DNA of 64,000 nt, from the NCBI GenBank assembly GCA_029552945.1, contig JAKPDD010000048.1, forward strand, positions 33,553-97,552, in the 5' to 3' direction. The translations under genes and the position numbers were made by a program. Source of the DNA: Spirochaetota bacterium (GTDB taxonomy: Bacteria > Spirochaetota > GWB1-36-13 > JAKPDD01). The notes under the pieces are model-generated. The model saw only the letters and a list, made by a program, of their open reading frames with translations. It was not told the DNA's origin and did no database searches. The first letter of the stretch is position 1. Each line of letters opens with the position of its first letter. Of this stretch, positions 1-64,000 are shown in pieces.

Positions 1-316
1 TTAAAAACCCAGGATTATTTTCTCTCAAATATTTTTCATAGAGTGTTTCAGCTATTATCTTTTCATCAGCCTCCTCTTTTGTTATTATATCAAAAACCTT
101 AAGTGATAATAAAAACCTCATTCCTATTTTCTTTACTTCTGGATTAGAATGGTTAACAGCTTTTTTAATATACGGGATTAACAAAGCTTCCTTAAGCCCT
201 TTACCATAAGACTCTGTTGTCATAAATGTTAATGTTGATAAACTCTGTTTCCAATCAGAAGGATCATTACTATTCTCAAGGCCATCAACAACCCATAAAA
301 ACTCTTTTAAGTCCAT
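1..316 (-). CDS. hypothetical protein, C-terminus beyond window edge (possible HEAT-like helical repeat)
   Basis: Open frame from ATG at 316 to the window edge (MDLKEFLWVVDGLENSNDPSDWKQSLSTLTFMTTESYGKGLKEALLIPYIKKAVNHSNPEVKKIGMRFLLSLKVFD...); no stop reached. Confidence 0.55.
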   Translation of the reverse strand, partial: MDLKEFLWVVDGLENSNDPSDWKQSLSTLTFMTTESYGKGLKEALLIPYIKKAVNHSNPEVKKIGMRFLLSLKVFDIITKEEADEKIIAETLYEKYLRENNPGFL

Positions 317-338
317 AATAAAATAACCTACTTAATTT

Positions 339-1718
339 TTATACAATATCTAAAATTATCAATGCTTTATCATCAAGAATATTATAATTATCTTCAAAGT
401 TTTCTATATTCCTTACTATAAACTTTTTAGTTGCCTCAGTATCAAGATTCCTAGATAGTAATATAAGATTTTCAAGCCTCTCCTCTGTAAACTCTTCCAT
501 GTTTTTACTAATCATCTCTGTCACACCATCTGTATACAAAACAATCCTGTCACCTCTATCAAGTGTTATAGCTTTTTCCTCCCAATATTCATCTTTAAAA
601 ACACCCAAAAACTTGCCCTTAGTATTAAGTCTTTCAATTTTATGTTTTGAATTCTTATAAATCATAGCCTCATTATGACCTGCATTTGTAAAAACAGCCC
701 TGTTTGTTTTAAGATCTATAAAAATATAGAATGCTGTAACAAAGTAATCACTTATGTTATTTTCTAGTAAATCACTATTTATCTTTTCCATAAGCCCTGA
801 TGGTTTATTATGATAAGCCCTGTAAGTATTTAAAAGGCTTTTAATCATTGTAGTTATTAAGGCAGATGGTACACCATGTCCTGCAACATCAGAGATAAAA
901 ACACCTATTCCATCTTTTTCTCTTCTTACAATAAACTCAAAAAAATCACCGCCAAGCTCTTCCATTGGTTTGTACCAGAAATCAATTTTTATACCATCAA
1001 GTACAGGTGGTCTATCTGGTAAAAGATTTGACTGGATCTTTTGTGCAAGTTCTATTTCCCTCTTAAGATTAACATTTATTCTCTTTATATATTGATAATC
1101 TCTGTAAATACTTTCATAAAGTTTTATAGCTTTTATTATCATACTAAGTGGTAAAACGTTTTTTTCAACATAAGCTATATCATCATACCCTAAGATAATA
1201 GATTTTGTAACTGAAAAGAATACAATGACTCCTATAGGTATTGTTTCAAGGAAAAGTGGTATAGTAAGATGAGACCTAATAGGTAAAACTTCAAAAAACT
1301 CTTTAGTTGATTTTGGCATGTCTTTATCAAGGTCTTTTACATATACTATTTCTTTATTTATAACACTATAAGAAAGAAGTCCACCATTCTCATCAAATGG
1401 TATATCAACTCCCATAAGTCTTGACATTATTTTAGGATCATTACTATACTTTGAAAATATAGGATAAAAATATGGGTCTCTTTTCTTTGTTTCAAGTATA
1501 TAGAGAACAACCCCCTCAGCTCCTAATTGTTCTGTTAAAATCTCAACATATTCATATAATAACATCTTAACTTTATTTATCTGAATTTCACTAAAAACAT
1601 CAGTAATAATCTGGTTTTTAAAAATTTTTATTTTATCTATAGCTTCTCTTAATATTTTTTCAATATCATCTATATTTGTTAAGGTAGATAAAATTTCATG
1701 CCAATTAAAAACTTTCAT
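339..1718 (-). CDS. GAF-like sensor domain plus PP2C/SpoIIE-family serine phosphatase (RsbU-like)
   Basis: ELAQKIQSNLLPDRPP...GGDFFEF...GVFISDVAGHGVPSALITTMIK...ILYTDGVTEM phosphatase motifs. Confidence 0.9.
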   Translation of the reverse strand: MKVFNWHEILSTLTNIDDIEKILREAIDKIKIFKNQIITDVFSEIQINKVKMLLYEYVEILTEQLGAEGVVLYILETKKRDPYFYPIFSKYSNDPKIMSRLMGVDIPFDENGGLLSYSVINKEIVYVKDLDKDMPKSTKEFFEVLPIRSHLTIPLFLETIPIGVIVFFSVTKSIILGYDDIAYVEKNVLPLSMIIKAIKLYESIYRDYQYIKRINVNLKREIELAQKIQSNLLPDRPPVLDGIKIDFWYKPMEELGGDFFEFIVRREKDGIGVFISDVAGHGVPSALITTMIKSLLNTYRAYHNKPSGLMEKINSDLLENNISDYFVTAFYIFIDLKTNRAVFTNAGHNEAMIYKNSKHKIERLNTKGKFLGVFKDEYWEEKAITLDRGDRIVLYTDGVTEMISKNMEEFTEERLENLILLSRNLDTEATKKFIVRNIENFEDNYNILDDKALIILDIV

Positions 1719-1766
1719 TAACTTCCTTTTTTATGAAAGATTTATTATTTAAAATTTTAAAAAATA

Positions 1767-2936
1767 TCAAGTTGTATACTCTGCATTAATCTTAACATAA
1801 TCATAAGAAAGATCACAAGTAATAAACTCAGTATTAAATATACCGATCCCCATATCAACAATTATAATATTTTCCTTTGATTTCATGGAATTCGATAACA
1901 TCACTTTATCAAAATCTGTTGGTTTACCATCTTTAAATACAAGAATATCATTAATAATTATTTTAATCCTCTTTTCATCTATTTTTAATGCCCCACTATA
2001 ACCTATAGAGGCAACTATTCTACCCCAATTAGGATCATTTCCAAAAAGTGCTGTCTTAACAAGTAACGAGTTAGCAATAGTTCTTGCTATCTTATCAGCA
2101 TCGGAAACAGAGTAAGCATTATTTACAATAATCTTAACAACCTTTGTTGCACCTTCACCATCTTTTACTATCATATAAGAGAGTTCTTTAGCAATTTCAA
2201 GAATAGCTCTGTAAAAAATATCATAATTTTTAGAATTAATCTCTACATCAGATGCTCCATTAGAAAGCAAAATAAGACTATCATTAGTACTCATATCACC
2301 ATCAACAGATATTTTATTAAAACTATTATCAGCAACACTTTTTAAAATTTTTTGAGAAATTTTCATACTTATGGATGCATCTGTTAATATAAAACCAAGC
2401 ATTGTAGCCATATTAGGATGTATCATCCCTGAACCTTTAGCAAAACCAGTTATAGTAACCATCTTACCATCTATTAAAATCTCTTTATAAGCATATTTAG
2501 GAAACGTATCAGTAGTCATTATAGCTTTAGCAAACTCCTCTGGCTCATCAAGTACAAGATTAGCAAAAGAACTTACCATTCTGTCAACCGGAAGCCTTAC
2601 TCCTATAACACCTGTAGAAAGTGGTAAACACTCATCCTCATTAACGTTAAACTTTTTTGATAATTCTTTTAATAAATAAATAGAATCTTTATAACCATCA
2701 TCACCTGTACAAGCATTAGCATTTCCACTATTTACCATAACAAGCCTTATATTTTTTTTATCTTTAAGTCTTTTAATACATATATTAACAGGTGCTGCTT
2801 TAATAACATTTTTTGTAAAAACCCCAGAATATACAGCAGGTCTATCTGAAAATATTAAGCCTATATCTTTACGCCCCGGCTTTTTTATTGAAGCTGATGT
2901 TGTATAAACAGAATAGCCAGAAGGTAGTTTTAACAT
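1767..2936 (-). CDS. argJ: bifunctional glutamate N-acetyltransferase/amino-acid N-acetyltransferase
   Basis: Family motifs including KGSGMIHPNMATMLGFILTDA and SVDGDMSTNDS. Confidence 0.95.
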   Translation of the reverse strand: MLKLPSGYSVYTTSASIKKPGRKDIGLIFSDRPAVYSGVFTKNVIKAAPVNICIKRLKDKKNIRLVMVNSGNANACTGDDGYKDSIYLLKELSKKFNVNEDECLPLSTGVIGVRLPVDRMVSSFANLVLDEPEEFAKAIMTTDTFPKYAYKEILIDGKMVTITGFAKGSGMIHPNMATMLGFILTDASISMKISQKILKSVADNSFNKISVDGDMSTNDSLILLSNGASDVEINSKNYDIFYRAILEIAKELSYMIVKDGEGATKVVKIIVNNAYSVSDADKIARTIANSLLVKTALFGNDPNWGRIVASIGYSGALKIDEKRIKIIINDILVFKDGKPTDFDKVMLSNSMKSKENIIIVDMGIGIFNTEFITCDLSYDYVKINAEYTT

Positions 2937-3931
2937 AATCCCTCCTTTTCATCAAATCCAAATAAAATATTCATGTTCTGAATAGCTTGTCCGCTTGCAC
3001 CCTTTATAAGATTGTCAATCACTGAAACTATTATCATAGTAGATATACCATCATAGTATAAATTAAAATGGCAGTGATTTGTATAAATAACATTTTTTAT
3101 CTGTGGTTCAACAATTTTTATAAAAAGTTCATCTCTATATTTTTCATAAACATATTCACAAGCAATTTTATAATCAGTTTCAGAAATACCTGTAAGATAA
3201 ATTGTAGATATTATCCCCCTGTTTATTGGTATAAGGTGGGGAGTAAAAACAATTTTTTTATTTTTCCCTGTCCATAGTTTAATATATCTTTCAATTTCTG
3301 GAATATGTCTATGTTTTCTACCAATACTGTATGCTTTCAAAGACTCATTAACTTCACAGAAAAGATAATCTTCTGCAACTTTTTTGCCAGCTCCACTTAC
3401 ACCACTTTTAGAATCAATTATTATTGTCTCAGGATCAACTTTTTCTAAAACAGGTATTAAAGGTATAAGTACAGAGGTAGGATAACAACCAGGATTAGCA
3501 ATAATTTTTACATCTTTCTTAATATCTGTTCTATTAATTTCTGGAATACAATATACAGCTTTATCAAGCAATTCAGGAATAAAATGATCAAACTTATACC
3601 ATCTTTTATAATCATTATTTTCAAGTCTAAAGTCAGCACTTATATCAATAATAACTTTATTGCCATCATAGATATCTTTAACAATTTTATGTGATGTATC
3701 AGAAGGAGTTGCAAGAAAAATTACATCAAGATTTTCCATATATTTTTTATCAACATCCTTATATCTTAGATTGGAATATTTTTTTGGTAGAAATGGATAA
3801 TCATCAATAACAGGTTTATCCTTATCCCTCGAAGATACGTATAATACTTCAACACCAGAATGAAAAGAGAGAAGTCTTAATAGTTCTTTACCACTATATC
3901 CAGTACCGCCTACTATTCCTGCTTTTATCAT
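2930..3931 (-). CDS. argC: N-acetyl-gamma-glutamyl-phosphate reductase
   Basis: GIVGGTGYSGKELLRLL and NPGCYPTSVLIPL motifs; overlaps argJ by 7 bp. Confidence 0.95.
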   Translation of the reverse strand: MIKAGIVGGTGYSGKELLRLLSFHSGVEVLYVSSRDKDKPVIDDYPFLPKKYSNLRYKDVDKKYMENLDVIFLATPSDTSHKIVKDIYDGNKVIIDISADFRLENNDYKRWYKFDHFIPELLDKAVYCIPEINRTDIKKDVKIIANPGCYPTSVLIPLIPVLEKVDPETIIIDSKSGVSGAGKKVAEDYLFCEVNESLKAYSIGRKHRHIPEIERYIKLWTGKNKKIVFTPHLIPINRGIISTIYLTGISETDYKIACEYVYEKYRDELFIKIVEPQIKNVIYTNHCHFNLYYDGISTMIIVSVIDNLIKGASGQAIQNMNILFGFDEKEGLC

Positions 3932-4057
3932 AAATTAAACCTTAAAAAATTGTTTTCTACTACTTAAATTTAAATATTTATTAAATAAATCTTAGGCATT
4001 TTTTAGAATTTAAAAGATTAATTTTTTAATAACTAAAAGCAGAATAATAGAACAATA

Positions 4058-4726
4058 TTAAATCATAACAGATAGTCTTTTATAAAGAAGATCAATATTT
4101 AAAAGAAAAATATTATCTAAAATAAAGTCTGGATTATATTTTTTAAGTTCTTCAGCAGTGTATATTCCTGTTGTTACAGCAACAGATATTCCGCCTGTCT
4201 TTTTTGCAAGACTTATATCAAGCGGTGTATCACCTATTATAACAGGTATTTTAGACTTATTTCTTTTTAATAATACATCAGCAAGTTCATCACGATAGTA
4301 TAATGCATCATCACCAAAAACAGATCTATCCCAATAAAAATAATCTGATAATTTTTTAAAGCCCAATTTTATTTTTGCACCCTCTTTTATATTACCAGTT
4401 ACAAGTATCTTATCCTCATTTTCAATAGATTTCAAAAACTCATAGACACCATCAAAAACAGTAACTTCGCTATTTTTTATCTCTTTTTTAAGATTTTCTA
4501 TATACAAAGACTTAAATTTATCCCAGATATCATCAGAATACTCATAATCAATTAATTTTAATATGTCTTTGAATATACCAGGATCTACTCTCCCAGCCAT
4601 TGAAATATTTGACCAATCAATTTTTTTATTAAAGAGGTGCCAGGTCGCACTTTTAAACGACCTTGTACCAGCACCATTTGTTGACAACAAAGTCCCATCA
4701 ATATCAAAACAAAAAATTAAACTCAT
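4058..4726 (-). CDS. HAD-superfamily hydrolase (phosphoglycolate phosphatase-like)
   Basis: FDIDGTLL, VTGNIKEGA, IIGDTPLDISLAKKTGG motifs. Confidence 0.85.
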   Translation of the reverse strand: MSLIFCFDIDGTLLSTNGAGTRSFKSATWHLFNKKIDWSNISMAGRVDPGIFKDILKLIDYEYSDDIWDKFKSLYIENLKKEIKNSEVTVFDGVYEFLKSIENEDKILVTGNIKEGAKIKLGFKKLSDYFYWDRSVFGDDALYYRDELADVLLKRNKSKIPVIIGDTPLDISLAKKTGGISVAVTTGIYTAEELKKYNPDFILDNIFLLNIDLLYKRLSVMI

Positions 4727-4735
4727 AAAATAAAA

Positions 4736-5044
4736 TTAATTTATTGAATCGTTTAATTTATCACTTGCCTTAAATCTTACAAGCTTTTTAGCAGGAACTT
4801 TTATCTTTTTAGATGGGTCTTTTGGATTTGTTTTTAAAGTTGCCTTCCTCTCCTTAACAGTAAAAGAACCAAACCCAATAAGAGATACTTTCTTCCCTTG
4901 CTTAAGTGAATCACACAATACATCAACAGTAGAATCAACAATCATTTCAATCTCTTTTTTTGTAATCTTTTCTTCTGGATTTTCCTGTTTGATTTTTTCA
5001 AAAATCAAGCTTACAATATCTTTTTTGTTAACTGAAGCTGACAT
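4736..5044 (-). CDS. HU/IHF-family DNA-binding protein
   Basis: GFGSFTVKERKATLKTNPKDPSKKIKVPAKKLVRFKAS signature. Confidence 0.92.
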   Translation of the reverse strand: MSASVNKKDIVSLIFEKIKQENPEEKITKKEIEMIVDSTVDVLCDSLKQGKKVSLIGFGSFTVKERKATLKTNPKDPSKKIKVPAKKLVRFKASDKLNDSIN

Positions 5045-5156
5045 ATTTCCTCCTAAAAATATGATTTTTATTTTTTATATTTTTAATTTAATAAAAAAAC
5101 AATAAAAAAAGATAATAAACAAATTTTTAATTAAAATATTAAAATTTTATAAAAAA

Positions 5157-6275
5157 TTAATGATGAGAAAAACTCCTCTCATCAGTAAATACCATTGTAA
5201 TATTATGTTCATTACAGGCTTCTATAATCTCTTTATCTCTTAAAGAGCCTCCTGGTTGAACTATTGCAGATATGCCAACACTTGCTGCAAGGTCAATTGA
5301 GTCTCTAAATGGAAAAAACCCATCAGAAGAGAGAACAGCACCATCAAGAGAGATACCTAATTTATTTTTAGTTTTAGCCTTGTTAATCGCCTGTTCAAGG
5401 GCACCAACTCTATCCTGCTCCCCAGTACCTATTGAAAGAGTAACACCATTTTTCACTATAACTATACCATTTGACCTTACACCAATATTAACATACCAAG
5501 CAAAAAGCATATCATTTAATTCTCTTTCAGTCGGCTCTCTCTTTACTTCTATAATCCCATTCTCATCTTTATAATAAGCTTTTATAAAATCATCTGATGA
5601 TTTTATTTTTGTTAAAAATTGTTCAGCAATAATCACAGAACCATCCTGCAATAATTTAATTTCAGGTAGAGCTTTATCATCTCTATATTTAGGGAGGCTA
5701 TTTATATTTTTAACCTTAATAATCCTTATCTGTTTATTCCTCTTATATTTATCAAAATTATTAAATACTCTTATTGCCTCCTTAGTATAACCTGGAGCAA
5801 AAACATTTTCAACAACAGTTTGCATTATTTCATCAGCAGTATACTCATCAACTTCTGTATTAAAAACAACTGATGCACCGAAAGCTGCTTGAGGATCAGC
5901 TTCCCTAGCTTTTATATATACATCTTTTAATTTTTCTTCCTGATTAAACTTTATAGCAACACCACTTGGATTAAGGTGTTTCATAACAGCAACAGCCGGC
6001 TTATCAAAATATTTTAATATTTTATATGCCTGATTAGCATCCTCTATGTTTGTCTGAGAAAGACCATCTTTTCCATTTTTTATTATCTCCAAATCACCAA
6101 AAAACATATCGAATTCTGTCATAATTTTATAGTAACTAGCAGGTTGATGAGGATTTGTACCATATCTTAAGTCCATAACCTTTGAATATTCTATTACTAC
6201 ATCCCCAAACCTAATACATAATTTTTCAGGATAAAATGACTCAGTTTTTTTAAAATACTTATCTTTAAAACTCAA
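5157..6275 (-). CDS. phosphoribosylaminoimidazolecarboxamide formyltransferase (stand-alone AICAR transformylase domain)
   Basis: LRYGTNPHQPASYY, KHLNPSGVA, ADPQAAFGASVVFN, SDGFFPFRDSIDLAASVGISAIVQPGGSLRD; no IMP cyclohydrolase domain. Confidence 0.9.
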   Translation of the reverse strand: MSFKDKYFKKTESFYPEKLCIRFGDVVIEYSKVMDLRYGTNPHQPASYYKIMTEFDMFFGDLEIIKNGKDGLSQTNIEDANQAYKILKYFDKPAVAVMKHLNPSGVAIKFNQEEKLKDVYIKAREADPQAAFGASVVFNTEVDEYTADEIMQTVVENVFAPGYTKEAIRVFNNFDKYKRNKQIRIIKVKNINSLPKYRDDKALPEIKLLQDGSVIIAEQFLTKIKSSDDFIKAYYKDENGIIEVKREPTERELNDMLFAWYVNIGVRSNGIVIVKNGVTLSIGTGEQDRVGALEQAINKAKTKNKLGISLDGAVLSSDGFFPFRDSIDLAASVGISAIVQPGGSLRDKEIIEACNEHNITMVFTDERSFSHH

Positions 6276-6856
6276 TCTAAAACTCCTTTTGTTGATGGTA
6301 TATCGTCCTTTGATATTCTAGTAGCTTTTTTTAAAGCTCTTGCAAGAGACTTAAATATTGCTTCTGCGATATGATGTTTATTATTGCCATAAAAAACCTG
6401 AATATGTATATTGGCCTTAAGATTATTTGTAAAAGATATTATAAACTCCCTTATAAGTTCTGTATCAAATCTATTAATAATACCATTGAATCTATCTGGT
6501 ACATTATATACCCAGTATGGTCTCCCTGATATATCAACAGCACACATACACAGTGTCTCATCCATAGGAATGATAGAACTTCCAAACCTTTCTATACCCT
6601 TTTTATCACCCAGGGCCTTATTAATAGCTCTACCAAGAACTATACCAATGTCCTCAACAGTATGATGCATGTCTATATCAAGGTCACCATTAGCCTCAAT
6701 CTCTATATCAAAACCGCTATGTTTGGTAAATATATTTATCATATGATTTAAAAATCCAATTCCACTTGCTATATTTGCTTTACCTTCTCCATCAAGATTA
6801 ACTCTCACAAAGATTTCTGTTTCAGAAGTCTTTCTATTTTCCTCTCCAATTCTCAT
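6272..6856 (-). CDS. hisB: imidazoleglycerol-phosphate dehydratase
   Basis: GIGFLNHMINIFTKHSGFD, DIDMHHTVEDIGIVLG, NKHHIAEAIFKSLARAL. Confidence 0.95.
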   Translation of the reverse strand: MRIGEENRKTSETEIFVRVNLDGEGKANIASGIGFLNHMINIFTKHSGFDIEIEANGDLDIDMHHTVEDIGIVLGRAINKALGDKKGIERFGSSIIPMDETLCMCAVDISGRPYWVYNVPDRFNGIINRFDTELIREFIISFTNNLKANIHIQVFYGNNKHHIAEAIFKSLARALKKATRISKDDIPSTKGVLD

Positions 6857-6866
6857 TTAAAACTCC

Positions 6867-7847
6867 CTAATTTATGAAATAATCACTTGCTTTCTGAAGT
6901 CTGTTTAAAATACTGAACCCAATTCCTTTACTCTCTGGTTCTTCTATCATTATAAGGTCATACCCTTTAGTTTCACACTCATAAAGCAGTCTGTAAATTT
7001 TACTTGAAAGTTCATCATAAGAATTAAAATTATATACATCAAATTTATCTATTTTTTGTCTTGAGATAAAAAAAGGTTTAATAAAATTGTTATTTTTAAC
7101 AAAATCAAAAGCAGTATTAAGGTTTTTAAACATACATACAGTTGTACTAACCTTGTAATGTCTATACTTTGTCCCAGGTGAAATAAAACTATTATTGATT
7201 TCAACTCTACCAACAACTTTTTTAAGTTCCTCTATTGTAACAGATCCTGGCCTTAAGACTTTTAATGGATAAGTTCTTATATCAACAACTGTCGATTCAA
7301 TACCAAACTGTGTTTCACCACCATCTATTATTAAAGGAACTTTATTAAAAAGTTCTTTTAACATATCAATATTTGTTGCACTCGGTCTGCCTGAGATATT
7401 AGCACTTGGGGCTGCAATTGGAAGTTTGGAATCTTTTATAAGAGATAAAGCAATTTGATGATCAGGTATTCTTATTGCAACACTATCAAGCCCGCCAGTA
7501 GTTTCATAAGGTATAATATTTTTTTTATCAAGTATAAACGTGATAGGGCCTGGAGAAAATCTATCATATAAGTCATTAAGCATAGACTTCTCTTTTACCA
7601 CAGCATACTCATATATCCAATCTTTATCAAACACATGAAGTATTAAAGGATTATCTGCCGGCCTATTTTTTATTTTAAATATTTTTAAAACTGCTTCTCT
7701 ATCAAGACCATTTGCCCCTATGCCATACACAGTTTCTGTTGGAAAAACAACTACTTCAGAATTTTTGATAAGTTCAACTGCCTCTTTTATTGATGAACTT
7801 ATATCTGTATCTATCTTTATAATCTTTGTTTCCAAAGTTACCCTCAT
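6867..7847 (-). CDS. L-threonylcarbamoyladenylate synthase (Sua5/YrdC family with C-terminal Sua5 domain)
   Basis: VVFPTETVYGIGANG, KNRPADNPLILHV, APSANISGRPSATN, GGETQFGIESTVVDI, VLRPGSVT. Confidence 0.93.
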   Translation of the reverse strand: MRVTLETKIIKIDTDISSSIKEAVELIKNSEVVVFPTETVYGIGANGLDREAVLKIFKIKNRPADNPLILHVFDKDWIYEYAVVKEKSMLNDLYDRFSPGPITFILDKKNIIPYETTGGLDSVAIRIPDHQIALSLIKDSKLPIAAPSANISGRPSATNIDMLKELFNKVPLIIDGGETQFGIESTVVDIRTYPLKVLRPGSVTIEELKKVVGRVEINNSFISPGTKYRHYKVSTTVCMFKNLNTAFDFVKNNNFIKPFFISRQKIDKFDVYNFNSYDELSSKIYRLLYECETKGYDLIMIEEPESKGIGFSILNRLQKASDYFIN

Positions 7848-7978
7848 AATTTTGATAAAAGACCTATTTTAAAACTAAATAAATACCTTAAAAATAAAAA
7901 AAAGCAAGGTATTAAAAACCATAATATTAGGAAATATTAAATTTAAATATATAAAATTTTTAGTTTAGGAGTTAAAAA

Positions 7979-9760
7979 ATGGCTGAAAAAGGGACTCTAT
8001 ACGTAAATACAGAAGGTTTACTTCCAATAATAAAAAAATGGTTATATACTGAAAGAGAAATATTTTTAAGAGAAATAATATCAAACAGTTATGATGCAAT
8101 AAATAAACTTAAACACTTATGTTTAATAGGAGAATACAAGGGAGAAGAGACAGAATATAAAATAGAGGTATTTATTAATAAAGACAATAAGACAATAAGT
8201 GTAAAAGATAATGGTATCGGTTTATCATATGAAGAGGTAAAAAAATATATAAATCAAATTGCTTTTTCAGGTGCAAAAGAGTTTGTACAAAAATATACAA
8301 ACATAGATAAAAACTCACTTATAGGATTTTTTGGTCTTGGTTTTTACAGTTCATTCATAGTATCAAAAAAAGTTGAAATAATATCAAAGTCTTATAGAGA
8401 AGATGAAAAACCAATAAAATGGGTATCTGACGGTACAACATCTTATGAGCTTGAAACATTGGATGATAGTAATATAAAAAGAGGAACAACAGTAACAATG
8501 TATCTTGATGATGAAAGTATTGAATTTATTGACAAAGAAAAAATAAAATCTATAATAAAAAAATATTCAAACTTTCTCGATATTCCTATATATATTGATA
8601 ATGAAAAAATAAATTATGGGGAACCACTGTGGGCAAAAGATCCTAAAACTCTCAGTGAAAATGATTATAAAGAGTTTTTTAAAGAATGTTTTGGTTATAA
8701 AGAGCCCATGTTCTGGATACACTTTAGAACAGAATATCCTTTTGAAATGAGGGGAATACTCTATTTCCCTAAGATTTACAGTAATCTAGATCTTGAAAAT
8801 GGTTCTATAAGATTATTTGTTAAAAATGTATTTGTAGTTGAAAACATAAAAGAGATGCTGCCAGACTTTTTAGCAGGTGTATATGGAGTCATAGACAGTA
8901 CTGACATACCACTTAATGTTTCAAGGAGTCAATTCCAGAATGATATTAAGATAAAAAAAATATCCTCATACATTGTAAAAAAATTCGGGGAAGAGATATC
9001 AGAAATATATAATAAAGATAAAGAAAGATTCATAAAAATATGGGAAGACATAAATGTTTTACTAAAATATGGTGCTATAAAGGATGAACAATTCTACAAT
9101 AAAATAAAAGATATAATAATATTCAAAGATAATAATAATGAATATTGCACAATAAATGAATATATCACAAAAAATAAAATAGAAAAAGATGGCAAAAATA
9201 TAATACTTTACTCTGATCAAAAAACACCACAGTTAGACAGCTTTGTAAAGACATCTGGTAAAAACACAATAATTATAAATCCTATAATAGACATACATCT
9301 ATTTAACTTTATAGAATCAAAAGAGAATACAATAAGTTTTGTAAGGTTTGACTCAGATAAAAACCCATTAATATATAGTGAGATAGAAGTTGATAAAGAA
9401 AAAAAAGATAGGATTATAGAAGTTTTTAAAAAATATCTTGACGTAGAAGTCGAGGTAAAAAATACAAATGATAGTGATTCACACCTTGTAATCTTAATAG
9501 ATGAAAATATGAAAAGATTTAGTGAAATTTCAAGATTTATACTAAAAGACCAAAATATTAAAAACCATTATAAGATCCTTGTTAATCCAAACTCACACCT
9601 TGTCTCAAAAGTGTTGCTACTTGACACAGTAGATAAAGAAAAAGCAAAAAAACTTGCTGAGCACTTAAGAGATCTTGCACTACTTTCAAGTGGGCTTCTG
9701 GAACCAGAATTAGTTAAAGATTTTGTCAAACGAAGTTACGAATTTATAATAAACATATAG
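7979..9760 (+). CDS. htpG: molecular chaperone HtpG (Hsp90)
   Basis: REIFLREIISNSYDAINKL, DNGIGLSYEEV, GFFGLGFYSSFIVS; AGGAG upstream. Confidence 0.97.
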   Translation: MAEKGTLYVNTEGLLPIIKKWLYTEREIFLREIISNSYDAINKLKHLCLIGEYKGEETEYKIEVFINKDNKTISVKDNGIGLSYEEVKKYINQIAFSGAKEFVQKYTNIDKNSLIGFFGLGFYSSFIVSKKVEIISKSYREDEKPIKWVSDGTTSYELETLDDSNIKRGTTVTMYLDDESIEFIDKEKIKSIIKKYSNFLDIPIYIDNEKINYGEPLWAKDPKTLSENDYKEFFKECFGYKEPMFWIHFRTEYPFEMRGILYFPKIYSNLDLENGSIRLFVKNVFVVENIKEMLPDFLAGVYGVIDSTDIPLNVSRSQFQNDIKIKKISSYIVKKFGEEISEIYNKDKERFIKIWEDINVLLKYGAIKDEQFYNKIKDIIIFKDNNNEYCTINEYITKNKIEKDGKNIILYSDQKTPQLDSFVKTSGKNTIIINPIIDIHLFNFIESKENTISFVRFDSDKNPLIYSEIEVDKEKKDRIIEVFKKYLDVEVEVKNTNDSDSHLVILIDENMKRFSEISRFILKDQNIKNHYKILVNPNSHLVSKVLLLDTVDKEKAKKLAEHLRDLALLSSGLLEPELVKDFVKRSYEFIINI

Positions 9761-10397
9761 AGTCTTGAAAAAGAGGTGGAGCCCACCTACCTTTTATAGT
9801 TTCAAACTCATTATTTATCAAAATAATTTTTTCAAATTCACTTCGTGAGATAAAGAAGGCACCGAAAGACTTAAAAGTATCAGTATAGACCTGACAATCT
9901 ATGAGTATAAAACCAAGTCTTTTAAGATTAAGGGCAAGGTTAACAAATGCAAGTTTTGATGTATTTTCCATAGTATGAAACATGGATTCACCAAAAAATA
10001 TTTTTCCAAGTGATATACCATAAAGACCACCTACAAGCTTATTATTATAATACACTTCAACAGAATGTGCATATCCCATTTTATTTAATTTTGTATATGT
10101 AGTTATAAACTCTTCTGTTATCCATGTATCATCCCTTGTATTTTTACACATATTTATAACTGAAGAAAAAGCAGTATCATATTTTATTTTAAAACAGTCT
10201 GATTTTTTTAAAAACTTCCTTAAGGTTCTGTTTATATAAATATTATCTGGTTTTAATACAAACCTTTCTCTTGGTGACCACCATATAGGAAAAGGATCAG
10301 ACTGCCATGGAAAAGCACCCATCCTGTAATATTTTATAACATTTGAGGGTGTAATAAGAGGTCCAATAAATGCAATATCATCTTTTGTGTAAATCAT
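9744..10397 (-). CDS. aat: leucyl/phenylalanyl-tRNA--protein transferase
   Basis: YRMGAFPWQSDPFPIWWSPRERFVL, GLYGISLGKIFFGESMFH, FILIDCQV. Confidence 0.96.
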   Translation of the reverse strand: MIYTKDDIAFIGPLITPSNVIKYYRMGAFPWQSDPFPIWWSPRERFVLKPDNIYINRTLRKFLKKSDCFKIKYDTAFSSVINMCKNTRDDTWITEEFITTYTKLNKMGYAHSVEVYYNNKLVGGLYGISLGKIFFGESMFHTMENTSKLAFVNLALNLKRLGFILIDCQVYTDTFKSFGAFFISRSEFEKIILINNEFETIKGRWAPPLFQDSICLL

Positions 10398-10510
10398 ATT
10401 TATCTTAATATAAAATTTTTAGATGAAAATTTATAAAGGTTCTGCTTTTAATAGATAGAAAATTTAAATATGAAATCAGGAATAGAATAAGATTATGATA
10501 AAATAAAATT

Positions 10511-10535
10511 AAAAAAGCCTTGAAGAATCAAGGCC
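10511..10535 (-). terminator. Rho-independent terminator of the rplU-prp-rpmA operon
   Basis: Reverse-strand GCCTTGATTCTTCAAGGC hairpin followed by TTTTTT, just downstream of the rpmA stop. Confidence 0.8.
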
Positions 10536-10541
10536 ATAAGA

Positions 10542-10805
10542 TTAGTTTTCGTTTACTGGATATATTGATATTTTCTTTTTTGTTTTTCTATATTTTTCAA
10601 ACTTTACAACACCATCAGACAATGCAAAAAGTGTAAAGTCTCTACCCAAACCAACATTACTACCAGGAAAGAACTTTGTTCCTCTCTGCCTTACAAGTAT
10701 TTCACCTGCCTTTACAAACTGGCCACCAAATCTTTTTACACCAAGTCTTTTTGATATACTATCTCTACCATTCTTACTTGACCCACCACCCTTCTTATGA
10801 GCCAT
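10542..10805 (-). CDS. rpmA: 50S ribosomal protein L27
   Basis: [48 protein letters not shown]; no N-terminal extension. Confidence 0.98.
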
Positions 10806-10821
10806 AAACTCCTCCTAAATT

Positions 10822-11132
10822 TTATTTATTTCCTTTTTTATAAAAAACTTTTATTTTATCAGAATACTCATTTTCAAAAACCCTTAAGGTTGCATAAAGT
10901 GTTTTAACTAAAATTAAACCTTCGGGTTCATTTATATCTAAAATAGATATATACCCATCCTTCTTTACAACTTTTTTTTTAAGTTCAAAACACCATTTAT
11001 TCCTATCTCAAACATTTGAACAACACTTGAGACACCAGCACAAACTAAGTCATGCCCTTTATTTCCACCAGCATGCCCGCTTATTTCAATAGATAAGCTT
11101 CCATCAAAGTCTAAAAATACTGCTTCAATCAT
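10822..11132 (-). pseudogene. prp: ribosomal-processing cysteine protease Prp (YsxB-like), frameshifted at an A9 tract
   Basis: Manual translation: MIEAVFLDFDGSLSIEISGHAGGNKGHDLVCAGVSSVVQMFEIGINGVLNLKK(K) then stop; one extra base in the T9/A9 run (10972-10980) restores ...VVKKDGYISILDINEPEGLILVKTLYATLRVFENEYSDKIKVFYKKGNK*. GHA and C-AGVS active-site motifs kept; lies between rplU and rpmA. Confidence 0.85.
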
Positions 11133-11443
11133 TATGCAATAATATCTTCAATAACAAGTTTATGATATTTTTGTCTGTGCCCTTTTTTCTTTCTGTATCC
11201 TTTCTTAGCTCTAAACTTAAAAACTATTAGTTTTTTACCTTTAACCTCTTTTTCAAGTTTTGCTTTAATTTTTACACCATCTACATAAGGAGAACCTATC
11301 TTTACAATATTTCCATTGTTATAATACAGAACCTTATCCAATTCTACAACATCACCCTCATTTGCATCTAAAAGGTCAACATATACCTCTTTTCCTTTTT
11401 CAACTTTATATTGATGTCCTTTTATATCAACTATAGCGTACAT
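11132..11443 (-). CDS. rplU: 50S ribosomal protein L21
   Basis: MYAIVDIKGHQYKVEKGKEVYVDLL...KFRAKKGYRKKKGHRQKYHKLVIEDI; start trimmed from the track's 11464. Confidence 0.97.
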   Translation of the reverse strand: MYAIVDIKGHQYKVEKGKEVYVDLLDANEGDVVELDKVLYYNNGNIVKIGSPYVDGVKIKAKLEKEVKGKKLIVFKFRAKKGYRKKKGHRQKYHKLVIEDIIA

Positions 11444-11652
11444 ATTTCCTCCTTGCATCATCAAAAAAACTGATTAAAAATTAATAAAATTCTTGTAAAA
11501 TACAAAATTTTGAATAAATATTATTAATAATAACAAACAATCTATAAGAAATTTAACTATATAAAAAATTTAACTAAAAGATATTAATTATTAAGTATAA
11601 ATTTATTTAAATTTTATTTAAACTAATTAAAAAATAAATAAAAGGAGAAAAT

Positions 11653-11991
11653 ATGGAACTAAAAATAGATTTCATCAAAGACAACAATATTGTAATAGCA
11701 AAAGTAGAAGGTATTTTGGATGCACATTATGCCCCACAGTTTGAAAAAAAATTATCTGATTATGTAAAACAGATAAATAATAATCTAATAATAGACCTTT
11801 CGGGTGTCTCACATATAGCATCTGCTGGTTTTGGTGCATTAATGCCAATTAAAAATATACAAGACTCTAAAGGAAAAAAAATAGTACTTTCTGGACTTAA
11901 TGATAATGTAAAAAAAATATTTAATTTATTAGGATTCAGTAATGTTATAAAAGAATATAAGAATATTGAAGAAGCTAAATCATCATTATGA
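11653..11991 (+). CDS. STAS-domain anti-sigma-factor antagonist
   Basis: NNLIIDLSGVSHIASAGFGALMPI...KKIFNLLGF STAS motif; AGGAG upstream. Confidence 0.9.
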   Translation: MELKIDFIKDNNIVIAKVEGILDAHYAPQFEKKLSDYVKQINNNLIIDLSGVSHIASAGFGALMPIKNIQDSKGKKIVLSGLNDNVKKIFNLLGFSNVIKEYKNIEEAKSSL

Positions 11992-12401
11992 TAAAAATAA
12001 AGTTAAATATTGAACCAAATATAGAATCTCTTGAGAAAACAAGAGAAAGTGTAAATAATGCTATCATTCAGTTAGTTGGTGATCAGCCATGGCTCTATGA
12101 ATTAAATCTTGCAATAGAGGAGGTTATAGTAAATATAATAGACCATGGTTCAAAGGCTGTAACAATAAATGTTACACTTGAAAGAAAAAATAATGAACTT
12201 GTTGTAGAAATAATAGATACAAGTATACCATTTGATATAACAAAAAAAGAGGTCCCAGACCTACAAAAACACTATAGAGAATACAAGAATAGAGGACTTG
12301 GAGTATTTTTAATAAAAAATATTGCTGATAACCTCAAATATAGATATGAAAATGGTAAAAATATATTGACAATAATAAAAAGGATCGAGGCAAAATGCTA
12401 A
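11988..12401 (+). CDS. RsbW-like ATP-binding serine kinase (GHKL)
   Basis: LNLAIEEVIVNIIDHGSK, DTSIPFD, NRGLGVFLIKNIAD; overlaps STAS gene. Confidence 0.9.
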   Translation: MIKIKLNIEPNIESLEKTRESVNNAIIQLVGDQPWLYELNLAIEEVIVNIIDHGSKAVTINVTLERKNNELVVEIIDTSIPFDITKKEVPDLQKHYREYKNRGLGVFLIKNIADNLKYRYENGKNILTIIKRIEAKC

Positions 12402-13102
12402 GAAAATATTTATATTCATTATTTATATTAATAGTTTTAATTATTAATATTATATCCTGTAGTTCCCAATACACCAGACCTTATGATGAAGCAACTGAGG
12501 AATATGAAAATAAAAATTATGATAATTCACTTAAAAAATATAGAGAGTTCCTGGGTTACAATATAATAAATAATAAAGAAGTTTTTGATACATATTTAAA
12601 AATAGCAGAAATATACGCAAAAAAAAATAGACCTGATCTTTCTTATAACTACCTTAATGAAGCAAAAAATCACATTATAGCAATAGAAGATAAAAAAATA
12701 AGAAATGAATATATTAACAAAATAGAACAACTAAAAAAATCTATATTAGCTTCAATAAAAGAGAGCAAAAAAAATAAAGATATATCAAAAGTAGAAAAAA
12801 TATACCAGACAGCTATAAATTTTTATAATAAAAAAGATTATCTATCAACATATAAGTATTTAAAGTTAATAGAAGATTCAAATTATAAAGAAACTAATAA
12901 AATTCTTGATGAAATAGAAGAAATTGTAAATAAAACGCTTGATAATATGTTTAAGGAAGGATTTAATTTATACACAAATGGAGATTATAAAGAAGCATTA
13001 AATATATTTGAAAAAATATTATCAATAAACCCTGAACATAAAGAGGCTTTATATTACAAAGAAAATTCAATAAAAAAAATAAAAGTATTGGAGAGTATGT
13101 AA
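12395..13102 (+). CDS. TPR-like lipoprotein
   Basis: Signal with lipobox-like IISCSS and helical repeat sequence. Confidence 0.7.
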   Translation: MLRKYLYSLFILIVLIINIISCSSQYTRPYDEATEEYENKNYDNSLKKYREFLGYNIINNKEVFDTYLKIAEIYAKKNRPDLSYNYLNEAKNHIIAIEDKKIRNEYINKIEQLKKSILASIKESKKNKDISKVEKIYQTAINFYNKKDYLSTYKYLKLIEDSNYKETNKILDEIEEIVNKTLDNMFKEGFNLYTNGDYKEALNIFEKILSINPEHKEALYYKENSIKKIKVLESM

Positions 13103-13668
13103 TGGAAGATAAAAAAAAATTATTAAATTATATTGCTAAAAACTCTTTTAAGTACAGTGAAGAACCAATATTTAAATTACAATCAGGTAAAATGAGTAAT
13201 TACTATATAAACCTCAAAGTAACAACACTAAATCCACAAACTTTATGGATAATAGGAAAACTTGTTTATGAAATACTAAAAGACAAAGATATAGAGGCTG
13301 TTGGTGGTCTTACATTAGGAGCTGACCCAATAGCAATAGCAACATCTCTGTATGCAATAAATCAAGGTAAAAATATATATCCTTTCATAGTAAGAAAAGA
13401 GGCAAAGTCTCATGGAACAAAAAAACTTATTGAATGTGCATTTGAAAACAAGCCTTCTGTTTTTGTAATAGATGATGTTATTACTACAGGTGGTTCAACA
13501 ATAAAAGCAATAGAATCCTGTATAACAGAGGGTTTTAATGTAAAAGGGGTTGTATGTATTGTTGATAGAATGGAAGGTGGAAAAGAAAATATTGAAAATA
13601 ATTATAAAATCCCTGTATTTTCTCTTTTTACAAAAGAAGATATATTTCAGGAATACAAAAAAAATTAA
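13102..13668 (+). CDS. pyrE: orotate phosphoribosyltransferase
   Basis: FKLQSGKMSNYYINLK, GLTLGADPIA, VFVIDDVITTGGSTIKAI PRPP motif. Confidence 0.95.
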   Translation: MEDKKKLLNYIAKNSFKYSEEPIFKLQSGKMSNYYINLKVTTLNPQTLWIIGKLVYEILKDKDIEAVGGLTLGADPIAIATSLYAINQGKNIYPFIVRKEAKSHGTKKLIECAFENKPSVFVIDDVITTGGSTIKAIESCITEGFNVKGVVCIVDRMEGGKENIENNYKIPVFSLFTKEDIFQEYKKN

Positions 13669-13714
13669 AAGATAACTTTTAAATCTTACAAATAACAAAA
13701 GAGATATTAAAATT

Positions 13715-14308
13715 ATGAAAAAAGTAGTAAAAAGAATTACTATAATATTGTTTATTTTTATAATTATGGTAACATTAAGTACACTATTTGTAGTATTTTT
13801 CCCAAGAACAAATATCAATGAAAATGTATATGAGTATGGAATAGTATTTGGTGCTGCAATAAGACCAAAAAATAATATGTCAGATACACTGAAAAGTAGG
13901 ATGAATAGAGCCTTAGAATTATATCATAGAGGAATAATAAAAAAATTAATATTTACAGGTGCTAAAGATAACCAGATAAGACCAGGTGAACCTATGGTAA
14001 TGAAAGCATATGCAATAAAAAATATGGTAAATGAGAATGATATAATACTTGATGAAAAAGGCGACAATACTTTCAAAAGTATTTTAAACATTAACGAATA
14101 TATAAGCGACTCATCATCAAAAGTCTTTATAAGTAGCAACTTTCATATTCCAAGAATATATATAACAGCTAAAATTTTGGGAGTAAAAAACTTTTATATT
14201 GATTCGTCTGTCAGTGAAAGTGAAAAAATAGTATTTCTTGTATTTAGAGAGTCATTAGCAATATGGTATTACACATTTTTATCTATTTTTTATAAAATTT
14301 TCGTATAA
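13715..14308 (+). CDS. YdcF/SanA-family membrane protein (DUF218)
   Basis: YGIVFGAAIRPKNNMSDTLKSRMNRALELY...LIFTGA...VFISSNFHIPRI. Confidence 0.8.
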   Translation: MKKVVKRITIILFIFIIMVTLSTLFVVFFPRTNINENVYEYGIVFGAAIRPKNNMSDTLKSRMNRALELYHRGIIKKLIFTGAKDNQIRPGEPMVMKAYAIKNMVNENDIILDEKGDNTFKSILNINEYISDSSSKVFISSNFHIPRIYITAKILGVKNFYIDSSVSESEKIVFLVFRESLAIWYYTFLSIFYKIFV

Positions 14309-14314
14309 GATATT

Positions 14315-15061
14315 ATGGGATTTACAAAAAAAAAGTTTTTAAAAATATCAACAAACTCAAAATTAAAAAAAATAGGCTTTTTTTTAAAAGAATATATTAC
14401 AACTGAAAAAAAAGAGTTATTAGAAACATCAAAATTACTTATTGAATGGTTAAGAGAAATAGATAATATATCTTTGAAATTGCCTGAAAATAGATATGAA
14501 GCTGGAATATTGTACCATAAAATATTATCTATACTTAACAAATCAGTATATGAAGATATATATCCATACGACGACACAGGAAAAGAAAGAAAAATATTTG
14601 AGATAGCTCTAATACTTGACAATTTAAGGTCTCCCCATAATGTTGGTTCAATAATAAGAACATCAGAAGGATTAGGAGTAAAAAAAATAATACTTACTGG
14701 AATAACGCCAAGAACTGATAATCCTAAAGTTAAAAGAGTCTCAATGAACAGTATTGTAGATACAGTATATATCGAAAGAACAGAAGATGCGGTAGAATTA
14801 ATGAAAAAAGATAATTATAAAATAGTAGCTATTGAAAAAACCAAAAAATCTATACCATACAACAATTTTTTTATAGAAAGACCATGTTTTATATTTGGTA
14901 ATGAAGAGTTTGGAATAAGTCAATCAATTCTTGAAATGTCAGAATATATAGTACATATACCTATGTACGGTATAAAAAACTCTCTTAATGTATCTGTTGC
15001 AACAGGTATAATAATAAGTAATTATCTTAATCTATATTTTAAAAATATTAATAATATATAA
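14315..15061 (+). CDS. TrmH/SpoU-family RNA methyltransferase
   Basis: LILDNLRSPHNVGSIIRTSEGLG, FGNEEFGIS, IPMYGIKNSLNVSVATGI. Confidence 0.93.
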   Translation: MGFTKKKFLKISTNSKLKKIGFFLKEYITTEKKELLETSKLLIEWLREIDNISLKLPENRYEAGILYHKILSILNKSVYEDIYPYDDTGKERKIFEIALILDNLRSPHNVGSIIRTSEGLGVKKIILTGITPRTDNPKVKRVSMNSIVDTVYIERTEDAVELMKKDNYKIVAIEKTKKSIPYNNFFIERPCFIFGNEEFGISQSILEMSEYIVHIPMYGIKNSLNVSVATGIIISNYLNLYFKNINNI

Positions 15062-15105
15062 AATAAACTCGAAAATTATATAAAAAACATAAACAGGAAA
15101 ATAAA

Positions 15106-15795
15106 ATGAGAAAAAAATTACCATATCTATTAATAATAACAGGTATAATATTAATAGAATGTACCCCAAAGGTAAAAGAAAAACCGTCAGTAGAAAATAA
15201 AGATGAAGGGAAAACAGTAACAGAATTCGAAAAAGATTTAAGTGATTATAACAGCATAATTAATGACTTTAATATTAAGAATGATATATACAGGTTTATA
15301 AAATATGAAAAATCAGAAAACAATATAGAATTAATAATATCAAAAATGAGTGAAATAATTGATAAAATATCAAAGAATAATAACGATGAAAGTTTAATAA
15401 ACTCATACTGGAAACTTTCAAAACAGTATGAAGAAATACTTACAAAAGAGTATAAAAAGGAAGAGATAAAAAACACACATATAAAAACAATAGAAAACAT
15501 AATTAAAGAATATTCTCATAAAGAAAATACCTTGAGGATAAGGATAGGAATGCTTAAAAGTAGAATAAATGATAATAATGAGATTGACTTTGAGTATGCA
15601 AATACATTACTGGATTATACAATAAACTCAATAAAAAACTTTGAAGAACAGAAAAATGTTTTGCTAAACCTTTCAAAAAATGGTTTTATTTGGATACCAA
15701 AAGAAAGTAAATCTTTTGAAGAATGCATGGAAAACAAAAAAAATTACCTGGTTTATATAGAAGACCAGTTTAAAACAGTAGCAAAATCATTGTAA
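15106..15795 (+). CDS. hypothetical lipoprotein
   Basis: Signal peptide with lipobox-like LIECTP. Confidence 0.6.
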   Translation: MRKKLPYLLIITGIILIECTPKVKEKPSVENKDEGKTVTEFEKDLSDYNSIINDFNIKNDIYRFIKYEKSENNIELIISKMSEIIDKISKNNNDESLINSYWKLSKQYEEILTKEYKKEEIKNTHIKTIENIIKEYSHKENTLRIRIGMLKSRINDNNEIDFEYANTLLDYTINSIKNFEEQKNVLLNLSKNGFIWIPKESKSFEECMENKKNYLVYIEDQFKTVAKSL

Positions 15796-16003
15796 ATCAA
15801 AATTTGAAATAAAAAAATTTGACAATAATAAAAATAATTTATCAATTCTTATACTGAATGAAAAATCATCTAAGAAATCTACTAGCAGGACTAAAATACA
15901 ATAATTAAAAATTTTGGAAATTGTAAGGACTCTTACTCAGAATTAATATAATACTGAAAATTAAATTATTTTTGTTCTAAAAATTTATAACTATAAAAAA
16001 ATA

Positions 16004-16300
16004 TTAAAATACAAAATAGAGTTTTAAAATAATATAGTCTATTAACTCTTTAGCTATATTAAGTAAAATAAAAACAACTATAACAGAAAGGTCTAAAAAA
16101 CCTATTACAAGGAATCTGAAAGTATTCCTTACTCTAATTAAAACCGGTTCAGTAATAGAATATATAAAATTTAACAAAGGATTTGAATAGTAATCCCTTA
16201 CAAACCAGGAAAGAATTATTCTTGCAATAAGTATAAGTTCATATATATTTAAAAAACTTCTCAAAATTAAAAGTATTGGTTTAAGGACAACTTCAATCAT
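16004..16300 (-). CDS. YggT-family membrane protein
   Basis: LILIARIILSWFVRDYYSNPLLNFIYSITEPVLIRVRNT. Confidence 0.85.
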   Translation of the reverse strand: MIEVVLKPILLILRSFLNIYELILIARIILSWFVRDYYSNPLLNFIYSITEPVLIRVRNTFRFLVIGFLDLSVIVVFILLNIAKELIDYIILKLYFVF

Positions 16301-16301
16301 A

Positions 16302-16562
16302 TTATATCTTCCTATAACCTTTTATAGCATGTTTATAAAAAAAATATTCAATATTATCTTTTTTTAAAATAACCCTACTTCTATCTATATCAATAAGTTC
16401 TCCTCTTATACTTTCACCATTTAAAAACATTAGTTCTATAGTTTTACCCTTATTCTCAACAAGAAAATTACCCTCTCTATCCTCAGAAACTATACTGTGT
16501 ACCTTATCCTCAAGTGTTTTAATTATTTTATCAAGTTCATTCTTAGCATCACTCTTATTCAT
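16302..16562 (-). CDS. small protein with Hfq/Sm-like C-terminal domain
   Basis: GKTIELMFLNGESIRGELIDIDRSRVILKKDNIEYFFYKHAIKGYRKI resembles Sm1-Sm2 with YKHAI. Confidence 0.6.
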   Translation of the reverse strand: MNKSDAKNELDKIIKTLEDKVHSIVSEDREGNFLVENKGKTIELMFLNGESIRGELIDIDRSRVILKKDNIEYFFYKHAIKGYRKI

Positions 16563-17331
16563 TCTTCCCCTCCTTATTTTTTTCTAAATCTTTTTTATCT
16601 AAATTATCATTTTTTTCAGGACTTTTATCTTTTTCTGATTCTTCCTTTGTCTCCCTTTTACCTTTCTCCTCAATCAAACTCTCTTTTTCTTTTATATAAC
16701 TTTCCTTTAATTCAAGCAATCTCTTTTTTTCATCAAGTAATAATCTTAAAACCCCAAGTTCTTTTTTTTGTTTCTCAATACCTTTTTTCTCTATTTCTAT
16801 CTCTTCAAGTGGTTTACATATTACTTTTTGAGTCTCAAAAGTCCCTGTATAATCTTTTATAATATAATCAATTAGAAAGTCAATATTTACAGACTTTAAA
16901 CTCTTATTATAAATTTTATCAATTAAAACTGCTGCAATCTTATAATCTATTGGAGATTCTGATTTTAAAATATAATCAATAATTTTTTTTCCATTACTGT
17001 TTCTTTTCGTTTTATAATACATAAGTGAACTTAATAAAGCAGTATTATAAAATATATCGTCTTTAACTTTTGATCCTATTTTTTTAGCATAATCAATAAA
17101 ATTATCATAATCTTTTTTAAGAAAATAAATCCAACAATACAGATAAAAAAGCTCTCTTTTTTTAGACTCATCTACTTTTTGATTTTCATACTCTTTAAGG
17201 TAAGAATAAGCTATATCAAGGTCATTCTTCAGTATTAATTCCTCAACATTTTTAAAACTCTGTTCTGAAAAAGATACATTATAAATAAACAACAAGAAAA
17301 TAACCAATTTTTTCATTTTATACTTTTCCAT
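16555..17331 (-). CDS. hypothetical secreted protein with charged coiled-coil C-terminus
   Basis: Signal peptide MKKLVIFLLFIYNVSFSEQ; C-terminal Lys/Glu-rich coiled coil. Confidence 0.6.
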   Translation of the reverse strand: MEKYKMKKLVIFLLFIYNVSFSEQSFKNVEELILKNDLDIAYSYLKEYENQKVDESKKRELFYLYCWIYFLKKDYDNFIDYAKKIGSKVKDDIFYNTALLSSLMYYKTKRNSNGKKIIDYILKSESPIDYKIAAVLIDKIYNKSLKSVNIDFLIDYIIKDYTGTFETQKVICKPLEEIEIEKKGIEKQKKELGVLRLLLDEKKRLLELKESYIKEKESLIEEKGKRETKEESEKDKSPEKNDNLDKKDLEKNKEGKNE

Positions 17332-17764
17332 TTTTCTTTAAAAAATTAATAATACCATAAAAAGCAAGTACATAACCATATATTCCAAAACCAACTATCT
17401 GACCAATTGATATATCTTTAAAATAAGATCTTCTCCTGAATTTTTCTCTTTTATATATATTAGTTATATGAACCTCAACAAAAGGTATATTAACAGAAAG
17501 TATAGCATCCCTTATTGCAATAGAAGTATGGGTATATGCACCTGGATTTATTAGCATACCGTCGGCTTTAGCCCCCTCTTTCTGTATAAAATCTATTATC
17601 TCTCCTTCATGATTTGATTGAAAAAAAATAAGGTCAACCTTAAACTTTTTAGCTTTATCTAATAAAATTTTTTCAATATAATTTAAACTCTTTTTTCCAT
17701 ACTTATCTGGTTCTCTTTTTCCAAGCATATTAAGGTTAGGGCCATTAACTATAATTATTTTCAT
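17318..17764 (-). CDS. aroQ: 3-dehydroquinate dehydratase, type II
   Basis: MKIIIVNGPNLNMLGKREPDKYG, FFQSNHEGEIIDFIQ, INPGAYTHTSIAIRDAI, VEVHITN; start trimmed to ATG at 17764. Confidence 0.95.
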   Translation of the reverse strand: MKIIIVNGPNLNMLGKREPDKYGKKSLNYIEKILLDKAKKFKVDLIFFQSNHEGEIIDFIQKEGAKADGMLINPGAYTHTSIAIRDAILSVNIPFVEVHITNIYKREKFRRRSYFKDISIGQIVGFGIYGYVLAFYGIINFLKKNGKV

Positions 17765-17766
17765 AA

Positions 17767-17952
17767 CTACTTCCAATATGTTATACATGAGGATGGGCAT
17801 TTTTTCATAACATATTGTAGTTTTTCAAAGTCATAGTTATTATCCTGGTTCTTAACAAAAGCCCACCCATATTCATCAAATCCAAAAACCTCAGGCATAG
17901 ACCTAATGCAAAAACCGCAAGATGTACACTCTTCCTTGTTTATTTTTATCAT
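17767..17952 (-). CDS. single-cluster ferredoxin
   Basis: CTSCGFCIRSMPEVFGFDEYGWA...CPSSCI. Confidence 0.88.
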   Translation of the reverse strand: MIKINKEECTSCGFCIRSMPEVFGFDEYGWAFVKNQDNNYDFEKLQYVMKKCPSSCITYWK

Positions 17953-17978
17953 AACAAAAAACTTGTATATTTTACTTC

Positions 17979-19016
<1,038 letters not shown>

Positions 19017-19165
19017 TTAATCTGTTTTATACTTAATTAATAAGATTAAATTTAATATTTTGATATTTAAATTAAACTTATTTTATTCCAAAAAAAAATA
19101 AGCTAATACTTGACTTACTTGTATTTTTTTGATTTATTGTAATATAACAAGTTGCAGGAATTATT

Positions 19166-21406
19166 ATGGCCAAAAATTTAGAAGAGAAAATAGAAATAAT
19201 AAAAAAGATAATTGACAAAACATCAATACCAATATGTCTATACAAAAACACTATATTATACTATAACGATAGTTTTAAAAAATTCTTAGAAAAAATAGAC
19301 TATGATATAAATAAAGAGATAGAAATACTAATAAATAAAAACAATGAAAAAACAGTTGAAAACTATTCAGATTATAAAATAATAATAGAAGAAATAATCC
19401 TGGATGAAAAATACTATATAGTTCAGATAGATTTTAACAAAGAAGAGAACCAAGATTATCAGTTATTCAACAGTAAACCAATAATAAAAATAAATCAAAA
19501 TGGAATAATAGTATATAAAAATCAGGCTGCATCTTATATTTTTGATATAAAAGAGAAAAATATTAATAACTTAGTTAATGTATCACTAATTAAAAAATCA
19601 ATCGATGATGGTAATTTAACAACAATTATTAATTATAAAGAAAAAACATTCCAGTTAAATATATTCCCAACTGAAGACTTTTATCTTTTATACTTTATTG
19701 ATATAACAGAAAAGTCAATTACAGAAAAAAAATTTAAAATACTTGAAAAAGCTTTTAATTCTATCCACGAGGGAATAATTATTACTGACAAAGAAAACAA
19801 AATCATTATGACAAATACTATGTTTTCAAAAATAACTGGATATAGAGAAGAAGAAGTAATAGGTAAAAACCCTTCATTTCAATCATCAGGAAAGCATGAT
19901 AAAGATTTTTATATAAAATTATGGGAATCTTTATACAGAGATGGATTCTGGGAAGGCAATATATGGAATAGAAAAAAAGACGGAAGTATTTATCTTGCAA
20001 GGTATACAATAAGCACTATAAAAAATGAAAATAATATAGAATACTTTGTGGCTATTTTTGAAGATATAACAGAGTTATCTAATTCTAAAAACAGTGTAGA
20101 GTTTATTATGAACCATGATTATTTAACTGGGTTATTTAATAGGTCAGCTTTTGAAGATAAAACTTATGAATTACTAGAAAATCTAAAACCAAATAGAAAA
20201 GTAGCTCTTATACTTGTTAATATCAAAGGTTTTAGGAAAATAAATACAATATTAGGACATGTTATTGGTGATTTTGTTCTTATTGAAATGTCTAATAAAC
20301 TTAAAAATATATTCAAAGAAAATATAATAGCAAGATATAATGCAGATGTATTTAGTATACTATTGGAGTATGATGAACAATTAAAGGATAGAATAAAAAT
20401 AGATGTGCAGAAAATAATAGATGCTTTTAAAGAACCTTTATTAATAAAAAACAAGGAAATTTTTGTAAATGTAAACATAGGTGTATCAATATACCCAGAA
20501 GATGCCAATAATATATATAAACTATTACAGAATGCAGAAGAATCATTATATAAATCAAAAATAGATGGACTAAACTTCTACATATATAGCTCAATAGATA
20601 AAAGAGATGAAGAATTATATAATCTTGAAAACTTTTTAAGAAAAGCATTAAAAGATGAATTATTTGAACTATACTATCAACCACAGATAAATTCAATAAC
20701 TGATTCTGTTTACGGTGCTGAAATACTTTTAAGACTTAGAGATAAAGATGGTAACTACATAAGTCCTGCGAAGTTTATACCTGTTGCTGAAAAAATCGGA
20801 ATAATAATAGATATAGGTGAATGGATATTTGATAAAGCATTTAAAACCTTTTATGAATGGTTTTATTTAAAATGTTATAATCCAATAAATATTTCAATAA
20901 ACCTATCTCCAAGACAGTTTAATGACCCTAATCTTTTAGGAATGATAGAAAGAAAATTAAGAATGATAAACATAGAAACAAAGTATATAACTATTGAAAT
21001 AACTGAAGGAGTTGCTGTTGATAATATAAAAAATGTTATTGAAAAAATAAATTATTTAAAATCATTATCTTTTTCTCTTGCGATAGACGACTTTGGAACA
21101 GGTTACTCATCACTTGCGTATATAAAGAAACTACCCTTAGAAAAAATTAAAATAGATCAGTCTTTTATAAAGGAACTGCCAGCTTCAAAAGAGGACTTTG
21201 CTATAGTTGTTGCAATAATAAACTTAGCATCAAACCTGAGACTTGATATAATAGCAGAAGGAGTTGAAACAAAAGAGCAGGTTGAACTTTTAAAAAGACT
21301 GGGTTGTTATATAATACAAGGATATTATTACAGTAAACCTTTACCATCAACAGAGTTTGAAAAACTATATTTAGAAAAGATAGAACAGGCAGAAGAAATA
21401 AATTAG
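19166..21406 (+). CDS. PAS-GGDEF-EAL protein; degenerate GGDEF, apparently intact EAL
   Basis: PAS TDKENKIIMTN...GKNPSFQSSGKHDKDFY; GGDEF site reads YNADVF; EAL motifs EILLRL, NLSPRQF, EITEG, DDFGTGYSSL, AEGVET, QGYYYSKPLP. Confidence 0.92.
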   Translation: MAKNLEEKIEIIKKIIDKTSIPICLYKNTILYYNDSFKKFLEKIDYDINKEIEILINKNNEKTVENYSDYKIIIEEIILDEKYYIVQIDFNKEENQDYQLFNSKPIIKINQNGIIVYKNQAASYIFDIKEKNINNLVNVSLIKKSIDDGNLTTIINYKEKTFQLNIFPTEDFYLLYFIDITEKSITEKKFKILEKAFNSIHEGIIITDKENKIIMTNTMFSKITGYREEEVIGKNPSFQSSGKHDKDFYIKLWESLYRDGFWEGNIWNRKKDGSIYLARYTISTIKNENNIEYFVAIFEDITELSNSKNSVEFIMNHDYLTGLFNRSAFEDKTYELLENLKPNRKVALILVNIKGFRKINTILGHVIGDFVLIEMSNKLKNIFKENIIARYNADVFSILLEYDEQLKDRIKIDVQKIIDAFKEPLLIKNKEIFVNVNIGVSIYPEDANNIYKLLQNAEESLYKSKIDGLNFYIYSSIDKRDEELYNLENFLRKALKDELFELYYQPQINSITDSVYGAEILLRLRDKDGNYISPAKFIPVAEKIGIIIDIGEWIFDKAFKTFYEWFYLKCYNPINISINLSPRQFNDPNLLGMIERKLRMINIETKYITIEITEGVAVDNIKNVIEKINYLKSLSFSLAIDDFGTGYSSLAYIKKLPLEKIKIDQSFIKELPASKEDFAIVVAIINLASNLRLDIIAEGVETKEQVELLKRLGCYIIQGYYYSKPLPSTEFEKLYLEKIEQAEEIN

Positions 21407-21428
21407 AATAAACAAGGAGTAAAATATA

Positions 21429-22157
21429 ATGAATATTATTTTAATGACAAAAAATGAGATGTTAAAAAAAGTTTTAATTCACAAATTACTTGTTGAAGGT
21501 ATAAATATTATAAACTTGAATACAATAGATGAGGTTGAAGCATCAATACCTGTAAGAGCAAGAATAGCAATAATAGATGATGATGATATAAAAGACATAA
21601 AAGAAATATTAAAAAAAGCAAGAGAAATAAAAATAAATAAAGATAAATCAACTTCAAGACTAATACTGGTTACTAAAATAAATGATAATTTCGTATTAAA
21701 GTCTCTATTTAATATAGGATTTGATCTTGTATTACAAAATAGCTTGCATCCTGATACAATTGCAGAAAAGATTCATATTTTTGTATCCAATATAGTAAAT
21801 CAGGAACACCAGAATAGACGTTATATAAGGGTAAAACCAGATAACAATGAAGAAGCAACAATTAGAATATTATCTAAAAATAATCAATATTTAACAGGGA
21901 GAATAACTGATATAAGCCTTGGGGGAATTGCAACAAAGTTTAATCAAGATATTTCAAATGATTTTGCAATAAAAGATACATTTACAAGTATCCAGATAAA
22001 TATCGGTGACAAAAACATTATTGCAGACGTATCTGTTGTAAAGACAGGTGGGGATATGGTTGCATTCCTATTTTTAAAGATGAGAGATTCTTTCAAAACA
22101 CTACTTGCTGAATATATATTTGAAAAAATACAAAAAAACCTTGATTTATTACAATAA
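21429..22157 (+). CDS. receiver-like domain plus C-terminal PilZ domain
   Basis: N-terminal IIDDDD receiver-like region; RRYIRVKP...GRITDISLGGIA matches PilZ RxxxR and D/NxSxxG. Confidence 0.8.
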   Translation: MNIILMTKNEMLKKVLIHKLLVEGINIINLNTIDEVEASIPVRARIAIIDDDDIKDIKEILKKAREIKINKDKSTSRLILVTKINDNFVLKSLFNIGFDLVLQNSLHPDTIAEKIHIFVSNIVNQEHQNRRYIRVKPDNNEEATIRILSKNNQYLTGRITDISLGGIATKFNQDISNDFAIKDTFTSIQINIGDKNIIADVSVVKTGGDMVAFLFLKMRDSFKTLLAEYIFEKIQKNLDLLQ

Positions 22158-22171
22158 GATGGCTTCTTAAT

Positions 22172-23527
22172 ATGTTAAAAGTAAGTGTTTCAGGCGTACG
22201 TGGAATATGGGGAAAAGATTTAAACCATAATATAATTATAGACTATATCAAAGCATATATAGCATATATTAAACCTAAAAAAGTATCTATTGCAACAGAT
22301 ACAAGAATAAGTGGAAATGTAATAAAATTACTTGTAAAATCTGTTTTAAACTCATATGGGATAAAAATACTAGACCTTGGTGTTCTGCCTACACCTTTAC
22401 TCCTTTATGCTGTAAATAAATTAAAACTTGATGGTGGAATCATAATAACATCAAGTCATAACCCAGTTGAGTGGAATGGGCTTAAGTTTGTAAAAAGTGG
22501 TGGAGTTTTTCTTGATAACAATGATATAAAGGTATTGCAAGAAAATTTTATAAACAAAAATTTTAAAGAGTTTTCAATTTATACATTGAAAGAGGATGAA
22601 GAATCATACAATATAATTGAAGATTATTTGGAAGAATTATCAAAATATATAGACTTTAATCTAATAAAAAAACAAAAATTTAAAATAGCAATAGATGCAG
22701 GAAATGGTGCAATATTAGCTGTAATAGACAAAATATTATCAAAGTTAAATATTGAATATACAATTATACATAAAAAACCTGGATTATTTGAAAGAAATCC
22801 TGAACCAGTTCCAGACGCACTCAATAAACTTGTAGAAAAGGTAAAAGAGACTAAATCAGAAATAGGTTTTGCATATGATCCTGATGCAGACAGGTTGGCA
22901 CTGGTAACTGAAAATGGACCTGTAGGAGAAGATTACACCCTAGCTATTGCATACCTTAATATGCTTGACAAAGGAATTAAAACAGATATAGTAATAAACT
23001 TTTCAACATCGTCCATAATAGATGAAATAGCAAAAATGTTTAATCAGAATGTATATAGATCAAAAGTTGGAGAAATTAATGTTACAGAGGAGATAAAAAA
23101 AAGAGATACACTTATAGGTGGCGAAGGAAATGGTGGTGTTATATTGTACAATTTTAACAAGTGCAGAGACAGTATTGTTGCAACTTTAATTTTACTTGAA
23201 TATCTTGCACGAAAAAAACAAAGTTTGATAGAAGTAATAGAGTCATTGCCTAAATTTTATATAATTAAAGATAAAATTGAAACTGATTGGAATAATAAAA
23301 TAATAGAAATTGTTAAAGATACTATATCTAAAAATAAGGTAACAATAGTATCAGAGTCAATAGAAGATGGACTATGGTTTAAACTTGAAAAAGGATTTTT
23401 ACACATAAGAGGATCCAATACAGAACCTATAGTAAGGATAATTGGAGAAAGTAATAAAAAAGAGTTTATAAGTAACATTATTGGAGAAATAAAAGATGGT
23501 ATCAGAAAAGGTTGTTGTTGTAATTGA
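22172..23527 (+). CDS. phosphohexomutase (phosphoglucosamine mutase/phosphomannomutase family)
   Basis: GVRGIWG, GGIIITSSHNPVEWNGLKF, AYDPDADRLALV, GGEGNGGVI, RGSNTEPIVRII. Confidence 0.92.
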   Translation: MLKVSVSGVRGIWGKDLNHNIIIDYIKAYIAYIKPKKVSIATDTRISGNVIKLLVKSVLNSYGIKILDLGVLPTPLLLYAVNKLKLDGGIIITSSHNPVEWNGLKFVKSGGVFLDNNDIKVLQENFINKNFKEFSIYTLKEDEESYNIIEDYLEELSKYIDFNLIKKQKFKIAIDAGNGAILAVIDKILSKLNIEYTIIHKKPGLFERNPEPVPDALNKLVEKVKETKSEIGFAYDPDADRLALVTENGPVGEDYTLAIAYLNMLDKGIKTDIVINFSTSSIIDEIAKMFNQNVYRSKVGEINVTEEIKKRDTLIGGEGNGGVILYNFNKCRDSIVATLILLEYLARKKQSLIEVIESLPKFYIIKDKIETDWNNKIIEIVKDTISKNKVTIVSESIEDGLWFKLEKGFLHIRGSNTEPIVRIIGESNKKEFISNIIGEIKDGIRKGCCCN

Positions 23528-24695
23528 TGATGACCCAATATTTAATACACTTGTAATAAAGCTTTTAGAACAGATAAACATAAAAGCAAAAGGTTTCTCT
23601 GAAAAATATGGTGCATTAGAGTATATTAAAGGAAATTTAAATATAGTATCCTGTATTATAATAGATGTTTTTTTACCAGGAAATCAGTTCAAAGAGATAA
23701 TTGAAGATATAAGATCTGATGTAGAGACAAGATATATTCCTATAATGGCTATAACTGGAAATAAAAAAGAAGATGTGAATAAAATATTATACTTCGCTTA
23801 TCAGGAAAGTATAGATGACTTTTTATTCAAACCAATAAACTCACACGAGTTTACACTAAGAATTGACAGATTGATTAAATTAAGAGATTCATTTATAAGT
23901 CTAAAAAACCAGATATATGACCATGATAAAATAGTAAACATACTTGAGAACAAACTAAGAGAAGTTTCAAAAATAGATGAAATCCAGAAACAAGAAATAA
24001 AATTATATCAGGAAAAGATTAAAAAAGAGAAAGAAAATTATGCGAGTGTTATACATGATATAAAGTCTGCTTTAAATAATATAAGTATGGGTATATCAAT
24101 ACTTTCAAATAACAAAAATCTTAATAGTGAGGAGAAAGATGTAATCAATGTAATATCTTCAACAGTAAACAAAATAGTTGATATATCAAAGAGCTATCTT
24201 GAACACCTAAAAAAGGAAAATGAAGAAATAAAAATAGAAAAAACAAATATAGATATACTTCTAGAAATACTTTTAAGAGAATATTATCCGAAAGCAAATG
24301 AAAAAAATGTTATGATATATCTACAGTTTCAGGATAATATCAATCCTATATACTGTGATAAAACAATAATATTAAGAATACTTAGTAACATAATTGACAA
24401 TGCTATAAAATACAACAGACCTGGCGGCTCAATAGATATAATTATAAATCAAAATAATGAGTTTACAAGAATAAACTTTATTGACACAGGTATAGGAATA
24501 GATGATAATAAACTTAACAGTATATTCCAGATGTTTTATCAGGCTGATAAAAGTGTTGAGGGTTACGGTATAGGACTTGGTTGGGTTAAAAGAATGCTTG
24601 ATAAAATAGGGGGAAAAATAAATATAAAAAGCAAAAAAGATGAGGGGACAGATGTTGAAATAATAATACCAAATAAAATTGAATTAGTTCTATAG
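23496..24695 (+). CDS. REC-HisKA-HATPase hybrid regulator/histidine kinase
   Basis: VVVIDDDPIFN...FLFKPINSHEF; VIHDIKSALNNI H-box; NIIDNAIKYNRPGG; DTGIGIDDN; GYGIGLGWVKRM. Confidence 0.9.
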   Translation: MVSEKVVVVIDDDPIFNTLVIKLLEQINIKAKGFSEKYGALEYIKGNLNIVSCIIIDVFLPGNQFKEIIEDIRSDVETRYIPIMAITGNKKEDVNKILYFAYQESIDDFLFKPINSHEFTLRIDRLIKLRDSFISLKNQIYDHDKIVNILENKLREVSKIDEIQKQEIKLYQEKIKKEKENYASVIHDIKSALNNISMGISILSNNKNLNSEEKDVINVISSTVNKIVDISKSYLEHLKKENEEIKIEKTNIDILLEILLREYYPKANEKNVMIYLQFQDNINPIYCDKTIILRILSNIIDNAIKYNRPGGSIDIIINQNNEFTRINFIDTGIGIDDNKLNSIFQMFYQADKSVEGYGIGLGWVKRMLDKIGGKINIKSKKDEGTDVEIIIPNKIELVL

Positions 24696-24873
24696 ATAAA
24701 TTAATGAATAGTTTCAAATCAAAAAAATTCAAAAAGTTATAAATTAATAATAGTGTATAAAAGATAATTCAAATCAATTAAAATAAATATTCATAACTAA
24801 AGTAATGTAAAAGATTAATCATTTAATTAAATTTTAGTATTAAAATTTTTAACCAAAATTTAGGGAGAAAATT

Positions 24874-26070
24874 ATGAAGATAGTTTTAGCTTATTCAGGT
24901 GGACTTGATACATCAATAATATTAAAATGGCTTAAAGATAAATATAATGCTGATGTTATAGCATTTTGTGCAAACATAGGACAGGAAGAAGAGTTAACAG
25001 GACTTGAAGAAAAAGCAAAGAAAACAGGTGCATCAAAAATATATATAGAAGACCTAAGGAAAGAGTTTGTTGAAGAATATGTTTTTAAGTGCCTTAAGGC
25101 AAATGCAATATATGAAGATAGATATTTATTAGGAACATCGATAGCAAGACCACTTATTGCTAAAAAACAGGTTGAAATAGCTTTAAAAGAAAAAGCTGAT
25201 GCTGTTGCTCATGGTGCAACAGGAAAGGGAAATGACCAGGTAAGGTTTGAACTCACATTTAAGGCCCTTGCCCCACATCTTAAAATAATTGCTCCATGGA
25301 GAGAATGGAGTTTTTCATCAAGACAGGAACTTATAGAATACGCAAAATCTCAGGGTATTGATGTACCAGTTACAAAAGAAAAACCATATTCAATGGATAG
25401 AAATCTTATTCATATAAGCTACGAAGGTGGAATATTAGAAGATCCATACAGAGAACCTGATGAGGATATGTTCAGACTAACTAATTCAGTAAATAAAACT
25501 CCAGATGAACCTGAATATATAGAAATTGAGTTTGAAAAAGGAATACCTATAAAAATAGATGGTAAAAAAATGTCAGGTCTTGAAATAATGGAAAAAGTAA
25601 ATAAACTTGGAAGAAAACATGGCATAGGAAGAATAGATATTGTTGAAAACAGGCTTGTTGGTATAAAGTCAAGGGGTGTTTATGAGACACCAGGTCTGAC
25701 AATACTTATGAATGCACACCAGGCATTAGAAACTATAACTCTTGAAAAAGATGTTTATCATTATAAACAGAGAGTAGCATTAGAGTATGCTGAACTTGTA
25801 TATAATGGCAAGTGGTTTCATCCTCTAAAAGAAGCACTTGACTCATTTATAGACAAAACACAGGAAACAGTAAACGGTACAGTAAGACTTAAACTATATA
25901 AAGGACACTGCATTGTTGTGGGAAGAAAGTCTGATAATTCTCTATACAATACTAAACTCTCTTCTTTTGAAGAAGCAGGTGGCTACTCTCAAAAAGATGC
26001 TGAAGGTTTTATAAACATATATGGACTTAGCACCAGAGAGTTTGGAAAAATAAAGAAATGGTTAAAGTAA
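24874..26070 (+). CDS. argG: argininosuccinate synthase
   Basis: [51 protein letters not shown]. Confidence 0.97.
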
Positions 26071-26837
26071 TAAAACAGAAAAAATGTTTCTCTTATTTTA
26101 AAAGTAGTAATAAAAAAGTATTAAAAATATTAATAATAGTAATACTGTTAAACCCAATATCTTTATTTTCTAAGAGAGAAGATTATAAAACACAAATATA
26201 TTATAAAAAAAATGATCCTATAAAAGAGATTTATAAAATAAAAAGTATCTTAGAAAAGAAAAAAGATTATGATACATTGATAAAATACAGTCAAAAAATA
26301 TTTATAATTTCAGCATTTTTCAGAGATAAAGTAAAAAACAAAGAGGAATTAATCAACATAGTAAACGATGGAATAAACTCTGCTAGAGAAGCATTGGCAA
26401 TAAAAAATAGTGTTGAAGCAAGAGCACTACTTGCTTTCTGTTATACTCAAAAAGCAGATCTTGAGAGAAGTCTAAGTTATGCAAGAATTTCAAAAGATAT
26501 ACTTGAAAATATAATAAGAGAGGAACCCAATTTTATGAACGGTATAGGATATACTATTCTGGGAAAACTATATTATGAGGTTCCTGGCTGGCCAATATCA
26601 TTTGGAAGCAATAAAAAAGCATTAGAATACCTTGAGATAGCACTAAAAAAAGATAAAAATAATCCTTATAATTATCTTTTTATGGCAGAAATCCTTTTAG
26701 ATGAGGGATATAAAAGTGAAGCTAAAAAATTACTTGAAACAGCCTTAATGATACCAAATAGAAAAGATTTTTATGAAGAAGATCAAAAGTGTAAAGAGAT
26801 AATAAGTTATATTATTAAAAAAGATATAATAGATTAA
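26058..26837 (+). CDS. TPR protein resembling TRAP-transporter TatT-type proteins
   Basis: [42 protein letters not shown]; overlaps argG by 13 bp. Confidence 0.6.
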
Positions 26838-26880
26838 AAATAAGTCTTATACTTTTAAAAAATCTTATTTAAGTAAAAAA

Positions 26881-27684
26881 CTATTTAAAGTACAGATCTT
26901 CTCTTCTATCAGTAAAAATATTATTAAGCAAGTTAAGGCTCTTATCTCTTGCTTCATTTATATCAATATACACACTCTTAATCTCCTCTCTATCTGTCGA
27001 GTATTTTAGTATTTTCCCTTTAGGACTTACTATCCTTGACATACCAATAAACTTTAAAACTTCATCACCTACTTTCTCTTCTCCAATTCTATCAGCTAAA
27101 ACTATAAAAACTCTATTCTCAAGGGCCCTTGTTATAGTTGCAGCAGGACAATAAGGCATAACAAGATTTGCTGCATGAAGAATAATATCAGAGCCTTTCA
27201 ATGCTAAAGTTCTTGCAACCTCAGGAAAAAACCAGTCAAAACATATCATAAGACCCAATCTTATATCCATTCCTCTTATGTTTACAGTTACAGGTTCTAT
27301 AGGAGAGTTTGCAGTATCAAAAAGTTTTTTTTCCTTATAAAATAAATGATTTTTCCTATAAACATAAAAACTTCCATCAGGTTTTATAATCATAGCTGAA
27401 TTATATATTTTATTATAACTCTTTTCTGGAAATCCAAAATATATTGCCATATCTCTTTTTTTAGCTATTTTGCTTAAAAATTGGTAGGTCCTACCTGTAG
27501 GTTCTTCAGCAACAGTTTCTAATAATGATCTATCCGGGAAAAAATAGCCAGTCGCAAATAACTCAGGTAATACTAAAATGTCAATATTTTTTTTATACGA
27601 TTCTATAATTTTTCCTGCTTTCTCAAGATTATAATCAATATTCATAAACTCTGGATTAAACTGAAGATATCCAACACTTATCAT
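26881..27684 (-). CDS. carbon-nitrogen hydrolase (nitrilase superfamily)
   Basis: Catalytic E/K/C candidates: LPELFATGYF, YRKNHLFYKEK, GLMICFDWFFPEVAR. Confidence 0.9.
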   Translation of the reverse strand: MISVGYLQFNPEFMNIDYNLEKAGKIIESYKKNIDILVLPELFATGYFFPDRSLLETVAEEPTGRTYQFLSKIAKKRDMAIYFGFPEKSYNKIYNSAMIIKPDGSFYVYRKNHLFYKEKKLFDTANSPIEPVTVNIRGMDIRLGLMICFDWFFPEVARTLALKGSDIILHAANLVMPYCPAATITRALENRVFIVLADRIGEEKVGDEVLKFIGMSRIVSPKGKILKYSTDREEIKSVYIDINEARDKSLNLLNNIFTDRREDLYFK

Positions 27685-27688
27685 GGTA

Positions 27689-28690
27689 TTACTCTAAAAT
27701 CTTTGATATACTAATATTTTTATTTATATTATAAATCACTTTTGCAAAAAGTGCAGAAACACTAACAGATTTATACCATGGATTTTTATCCAAAAAATCT
27801 TTTTCCCTATTTACACAATCCGTTGTTATGAAAGACTTAATAATCCCCTCTCTATAAGCATTAGCCATTCTCTCATCACCACCACCACTTAGAAATGGAA
27901 ATGTTGTTACCACATGTATATCTTTTGCCCCATTATCCTTTAATAGTTTTGCAGCATTTATAATAGTACCACCTGTATCAACCATATCATCAATTATAAG
28001 TGTATTTTTATTTTCAACATCACCTATAAGACTCATAACCTCAATAGTACTTACTTTTGAATAATCTCTTGCTTTATAAATAACAGCAAACCCTTTTTCA
28101 AGTTTTTTTGCATAAAATCTTGCCCTATCAACACCACCTGCATCAGGTGCAACAACAACAAAGTCATCAATACTGTTCTTTATTTCATCTATAAATACAG
28201 CTGAAGCATGAATATTCTCAAGTTTTGCTCTGTCAAAAAAACCTGCTATAGCTTCAGCATGAATGTCTATTGTAATAATTCTATCAGCCCCAGTATCTTC
28301 AAGAAATCTTGATGCAAGTTTTGCAGTTATGCCCTCCCTTTCTTTCCTTCTCTCCTGTCTTGAATATGGGAATTGGGGTATAACAGCTGTTATCCTTCCT
28401 GCATCAGATTGTCTTGCAGCATCAATTGCAGTAAGAAGAGCAATAAAATTATCATTAACACTCCTATTAGAAGTCGGATCATAAAAAAGTTGAAATATAT
28501 AAACATCGTCTCCTCTTATAGGCTCTTTTATTACAGTCTTAACCTCACCATTCTTAAACCAAACTTCCTCTGTATTTATTATTTTAATATTAGCAGTATG
28601 ATCAGATATTGTTTTTAGATAACTAAATATTTTTTCACCAAAAGAATTAGCACTATTACAAAGTATTAAACTTATATTGTTGTTTATCAT
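27689..28690 (-). CDS. prs: ribose-phosphate pyrophosphokinase
   Basis: IPQFPYSRQERR, DIHAEAIAGFF, VAPDAGGVDRAR, TLIIDDMVDTGGTIINAA. Confidence 0.9.
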   Translation of the reverse strand: MINNNISLILCNSANSFGEKIFSYLKTISDHTANIKIINTEEVWFKNGEVKTVIKEPIRGDDVYIFQLFYDPTSNRSVNDNFIALLTAIDAARQSDAGRITAVIPQFPYSRQERRKEREGITAKLASRFLEDTGADRIITIDIHAEAIAGFFDRAKLENIHASAVFIDEIKNSIDDFVVVAPDAGGVDRARFYAKKLEKGFAVIYKARDYSKVSTIEVMSLIGDVENKNTLIIDDMVDTGGTIINAAKLLKDNGAKDIHVVTTFPFLSGGGDERMANAYREGIIKSFITTDCVNREKDFLDKNPWYKSVSVSALFAKVIYNINKNISISKILE

Positions 28691-29421
28691 AAAAGCTCCT
28701 TCCTTATTTTTTCCCAGGATTGATTTGAATCAATCAAAAATATCTTATTTATACCTACTTTTTTATAAGCCATTATATCAGATTCTCTATCACCAATACC
28801 AGCAATTATTTCAAGACCAGTCTCTTTAACAAGGTCCCTAATTTTTTTTACTTTATATGAATAACTCTTAAATGGATCGTATTTCATTGACCAAAGAAAA
28901 ACAGGGGCAATTGGAAAGTCATTACTAATTATCCACTCTTTTGTTGTGTTTGTAAACATATCATGCCTATGAGTAAGATAAAGTATATAATACTTTTCCG
29001 AAATCTCCTTTAATACATTCCTTGCACCATTTATAGGAGTAAGTCCTAATCCAAAAATAAAAAGCATGTATGAAAAATTAACAATTGTATTATCAATATC
29101 GCAAACTACAAGTTGATTTTTTTTCTCAGGTGAAATAATCAAAACATTCAAAATACCTGGTTCTGTGTCATATTTTTTAAGCTTTACTTTAAGTGAGTAT
29201 AAACCTGGTTTTTCAAAATTATAAGTGGTATAAAACCTTCCATTTACATCTGTTCTTACTTCAGAAATCTTAGTATTATTATGGTATATCTCCAATTCCT
29301 CATTTTTTATTGAAAAATTAAACCATAAAAACCTTGAGACCCATCCCTCAAGAATAACTTCAGTATTTTTAGATATTTTATCAACACAGTTTATTATCAC
29401 TCTATTTTCCCCTTTTTTCAA
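28687..29421 (-). CDS. beta-sandwich-like N-terminal region plus HAD phosphatase (App1/LNS2-like)
   Basis: VVCDIDNTIVNF, LYLTHRHDMFTNTTKEWI, IAGIGDRESDIMAYKKVGI; N-terminal EVILEGWVSRF...VRTDVNGRFYTTYNFEKPGLYSL. Confidence 0.7.
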   Translation of the reverse strand: MKKGENRVIINCVDKISKNTEVILEGWVSRFLWFNFSIKNEELEIYHNNTKISEVRTDVNGRFYTTYNFEKPGLYSLKVKLKKYDTEPGILNVLIISPEKKNQLVVCDIDNTIVNFSYMLFIFGLGLTPINGARNVLKEISEKYYILYLTHRHDMFTNTTKEWIISNDFPIAPVFLWSMKYDPFKSYSYKVKKIRDLVKETGLEIIAGIGDRESDIMAYKKVGINKIFLIDSNQSWEKIRKELL

Positions 29422-31252
29422 GATAAATAATAAGGTGCCATATATCAGCAGGTTTTATCCCCTGTATTCTACTTGCCTGACCTAAACTTAAAGGTCTTAT
29501 TTTATCAAGTTTTTCTGCCGCCTCTTTTTTCAAGTTAGGAACTTTTTTATAATCAATATCACCAGGTATTATTCTATTTTCAAATTTTTTAAACTTTTCA
29601 ATCTGCTGATTCTGGTTGTTTATATAACCCTCATACTTACAATCAACATAAACTCTAAATAAGGTATCATAATCAATGTCCTTAAAAATATCAAGCTTTT
29701 TTGCATCTTCAGGTTTAAGTCCTTTTGTAAAAGCTTTAGAAAGTGTATCACCTGGTTTTATTTTATCATTTTCTTTTAAAAAATCAAATTTTTCAATATC
29801 TTTTTTAAATAGTTTATAAGTTTTAGCCTCCTCTATTTTATCCCTCTTTTTTTTCATTCTGTCTAAAAAATTTCTATAATCTGCCTCACTAATAGAGCCA
29901 ACTTCAAAAGCAATAGGCATAAGTCTTTCATCAGCATTATCATACCTAAGGTTAAGTCTATATTCAGCACTGGATGTAAACAATCTATAGGGTTCTGAAA
30001 GCGGTTTATTTATAATATCGTCTATCATTATACCTATATATGAATCACTTCTATGTAGTATCAGTGGTTTTTTACCTTTTATTTTAAGAGCAGCATTTAT
30101 TCCTGCAACAAGCCCCTGGGCTGCTGCCTCCTCATAACCACTGGTACCATTTATCTGCCCAGCAAAAAAAAGATTTTTAACTACTTTACTCTCAAGTGTT
30201 GGATAAAGTTGCTGGGGATCAGCAAAGTCATACTCTATAGCATAACCTATTTTAAGTATTTGAGCATTTTCAAGACCAGGTATAGTTCTAATAAATTCTT
30301 TTTGAACACTTTCAGGTAAAGAGGATGACATACCATTAACATAGACAGAATTGTGATAAAGAGTTTCTGGCTCAAGAAAAAGTTGATGCCTTTTTTTATC
30401 AGAAAATTTAACAACCTTATCCTCAAGCGATGGGCAATAGCGAGGCCCTATACCTTCAATCTCTTTTGTTCCATAAAGTGGAGAAAGGTGAAGATTTTTC
30501 ATTATTATCTCATGAGTTCTTTCATTAGTATATGTAATGTAGCAGTTAACTTTTGATTGAGGAATAAAGTCACTTGAATATGAAAAAGCAAAGAAATTTT
30601 CCTGATTTTCCTGTTTTTCAACTTTTGAATAATCAATAGTTCTACCATTAATTCTAGCAGGAGTGCCTGTCTTCATTCGTCCAAGTTTAATTCCTGCAGC
30701 TCTTAGCGAATCAGAAAGATTATAAGAAGCTTTATCACCAAATCTACCTGCTTTTTCTTTATAATCACCTATATGTATAAGCCCACGAAGAAAAGTTCCT
30801 GTTGTAAGAATAACAATATCAGAATAATATTTCATATTTCTTTCAGTTACAATACCTTTACAAACTCCAGTTTCTACTATTATCTCAGCTGCTGTGTCCT
30901 GAATTATAGTAAGGTTAGGTTCATTTTCCATTACTTTTCTCATAAAAAGAGAGTATAATACTTTATCAGCCTGGGCTCTTGGAGACCATACAGCAGGACC
31001 TTTTGATAAATTAAGCATTCTAAACTGAATCCCAGTATAGTCTATAGTTTTTGCCATCTGCCCACCAAGTGCATCTATTTCACGTACAACAATTCCTTTA
31101 GCAACCCCACCTATAGATGGATTACACGACATCTCAGCTATATGGTCAACATTTATAGTTATGCAAAGAGTTTTAAGTCCCATTCTACTTGTTATAAGAC
31201 TTGCTTCAATACCAGCATGACCTGCACCAACAACTATAATATCATACTTCAA
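29402..31252 (-). CDS. mnmG: tRNA uridine-5-carboxymethylaminomethyl modification enzyme MnmG
   Basis: VVGAGHAGIEASLITSRMG, CNPSIGGVAKG, GRMKTGTPARI, FFAGQINGTSGYEEAAAQGLVAG. Confidence 0.97.
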   Translation of the reverse strand: MKYDIIVVGAGHAGIEASLITSRMGLKTLCITINVDHIAEMSCNPSIGGVAKGIVVREIDALGGQMAKTIDYTGIQFRMLNLSKGPAVWSPRAQADKVLYSLFMRKVMENEPNLTIIQDTAAEIIVETGVCKGIVTERNMKYYSDIVILTTGTFLRGLIHIGDYKEKAGRFGDKASYNLSDSLRAAGIKLGRMKTGTPARINGRTIDYSKVEKQENQENFFAFSYSSDFIPQSKVNCYITYTNERTHEIIMKNLHLSPLYGTKEIEGIGPRYCPSLEDKVVKFSDKKRHQLFLEPETLYHNSVYVNGMSSSLPESVQKEFIRTIPGLENAQILKIGYAIEYDFADPQQLYPTLESKVVKNLFFAGQINGTSGYEEAAAQGLVAGINAALKIKGKKPLILHRSDSYIGIMIDDIINKPLSEPYRLFTSSAEYRLNLRYDNADERLMPIAFEVGSISEADYRNFLDRMKKKRDKIEEAKTYKLFKKDIEKFDFLKENDKIKPGDTLSKAFTKGLKPEDAKKLDIFKDIDYDTLFRVYVDCKYEGYINNQNQQIEKFKKFENRIIPGDIDYKKVPNLKKEAAEKLDKIRPLSLGQASRIQGIKPADIWHLIIYLEKRGK

Positions 31253-31419
31253 TATGTTTTACTCCATTTTTCAAATCAAAATTTTAAGAATAAAATTTAC
31301 AAAATATTATTATATTTTTAAAGATAATTAGTAAAACTATTATTTTTTAATTAATAATTTTATTTTAATCTAAAAATTATTTAAATTTGATAAAATACAA
31401 AAAATCCAGGAGTTATAAA

Positions 31420-31629
31420 ATGATGAACATACCAGGTGATATTCAAAAAATGATAGAAAAGTACATGCAAATGTTTCAGAACCCAGAAAAAGCATTAGAA
31501 TTTTTTCAGGAGTTCTATAAGAGTTATGTAGATCCTGCTATGTGGCAAGACTTTATGAAAAAGTATCTTGATATGTTCCAGGGTTGTTTTAATATCTTCG
31601 GTTCAACATCAGATAATAAAAAAAAGTAA
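31420..31629 (+). CDS. small hypothetical protein (amphipathic, Met/Phe-rich)
   Basis: MMNIPGDIQKMIEKYMQMFQNPEKALEFFQEFYKSYVDPAMWQDFMKKYLDMFQGCFNIF...; AGGAG 8-12 nt upstream of ATG. Confidence 0.65.
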   Translation: MMNIPGDIQKMIEKYMQMFQNPEKALEFFQEFYKSYVDPAMWQDFMKKYLDMFQGCFNIFGSTSDNKKK

Positions 31630-31639
31630 TATAGAAGAT

Positions 31640-31662
31640 AAAGCAGGCACAAAACCTGCTTT
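31640..31662. terminator. possible bidirectional terminator hairpin between convergent genes
   Basis: AAAGCAGG-CACAAAA-CCTGCTTT stem-loop; weak U-tract. Confidence 0.45.
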
Positions 31663-32315
31663 CAAAAAACTATTCTCTTGCTATTATATTCACATATACT
31701 TACTATAGGGCATTTAAAACATTTAGGTATGGGACCACATAAAGTCTGACCAAAACCAACAAGTAATTTGTTAATTTTTTTCCAGAACTCTTTTGGAACA
31801 ATATCCATTAACATTTTTTCAGTTTCATAAGTTTTTTTTGTTTTAACAACACCTAATCTATTAGAAATCCTGTGAACATGAGTATCAACACATATATAAT
31901 CCTTATTAAAGGCCTCGATCATAACAAGTGTTGCTGTTTTTCTTCCAATACCATCTATTTTTAACAATTCATCAATACAATCAGGTACAATGGAATTATA
32001 TCTCTCAATTAAAATAATACATATACCTATTATAACTTTAGCCTTATTTTTATAAAAACCAACAGGTTTTATAATATCTTCAATTCTTTCAATACCAAGT
32101 GATAAAATATTTTCAGGAGTTTTAGCAAGACTAAAAAGTTTTTTTGAGACATCCATAGTAACCTGGTCCCTTGTCCTAAGACTTAATACTGTTGATATTA
32201 AAATCCTGAATGGGTCTTTACCTCTTACTTTATCAAGTTCAAAAATCGGTGGACTCAAATCATTTATAATATTTTCTATAATTCCAAGTGCTCTTAAAAA
32301 AACTTCAACTTTCAT
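31662..32315 (-). CDS. nth: endonuclease III
   Basis: LLKIDGIGRKTATLVMIEAF, VDTHVHRISNRLGV, CGPIPKCFKCPIVSIC Fe-S motif. Confidence 0.93.
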   Translation of the reverse strand: MKVEVFLRALGIIENIINDLSPPIFELDKVRGKDPFRILISTVLSLRTRDQVTMDVSKKLFSLAKTPENILSLGIERIEDIIKPVGFYKNKAKVIIGICIILIERYNSIVPDCIDELLKIDGIGRKTATLVMIEAFNKDYICVDTHVHRISNRLGVVKTKKTYETEKMLMDIVPKEFWKKINKLLVGFGQTLCGPIPKCFKCPIVSICEYNSKRIVF

Positions 32316-32398
32316 TTTTATATTAAAGATTTAGTAGTATGATTTTCGATAATATATGCAAAATTACGAAACCTCCCCTTGAAACAAATACTATAAAT

Positions 32399-32430
32399 AA
32401 AACAGAGGACTATAAAAAGCCCTCTGTTTT
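32399..32430 (-). terminator. terminator downstream of hisS
   Basis: AAAACAGAGG...CCTCTGTTTT inverted repeat after hisS. Confidence 0.75.
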
Positions 32431-33679
32431 AAATTCTCATAATATAACTTAAAAACTCATCAATTAAGTATGTAAACTGTCTTCCATTACTCATGTCTTT
32501 AAGAGTTATAGTATTGTTTTTACTCTCATCTTCACCAAATATTAATACAAACCTTGCCCCTAATTTATCTGCATCTTTAAGTTGCTTTGATATTCTATCA
32601 GGTCCTGAGGTAATAATACTCATACCTGCTTTTCTTATATTTTTCATTATTTCAAAAGGTTTTTCCGGGTTAACACCTTCCTGAATTACAAGATAATAAT
32701 CAAGGCTATAATCTTTAATGTTTTTGGTAAGTTCCAACTCTTCTAATAAAATCAAGAGTCTCTCAAAGCCTATAGCAGAACCAACAGCAAACTTATTTAT
32801 TTTTGGATCAAACTGAGAAAACAGACCATCATATCTACCGCCACCTGCTATAGCAGATTGTGCCCCAAGACTTGAATGATGTATCTCAAATACAGTATTG
32901 TTATAATAATCAAGCCCCCTTACTATCATTGGGTCTATTTTATAATTTACTTTATTTATTTCAAGTAATGAAATAACATTATTAAAATTAGTTTTACAGT
33001 TATTACAAAGAGAATCTATGATAGTAGGAACAGAAGATATTATTTTTCTACACTTTTCCTCTTTACAATCTAAAACTCTTAATACATTTGTTTCAAATCT
33101 TTTATTACATGTATCACACATATGAACAAGATGAGGAGAAAGATACTCTTTTAATTTTAAGAGATAGGACTTCCTACACTCAGGACACCCAACAGAATTA
33201 ATTCTAAGCTCATAGTCTCTAATACCAAGTTTATCAAGTAACATAATATTGAACATAATAACATCAATATCTGCATATACACTTTCATCACCTACAATTT
33301 CAACCCCGATCTGATGAAACTCCCTTAATCTTCCCTTCTGAGGTTTTTCTGCTCTAAACATTGCACCTTTGTAAAATAATCTATTAATCTTATTTCTATA
33401 AAGCCCAGATTCTATTAAAGCCCTGACAACACCTGCTGTCCCCTCAGGTCTTAAACATAAAGTACGACCAGCCCTATCATCAAACTCAAACATCTCTTTT
33501 GAAACAACATCTGTATCAGAACCAATAGCTCTTTTAAAAAGAGATGAATATTCAAGTATAGGAGTTCTTATCTCTTTTAAATAAAAAGACTTAGCAACCT
33601 CATCTACAACAGATTCAACATACTTTATTATATAAGAATTATTCGGTAAAACATCCTTTGTTCCTTTTACAGAGTTCAT
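32429..33679 (-). CDS. hisS: histidyl-tRNA synthetase
   Basis: VKGTKDVLP, LRPEGTAGVVRA, MFRAEKPQKGRLREFHQIGVE, GLDYYNNTVFEI, GGGRYDGL. Confidence 0.95.
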   Translation of the reverse strand: MNSVKGTKDVLPNNSYIIKYVESVVDEVAKSFYLKEIRTPILEYSSLFKRAIGSDTDVVSKEMFEFDDRAGRTLCLRPEGTAGVVRALIESGLYRNKINRLFYKGAMFRAEKPQKGRLREFHQIGVEIVGDESVYADIDVIMFNIMLLDKLGIRDYELRINSVGCPECRKSYLLKLKEYLSPHLVHMCDTCNKRFETNVLRVLDCKEEKCRKIISSVPTIIDSLCNNCKTNFNNVISLLEINKVNYKIDPMIVRGLDYYNNTVFEIHHSSLGAQSAIAGGGRYDGLFSQFDPKINKFAVGSAIGFERLLILLEELELTKNIKDYSLDYYLVIQEGVNPEKPFEIMKNIRKAGMSIITSGPDRISKQLKDADKLGARFVLIFGEDESKNNTITLKDMSNGRQFTYLIDEFLSYIMRI

Positions 33680-33853
33680 AATAAACCTCTAAAAATTAAT
33701 ATAAAATTAAATTTAATTTATTAAACAAAAGTTAATAATATTTTTCAAGGAATGAATATAAGAATTTAATAAAATACTATTTGGTCATATAGTAATTTTT
33801 TATTATATTTAATATTATCCAAAATAATGTAAGAAACTTTATAAGGAGGAAAA

Positions 33854-35737
33854 ATGAAAAAAATATTTCTTATCTCTCTTATTATGTTAAACCTAACAAA
33901 TATATTTTGTTATGACTATAATATTGATGTAACAACAAGGAGTATAGAGACAGGTTCATACAGAAAGAAAGTAATAAAAGAAGAGGAAATAAAAAACTTC
34001 AAGGATCTCTCAGAATTAATAAATAAAGTATCTATCAATTTCAGTAAAACACAACCCGGGGCATTAGGGAGTGTATGGATAAATGGAGTTAAAACAACAG
34101 ATTCAGACATATACTCAAGTTCTGGTGTATTGATACTTATAAATGGTCACCCGGTAAACTCCTTAATAGATAATATACCTTCTGAAGGTATAGAAAAAAT
34201 AGAAATAATAGAAGGCCCATTCTCATCTTCTTATGGGTCTGGTGCCATAGGTGGGATTATAAATATAATCACAAAGAAAAAAGATGATAATAAAATCGGT
34301 ATAGATATATCATACGGTTCTTTTGATTATTTAAAAGCTGGTTTTTTTGCTGGCTTTAACAAAGAGTTATCTATTATGACAGCAGGAAGTCATGAAGAAA
34401 GAAAAGACTATAATACTCCAGAGGGAAGGTATATAAATACTGATTATAAAAAAAATAATGGATACTTTGGGTTCTTAACACCAATAGGTAACAGTATATT
34501 AGAGGGAAGTTTTATCTATTTTAAAGGAGATAATATAGGAACACCTTTTAAAATATCTATGAACGACCCTGACGACTATGTTAACATATTAAACATTGTT
34601 TCTGACATAAAACTGACAACAAATATAAATGATAATATATTAACAAATCAGATATACTTTACATATAATAAAAGATCAAACTATGGCATAGACACATTAT
34701 GGCCATACGAGTCACATACCAAAATAAAAACACTGGGTTATCAACCTGGTTTATACATATTCACAGACATTTTTAATATATCCTGTGGAATAGATATATC
34801 ATATTCAACCATATCTAAAAAAAATGAAAATGGTAATTACAACCAGCCAGATGTATCAAATATAAACTTTGGTTCATTTGTAGAAATAAATAAAAAAATA
34901 ACAGAAAGTCTTAAAATTTTATTAGGTGGAAGGTATGATCTTTATTCAATGAAAATAGAAGAGAGTAAAGGGATAACATTCATAGGTTCTATAAAAGATA
35001 AAAAATTTGATTATTTTAGTGTAAGGGGTGGTTTAAATTATGAGTTTTATGAAAAAACTCTAATAAAAATCAATGGTGGTACTGGCTTCAGAGCACCATC
35101 AATATTAGAAAGATATGGAACCTATACAGGACCATGGGGAAACTACGAGGGTAATCCCGAGTTAAAACCAGAGACATCATTAGGAATAAGTTCAACTATT
35201 GGTTATTATTCTAAAAACATTATGTATATAACACTCGACTATATAGAAATAAAAGACAGGATATCTACATATTATAATAGTTCTACATTTACTACTTCAT
35301 ATTACAACCAGAAAAAAGCATACATAAGCAATATAAAAGCAGGTATTGAATACAATTTTGCAATAACAGATTCATTAGACATAAAAATAGAAACAGAAGG
35401 TGTATACAATATAAAAGGAGAAGATGAAAACAATAACCATATATTATACTTACCTGAGTATAAAATAATAGCAAATCTATATTTAATTTCAACCTATTTT
35501 ACTTTTAACATAATTAATAATTATACTGGAAAAGTATATGATACAGGAGATAAAAACATAGGGGAATATAATGTATTAGACTTATCACTTACAATACCTT
35601 TTAATATAAGTGGCAAAGATATAAAAATAAAAAGTAAAGTAAACAATGTTACAAACAAATATTACCAGTTTGTTGATGGGTTCCCTATGCCAGGAAGGAA
35701 TTACGAGATAGGAATTGAATATAGTATGAAAATATAA
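33854..35737 (+). CDS. TonB-dependent outer-membrane receptor
   Basis: Signal peptide; plug GVLILINGHPVNS...IEKIEIIEGPFSSSYGSGAIGGIINIITKK; barrel GGTGFRAPSILERYGTYTGPWGNYEGNPELKPETS. Confidence 0.9.
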   Translation: MKKIFLISLIMLNLTNIFCYDYNIDVTTRSIETGSYRKKVIKEEEIKNFKDLSELINKVSINFSKTQPGALGSVWINGVKTTDSDIYSSSGVLILINGHPVNSLIDNIPSEGIEKIEIIEGPFSSSYGSGAIGGIINIITKKKDDNKIGIDISYGSFDYLKAGFFAGFNKELSIMTAGSHEERKDYNTPEGRYINTDYKKNNGYFGFLTPIGNSILEGSFIYFKGDNIGTPFKISMNDPDDYVNILNIVSDIKLTTNINDNILTNQIYFTYNKRSNYGIDTLWPYESHTKIKTLGYQPGLYIFTDIFNISCGIDISYSTISKKNENGNYNQPDVSNINFGSFVEINKKITESLKILLGGRYDLYSMKIEESKGITFIGSIKDKKFDYFSVRGGLNYEFYEKTLIKINGGTGFRAPSILERYGTYTGPWGNYEGNPELKPETSLGISSTIGYYSKNIMYITLDYIEIKDRISTYYNSSTFTTSYYNQKKAYISNIKAGIEYNFAITDSLDIKIETEGVYNIKGEDENNNHILYLPEYKIIANLYLISTYFTFNIINNYTGKVYDTGDKNIGEYNVLDLSLTIPFNISGKDIKIKSKVNNVTNKYYQFVDGFPMPGRNYEIGIEYSMKI

Positions 35738-35746
35738 AAACTTAAG

Positions 35747-35780
35747 AAGAGAGGATATTCAATATCCTCTCTTAATATTT
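35747..35780 (+). terminator. Rho-independent terminator after the TonB-dependent receptor gene
   Basis: AAGAGAGGATATT-C-AATATCCTCTCTT near-perfect palindrome followed by T-rich tract. Confidence 0.75.
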
Positions 35781-35911
35781 TAATAAGACTTAAACCCCTT
35801 TTGTCTTAATAAGATATCTTGTTTTAATCATTATCAGAATATTGATAAATTTTTATTTTAATTTTTTTTTAATAACTTTAATTACAATAACCAATAAAAA
35901 AGGATAAAAAG

Positions 35912-36976
35912 ATGATAAAAAAAATAATAACAATAATGATAATATTTTTTTCATCTATTTATTCACTTGATTATAATTATCTTAAAACAATGAATGAACA
36001 GGATATTGAAACATTAAAAATTGCTGGTATTGAGGTAAAAGAGAGTTTTAAAAACTTAAATATAAACTGGTACGATTCTGAAGTTAATCTATTTAATTAT
36101 GGTGTAAAATTACTTGAAGAAGAGCATGATATATATAACGCATCAAGGATATTCAGTTATCTTACTACAAACTATAAAGCTGAAATATATCTATTTTATC
36201 TTGGTAAATGCTACTATATGATGGCTGAACATTACTATGAAGGTTACAATGAAAAATATTATAGAATGGCTTATGATATATTTGAAAAACTATATGATAA
36301 AAATGATAAAAATATAGAATACCTTAGATGGTACTCATATTCATCTGCAAAATTAGGCAATTTCATAAGAGATAAAGAAAAAGGCAAGTTAAGTGGTTTA
36401 TCATACCTTAGAAAGTCAATAAGTATAAACTCTGATATTCTTGATGATTTTAACAAGAATGACGAAGATGCACTTATAACAGAGGCTGAGTATCAGGCTG
36501 AAACTGATGATGTTCCAATATTTGGTGGGTCATTAAAAAAAGCATACAAGATAATTGATAAAGTGCTCTCAATAAATCCGAACAGTTTAAGGGCAAATAT
36601 GGTAAAAGGTAAGTTTTTATATAAATATGCAAAAAACTATGGAGAATCAATAAAATATCTTAAAAAAGCTATAGAGATATATGATAATGGGCTTGTAGAA
36701 AAAAATATAGTAAATAAATATATAAGAATATTCCTTGATATGCATCTTGTAAGAGTATATAATTATATTGGGGATTCTGCAAATTCATTTTTGCACTTAA
36801 AGAGTCATTTATCTATGTTACCAAGAAGTATTTCAGGGCTTAATGCTCTTATAGACCATCTTGAAAAAGTTGAAAAAAATAAAAGTAAAGCATGTATAGT
36901 CGCAAAAAGACTTGCGTCACTCAATCCATATTGGAGTAAAAAAGATGAAACAATAAAAAGAGTATGTATAAACTAA
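35912..36976 (+). CDS. TPR protein with signal peptide (TatT-like)
   Basis: N-terminal hydrophobic signal; FGGSLKKAYKIIDKVLSINPNSLRANMVKGKFLY. Confidence 0.65.
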   Translation: MIKKIITIMIIFFSSIYSLDYNYLKTMNEQDIETLKIAGIEVKESFKNLNINWYDSEVNLFNYGVKLLEEEHDIYNASRIFSYLTTNYKAEIYLFYLGKCYYMMAEHYYEGYNEKYYRMAYDIFEKLYDKNDKNIEYLRWYSYSSAKLGNFIRDKEKGKLSGLSYLRKSISINSDILDDFNKNDEDALITEAEYQAETDDVPIFGGSLKKAYKIIDKVLSINPNSLRANMVKGKFLYKYAKNYGESIKYLKKAIEIYDNGLVEKNIVNKYIRIFLDMHLVRVYNYIGDSANSFLHLKSHLSMLPRSISGLNALIDHLEKVEKNKSKACIVAKRLASLNPYWSKKDETIKRVCIN

Positions 36977-36977
36977 T

Positions 36978-38663
36978 ATGGAAAATATAGAATATTCAAT
37001 AATACCTATAATAATAGTCAACAAAGAAAAGATAATTGCTATCAATAGTATAGCAAAAGAATTATTTAACAACTTTGAAGAATATAATTATAGTCTTAAG
37101 AGTTTTGTAGAAAAAGAGTTTAATAAAAAAGTTTTTGTAAATATAAAAAAAGCAATCAAAGAAAATAAGGAAAAAGAAATAATAAACATAAATAACAATC
37201 TATTTTGTTTATTGGAAAAATATAATAATGATAATTACTATTTAAAACTATATGATATATCATACTTAAAATTACAGGAAGAAATAAACAATTTAACAAC
37301 TGACATAATTATAATAACAAGAACAAATGGAGAAATGATATATGGTAATAAATCATATTTTTTATTGTTACATGCCAATAAAGAAAGAAATAATATTACA
37401 AATACATTTGAAGTTAATATAAAAAAAATAATAGAAGATATTGAAAAAAATGGGATTACCAGTATAAATATAAAATTTGATGTTAATAACATCACAATAT
37501 ATATATCGTTTTTAATAAAAAAAATAACTATAAAAGATAAAGAATATCTTATTTTTTCAGGTAAAAATATAACAGAATTAATTGAATACCAAAAAGTGTT
37601 ATCTGAATATCTAAAAAATCAAACGATAATAATGGAAAGTTTTGAAATTTTAATAAAAAATAAAAGTATAGAAAAGATATTGGAAGAAATAGAAAAAAAA
37701 ATTATCAAAAATATGAATATAGAAGGTATAGAGTTTATAGAAAATGGAAAATCAATATACTCCTCTACAAAAACTAAGTACTACTATGATATAAACTTTT
37801 CACCATCATTAGACCCAGAAAAAAAAATAATATTCAGAATATACTTAAAAGACATAAAATTTCTATTACAAAACCTCCATATAAAAGAATCACTAATTTA
37901 CATATTTACAAATATTTTTAACACATATGAAAAAATAATTTTTATAAATAGACTTAAGGAAGAGAGGGATAAAGCATTAAAAGCTGATAAATTAAAATCA
38001 TGCTTCCTATCAAACTTGAGTCATGAAATAAGAACACCACTTAATGGTATAATAGGATTTTTGCAGCTTATTGAAAGTGATAATGTAAAACCAGAAATGC
38101 AGGAATATATAAATATAATAAAAGAAAGTTCAGAAAGACTTATAAGAAATATAGAAAACATACTATATTTATCAAAAATTGAAACAGGAGACGTAAAAGT
38201 TAGAAAACAGAATTTTGTAATAGATGAAGTAATAGATGAAGTAGTTAAAAAATATAAAAAATCAGTAGATGAAAAAAAAATATCACTTGAATTAATACTA
38301 AAAAATAAAAATAAAAAATTAAATAATGATAGAGAGAAGATAAAAAAAATAATAACTGAAATACTTGATAATTCAATAAAGTTTACAGAAAAAGGCAAAA
38401 TAACTCTAAGTCTAGAAGATGAAGATAATATAATCAGGATAATAGTAAAAGATACAGGAATAGGAATACCTAAAGAAGATATAAAAGATAGTATTTTTGA
38501 AAAGTTTTTCCAATCCGAAAACATAAAATCAAAAAAAAACTATGGTTTAGGGATAGGACTTCCAATAGTCAAAAAATTAATAAATATGTTACATGGCAAA
38601 ATAAAAATTGAAAGTTCGGAAAATAACACAAGTATTACTATAACAATACCAAGAGAATTATAA
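36978..38663 (+). CDS. PAS-like sensor histidine kinase
   Basis: FLSNLSHEIRTPLNGIIGFLQL; EILDNSIKFTEKG; DTGIGIPKEDI; YGLGIGLPIVKKLI. Confidence 0.93.
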   Translation: MENIEYSIIPIIIVNKEKIIAINSIAKELFNNFEEYNYSLKSFVEKEFNKKVFVNIKKAIKENKEKEIININNNLFCLLEKYNNDNYYLKLYDISYLKLQEEINNLTTDIIIITRTNGEMIYGNKSYFLLLHANKERNNITNTFEVNIKKIIEDIEKNGITSINIKFDVNNITIYISFLIKKITIKDKEYLIFSGKNITELIEYQKVLSEYLKNQTIIMESFEILIKNKSIEKILEEIEKKIIKNMNIEGIEFIENGKSIYSSTKTKYYYDINFSPSLDPEKKIIFRIYLKDIKFLLQNLHIKESLIYIFTNIFNTYEKIIFINRLKEERDKALKADKLKSCFLSNLSHEIRTPLNGIIGFLQLIESDNVKPEMQEYINIIKESSERLIRNIENILYLSKIETGDVKVRKQNFVIDEVIDEVVKKYKKSVDEKKISLELILKNKNKKLNNDREKIKKIITEILDNSIKFTEKGKITLSLEDEDNIIRIIVKDTGIGIPKEDIKDSIFEKFFQSENIKSKKNYGLGIGLPIVKKLINMLHGKIKIESSENNTSITITIPREL

Positions 38664-38798
38664 TTGAGGCTATTATTAATATTTTTTGCAGGAATCATAA
38701 TAGGTATATTTTTAGACAGTAAAATAAACACATCCCCATTTTTTACTATTTTATTTATAATAATATGGTTTATAAAAATGTATAAGAATATAAAATAG
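38664..38798 (+). CDS. small hydrophobic protein (TTG start)
   Basis: 44 codons directly after the histidine kinase stop: (M)RLLLIFFAGIIIGIFLDSKINTSPFFTILFIIIWFIKMYKNIK*. Confidence 0.35.
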   Translation: MRLLLIFFAGIIIGIFLDSKINTSPFFTILFIIIWFIKMYKNIK

Positions 38799-38805
38799 AA
38801 CTATA

Positions 38806-38886
38806 TGCGAGAGGAGGGAGTTGAACCCTCACGCCGGAGGCGGTAGATCCTAAGTCTACTGCGTCTGCCAGTTCCGCCACCCTCGC
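38806..38886 (-). tRNA. tRNA-Leu(TAG)
   Basis: Reverse strand GCGAGGG...GTAGA-CTTAGGA-TCTAC...long variable arm...GGTTCAACTCC...CTCGCA. Confidence 0.95.
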
Positions 38887-38890
38887 AAAA

Positions 38891-38963
38891 TGGGCTGTAC
38901 AGGATTTGAACCTGTGACCCATTGATTAAGAGTCAATTGCTCTACCAACTGAGCTAACAGCCC
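38891..38963 (-). tRNA. tRNA-Lys(CTT)
   Basis: GGGCTGTTAGCTCAGTTGGTAGAGCAATTGACTCTTAATCAATGGGTCACAGGTTCAAATCCTGTACAGCCCA. Confidence 0.95.
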
Positions 38964-38969
38964 CAAATG

Positions 38970-39043
38970 CGTGCCTGGCAGGACTCGAACCTGCGACCAC
39001 TGGATTCGAAGTCCAAAGCTCTATCCAACTGAGCTACAAGCAC
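38970..39043 (-). tRNA. tRNA-Arg(TCG)
   Basis: GTGCTTGTAGCTCAGTTGGATAGAGC...GGACTTCGAATCC...GTTCGAGTCCTGCCAGGCACG. Confidence 0.95.
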
Positions 39044-39052
39044 CTTAAACAA

Positions 39053-39127
39053 GGTGGATGATGGGATTCGAACCCACGACCGCCAGAGCCACAATCTGGA
39101 ACTCCAACCAACTGAGCTACATCCACC
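39053..39127 (-). tRNA. tRNA-His(GTG)
   Basis: GTGGATGTAGCTCAGTTGG...CCAGATTGTGGCTCTGG...GTTCGAATCCCATCATCCACC; G(-1) encoded. Confidence 0.95.
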
Positions 39128-39144
39128 ACTAATTGATTATTAAA

Positions 39145-39218
39145 CGTGCCAAAGAGGAATCGAACCTCTGACCAATAGCTTAGAAGGCTATTGCTCTATC
39201 CAGCTGAGCTATTGGCAC
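39145..39218 (-). tRNA. tRNA-Arg(TCT)
   Basis: GTGCCAATAGCTCAGCTGGATAGAGCAATAGCCTTCTAAGCTATTGGTCAGAGGTTCGATTCCTCTTTGGCACG. Confidence 0.95.
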
Positions 39219-39224
39219 GCAAAG

Positions 39225-39297
39225 TCGGGATGGAGGGACTTGAACCCCCGACAACTGGTTCCCAAAACCAGTGTGCTACCAACTGCACTACATCCCG
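39225..39297 (-). tRNA. tRNA-Pro(TGG)
   Basis: CGGGATGTAGTGCAGTTGGTAGCACACTGGTTTTGGGAACCAG...GGTTCAAGTCCCTCCATCCCGA. Confidence 0.95.
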
Positions 39298-39316
39298 CAA
39301 AATTTTATTGATTAAA

Positions 39317-39345
39317 ATTTAACATTATCTGACATGAATAGTCAA
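39317..39345 (-). promoter_or_regulatory. sigma-70-type promoter for the tRNA cluster
   Basis: Reverse strand TTGACT - 17 nt - TTAAAT, about 19 nt upstream of the tRNA-Pro 5' end. Confidence 0.6.
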
Positions 39346-39369
39346 GTTTTTATAATTTAAATTTAATCA

Positions 39370-41721
39370 TTAAAACTTTAAATTCCTAAACAAAATAAAA
39401 AATAGTGTACCAATAATATAAACACTTATACCTATCAATAATACTAAATTAAAACCATAACTAATAGCAAGATAAACAGTAAGAAAACTTGATAATACTG
39501 AAAATATACCATTAATAGACCACATCCATGGTACAGAAAGCTGATTATAATTTGAAACAACTGTTATACCCGTTGGCATAAAAATACCCATAAAAAATCC
39601 AGCTATACCTGTAAGTATTACTGAAAATATAAGTCGAAAAATAAAAGGGAGGCTTATAAGATAATCTGATAAAAACCTAAAAAACAAGATATTTAATAAT
39701 ATAGAAATAATTAGACCACTTAAAGATATACCTATAGTTTTATATGGACTTTCACTTATCTTTTTGCTCAACAAACTACCAATACCAGAAGTTATAAGTA
39801 TTGTGGAAAGAATAACAGAAAATGAGTACATAGGATGACCTAAAAATAATATATATTTTTGCATGAATATAACCTCTATAAACATAAAACCAAGCCCGAG
39901 GGAAGCAAAATATATAATAGACCCAATTTTATTTCTAACTTTTCTTAAACCACCAATATTTAATATGATTAAAGGTAAAATTAAGAATATTAAAGCATAT
40001 TTTAATACAGTTTCTGACATAGTTTTAATTATTAAAAACGGTTGTGGATAGAAAAACTCAACTTTTTTAAGTGTCTTAGTTTTATCATCCAGTTTATCTG
40101 TTCTTATCCTTTGAGTAAAGAATGGCCAGTTATCATAAGTTGGTCTTATTTCACTGTCTGCTAATTGGTATTCTTTATCTATATTATCAGTTGTAACAAG
40201 CCTCTCCTGATAAGTTTCTGTTTTATCAAAAGGAGAATACAATAATTTGTGTTTATGACTTTCTATATATTTTTTTATTTTAGAAACCTCTTCTTTAGTA
40301 AATACACCATTTTTTATAGTTATCTTGCAAGTTCTATAATCATCATCTGGAATCCATGAAACAATAATACTTTTTTTAAAAGAATCTGATAAACCCAATC
40401 TTTTAAAACTCTCTCTTATAACAGTTATAAACCTGTCAACATCAGTATATGGATTGGAAAGATAAAGTATACCATTATCTTTAAGTCTTTTCATATAGTT
40501 CATAAATGCCTCAACAGTAAAAAGATAACTTTCTGTCAAAGCGTTGGCTCCGCTTGTTGCTGCTGTTATAGATATAGAGTTATTAAATATTATTATATCA
40601 TATTTTTTCTTTGTTGATTTAAGATAATGCCTTGCTTCACCAGGAATAAGATTTACACCTGGATAATCAACTAGATTACCAGAATAGTGTTTAAACTTTT
40701 CTTTAAGTAAATAATAAAAAGTTGGATTAAACTCTATTGCATCAATATTTTTTGAATTATATTTTATACTTAATGCTATCTCACAACCTCCACCAGCACC
40801 AACAATAAAAACATCATCAACTTTATCCTTTACAATAAAGGGATATAAATGATTTTTAAAATAACCACTAATGTCTTGTGGTTTTTTATTTCTCATATCA
40901 AGTATTGGAGTTATTACAGCATAATCACCAAAAACCCTATAAAACTTTTTTTGGTCATGAACAGCAACATAAGCAAAATTGTCCCAATACGAATAAACCA
41001 GTGGACCAACTGTTTTTAAATCTCTTTTTGTCTTAGAGACTCTTACTTCTATTTTTTCAGCCTTAGGATAAATATAATAAAAATTAACCCAAATAAGCCC
41101 TATTGAAATAAGCACAAGTATTGTTCTTATATACCATTTGTAGCTCAATACAATAAAAGATAGGGCAGCAATAAAAAAAACTCCTGTAACAATTACAGCC
41201 ATAAGTATTGGCCCTTTACCAGGAAATAATAAGAGTACAAAGAAACAACCTATTCCACCACCCATAAGATCCGCAAAATAGAGTGAGTTTATTTTATTAC
41301 TGAAGTTTGTAAAAACTATTGAAAAAATTATGCCACTAAAAACAAAAGGTATTGAAAGCAATAAAAATGTATCTCTAAAATATGCATTGTGTTTTGGGCT
41401 TTTTCCTAATAGTTCTGTCTCAAGTGGAATAGTATTAACAGTATATATAGAATAAATAAGAGATATACCAAGTAGTATTGTAAATATAAAAAGCCAGAAA
41501 TTAACAGATCTTTTTATAATAAAATTCAAGAAAAACACAATTACTCCACCTAAACCTATACCAAAAAGTGCAATAGATATTATAAGAAATGCAAAATGAT
41601 ACCAATAAGTTAAGGCAAACATCCTATTAAGGAAAACCTCAATTGATATAGTACCAAGCGATACAAGAAATACTCCGATATGAAGAGGAAGACTCTTAAA
41701 ATCTAATTTTATTCCAATCAT
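39370..41721 (-). CDS. polytopic membrane protein with embedded spermidine-synthase-like SAM-binding domain
   Basis: Multiple N- and C-terminal TM segments; DDVFIVGAGGGCEIALSIKYNSKNIDAIEFNPTFY nucleotide-binding motif. Confidence 0.85.
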   Translation of the reverse strand: MIGIKLDFKSLPLHIGVFLVSLGTISIEVFLNRMFALTYWYHFAFLIISIALFGIGLGGVIVFFLNFIIKRSVNFWLFIFTILLGISLIYSIYTVNTIPLETELLGKSPKHNAYFRDTFLLLSIPFVFSGIIFSIVFTNFSNKINSLYFADLMGGGIGCFFVLLLFPGKGPILMAVIVTGVFFIAALSFIVLSYKWYIRTILVLISIGLIWVNFYYIYPKAEKIEVRVSKTKRDLKTVGPLVYSYWDNFAYVAVHDQKKFYRVFGDYAVITPILDMRNKKPQDISGYFKNHLYPFIVKDKVDDVFIVGAGGGCEIALSIKYNSKNIDAIEFNPTFYYLLKEKFKHYSGNLVDYPGVNLIPGEARHYLKSTKKKYDIIIFNNSISITAATSGANALTESYLFTVEAFMNYMKRLKDNGILYLSNPYTDVDRFITVIRESFKRLGLSDSFKKSIIVSWIPDDDYRTCKITIKNGVFTKEEVSKIKKYIESHKHKLLYSPFDKTETYQERLVTTDNIDKEYQLADSEIRPTYDNWPFFTQRIRTDKLDDKTKTLKKVEFFYPQPFLIIKTMSETVLKYALIFLILPLIILNIGGLRKVRNKIGSIIYFASLGLGFMFIEVIFMQKYILFLGHPMYSFSVILSTILITSGIGSLLSKKISESPYKTIGISLSGLIISILLNILFFRFLSDYLISLPFIFRLIFSVILTGIAGFFMGIFMPTGITVVSNYNQLSVPWMWSINGIFSVLSSFLTVYLAISYGFNLVLLIGISVYIIGTLFFILFRNLKF

Positions 41722-41767
41722 AATAAACCCTTATATATTATTTAAAGTGTAATAAATTTATTAAATA

Positions 41768-42784
41768 TTATATAAAAAAATCTTTATATATTCTTTGATT
41801 AAGGTTTTTATAATTTAATCCTACCTCTTCCCAAACAAAATATGGTTCCATACATAAATATATTTTATTTGTGTACTTCTTTAAATTATCAATAATATGT
41901 TTAAATAATTTCAATCTCAAAGGATAAAAAAATCTTAATTTACCATCATAAAATGAAGGTAAAATCTCCATAGATGTTATAGAGGTCTTTCTATTATAAA
42001 GATGTTCAAGTAATTTTGGATTAAATCTAATCATACCAACACTTACCCAACCTATATTATTTTTAATAATTGGGAAAAGAGAAGAAATTATTTCCTCATA
42101 TTCCTCGAAACATCCATCATAGTAATAAAGTGGATCAAAGTGTACTCCTATTTTATAACCCTTCTCAGAAAGTCTTATAATAGAATCAAGCCTCTCTTTT
42201 AATGTAGTATTACCTTTTTCCTCATTTTCAATCATTCTTTGTGTATTTAAAGACCATGAGACAATAATATTTCTATACGGTTTATTTTCTAAAAAATATT
42301 TTATATTAGTAGTCTTTGTTTTAAACTCAAGTACAGCATCATATCTTGAGAAAATATTAATTAAATATTCAGCATAATTAAAAAAATTTTCCCACAAAAG
42401 TGAATCGGTAAGCTCTCCAGTACCTATTCTTATAAACTTTTTAGTACTAAGATAATAATCAACCTCTTTTTCAAAGTCATCAAGATTAGTATAAACTTTT
42501 ATAGCCGGGAAATCAAGGTAAGCATCTATTGCACAATAATTACAATTTAAAGTACATCCCTCTACAATATTAATATTATGATATGAACAGGAGATAACAG
42601 ATGGAGAACAAGGGCACTCTTTTAAAAAACCACCTTTCTTTTCAGTTAAAAAAATAGTTTTCTTTAAATTATAATTAGAAGGAACATAATCAGAATAAAA
42701 TATTTTACCTTTAAAATTATTAAGGAACTTTTTAATAAAACTCTCATTTCTTACAGTTGGATCAATAAATACAGTATCTATCAT
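41768..42784 (-). CDS. spore photoproduct lyase-family radical SAM protein
   Basis: EGCTLNCNYCAIDAYL (Cx3Cx2C), IGTGELTDSLLWE, EFKTKTTNI, NIIVSWSLNTQ. Confidence 0.85.
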   Translation of the reverse strand: MIDTVFIDPTVRNESFIKKFLNNFKGKIFYSDYVPSNYNLKKTIFLTEKKGGFLKECPCSPSVISCSYHNINIVEGCTLNCNYCAIDAYLDFPAIKVYTNLDDFEKEVDYYLSTKKFIRIGTGELTDSLLWENFFNYAEYLINIFSRYDAVLEFKTKTTNIKYFLENKPYRNIIVSWSLNTQRMIENEEKGNTTLKERLDSIIRLSEKGYKIGVHFDPLYYYDGCFEEYEEIISSLFPIIKNNIGWVSVGMIRFNPKLLEHLYNRKTSITSMEILPSFYDGKLRFFYPLRLKLFKHIIDNLKKYTNKIYLCMEPYFVWEEVGLNYKNLNQRIYKDFFI

Positions 42785-42789
42785 AAAAA

Positions 42790-43044
42790 TTATTTATTAT
42801 AAATAATATCATACACATATAACACAGGACCAATACAATTCCCCATTATTTTATATGTCCTGTTAAATAGATCATGATCAATAAAAGTAAAACTATTATC
42901 TATTATTCTTGCCTTCTTTTCTTTTATCATATTTTTAAATAATTTTCCATCATCCTCAAATATTGAGATCAAAAATTCTCTTATTACCTCTTTATCTTTA
43001 TCACTTAAATTAATTTTTTCTATAAAAACAACATCTTTATTCAT
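42790..43044 (-). CDS. hypothetical protein
   Basis: 84-aa ORF, 5 nt upstream of the radical SAM gene. Confidence 0.5.
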   Translation of the reverse strand: MNKDVVFIEKINLSDKDKEVIREFLISIFEDDGKLFKNMIKEKKARIIDNSFTFIDHDLFNRTYKIMGNCIGPVLYVYDIIYNK

Positions 43045-43117
43045 ATTTAATACCTTTTAATATTTTATTCGATATTAAATTTACTAAACGAAAATTTAAT
43101 AAAATAAGGTCAAAATA

Positions 43118-43801
43118 ATGAAAAAAGCAGTTGTCCTATTAAGTGGAGGGCTTGACTCAGCAACGACAGCAGCAATAGCCAGGTCAGAAGGATATGAGAT
43201 TTATGCTATCACTTTTAGTTATGGCCAGAGACATAAAATAGAGATAAAGAGTGCAAAGAGAATTGCAAAAGAAATTAAAGTAAAAGAACATAAAATAATA
43301 AAAATAGATTTAAGGACATTTGGTGGCTCAAGTTTAACAGACAATATAGATGTTCCTAAAGAAAGAGATATTGAAAATATAAAAGAGATACCATTAACAT
43401 ATGTACCTGCAAGAAATACAATTTTTCTCTCATATGCCTTAGCATATGCTGAGGTAATAGATGCAGATTCAATATTTATAGGAGTAAATGCTATAGACTA
43501 TAGCGGGTATCCTGATTGTAGGCCAGAATATATAAAAGCATTTAACGAAGTTTCAAGACTTGGTACAAAAAAAGGAGTGGAGGGAAGACCAATATTAATC
43601 AAGACACCAATAATAAACATGACAAAAAAAGAGATAATAAAAAAGGGACTTGAACTTGGCTTAGACTTTTCTAAAACTCATTCATGTTATGACCCGATAA
43701 AAGGAAAAGCATGTGGAAAGTGTGACAGTTGCCTTATAAGAAAAAGAGCGTTTTTAGAACTTGGTATAGAAGATCCAACAAAATACTACAATGGAGAGTA
43801 A
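43118..43801 (+). CDS. queC: 7-cyano-7-deazaguanine synthase
   Basis: VVLLSGGLDSATTAAIARSEGYEIYAITFSYGQRH; YVPARNTIFLSYALAYAE; HSCYDPIKGKACGKCDSCLIRKRAF. Confidence 0.97.
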   Translation: MKKAVVLLSGGLDSATTAAIARSEGYEIYAITFSYGQRHKIEIKSAKRIAKEIKVKEHKIIKIDLRTFGGSSLTDNIDVPKERDIENIKEIPLTYVPARNTIFLSYALAYAEVIDADSIFIGVNAIDYSGYPDCRPEYIKAFNEVSRLGTKKGVEGRPILIKTPIINMTKKEIIKKGLELGLDFSKTHSCYDPIKGKACGKCDSCLIRKRAFLELGIEDPTKYYNGE

Positions 43802-43803
43802 AA

Positions 43804-44535
43804 TTGTTATATGCAATAATATCTGATATACACGCAAACCTTGAGGCTTTAAATGCTGTATTAGAAGATATAAATTCTTTTAATGTAGACAGCATATACA
43901 GTCTTGGAGATATAATAGGATATGGACCTAACCCTAATGAGTGCGTTGAGCTAATAATAAAAAACAATATAAAGTCAATAAAAGGTAATCATGAAAGAGC
44001 ATTATCAAATAAAAAATACCTTGAAAACTTTAACTTAATAGCAGCTAATGTAATAAACTGGACTGAAAAAGAACTTACCGTTGAAAACAAAGAAATATTG
44101 GAAGGTCTTACAAATTATATTATACTTGAAGAGAAGTTTATACTTGTTCATGGTAGTCTGAAAAACCTTGATAAATACCTTGTTGAAAATGAAGATATTA
44201 TAGAAGAAGTTGAAGAACTAAAAGAATCAGGTTTTAAAATAGAGTTTTTCGGGCATACACATATAAGCAGAGTAATAGTTGATGAAAAAAAACCTATAAA
44301 ACCAAAGGGTAATGAAAAAATAAAACTTAATCCTGATAACATATATCTAATAAACCCAGGTTCTGTTGGACAACCAAGAGAGGCAGATAATAGAGCATCT
44401 TATATAATCTTTGATTCAGATAACCTTACTGTAACCTATAGAAAAGTAAATTACGATATAGAGAAAACTATAAAAAAAATAAAAAGTATTGGATTACCAG
44501 AATTCCTTGCAAATAGATTAAAGTTTGGAATATAA
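43804..44535 (+). CDS. metallophosphoesterase
   Basis: AIISDIHANLEALNAVL, SLGDIIGYGPNPNECV, KGNHERAL, HGSL, FGHTHISRV; TTG start at 43804 preferred. Confidence 0.9.
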   Translation: MLYAIISDIHANLEALNAVLEDINSFNVDSIYSLGDIIGYGPNPNECVELIIKNNIKSIKGNHERALSNKKYLENFNLIAANVINWTEKELTVENKEILEGLTNYIILEEKFILVHGSLKNLDKYLVENEDIIEEVEELKESGFKIEFFGHTHISRVIVDEKKPIKPKGNEKIKLNPDNIYLINPGSVGQPREADNRASYIIFDSDNLTVTYRKVNYDIEKTIKKIKSIGLPEFLANRLKFGI

Positions 44536-44537
44536 TT

Positions 44538-46898
44538 TTATCCAAAAACATTCTTAGATACTTCATGAATATAACTTAAAAGTTTTTTATCAAGATCCTC
44601 TATATTTTCACCCTCAATATAAAAACCATCTTTTGCCCTTATACCGACTGTATGAATTTTAGATTTCTTTATATTAAAACCATTATCAAGAAAAAACTTC
44701 AATAAGAAATAGAGTAATCCTGGGAAACTCCTTGTTGATATATTAACATAGAAATAATTATCTCTTAAATGGTTTACTACTACTACAGGCTCTATATAGT
44801 ATATCTCTTTTTTTATAGTAGAATAAAGTTTATTGTAAAATAGTTTATAAATATTAATATTCTTATTAAAATCACTTTTTACAGAATCTAATATTTTTTG
44901 TTTAAGAGTATCATCATCAATGTTTGAGATAGGATTGCAAAAAAAATAATCTATAACATTACCATCATAGAGTGTATATATACCAGCATCTACTATATCC
45001 ATATAGTTTAAAGTAATAGGAAGTACTATTTTTAGTAATAAGCCTTTATAATCTTTTCCAAAATATTTTATTCTTTTAAGCCCTTTATAATTATCAATTA
45101 ATACATTCTCACTTCCTATATATTTTATATCCTCTATTATATCCTTATCATCTATATCATAAAGATATTCATCAGGCAGGGTATTTAAAATATTTATATC
45201 AACTTTATTTATAAGTCTATTAACCACAGAATCTCTACTTATATCTATTTTACCTTTATCAAAATATTCAGAACATAATTTATATATTTTAACCAGTTTA
45301 TCAATAATAAAAAGTGGTACTCTATTTTTATTAACAGAGTTCATATCAAGGTATGTTAATATAAACAACAATCTTAGTTTTCTTTTATCTTCTATTTTTT
45401 CAACAAGATAACTAACAATTTTTTCATTAATATCTTTTGCATTTACAACATCACTTAATAAAAGATGGTTTATTACAAGAAACTCTACTATATATTTTTC
45501 ATCATCTTTAAGACTAAGGGATGCTGTTATTTTAGATATAAGTTTGATATTATTGACTATATGATCACCATCCATTATCTTGCCAACATCATGTAATAAT
45601 ATAGAATAAATAAGAACAATTTTATCATTTACCGATAATTCATAACACTTTTCTGTTATAAAATAATCATTAGATCCAGAACCTAAAAAAATATTTGAAA
45701 AATTATTAATCATAAAAAGAGAGTGATAACTTAAAGTAAAATCATGATAATAATCTATCTGAGGTCTCAAAACCATTTCAGAATAAAAAGGTATTATTTT
45801 TGGCAAAAAACCAATAACATCAAGATATAAAAAATAATCATATAAACCTATTTGTAATTCCGCTATATGCTCATGAAACTTGTCTATATTACTTTTATTT
45901 AAGTCTACTGTTGTTATATAATTTTTTATCTCAATAATAGAAGAATATGATATTTTTTTACCTATTTTGATCGTATTATATATAAAATCCAAACATAAGT
46001 TTACGTCTTTAACATTTTTTATATAAGAATAATTTTTATCAAAAAGCATATTATCAAAAGACTTTAAATAACAATTTTTTCTTTTATAAAATCTTTCATT
46101 TATAATATCTTTAAAATAAATCACAAAATCGAATATATCTGAAAAACATACAAATATATCTTTTATAAACTCTTCAAAATAAGACTTTTTTTTATCTTTG
46201 CCAATTATAATTTGCAAAATATCTATTGTAACTATATTTATCTTCCTTTTCAGCAATATTGTTATCTTTTCTCTTATTTGAAAAAGTTTTAAATAAGAAA
46301 TTAATGCTTTATTATATAACTCTGACTGTCTTATACTTCTAAGTTCAGGATACAATCTAATAAGCCAATTAATTATCTGATAGCTCCTTAAACCACCATA
46401 AGAGTTTTTAAGGTCTGGATGATTTAAAAAAATCTCTTCTTTATTATAGTAGTCAATAGTTTTAAATCTATCATTAAAGTATTCGAGAACTTTTATCCTA
46501 TTATCTTTTATCAAACTTTTTTTTAATTTTAAGAATCTGCTATAAAGTTCCTTAGAACCAACTATATATTTTGAAAAAAGTATTGATGTAAAAAAAGTAA
46601 TATCATTTTTAGATTGTACAAGAATATTTTCAAAGTCTCTTACACTATAACTTATCTCATAACCCTTTTCCCATAATAAAGATATTACAGGCTTAACAGA
46701 ATCATCATCATATGTTATAAACAAAAGATCAACATCAGAATATTTTCCCTGTTCAAGTCTTCCCAAACCACCAACAGCCACAAGAACAAAAGAATCAAGT
46801 CTTAGATTGTTTAAAGATAGAACTTCATTCCTTATTTTTTTTATAAAATCTTTTGAAAAGTCTCTTATTGGTTTATATATTTCTTTAAAACTTAACAA
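44538..46898 (-). CDS. GlnD-like protein-PII uridylyltransferase (nucleotidyltransferase + HD)
   Basis: VAVGGLGRLEQGKYSDVDLLFITYD; LLHDVGKIMDGDHIVNN; C-terminal ACT-like segment. Confidence 0.8.
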   Translation of the reverse strand: MLSFKEIYKPIRDFSKDFIKKIRNEVLSLNNLRLDSFVLVAVGGLGRLEQGKYSDVDLLFITYDDDSVKPVISLLWEKGYEISYSVRDFENILVQSKNDITFFTSILFSKYIVGSKELYSRFLKLKKSLIKDNRIKVLEYFNDRFKTIDYYNKEEIFLNHPDLKNSYGGLRSYQIINWLIRLYPELRSIRQSELYNKALISYLKLFQIREKITILLKRKINIVTIDILQIIIGKDKKKSYFEEFIKDIFVCFSDIFDFVIYFKDIINERFYKRKNCYLKSFDNMLFDKNYSYIKNVKDVNLCLDFIYNTIKIGKKISYSSIIEIKNYITTVDLNKSNIDKFHEHIAELQIGLYDYFLYLDVIGFLPKIIPFYSEMVLRPQIDYYHDFTLSYHSLFMINNFSNIFLGSGSNDYFITEKCYELSVNDKIVLIYSILLHDVGKIMDGDHIVNNIKLISKITASLSLKDDEKYIVEFLVINHLLLSDVVNAKDINEKIVSYLVEKIEDKRKLRLLFILTYLDMNSVNKNRVPLFIIDKLVKIYKLCSEYFDKGKIDISRDSVVNRLINKVDINILNTLPDEYLYDIDDKDIIEDIKYIGSENVLIDNYKGLKRIKYFGKDYKGLLLKIVLPITLNYMDIVDAGIYTLYDGNVIDYFFCNPISNIDDDTLKQKILDSVKSDFNKNINIYKLFYNKLYSTIKKEIYYIEPVVVVNHLRDNYFYVNISTRSFPGLLYFLLKFFLDNGFNIKKSKIHTVGIRAKDGFYIEGENIEDLDKKLLSYIHEVSKNVFG

Positions 46899-46907
46899 AA
46901 ATATACC

Positions 46908-49175
46908 TTACAATATATAATTACTTTTATTAAAATGTTCCATCTCAACAATAAGATCTTTTTTTATATCTTTAACAGTCTTACATCCAGTAAGTAACAT
47001 AATTTTTTTAAACTCATCTCTTATATTTTCAACAAGTAGTTTTACGCCTTCACTACCACCACCCACATTTACTACAACAAAAGGTCTTCCAATTCCAACA
47101 AAGTCAGCACCTAAAGCTATAGCTTTAAAAACATCATAACCATCTCTTATACCACCGTCAACAAGTACTATAGCATCTTTTCCAACCACTTTTTTAATAT
47201 CAGGTAGCACATCCAGAGTTCCTCTCATATAATCTAAAACCCTTCCACCATGATTAGAAACATAAATTATTTTAGCCCCAGTCTTCAATGCCTTCTCAGC
47301 ATCATAAGGGGTCATTATACCCTTTAGCACAAATGGCAACCCACTTGCATCTATTATTTCTGAGAGTTCCTTATATGTTTTTGTTGAAACCTTCTCTTTT
47401 TTAAGTTTCATTGTAATAAAATCAGCTGCATCAATATCAATTCCAACTGCTGTTGCACCATTTTTTTTTGCATATTCTATTCTCTTTATTATCTCTTTAT
47501 TGTCAAGCCTTGGCTTAAATATTTGAACACCATAACCAATAGACTTTATAGCTTCAGCACCTAAAAGATATTTACTTGGTGTTGCACCATCACCGAAAAA
47601 GGGCATTACACCAGACTCTTTAGCACCTTTAGCAAGATTAAGTAAAAAATTAAGCTCATCTATAGAAGGCCCCATATTTGTTTTTGTTCCACTTAAAGGT
47701 GCAATAAATAAAGGAAGAGACAAATCATGTGATAAAAAACTTTTTTCTGTATTAGGTTCCTTGACATTATGAATATACCTTGTGTTAATTGAATATTTTC
47801 TTACACTCCTTATATTATTTATAAAAGTTATACCTTTACCAACAGAACCCATACCAGGCATTTTACCTCTGCACTCAATTCCATTACAATCAGTACATGC
47901 ATAACATGTAGTAAGTTTATCAATAGCATTCTTTCTTATCTCTTCTATACTCTTTTTCTCTGACTTAGGTTCTGTATAAACCTCAACAGTGTTTAAAGCT
48001 TTATTTGCAATTTCCCAAGCAGTCTTAAAGTCATCAGCAACTACTATAACATGCCCTGCTTTTTCAACATTATTTCTGGGCACTGTTATTTCATCACCTA
48101 TCTCTTTGGTTATAAATATATTTTTTACACCAGGTATCTTTTCAGCATCCTCAATATTTCTTATCTCCTTTATTATCCCAGGTTTTGGTATTATAGCTCT
48201 CTCTATTGAAACTTTATTCCATTTAGGCTTAAGTTCCTCTTCATCTGGCCTTTCACCCAATGCAATCTTTATTGCAACTTTCATAAGGTTTATACCAGTA
48301 GAATAAGGAAAAGTATATGTAGACATAAATCCACCTGATAACCTTGCTGCCATTTCAACAATTTTTATACCATTTTTGGTTACTTTTATATCACCTTTTG
48401 CTGCTCCTATATTTATTCCAAGAGCCCTTATACCTTCTTTCATAACCTTAATAGCTTCATCAATAATATGAGAAGGTTTCTGGGAAGGCATTATATGCCC
48501 TGTTTCAACAAAAAAGGGTGGATATTCTATTATTCTATCAGCAACACCAGTAATATATACATTCCCATTATATACAAGAGAATCTATACTAAGCTCATCT
48601 CCTTCCATATATTCCTCAATTATTATTTCACCAGAAGGAGAATTATTTTTAGCATCTTCAAAAGCTTCTGATAGTTCTTCCTCTTTATCAATCCTTCTTA
48701 CACCCCTTGCTCCCATATTGTCAGCAGGTTTTATAACAACAGGCTTTTTTAATTTTTTAAATGCTTCTATAGCCTCAGAATATGTCCACACAGGATAAAA
48801 ATCTGGGATAGGAACATTATTTTCTTTGAACCTTGTCCTCATTTTTATCTTATTTGATGCACACTCAGCATCTTCGAACTTTATGCCAGGCAAACCAAGA
48901 GTATTAGCCACTGCAGCAACTGTCTTTGAAGCATCTGTTCCAACAGTCATAACACCATCTATTCTTATCTTTTTCCTAAGTTCTTTTGCTATTCTTACAG
49001 TACCATCAACATCTCTGGTACTTATAATAACAGGATAATCTGCTATTTTAAGACCATATGCATTAGGATTATAGTCTGTTACAATTGTTTTAATGTTAAG
49101 ACTTGCAGCTGTTTGAATAAGGGGCACCTGTAATATACCCCCACCTATTATCATAAGATGTTTTTCTTTTATCAA
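46908..49175 (-). CDS. ATP-grasp enzyme fused to FMN-dependent alpha-hydroxy-acid dehydrogenase-like domain
   Basis: N-term: KPVVIKPADNMGARGVRRI, IIIEEYMEGDELSIDSLV, KIVEMAARLSGGFMS; C-term: CNGIECRGKMPGMGSVGKG, APLSGTKTNMG, VSNHGGRVLDYM, LVDGGIRDGYDVFKAIALGADFVGIGRP. Confidence 0.85.
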   Translation of the reverse strand: MIKEKHLMIIGGGILQVPLIQTAASLNIKTIVTDYNPNAYGLKIADYPVIISTRDVDGTVRIAKELRKKIRIDGVMTVGTDASKTVAAVANTLGLPGIKFEDAECASNKIKMRTRFKENNVPIPDFYPVWTYSEAIEAFKKLKKPVVIKPADNMGARGVRRIDKEEELSEAFEDAKNNSPSGEIIIEEYMEGDELSIDSLVYNGNVYITGVADRIIEYPPFFVETGHIMPSQKPSHIIDEAIKVMKEGIRALGINIGAAKGDIKVTKNGIKIVEMAARLSGGFMSTYTFPYSTGINLMKVAIKIALGERPDEEELKPKWNKVSIERAIIPKPGIIKEIRNIEDAEKIPGVKNIFITKEIGDEITVPRNNVEKAGHVIVVADDFKTAWEIANKALNTVEVYTEPKSEKKSIEEIRKNAIDKLTTCYACTDCNGIECRGKMPGMGSVGKGITFINNIRSVRKYSINTRYIHNVKEPNTEKSFLSHDLSLPLFIAPLSGTKTNMGPSIDELNFLLNLAKGAKESGVMPFFGDGATPSKYLLGAEAIKSIGYGVQIFKPRLDNKEIIKRIEYAKKNGATAVGIDIDAADFITMKLKKEKVSTKTYKELSEIIDASGLPFVLKGIMTPYDAEKALKTGAKIIYVSNHGGRVLDYMRGTLDVLPDIKKVVGKDAIVLVDGGIRDGYDVFKAIALGADFVGIGRPFVVVNVGGGSEGVKLLVENIRDEFKKIMLLTGCKTVKDIKKDLIVEMEHFNKSNYIL

Positions 49176-49177
49176 AT

Positions 49178-50014
49178 CTATCTCCCAAAATTGTCTAGGT
49201 ATAAGAATAGTCTTGGATTTAAAAACCTGCCATTTAACAGAACCTCATAATGAAGGTGATAGCCGGTAGATACACCAGTATTACCTACATAACCTATTAT
49301 AATACCTTTATTTACAGACTGACCAGGATAAACATTTATTCTGGAAAGGTGTGCATATCTGCTTTCATACCCATACTCGTGCCTTATAGTTACAGTAAGA
49401 CCATATCCACCTTTCCAACCCGCAGATACTACTACCCCTGTTGCAGTATTTCTTACAGGAGTTCCAGGAAATGCTGCTATATCCTGCCCACTGTGAAATT
49501 GCCTTGCACCTGTAATAGGGTGTCTCCTGTACCCAAAACCAGATGTATACCAAAACCTATTTGAAGCAAGTGGAAATATTGATGGAACATTTAAGAAAAA
49601 ACTCTTAAAACCTTTTATATAATCTGAAATATCAGCGATTTTATCCTTATATATATCAACACCATAGTCTATTATTACATCACTTTTATTTCTAATTTTA
49701 AATGTCTGAAAAATACTTTCAATCTTAGCTGTAATACCTTCTTGCCCCTCATTTATTTTAGGCATAAAACTCGAAAAACCAGATAATTGATTTTTATAAT
49801 ACTTTTTTTCTTCTTCATAAAAGTTCAATATATTTTCTTTGTCACGTAATGAAAAAGAGAAAAAAATCCCTAAACCAATAATGGCGAGTAGGATAATTGG
49901 TATAAATATTAATCTTAAATTAGATATATGAAGACTCAAAACATTATCAGTATCAGTAGGTATAAGCATAAAAGTAATTTTACTATGCAAAAAAAGCCTT
50001 ATTTTTTTACGCAA
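49178..50014 (-). CDS. M23-family metallopeptidase
   Basis: One TM; GFGYRRHPITGARQFHSGQDIAAFPGTPV, SRYAHLSRI, STGYHLHYEVLLNG. Confidence 0.93.
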   Translation of the reverse strand: MRKKIRLFLHSKITFMLIPTDTDNVLSLHISNLRLIFIPIILLAIIGLGIFFSFSLRDKENILNFYEEEKKYYKNQLSGFSSFMPKINEGQEGITAKIESIFQTFKIRNKSDVIIDYGVDIYKDKIADISDYIKGFKSFFLNVPSIFPLASNRFWYTSGFGYRRHPITGARQFHSGQDIAAFPGTPVRNTATGVVVSAGWKGGYGLTVTIRHEYGYESRYAHLSRINVYPGQSVNKGIIIGYVGNTGVSTGYHLHYEVLLNGRFLNPRLFLYLDNFGR

Positions 50015-50071
50015 TTTAATTCTCCCTAAATTAATATTTTTATAAATAGTTATCGGTATAAAGTTTAAAAT

Positions 50072-50665
50072 TTATAAAATTAATGGCTTTTTTATAAATG
50101 AAAAATATATATCTTTTCCCTCTTTTTTAAATTTCTCAAAATACAAAGTAGGATAATAATAATCAATATTAACAGCATAATAGTTTTCAAAAATTGGTAT
50201 AAAGTCACTCTCTTTAAACATCTCTATCACACTGAAAAAATACTCTTTATGATCGCTAACAAAGTATAAAATACCCTCACTTGAAAGTTTATTAAAGATA
50301 AGTTTTATCCTTTCTTGATTAAAAAACCTTCTTTTATTATGTCTCTTTTTAGGCCATGGATCAGGAAAATTAACATACAAACTTTTAATACTGTTATCAG
50401 GGAAAAAAGATAGAAGTTCCTCACCCCTCCCCCTATAAAGAAGTATATTTTCAATTTGATTGTTCTTTACTTTTTTAAGAGTCTTATTAAGTCTATCAAG
50501 TTTTATATCACAGCCTATTATAAGATCATTTTTATTATTTAAAGCTAAAGCTACTATAAAATGTCCATTGCCAGTTCCAATCTCAACACTTAAATTAGAT
50601 GGGTGAAGTAGTGTTATAGCCCTCCCAAGTTCATCAAGGTCATTAAATATAATATTTTCAATCAT
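50072..50665 (-). CDS. trmB: tRNA (guanine-N7-)-methyltransferase
   Basis: SVEIGTGNGHFIVALA, IGCDIKLDRLNKTLKK, LYVNFPDPWPKKRHNKRRFF. Confidence 0.93.
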   Translation of the reverse strand: MIENIIFNDLDELGRAITLLHPSNLSVEIGTGNGHFIVALALNNKNDLIIGCDIKLDRLNKTLKKVKNNQIENILLYRGRGEELLSFFPDNSIKSLYVNFPDPWPKKRHNKRRFFNQERIKLIFNKLSSEGILYFVSDHKEYFFSVIEMFKESDFIPIFENYYAVNIDYYYPTLYFEKFKKEGKDIYFSFIKKPLIL

Positions 50666-50678
50666 AGTATTATCCCCA

Positions 50679-51653
50679 TTATATAATGTAGCTCTTTAAA
50701 TTATATTTTTTTCTATTTTTTATAAATTCCAATATGCCATTTATGTATACATTAGCTTCATCAACCTTTGCATAATGTAAAAAAATATGTTTACAAATAT
50801 CAACTATATTTTCATCAACATCGCCAAAATATATTATATTAGGCCCAGGTTTATCATAAGGCTCTAAAAAAAGGTCATATTTATCAATTGCTTTTAATTT
50901 TTTACTCTCTTTCTCGTTTCTACTAACAACTGCATATTTGCCCTTTCCAAATCTCAAAAATCTACCATATTTAATAGATTTCAAAATATAAGGATTTTGG
51001 ATAGATTCTTCTTTTAAAAACTTAATCCTATTTGAAAAACTTGGCATAGTAAGGATACATCCCCCGCCAGGTTTTGAATAGTATTTTATATCATATCTCT
51101 TTATAAGTTCAAACTGGATCTTTCTCTCCCTGCCTTTTATGTCAAACAATTTATCCCTATTAACCCAACCCTCTTTTTCAGGGATAGTAATATCAAGATT
51201 TTTGGCAGTAAGTGGCCTTAAAATCAACCCTTTCAAACCAGATGCTTTATCAAGAATATCTATAGCCCTTCTATTTTGTGACATTGGTCTTTGACCAAGT
51301 ACCTCTCCAGTAATCAAAAAACTGGCTCCATACTCATTCAAAAGAGATCCTGCTTTTTTTATCATCAGCAAATGGCAATCTATACATGGGTTAATATTTT
51401 TGCCATATCCATACACTGGATTATATACAATATCAAGATGTTCTTTACTTATATCTATTACTTTAACATTAATTCCAAAAGATTTTTCTAAATTATATTC
51501 ATTAATACCGAAAAAATATGAGTTAAAACTTACTGGTATAACCTCAATACCCTGTTCCTCAATCACTTTAATCGCAAGAAGACTATCAAGGCCACCAGAA
51601 AATAATGCAATGCACTTCAAAAACAACCTCTTTGAATAGATTTTCAATATCAA
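50679..51653 (-). CDS. PP-loop ATPase resembling tRNA thiolases (MnmA/ThiI-like)
   Basis: CIALFSGGLDSLLAIKVIEEQG, NPCIDCHLLMIKKAG, LITGEVLGQRPMSQN. Confidence 0.75.
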   Translation of the reverse strand: MILKIYSKRLFLKCIALFSGGLDSLLAIKVIEEQGIEVIPVSFNSYFFGINEYNLEKSFGINVKVIDISKEHLDIVYNPVYGYGKNINPCIDCHLLMIKKAGSLLNEYGASFLITGEVLGQRPMSQNRRAIDILDKASGLKGLILRPLTAKNLDITIPEKEGWVNRDKLFDIKGRERKIQFELIKRYDIKYYSKPGGGCILTMPSFSNRIKFLKEESIQNPYILKSIKYGRFLRFGKGKYAVVSRNEKESKKLKAIDKYDLFLEPYDKPGPNIIYFGDVDENIVDICKHIFLHYAKVDEANVYINGILEFIKNRKKYNLKSYII

Positions 51654-51720
51654 AATTTTAGATAATAAAATTTAACAAGAAAAATCAACCAAGAATCTTA
51701 TCAGTAAATTTTGATTTAAT

Positions 51721-53466
51721 CTATTCTAAAAGTCTGTAATAAGCTTCAAAAGTGTCACCAAGGCCAAAAACTTTCATAAAAAATCTTACTAAAGGATATA
51801 AAAACTTTGGGATCTTATTATAAATCCTTTTAGGATGAAGACCTGTATAAACGATTTTAACTTTTTTAAATCCATACTTTTCCAAAATCTTTGTTAATGA
51901 TTTTGGCGTAAACTCATAATAATGGTCATCAGGAATCTTTGAAGAATAATTTTTTATATTTTTTCTACCTGTAATACCATAACAGTTAGGAGTAGATATA
52001 GCTAATATCCCATTCTTCTTTAAACCTGACTTGACTTTAAGTATAAGATTATCAAGTTCCTTTATATGTTCAATAAAATACCACATAGTAATAACATCAT
52101 AATACTTATAATCAAAGTTAAAGTCAAAAAAAGATGAATTTACAACATCAAGTTTAAGTATGTTCTTAGAATAATCAGTTGCATATTTTGAGATTTCAAC
52201 ACCTTTTACAATAAATCCCTCACTTCTTGCAAGATCAAGAAAAAAACCCAAAGCAGAACCTGCTTCAAATAGTTTAGGCCTTGCAACATTTTTTAAGATT
52301 TTTTTTATTATCTTAATCCTTCTTTTATTCAGTCTGTCAATATTAGGCCTATCCTCTTCATATGTCTTACCATACTGAGACTTATAACTTGTAATAAAGT
52401 AGTCAGGACCATATTTTTTATCCGACGAATAATCACTATTTCTGAAAATAATTTTATCTTTTTTACAAAAAAATATGTTATTAAACCCATCCCTGAAAAC
52501 AGTAATCCTATTAACATAAGAATTACATATAGGGCACAATTCTTTATTTCCAGACAAAAACCTTTTAATTAAACCAACAAAAGAGGAGTTTGAAGTAGGT
52601 AACTTTAAGACAGGAATAAAAGGAGATTTTATAAACTTTATGATAGCAGCTTTTATATTATCAAAATTCTTATAGTCTCCTAAAAAAGAACTTACTTTTA
52701 AAATATTAGCAAGTCTATTATGGTAATCTGTTGGATTTATTAAAAAAACTGGCCTTTCTGCAACAAGAGACTCTATTGCTGTTATTCCAAAAGATGTTAT
52801 AACAATATCAGCCCATTGAATATAATCATACAAAGACTCTTTAAATTCTTGAATAGTAAAGTTTGGTGGCAATCTATCTTTATTTATTTTCCCACTATAT
52901 AAAGGACCAAGAATTATTTTAACATTAAAATTATTGCTAATCTCTTCCAGAATATGTACAATCAGACTTGAAAGGTCTTTTGGGTCAGAACCACCAAAAG
53001 TTACCAAAATATTTTTAATATCTCTATTTTTACTTTTCCTTATCTCGAATATTTTACTATCTAATACAAGGTATTCAATACCTTTAAAATTAACATTAAA
53101 CTCCTTTTCATATGGCAGGGCTGAGATAGTAAAGTCAAAATAATCTGTGTCAGATCCGTAATTATCAATACCAACAGTTATACCTCTCCTATTCTTATAA
53201 AACGATGTTTCTCTTTTATCAACAAGAAGTATATCATAAGATATCGAATCTAAAAGTTTTATTTCATCTTTTTTGCTTTTAATCACTACATATTTTATTC
53301 CGCTCTTTTCTAATTCTCTTATACCATTTTTATCATTATTAACAAATATTATTGGATAAGAAAAAGGTAATAGTTCTTTAGCTATGTTTATAGATCTCTT
53401 AAGGTGACCTGCTCCATAATTTTTTGAAACCTTAGTTGAAATTATTACAAGTTTATTATTTTCCAT
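51721..53466 (-). CDS. PseG-like glycosyl/nucleotide-sugar hydrolase domain + zinc ribbon + SAM methyltransferase fusion
   Basis: STKVSKNYGAGHLKRSINIAKEL, LVTFGGSDPKDLSS, VITSFGITAIESLVAERPVFLI; CPIC-(x18)-FFCKKD; LFEAGSALGFFLDLARSEGFIVKGVEIS, DVITMWYFIEHI. Confidence 0.75.
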   Translation of the reverse strand: MENNKLVIISTKVSKNYGAGHLKRSINIAKELLPFSYPIIFVNNDKNGIRELEKSGIKYVVIKSKKDEIKLLDSISYDILLVDKRETSFYKNRRGITVGIDNYGSDTDYFDFTISALPYEKEFNVNFKGIEYLVLDSKIFEIRKSKNRDIKNILVTFGGSDPKDLSSLIVHILEEISNNFNVKIILGPLYSGKINKDRLPPNFTIQEFKESLYDYIQWADIVITSFGITAIESLVAERPVFLINPTDYHNRLANILKVSSFLGDYKNFDNIKAAIIKFIKSPFIPVLKLPTSNSSFVGLIKRFLSGNKELCPICNSYVNRITVFRDGFNNIFFCKKDKIIFRNSDYSSDKKYGPDYFITSYKSQYGKTYEEDRPNIDRLNKRRIKIIKKILKNVARPKLFEAGSALGFFLDLARSEGFIVKGVEISKYATDYSKNILKLDVVNSSFFDFNFDYKYYDVITMWYFIEHIKELDNLILKVKSGLKKNGILAISTPNCYGITGRKNIKNYSSKIPDDHYYEFTPKSLTKILEKYGFKKVKIVYTGLHPKRIYNKIPKFLYPLVRFFMKVFGLGDTFEAYYRLLE

Positions 53467-53476
53467 GATTAAATTA

Positions 53477-53647
53477 TTATATTCCTTGAGATAATCTATA
53501 AAACTTGTACAGAAAAATTATAGACAGTATAATTATAACAGAAGCCCATATTATAACAATTAATCTAATTTTTCTGTTAAGTCTTAAAGAATACAAGATC
53601 AAAATTATAGAAACCACTATTACAAACAAAATAAAAATATACATCAT
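53477..53647 (-). CDS. small hydrophobic (two-TM) protein
   Basis: Manual translation MMYIFILFVIVVSIILILYSLRLNRKIRLIVIIWASVIIILSIIFLYKFYRLSQGI*; ATGA overlap with upstream gene stop. Confidence 0.5.
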   Translation of the reverse strand: MMYIFILFVIVVSIILILYSLRLNRKIRLIVIIWASVIIILSIIFLYKFYRLSQGI

Positions 53648-55371
53648 TCTCCCATCCTCTTTATTGTAATATTATAAGGTTTTTTGGTATTAAAGTAGTT
53701 TCTATCAGAGGCTCTCACTGATATTCTTATAACCTGTTTTGTGGGTATAAGAAGTTCAAAACTCCTGTTATTCAAATCAACCTTAATCTCTTTTATAATA
53801 AAGTTCTTAAAATCATAAACAGTAACAATAAAAGGAACCTCTATATTTTCAAAGTTTAAAACATATTTCCCAGTATCAGGAACAAGATAATAAAAATTAT
53901 CCAGATCACCTTTATTATTTACAAATCCACTTATAGAATCTGAAAATGTATTGTATTTTACATTTTGATTGTTCTCATCATTTGGTTCAGCTTCAATATT
54001 CGAATCAAAACTATCATTGAACTTTATTTTGAAAATATATTCCTCTTTAAAATTACCTAGTAAGTTATCTCTACCCCCTTTTACAGCAAGAAAAACTCTA
54101 TTTCCTTTTTCAAGTAGTAGATTAGGAATCTCTTTTTTAAAACCAACACCCCCATTATCTATAACCTTCAATAAATTACCAGTATCTGAATAAATTTCCA
54201 GAGAAATATCAATATCTTTCGGTGGTTCAATCTCAACAGTAGCTAATTTGTAGTTTATATCCTGAAGATCCTTACCCATAGAGATTGATATGAACGATGC
54301 CTCATCACCATTAAAAACGTAGTAATCTATATCACTTGCTGGGTTTAAAAAACCTTTAATAATATTTGATGATATAATATTAGCACTCTCTTTATTATCA
54401 TTTACCTCAATTTCGTTAATATTAGAAACATTTTGTAAACTTAAATTAAGAGAATATGGGTTTTTTATAATATCTTTAATATCTTCATAATTAAGTCTTG
54501 TGATTGATGTAAGTATAATATAGTATTTATTATTCCCTTCTATCTTTAAGTTATTTATTCCTTCCCCTCTATCATAAGAGTTTGAGTCAGAAAAATAAAT
54601 ACCATCAGTTTTTTTATCATTCAAAAAAGAATGAAAGTTATTTTCACTAAAAAAAATTATAACAGGATCATAGTTTGGCAGGTCATTAACAGATAAGTTT
54701 AAAAGAAAAGAGCCTTTATCTTTTAAAGTAAAGTTAAAAACATCTATATCTTGATAAGTTAAATCTTTATTAATTCTAGAAGATACATAATTTAAAACAC
54801 TATCCAATTTACCTTTAGAAACCCTATTTATTGCAGGCTTATAAAATCCATATATAGTTTTTGGTTCAAAACCAATAGATATATTATTTGATTGTTCTAT
54901 AAGATCATTTGGTTCCATTTCAATATTACTACTAGGAAGTGATAAGAGATCACCTATTAAAACATAATCATCAGACTGAATAACAACAGGTCTATCACTC
55001 TTATAATCATTAGGACTTGGTGATACTTTAATAAAATAGATTCCTTTTTTAAGAAAAAGGGCAACACTCTCTCCAAAATTACTTGGATAATCATCTACTT
55101 TTTTTAATAATACATTATTTGAATCAAATATCTCAATCTGAGTATCAAAACCCTTTAAACTTGATATAGAAAAATAACAATAACTATCATTATTAATTCT
55201 AAACTTAAAATAGTCTATATCCATACCATTGTTAAGCCTACCCTTAAGAGAAAAAGGAAAATTAATAAAGTTAGCGGTTTCAGGAGTATTATTAGGCTCC
55301 TCTTCATAAATTGATGATGAACATGAAAAAAATAAAAATATAGCAAATGTTAATAAAATTCTGTTTCTCAT
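53644..55371 (-). CDS. lipoprotein with about four PPC-like beta-sandwich repeats
   Basis: Lipobox FFSCSS; repeated E-x-EPN(N/D) starts and D(I/L)D-x-F/Y-x-F motifs. Confidence 0.75.
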   Translation of the reverse strand: MRNRILLTFAIFLFFSCSSSIYEEEPNNTPETANFINFPFSLKGRLNNGMDIDYFKFRINNDSYCYFSISSLKGFDTQIEIFDSNNVLLKKVDDYPSNFGESVALFLKKGIYFIKVSPSPNDYKSDRPVVIQSDDYVLIGDLLSLPSSNIEMEPNDLIEQSNNISIGFEPKTIYGFYKPAINRVSKGKLDSVLNYVSSRINKDLTYQDIDVFNFTLKDKGSFLLNLSVNDLPNYDPVIIFFSENNFHSFLNDKKTDGIYFSDSNSYDRGEGINNLKIEGNNKYYIILTSITRLNYEDIKDIIKNPYSLNLSLQNVSNINEIEVNDNKESANIISSNIIKGFLNPASDIDYYVFNGDEASFISISMGKDLQDINYKLATVEIEPPKDIDISLEIYSDTGNLLKVIDNGGVGFKKEIPNLLLEKGNRVFLAVKGGRDNLLGNFKEEYIFKIKFNDSFDSNIEAEPNDENNQNVKYNTFSDSISGFVNNKGDLDNFYYLVPDTGKYVLNFENIEVPFIVTVYDFKNFIIKEIKVDLNNRSFELLIPTKQVIRISVRASDRNYFNTKKPYNITIKRMGE

Positions 55372-55380
55372 AAAGTTCCT

Positions 55381-56313
55381 CTAAAATATCTGCATAATTA
55401 TTATAGCAATAAGTATAATAAATATAACTAAAGTTATGTATAAAGTTGTTTCACTTTTTATCTGTTCTTTCTTTTCTTCCTCTTTTTTCTGTCTTATCTC
55501 CTCTTTCTGTTTTTCTTTTTGTACTAACTTACTTTTTGATGCAATCTTTTCAGGTTCAATATATTTTACCTTAACAGCCTCATCCTCTCTTGCAATACCC
55601 ATAAGGTCAGACTTAAGAGATATAACAACAACAACCTCCCCCCCTTCTGAAAAAACTCTATAAACTTTACCTAAAGATGGTCTAAGTTTGTTGTCCTCTG
55701 TATAAAGACCATAAGTCAAAGCAATACTTTTGCCAAGCTCATTAGAGTCATCTATCTTACAGAGAATTAAGTCTCCCTCCTTTATCTCTGTTATAGGCTT
55801 ACCCTTTATAGGTGATAGAACAACAAAACAGTCAATAACCTGTGTATTCGGCGGTATTCTGTATTTATCAAGAAACTCCTTCTCTTTTTCCTCCTCTTTC
55901 TTTTTCAAAATACTAGCTTCTATATCAAAAGTCTGGATACTATCTCTCTTTTCTGAATTAATTACAACATCAACCTCAGCACTTAAGAACTTTGAAAGTA
56001 CATCCTTAATTTTTGACTGAAGTTCAATTAGATTTGGAATTGTTTGAAAAGAGTTAAAAAATGATGATATAACACTTTTTATCTCCTTACTCATATCAAA
56101 ACTTGCTTCCTCATCATCAAGAAGCTCATTTATTATATTAATAAGAGCCTCGTAATTAGTATCAAGAGAGTATGTAGAAATAAAACTACTCCTTCCTGCT
56201 GCTACTACAGTATCCTCAACTGTAGATGAGTTTTCATTATAAAAAACAATAAAAAGTCCATAAAACTCTTTTTCTAAACAAACAAATTTACCTTTAATTA
56301 CCTTATATGACAA
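55381..56313 (-). CDS. hypothetical protein with coiled coil and C-terminal TM anchor
   Basis: KEKQKEEIRQKKEEEKKEQIKSETTLYITLVIFIILIAIIIMQIF at C-terminus. Confidence 0.6.
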   Translation of the reverse strand: MSYKVIKGKFVCLEKEFYGLFIVFYNENSSTVEDTVVAAGRSSFISTYSLDTNYEALINIINELLDDEEASFDMSKEIKSVISSFFNSFQTIPNLIELQSKIKDVLSKFLSAEVDVVINSEKRDSIQTFDIEASILKKKEEEKEKEFLDKYRIPPNTQVIDCFVVLSPIKGKPITEIKEGDLILCKIDDSNELGKSIALTYGLYTEDNKLRPSLGKVYRVFSEGGEVVVVISLKSDLMGIAREDEAVKVKYIEPEKIASKSKLVQKEKQKEEIRQKKEEEKKEQIKSETTLYITLVIFIILIAIIIMQIF

Positions 56314-56541
56314 TATAAAAACCTTCTATTTGTTTTAGATTAATATCTATTATAAATCGGTAAAATAAACAAAAATTTATAGTATTATAATATAACAAAA
56401 AACTTAAAAATTTAAACAGTATAAAAATATAACATTAATTATATGTTAAGTGTATTATAGTAACACTTTCACAATATTATGCTTAAATTTATACTATTAA
56501 ACTATTATTTTTTGACTTAATAAAAAAACAGAATTAACCAT

Positions 56542-57234
56542 ATGAGAAAATATTTTCAGTTATTATCAACAATATTTTTTAATCTACCATTTTTATCAAA
56601 TATATTCAAATATATACCCGCACCTGTTTTAAACTGCTATTCATGCCCCCTAGCATCATGGGCATGCCCAATAGGTATTATACAACACTTTGGTATAATA
56701 AAAGAGTTCCCATTTTTTACAATAGGATTAATAATTATCTTTGGTCTAATACTTGCAAGAGGATTCTGTAGTTTTTTATGCCCTTTTGGTTTTTTTCAGG
56801 ACCTTATATATAAAATACCTGTAAGAAAAATAAAGTTAAGATCAAACCTAAAATACGTACAATACTCTATTTTAATATTCGCTGTATTACTTATTCCAAT
56901 ACTAAATAATATCCCCATTTTTTGTTATATATGCCCTGCTGGTACACTTGAGGCCTCAATACCTACAGTAATAATTGAAAAATATAATTCTTATAATAAT
57001 CAGTTTTTTGATTCATTCATACTTGAGTCACTTGGTTGGATATTCTATACAAAAATATTGATATTACTAACTTTTACTACAGTATCAGCAATCACACCAA
57101 GACCATTTTGTAAAATATGCCCTTTAGGATTAATACTATCATTTTTCAATAAAATTTCGATTTTAAACTTTTTTAAACCAAAACTAAAGTGCAAAACATG
57201 CAACAACTGCCTTAATAAGTGTGCACTAAAATGA
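56542..57234 (+). CDS. 4Fe-4S membrane protein (NapH/YccM-like)
   Basis: LNCYSCPLASWACPIGI, GFCSFLCPFGFFQDLIYKIP, CYICPAGTLEA, FCKICPLG, CKTCNNCLNKC; multiple TM segments. Confidence 0.8.
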   Translation: MRKYFQLLSTIFFNLPFLSNIFKYIPAPVLNCYSCPLASWACPIGIIQHFGIIKEFPFFTIGLIIIFGLILARGFCSFLCPFGFFQDLIYKIPVRKIKLRSNLKYVQYSILIFAVLLIPILNNIPIFCYICPAGTLEASIPTVIIEKYNSYNNQFFDSFILESLGWIFYTKILILLTFTTVSAITPRPFCKICPLGLILSFFNKISILNFFKPKLKCKTCNNCLNKCALK

Positions 57235-57329
57235 AAAAATTTATTTATTAAAATTTTTAATAAATAGTGTATTTTATACTAATTGAGCCAAAATATGATA
57301 CTTATGAACATCAAAATTATAATCAGTAA

Positions 57330-59381
57330 TCATACTTCAAATCTATCAAAATTAGACTGAATATTTTCTGAAATAATTTTAAGTTCTGATGCTATTTTAG
57401 CAATATGAGAAGAAGCCATACTTGTTTCATTTAATGCTTGATCTTCCTTTTTAAGAGCAATTAAAACTTCCTGAGATATTTTCTCCAGACTTTCAAAAAC
57501 TTGTTGAAGCTTCTCTAAATTTGCTGTCTCTTCAGTTGTTTTTTTTGCAAGTAAAACTCCCAATTCTCTTAATGTTTTTATCGTATTTAAAATTGAATCA
57601 TTTTTCTCCTTCTACTCTTCTGTAATAGATGTTATTTCATGATTAATTTGGGAAACTTTATTAATCTTTTCTTTTAACAAAAGAAAGTTTTTAATTGTCT
57701 TTTCACCTTTCTCCTGATTCAAATTAATCCCTTCACCAATTTTCTTAACTACATTTTTAATTTCATTTGATGAGTGGATTGATTTATCAGCCAATTTTCT
57801 TATTTCCTCAGCCACTACTGCAAAACCTTTACCATAATCACCTGCATGTGCAGCTTCAATAGCAGCATTTATAGCTAAAAGATTCGTCTGTTCAGCTATA
57901 TCCATAATAATTCCTACCATTTCATTAATCTGAAAAGACTGTTTATATACATTTTCAATAGTTTCAAGAAGATCACTCATAACTCTATTTGTTTCATCAG
58001 AAAGAAATAAAAGTTCATCTGATGCTTTCTTGCATTCCTCTGCCATAGAAGCAGACTTTAAAATAGAATCAGATATTTTTCCAACATCATTAAAAGCATT
58101 CTCTATTGCATTTTGATTTTTTTCAGTTTTCTCAGTAATTTTCGAAATAGAAAAAACAATCATATCAAGTAGATTACTAGCCTCTTTAACAATTTCTATC
58201 TGCTTTTCCATACTTGTTCCCATATTTTTAGAAGAACCCAATATTTCTTGAATGCTTAAAGATGATTGAAAGGTCTCGTTTGCAATATTTTCTGAAAATG
58301 AAGCTAACGATAATCCATCAACTTTCATTTTTTGAATAATTTTTTGTTGATTTTCCATAAAAATATTAAAGTAATTTGCTAAGTCTCCTATCTCATTATT
58401 TAAATATACTTTTAATCTTGTTTTTAAGTCAGCCTCTCCCTTAGATAAACCATACAGTATAGATACTATTCTTTTTATAGGATCCGCTATCTTTTTACCA
58501 AGAACAGTGCTCAATAAAAAAATACTTGAAATAGAAAAAATAATAGAAATAATTGCAACCCATTTAACATTGCTAAAAATAGGTTTTAAAATTTCATGTC
58601 TTTCTACAAAAGAAAATACAGTCCAGCCTGTAACTACAGACTTATTTTTTAAATAAAATGACTCCTCACTTTTTAATATATTTTCTGAAGAATTAATACT
58701 ATTAATAAAATCCTGAATATTTTTCCCTATCCATTGTTTATCTGGATGAATAAAAATTTCATTATTTTCATTGACAATAACATGAAAAAGTGATTTATAA
58801 AAAGTAGGTTTATTAACAAAATCAATTACATCATTAAGAGAATAATCAGCAGCCATTACTCCCACTGTATTTTGATTAAGCTTAATAGTTTTTACAGTAG
58901 AAAAAATTAATTCTTTTGTTGAAGCATCTTCATAAGGCATTGTAATAGCAATCTTATTATCTGATTTAAGTGCTGTTTGATACCATGGTCTAACTGTTGG
59001 GTCAAAACCTTCTGGAGGAGTGTAATCATTAATAACCAATTTTTTATCTGAATAACCAGAATAAAGATACTTAATATTCTTATTAACTTCAGTTACTCTT
59101 TTATAAAGATAAAGAGCCCTTTTTAAGCTATCTTCATCCTTATTTGCTAAAACAATATCAGGATGGTTGGCAAGAAACTCAACAGTATGAGTAAGTTCTC
59201 GAAAATAACCATCAATAAATGTCAATACTTTTTCATTTTCACCTGTAATATATTTTTCAGCAGCTATAAGACTATTTTTATATGAATGATAAAACATTGT
59301 AATAATTACCAAAACCAGTGCTAAACCTGTAATTATTAATGTAGAAAAAAATATTTGTTTTCTTATTGATCTTGATTTCAA
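57330..59381 (-). pseudogene. methyl-accepting chemotaxis protein interrupted by one in-frame TAG (57612-57614)
   Basis: 57612..59381: dCache-like sensor, [42 protein letters not shown]. Same frame continues after TAG: KEKNDSILNTIKTLRELGVLLAKKTTEETANLEKLQQVFESLEKISQEVLIALKKEDQALNETSMASSHIAKIASELKIISENIQSNFDRFEV*. Confidence 0.8.
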
Positions 59382-59545
59382 GAATTAATACTCCTCTTTT
59401 AATTTCAAAAAAATTTATTTAAAATTATAAATTTTGTTTAAAAAATCAAGATTTTTTATAGATTATAATTAAAATTTTGACTTTAAAAAAATCATTACAT
59501 TATTATTCAACCAGAATTAATTAAAAATATAGAGGTTTAAATATA

Positions 59546-62479
59546 TTAGTTTTCTACTATCTTATTCTTAAATTCATCAAAACTCTCAAACCAATAATTT
59601 TTATAACTTTCAAGAACTTTTGATATAGGATATTGAGTTTTAAAAAGCATTTTCATTTTTATTGTAAGTCCATCATATGAAAAACTTTTATCCTTGTTAT
59701 CAAATACTACCCTATATCCATCAATTTTTCTATACCCATCAGTATGTTCTGTTCCTTTTGGATCAATAAAAAGAATAGTATAATTATTATCTTTTTTTAA
59801 CCAGAAAATAAAATCTGGTTTAAACTTTTCTATTTTATTTGTTTTTGGTTGATAATATGGGATATAAACCTCATCCAGTGTTTCATCTATCTTAGAAAAA
59901 TACCACCAATCAAACTGTTTAAAAAAGTTGTTCTCTTTCTCTAAATAATTTTCCAGCTGATTAATGAAATCTACTTCGCTTTTGTGTTTTATAATATGAT
60001 GAATAAAATCTACTTTTTCAGATTCTGCCAAAGCAACAGGCAAATAATAATGATTTGCTAAGTACTTTATTTTTAATTTTTCATTTTTATTATATATTAC
60101 CTCAGATTCCTTTAGCATAGTTGTTGAAATATTTTCAATTTGTTTAGTATAATCATCAAGTGTAATTTTCCCTCTTTTAAAATCTTCTTTAAGACTTTCA
60201 GTTATATAACCTTTATCTTTATATTTTTTTACCTTTTCAATCTTTTCTCTTAATGAGTTTAATCTTTCTACTGTTATACTGATTCTTTTAAAATGTATAA
60301 TTTCTTCTTCAAGTTTTTTAAATGTTTTAAACTCTTTTACTTTATTAATAAAATGATTAAATATTCTTCCAAGTAAAAATTCTGGTTTTTTTATCTCGTT
60401 TTCTTCATTGCTCAGTATAAAATAATCATTGCATTTACTATTAAATCCTTCTTTTATTTTGTTTAACACCCTTAAATCACAGTCATATTTTACCAAACAA
60501 ACTCTTTCGCCTAAATAATTAAAATATTTTTTTACAAGTTCAAAATCATTCTTATTTATCTGAAATTTCAGAACATCTTTCTCTTCAACAATGATTTTAT
60601 CAGAATCTTTATAAACTGGTATTAATAATAATTTATCCTTTACTTCTGGATTAATTTCAAATAAATCACTAATTAACTCTTCCTGTTTTTCCTCTTTAAT
60701 GGTCTCTATAACTTCTCTTAAATTTTCTGCTTTTGTCCCAAAAACAAATAAAGTTTCAAGTGCTGGTATGTTATTTTTGATTTGATTAAACTCTTCATCT
60801 GTAATATCTCCATTATTATATAAAAATAGAAGTCTTTTTCTTTTATTTGGCAATGGTTCGATTCTAACTCCTCTACCCATTGATTGTAAGACAAACTTTC
60901 TTGCATCTGTTCCTTTCCCTATGTTTATATAAAGAACAATATTCGGGCGATTGCTATCCCATCCTTCATAAAACGCACGTGAGCCCATAAGGATTGTAAT
61001 ATCTGAATCATTATGATTTATTCTATCAAAGACACTTTTATTATCAAATTTTTCAACAATCTCATAACCTGATAATTTGTTTTTTATCCATTCTGAAATA
61101 TCACCGATTTTAATTAAACCAAATGGTTTTTCACTTGTTTTAAGTTTTAAAACAATCTCCTGCCTATTGCCTGGAATTTTTAAGACTTCTATTTTTCCAG
61201 GTTTATCAGAATTAAAAACATTTTCTAAAATATCTTTATAAGTAATATCTTTAATTATATTTTCATTAATTTGTATATTGTCATTTGAAAACTCATATTT
61301 ACCTTGAATTTCTTTTAAAATTTCATTTTTCGCCTCTCCTAAAACACCTTCATCCCATGTACCGTTTGCTATATTTACAATTTCATTAAAAAATAAAAAT
61401 AGATCAGAATCTTCTGTATTTACAGAGTTTACTAATGTAAGAATTAATGGTTTATGATAATATTTACCTTTAATCTCTCTCTTTTGCTTAAAGATATAAG
61501 TATACAGAAGCAAAATTTTAAGAATAATGATTTGCTTTTTTTTAACTGTGAAATCTTCTTTTTTATTTAACTCAGAAATATCACTTTTTGATATGTAAAT
61601 CTGTTTTCCATACCCATCCTGAATAAACTTTTCAAGATTAAAATTAAAAACGCAGGTTACAAAGTCAATAGCATCTGTAAAAGTTGCAGAAAAATTAAAT
61701 AAAAATCCATTTCTTGAAAGTATTGAATAAAATTGCTGTCTTTTACTATCTCCTTTGTCTCCCTTATGTGCTTCATCAAGTAAAATATACCAGTTACCAA
61801 AATTATCATAGTTACGAAAATCTATAATCTTATCTTTTTGTTCATCTGAAATTAAATCACTACGATAATAAAAAACATTTATCTCATTACCAAACTTTAA
61901 TCTATTTTCTCTTTTTACATATTCATAGCTTTTCAAATTATATAACTCAATAGATATACCATTGTTAGCACTATTAAACTCATCAATATGTTTTTTAAAC
62001 TGCTCCAATAAATCCTCACGATAAGATAAAAATAAAATATCCTTTTTTGGGATCTGATTATCTTTAATCAAATTAGCTAGTAACTCAATTAATTTTACAA
62101 TCACAAGAGTTTTTCCACTCCCTGTTGCCATCCAGAAACTCATTCTGTTAATAAAGTGATAAAATGAAATTTTATTATTATTAATCTGGTAATCATTGCT
62201 AAAATCTTCAAATATTTTTTTGTTTTTTGAATTTGTCAAATTAAGGTCGAAACTTTCATTTAACCCATTATTCTGATAAAAGTTATAAAACTCCTGTTTA
62301 TTAGATTTAAAATCAATATAGTATTTATATAATACCTTTATCGAATTTTTTAAAGCATTCTGTTGATAGTCAAACAATCTCTTGTTTTGTGAAAATTTTA
62401 CAAGATCAAAGTTTATCCACTCGGTAGGTAAACTATCCCAATTTATACTCTCTGCTATATTTTGTAGATAAAGTTTCAT
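59546..62479 (-). CDS. type III restriction enzyme Res-like SF2 helicase-nuclease
   Basis: WMATGSGKTLVIVKLIELL (Walker A), YILLDEAHKGDKGDSKR (DEAH), VLQSMGRGVRIEPLP (motif VI), C-terminal FKPDFIFWLKKDNNYTILFIDPKGTEH (PD-(D/E)xK-like). Confidence 0.88.
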   Translation of the reverse strand: MKLYLQNIAESINWDSLPTEWINFDLVKFSQNKRLFDYQQNALKNSIKVLYKYYIDFKSNKQEFYNFYQNNGLNESFDLNLTNSKNKKIFEDFSNDYQINNNKISFYHFINRMSFWMATGSGKTLVIVKLIELLANLIKDNQIPKKDILFLSYREDLLEQFKKHIDEFNSANNGISIELYNLKSYEYVKRENRLKFGNEINVFYYRSDLISDEQKDKIIDFRNYDNFGNWYILLDEAHKGDKGDSKRQQFYSILSRNGFLFNFSATFTDAIDFVTCVFNFNLEKFIQDGYGKQIYISKSDISELNKKEDFTVKKKQIIILKILLLYTYIFKQKREIKGKYYHKPLILTLVNSVNTEDSDLFLFFNEIVNIANGTWDEGVLGEAKNEILKEIQGKYEFSNDNIQINENIIKDITYKDILENVFNSDKPGKIEVLKIPGNRQEIVLKLKTSEKPFGLIKIGDISEWIKNKLSGYEIVEKFDNKSVFDRINHNDSDITILMGSRAFYEGWDSNRPNIVLYINIGKGTDARKFVLQSMGRGVRIEPLPNKRKRLLFLYNNGDITDEEFNQIKNNIPALETLFVFGTKAENLREVIETIKEEKQEELISDLFEINPEVKDKLLLIPVYKDSDKIIVEEKDVLKFQINKNDFELVKKYFNYLGERVCLVKYDCDLRVLNKIKEGFNSKCNDYFILSNEENEIKKPEFLLGRIFNHFINKVKEFKTFKKLEEEIIHFKRISITVERLNSLREKIEKVKKYKDKGYITESLKEDFKRGKITLDDYTKQIENISTTMLKESEVIYNKNEKLKIKYLANHYYLPVALAESEKVDFIHHIIKHKSEVDFINQLENYLEKENNFFKQFDWWYFSKIDETLDEVYIPYYQPKTNKIEKFKPDFIFWLKKDNNYTILFIDPKGTEHTDGYRKIDGYRVVFDNKDKSFSYDGLTIKMKMLFKTQYPISKVLESYKNYWFESFDEFKNKIVEN

Positions 62480-62984
62480 AATAAACCTCTTTAAAATTTA
62501 AATCTTTAAGCATTTGATACAAATCACAGGTATATAAGTTAAATTCTTTACAAACATTGGGTATAGGTATTCTATTCTTCTGGTCTTTATTGAATTTCTC
62601 AAAAGTAACTATTTTATAATTTTCTTTCTTACTTAAAGCAAAAGCTATAAGCCAGGGGTCTGCATTATCTTCTTTCATAAATTCATCGATAGCATTTCTT
62701 GTATAATGATTATTTTTACTTTCTGCCCATCTCATAAGTTCGGAATATTTTTGAATAACTTTTGGGTCTTTTGTATTTAAAAAATAATTTGAAAAATAAT
62801 TATTTGCCCATTCTTTAAGATTATTTTCACATCTATTAATTTCCTCTTTGACTTTATCTAAACTTGCTAATTTTCCATTTTCAGCTTTGTCTACTAAAAA
62901 ATTCCAAAAATTCATCCCAAAAGCAAAGCGATAAAAAGTATTAGCTGGTGTAATAAATATATTTGAGTCAAGTAAATAAATCAT
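62433..62984 (-). CDS. DUF4411-like PIN-domain protein
   Basis: YLLDSNIFITPANTFYRFAFGMNFWNFL; ADPWLIAFALSKKENYKIVTFE. Confidence 0.8.
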   Translation of the reverse strand: MIYLLDSNIFITPANTFYRFAFGMNFWNFLVDKAENGKLASLDKVKEEINRCENNLKEWANNYFSNYFLNTKDPKVIQKYSELMRWAESKNNHYTRNAIDEFMKEDNADPWLIAFALSKKENYKIVTFEKFNKDQKNRIPIPNVCKEFNLYTCDLYQMLKDLNFKEVYYETLSTKYSREYKLG

Positions 62985-64000
62985 TTTATTCTCTCAATTA
63001 GTTTATTAAATGCCTTAGCTTTCAATCCAGTAATTCTTAACATGTCTCGATAAATAATAATATTGTTATGGAAACCATTAATTAATATATTCAAAAATCT
63101 TTTACTTAAACGATGGGATGTTATAGCATAGAAATTACCACCGCCAGATTTCTGTTCATTTTTTATTTCCTTATTGTATAGATTATTTAATTGTTCATAA
63201 AATTCATTTTGAGTCATTAATTGAGTATCTAATAGTCTTCTTAATATTACTATCTGACTTACCTTAAAGTATCTAGCCAATTCTTCCAAATTATTTGTAT
63301 TTTGGTATTGTTTTATTAATTCACTTAAAGGAACTAAAAATTCAGCAGTACATACATCACAAAATTTTTCTATTTTATTCTCAGCAGATTGTAAATGGTG
63401 TAGATCAAAAGAAGCACTTTCTCCAATTAAAATATGAACAACTTCATGAATTAAAGTAAATATCTTTGCAGAAATAGCATCATTGTTATTGATAAAAATT
63501 ACAGGGGCAACATCATCATATAAAACAAATCCTCTAAATTCTTCTACATTCAATTTGCGATGAGTATTATTTTCAACAACTCCATTTATAAGAACAATTA
63601 TCCCTTTTTCCTCTGCTTTTTCTTTTAAATAGTTAAATGCTTCTCTCCATTTATTCATTTCACTTGCCCAATTATTCTTTATGTCAAAAATTGTTTTTAA
63701 CTCTTCAATTATTTTTTCTTTATTATAATCATCTTTATACTTTCCACAAAATTGTATTTTCTCCTGTCCCCATTCTAACAATATATATTTAGCCCATTCC
63801 TGTATTTTTTGTGCAAACATAACTGTATCTAATAATTCGTTAGAAGGTAAAAATAAAAGGTTTTTTTCAGTTCTATAATGTGTAATAGGATACTTTCTTT
63901 CAGGTAATTTTTCCAGGAAGAAATGCCCAAAAGGTACATGAAAAATTTTAGATAGTTTAACTAATTGTTTGTATGTAGGATAATCATCACCACTAACCCA
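62981..64000 (-). CDS. ImmA/IrrE-family Zn metallo-endopeptidase, N-terminus beyond window
   Basis: IFTLIHEVVHILIGESASFD (HExxH); frame stays open above the track start to 64000: WVSGDDYPTYKQLVKLSKIFHVPFGHFFLEKLPERKYPITHYRTEKNLLFLPSNELLDTV. Confidence 0.88.
   Translation of the reverse strand, partial: WVSGDDYPTYKQLVKLSKIFHVPFGHFFLEKLPERKYPITHYRTEKNLLFLPSNELLDTVMFAQKIQEWAKYILLEWGQEKIQFCGKYKDDYNKEKIIEELKTIFDIKNNWASEMNKWREAFNYLKEKAEEKGIIVLINGVVENNTHRKLNVEEFRGFVLYDDVAPVIFINNNDAISAKIFTLIHEVVHILIGESASFDLHHLQSAENKIEKFCDVCTAEFLVPLSELIKQYQNTNNLEELARYFKVSQIVILRRLLDTQLMTQNEFYEQLNNLYNKEIKNEQKSGGGNFYAITSHRLSKRFLNILINGFHNNIIIYRDMLRITGLKAKAFNKLIERIK

Follow-up and report, generated by a model that had tools for sequence, protein, structure and literature searches.

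The window (the whole 64,000-nucleotide stretch of Spirochaetota DNA that was analysed) ends in three coupled genes coding for an ImmA-like Zn peptidase, a PIN-domain protein and a Res-like helicase-nuclease. The question raised by this locus is whether the three form one defence system or belong to different ones. The original prediction had read them as a defence or toxin-antitoxin (TA) cassette, conceivably a peptidase-licensed PIN/Res unit. The three overlapping genes are real, both overlaps being reproduced by the ORF coordinates (Table 1), and the catalytic motifs are intact in all three proteins.

Table 1. Features of the ImmA–PIN–Res locus (positions in the window)
Feature	Position	Strand	Remarks
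Res gene	59546..62479	(-)	977 aa; type III restriction subunit, SF2 translocase and C-terminal PD-(D/E)xK nuclease
PD...DxK nuclease motif of Res (P888-D889 ... D906-P-K908)	59756..59818	(-)	invariant in 23 homologues
DEAH motif of Res	61766..61777	(-)	invariant in 23 Res homologues
Walker A ATGSGKT of Res	62108..62128	(-)	invariant in 23 Res homologues
PIN/res overlap, 47 bp	62433..62479	(-)	ORF coordinates
DUF4411 PIN-domain toxin gene (VapC52 homologue)	62433..62984	(-)	183 aa; C-terminal extension overlaps res
ATGA, ImmA stop/PIN start overlap, 4 bp	62981..62984	(-)	ORF coordinates
HTH-ImmA/IrrE (Peptidase_M78) antitoxin gene	62981..64000	(-)	ORF open at 5' end
Third Zn ligand E211 of ImmA	63368-63370	(-)	aligned with VapB52 E245
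HEVVH zinc-binding motif of ImmA	63434..63448	(-)	invariant in five slot-type ImmAs

The order ImmA–PIN–Res is common to five loci from several phyla. The ImmA/PIN overlap is kept in all five slot-type loci (the window and L026–L029). The PIN/res overlap corresponds to a window-specific C-terminal extension of 17 residues, the homologous PIN proteins ending about 17 residues sooner, and the PIN/res spacing in relatives ranges from -4 to +24 nt. The start of Res in the window (MxLYLQN) aligns with the starts of its homologues. Contig C34 physically ends at position 64000, so that ImmA lacks about 34 N-terminal residues and all upstream sequence is absent; full-length ImmA homologues align to the window protein from residue ~35.

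The Res-like gene codes for the restriction subunit of a type III restriction-modification (R-M) family. The protein matched ResIII in Pfam (3.4e-15) and REase_III in PADLOC (1.1e-26), and its QSxGRGVRI sequence is conserved in 23 homologues. Sequence searches against the PDB gave no match, even with a 23-member profile, and a fold comparison was therefore required; the best PDB match of the low-TM multidomain model was 4zcf_C, the Res subunit of EcoP15I. In 64 of the 82 non-redundant homologous loci, res is preceded by a type III mod gene in the same orientation, most of the others being cut by contig ends. The Mod proteins of these relatives matched PADLOC MTase_III (2e-290) and Pfam N6_N4_Mtase. 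The genome of the window contains a single Res, at the end of contig C34, and a single clear Mod, truncated to its N-terminal half by the end of contig C27 (MTase_III, 4e-144). When the C-terminal half of Mod was sought in this genome, only weak methyltransferase matches were obtained (29-35% over short stretches). Since a contig end parts mod from the window genes, we infer that C27 and C34 are linked and that mod lies upstream of ImmA in this genome.

The PIN protein matched Pfam DUF4411 (7.4e-44) and, in the PDB, 9vzy_D (2.2e-5; 9.5e-10 with a profile); PADLOC gave no match at E<=0.01. Its AlphaFold model (pLDDT 86) retrieved PIN proteins with Foldseek, for example VapC and protein-only RNase P, and the acidic residues D6, E48 and D109 are invariant among the homologues aligned. 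ImmA matched Pfam Peptidase_M78 (5e-14), PADLOC capP (1.2e-10) and RmrA (1.1e-9), and VapB52 in the PDB (9vzy_A, 5.4e-13). The HTH + IrrE/ImmA peptidase architecture, whose N-terminal part is cut in the window, is complete in relatives, and the zinc ligands align with H216/H220/E245 of VapB52. An FR motif in the linker aligns with F75-R76 of VapB52, a probable self-cleavage site between the N-terminal and middle domains; it reads FR in L028 and L029 and HYR in the window, a conservative change, with R43 invariant. The cysteine switch of VapB52 (C229) is absent, the aligned position being Phe in 5/5 slot-type ImmAs.

Thirty DUF4411 loci were inspected in the phylum. An ImmA gene adjoins DUF4411 in 29 of them, well above chance; in the exception (L112) the neighbour codes for an unmatched 194-aa protein. 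The pair occurs without Res in 27/30 loci (those with Res being the window, G061 and G343) and also in the viral contig L141, with 61% ImmA identity. An ImmA alignment search of viral contigs retrieved eight relatives, and a single-protein PIN scan of viral contigs none. Judged by its homology to VapBC52, ImmA-DUF4411 is a separate two-gene TA module, which bears out both the defence or TA nature of the cassette and the pairing of ImmA with PIN.

It is very improbable that ImmA, PIN and Res form one obligate system in which ImmA activates PIN and/or Res. The tight gene overlaps in the window and the order of the trio, kept in five loci of several phyla, would fit such a unit. So would the ImmA tree, in which the slot-type proteins nearly form one clade; this clade spans phyla and includes one viral stand-alone member (stand-alone ImmAs were sampled from one phylum and from viral contigs). 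However, Res has its own partner in Mod, and most of its relatives are devoid of ImmA-PIN, including near neighbours of each ImmA-PIN locus on the Res tree. The obligate unit was rejected on the basis of the Res and ImmA trees and of the stand-alone pairs. What stands of the peptidase-licensed unit is the release of PIN triggered by a peptidase, which has been proposed with biochemical support for the homologue VapBC52 (PMC13273310); Res as an obligate third member does not stand, given the pairs without Res and the Mod upstream of Res.

In L028 and L029, ImmA-DUF4411 alone fills the interval from mod to res; L026 and L027 have additional cargo there as well. Cargo was found at this place in 32 of the 64 complete loci, and 30 operons have none. 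Most of it belongs to defence families (HEPN-MNT, RhuM-Fic, BRO-N, Hachiman-like, SIR2-pAgo and AAA/Schlafen genes), and two cargoes match the PADLOC families PDC-S13 and PDC-S23. The cargo differs between close Res relatives: where the window has ImmA-PIN, the nearest ones have RhuM-Fic, HEPN-MNT or Hachiman-like genes, or nothing. The ImmA-PIN loci do not group together on the Res tree (a single clade is rejected by the AU test, p=2e-63). Because many relatives hold other defence genes there, the mod-res junction behaves as a slot into which second-line defences can be plugged. Searches of the open-licence literature retrieved no report of a type III system with genes placed between mod and res. 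Apparent Mod/cargo overlaps of -13 nt were discarded as an artefact of the ORF caller, which used a GTG inside the 3' end of mod; ATG starts lie a few nt past the mod stop.

The slot also points to candidate defence genes for which the analysis gave no match to a described system, among them those of a DUF6119 protein, a DUF805 protein and several unannotated proteins of 188–269 aa.

The turnover of cargo among close Res relatives and the operons without cargo could also be explained if the mod-res junction were a recombination hotspot and the TA a passive passenger, functionally unrelated to R-M. This is somewhat unlikely, as the junctions are tight at both cargo ends and the cargo is nearly always codirectional and often defence-related. 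Moreover, a naive null predicts 0.002 DUF4411 genes in the 64 mod-res intervals, against four observed (P about 7e-13, or 5e-7 if a 30-fold enrichment in islands is assumed). The case set against the original prediction, in which PIN and ImmA are unrelated insertions in a standard type III R-M operon, comes close to what was found: relatives do carry the type III operon, but the insertions are not random, as they recur and are coupled.

The reading that we favour, and hold to be fairly probable, is that of a VapBC52-like TA that acts by abortive infection and is carried as second-line cargo within a type III R-M operon. Mod and Res would perform ordinary methylation and restriction, and the N- and C-terminal domains of ImmA would keep the PIN RNase inactive. 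DNA damage or ssDNA, arising from phage attack or from Res cutting and later resection, would be the trigger. ImmA would then remove its own N-terminal domain and free the PIN toxin, which would cut tRNAs and stop the infection once restriction has failed. By analogy, the window pair probably acts like VapBC52, with self-cleavage on ssDNA and cleavage of tRNAs; the gating of ImmA may differ from that of VapB52 because of the Phe found in all five slot ImmAs. Any functional link between the TA and R-M is putative, and the two may sit together only for the sake of joint transfer and expression.

A classical role of TA pairs is to stabilise loci. An addiction or maintenance module, which would only prevent loss of the R-M locus and have no role in phage defence, would agree with this role, with the tightly coupled position and with the mobility of the TA between Res backbones. 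We regard it as unlikely, since the other slot cargo is mostly of defence type, not TA only, and an effect on phage growth is known for the closest homologue studied (PMC13273310). A guard against antirestriction or failure of R-M, comparable to PrrC in EcoprrI, would be released when phage proteins inhibit Mod or Res or block operon expression. Such a role is suggested by the TA being embedded inside an R-M operon, by the other nucleases and toxins among the slot cargo and by the precedent of PrrC in type I systems (PMC12707154). It seems doubtful, as nothing points to physical contact with Mod or Res and VapBC52 needs no R-M for its response to ssDNA in vitro.

A more specific proposal would make the mod-res junction a docking slot with translational coupling, dedicated to second-line defences, where DNA ends or ssDNA made by Res activate ImmA and free a tRNA-cutting PIN. 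It is improbable in this full form. If ImmA-PIN were wired to Res cutting in this way, restriction itself would raise the abortive-infection alarm. This link is testable here: a peptidase antitoxin with an ssDNA-sensing homologue is encoded between the subunits of a DNA-breaking enzyme.

Among known systems, the closest to the TA pair is VapBC52 of Mycobacterium tuberculosis, a solved pair (PDB 9vzy/9vzz). Self-cleavage of the VapB52 antitoxin is induced by ssDNA in vitro, C229 is the switch gating its peptidase, the VapC52 PIN toxin cuts tRNAs and toxin overexpression results in phage resistance (PMC13273310). The window pair also consists of an HTH-ImmA/IrrE antitoxin and a DUF4411 PIN toxin, with the HExxH, the Glu as third Zn ligand, the [F/Y]R linker motif and the C-terminal GGN(F/W)Y region conserved. 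It differs by its place in a type III R-M operon and by the replacement of C229 by Phe in the slot ImmAs, because of which it is named VapBC52-like and not a same-gate member. ImmA-PIN pairs (NetFlax D25) were already predicted as TA (PMC10440598). RosmerTA (RmrA-RmrT) likewise has an ImmA-domain antitoxin with a linked toxin, in line with the PADLOC RmrA match; in the window, CapP scores slightly above RmrA and the toxin is a DUF4411 PIN, without PADLOC match to the described RmrT. The host operon resembles type III R-M systems, such as EcoP15I and an m4C type III system (PMC8259958), by a Mod with N6_N4_Mtase and a Res with SF2 helicase and PD-(D/E)xK motif. It differs by the size of Mod (about 800-1000 aa), whose N-terminal region is long, and by genes between mod and res in half of the operons. 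The extra gene reported for the m4C system is located 5' of mod, outside the mod-res slot. Defence genes embedded in R-M operons are already known. DarTG2 lies within an R-M operon of type I (PMC12255303), and with PrrC/EcoprrI it shares with our locus a TA or toxin gene inside an R-M operon. The PDC candidate series, of which two members are matched by slot cargoes, is attributed to guilt-by-embedding in PMC12988326, which cites the Payne et al. preprint. Compared with DarTG2, PrrC and the guilt-by-embedding candidates, the locus described here is distinguished by a type III host operon and a TA of the VapBC52/ImmA-PIN kind.

The three overlapping minus-strand ORFs at the 3' end of the window were recovered as originally predicted, with overlaps of 4 and 47 bp. 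Position 64000 is the physical end of contig C34, in a genome of 50 contigs, so about 34 N-terminal residues of ImmA are missing and the upstream genes are not on the contig. The Res motifs ATGSGKT, DEAH and QSxGRGVRI and the C-terminal PD..DxK were conserved in 23 homologues, which bears out the proposed helicase with a PD-(D/E)xK-like C-terminus. Res was assigned to REase_III by PADLOC. The best PDB match of its predicted structure (pLDDT 77.5, pTM 0.51) was EcoP15I Res (4zcf, E 4e-8); the low TM-scores may reflect the flexibility of the multidomain model.

The comparison used 80 Res relatives taken from genomes of bacteria and archaea, to which the window and two loci from a whole-genome search were added; this made 83 loci, L021 and L027 being the same one. 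A type III methyltransferase gene (mod) was located upstream of res on the same strand in 65 of the 83 (64/82 non-redundant), and the majority of the loci lacking it were cut by contig ends. Res is therefore one of the two subunits of a type III R-M enzyme. Within the phylum, DUF4411 (PIN) scored over its cut-off in 35 of 393 genomes; ImmA lay beside it in 29 of 30 inspected loci and Res downstream of the pair in only three (the window, G061 with locus L021/L027 and G343 with locus L026). Thus, of the peptidase-licensed ImmA-PIN/Res unit first proposed, the ImmA-PIN pairing held and Res as its specific partner did not.

Searching the window's genome gave a single Res and only one clear Mod, of which the N-terminal half is encoded before the sequence breaks off at the end of contig C27 (PADLOC MTase_III, 4e-144). 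The missing half of mod was searched for in this assembly and not found. C27 and C34 probably adjoin, the gap containing the 3' half of mod, the start of ImmA and possibly further cargo. In the Mod of L021, aa 337-440 form an in-frame DUF559/MTES_1575 nuclease-like domain, close to which TPLxPLxEGN-like peptide inserts recur; the Mod fragment of the window's genome is without this stretch.

Among 64 complete loci, mod was adjacent to res in 30, and at least one ORF (threshold, at least 100 aa) lay in the slot between the two genes in 32. Cargo members without a scan of their own took the family of the scanned protein with which they clustered in BLAST. The DUF6119 representative (L055) had no PADLOC match, which makes DUF6119 a candidate new defence gene. 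IMG/VR viral contigs (L149-L152) carry mod-res operons of the window's Res family with no cargo in between.

Coordinates and content of the cassette, of the slots and of related loci
Feature	Location	Strand	Remark
ImmA ORF	window 62981-64000	minus	Pfam Peptidase_M78 well over cut-off
DUF4411 (PIN) ORF	window 62433-62984	minus	Pfam DUF4411 well over cut-off
Res-like ORF	window 59546-62479	minus	Pfam ResIII well over cut-off
Mod, N-terminal half	C27 19680-20768 of 20768
Mod	L021 12184-15228	minus
Stand-alone ImmA-DUF4411	L141 5890-7550	plus	IMG/VR viral contig
Cargo ImmA-DUF4411	L026, L027, L028, L029, window
Cargo MNT-HEPN	L027, L030, L083
Cargo AlbA_2/Schlafen-HATPase	L026, L027, L046, L052, L054
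Cargo RhuM-Fic, PDC-S23	L023, L036, L038, L076
Cargo BRO-N, PDC-S13	L043, L044, L048, L061, L063, L068
Cargo AAA/SMC-like proteins	L026, L052, L054, L083
Cargo DUF6119	L037, L055, L059		~500 aa, recurs as single-gene cargo
Cargo Hachiman-like pair	L025 715-4699	plus	269-aa protein and PDC-M23B/HamB-like helicase
Cargo SIR2-domain protein and short prokaryotic Argonaute (pAgo_II)	L041 6955-9916	plus
Cargo radical SAM	L065
Cargo AbiU2-type HEPN	L084

The Mod C-terminus was nearly constant (...LIKPLIWW(E)-stop in the mod 3' ends of L022-L100), and a GGTGG(GAG) Shine-Dalgarno-like stretch was present there in 60 of 62 loci. The codons of this terminus read as the Shine-Dalgarno-like GGTGGGAG directly 5' of the start of the next gene, whichever gene this is. 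A start codon for that gene, res or cargo, was -4 to +12 nt from the mod stop in 25/32 cargo and 27/30 cargo-free loci. The last cargo gene frequently overlapped res by 4 bp. From the sequences, both slot ends look translationally coupled. The 4-bp ImmA/PIN overlap was common to all five slot-type loci; the 47-bp PIN/Res overlap came, by comparison with homologues, from a PIN C-terminal extension specific to the window.

The ImmAs of the slot type (the window's and those of records named Spirochaetota, Leptospiraceae, Elusimicrobium and Calditerrivibrio) grouped with strong support in one clade, whose only stand-alone member was the viral L141. Unlike on the ImmA tree, these loci were scattered on the Res tree, with RhuM-Fic (L023), MNT-HEPN (L030), Hachiman-like (L025) and cargo-free (L032) loci as near neighbours. 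A slot-specialised toxin-antitoxin (TA) lineage has therefore spread between related R-M operons or disappeared from them several times. Placing the five ImmA-PIN loci in one Res-tree group was rejected (p-AU 2e-63; five changes). The L141 ImmA is 61% identical to that of the window. DUF4411 was observed four times in 60 slot ORFs versus 0.002 expected under a naive null.

Both TA proteins of the window matched PDB 9vzy, in which an HTH protein is complexed with a DUF4411 protein; according to the data statement of PMC13273310, this complex is VapBC52. VapC52 is a PIN tRNase whose expression conferred phage resistance in M. smegmatis; VapB52 is an HTH-IrrE-peptidase antitoxin that removes its own N-terminal domain by cleavage upon addition of ssDNA (PMC13273310). 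The window ImmA retains HEVVH and, as third ligand, Glu E211, together with the linker motif [F/Y]R and the C-terminal GGNFY region, and PIN retains D6, E48 and D109. However, the VapB52 gating cysteine C229 is replaced by Phe in 5/5 slot ImmAs, so the cysteine-switch step is not transferable to them.

The best reading is restriction first and a TA-based stop second. ImmA would keep PIN inhibited, ssDNA or DNA damage would activate ImmA self-cleavage, and PIN would then cut tRNA. Direct wiring of the TA to the DNA ends made by Res would be a further reading, which we consider unlikely. By analogy with PrrC, the TA could instead guard against antirestriction, and it could have a maintenance role; both seem equally improbable. 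That it is a passive passenger of the operon is somewhat less unlikely. Confidence in these alternatives overlaps with that in restriction followed by a TA stop, because in several of them the anatomy is the same and the purpose of the TA is the sole difference.

No description of an ImmA-DUF4411 TA between type III mod and res, nor of a general cargo slot there, was found in the literature searched, which is weak evidence of novelty. The ImmA-DUF4411 TA itself is already known. The TA predictions of the NetFlax study (PMC10440598) also include ImmA-PIN pairs. The embedding of TA and other defence genes in R-M operons is likewise known: DarTG2 is embedded in a type I R-M operon (PMC12255303), PrrC is an R-M-embedded defence gene (PMC12707154), and the guilt-by-embedding series of the Payne et al. 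preprint, as cited by others, concerns defence genes in R-M operons.
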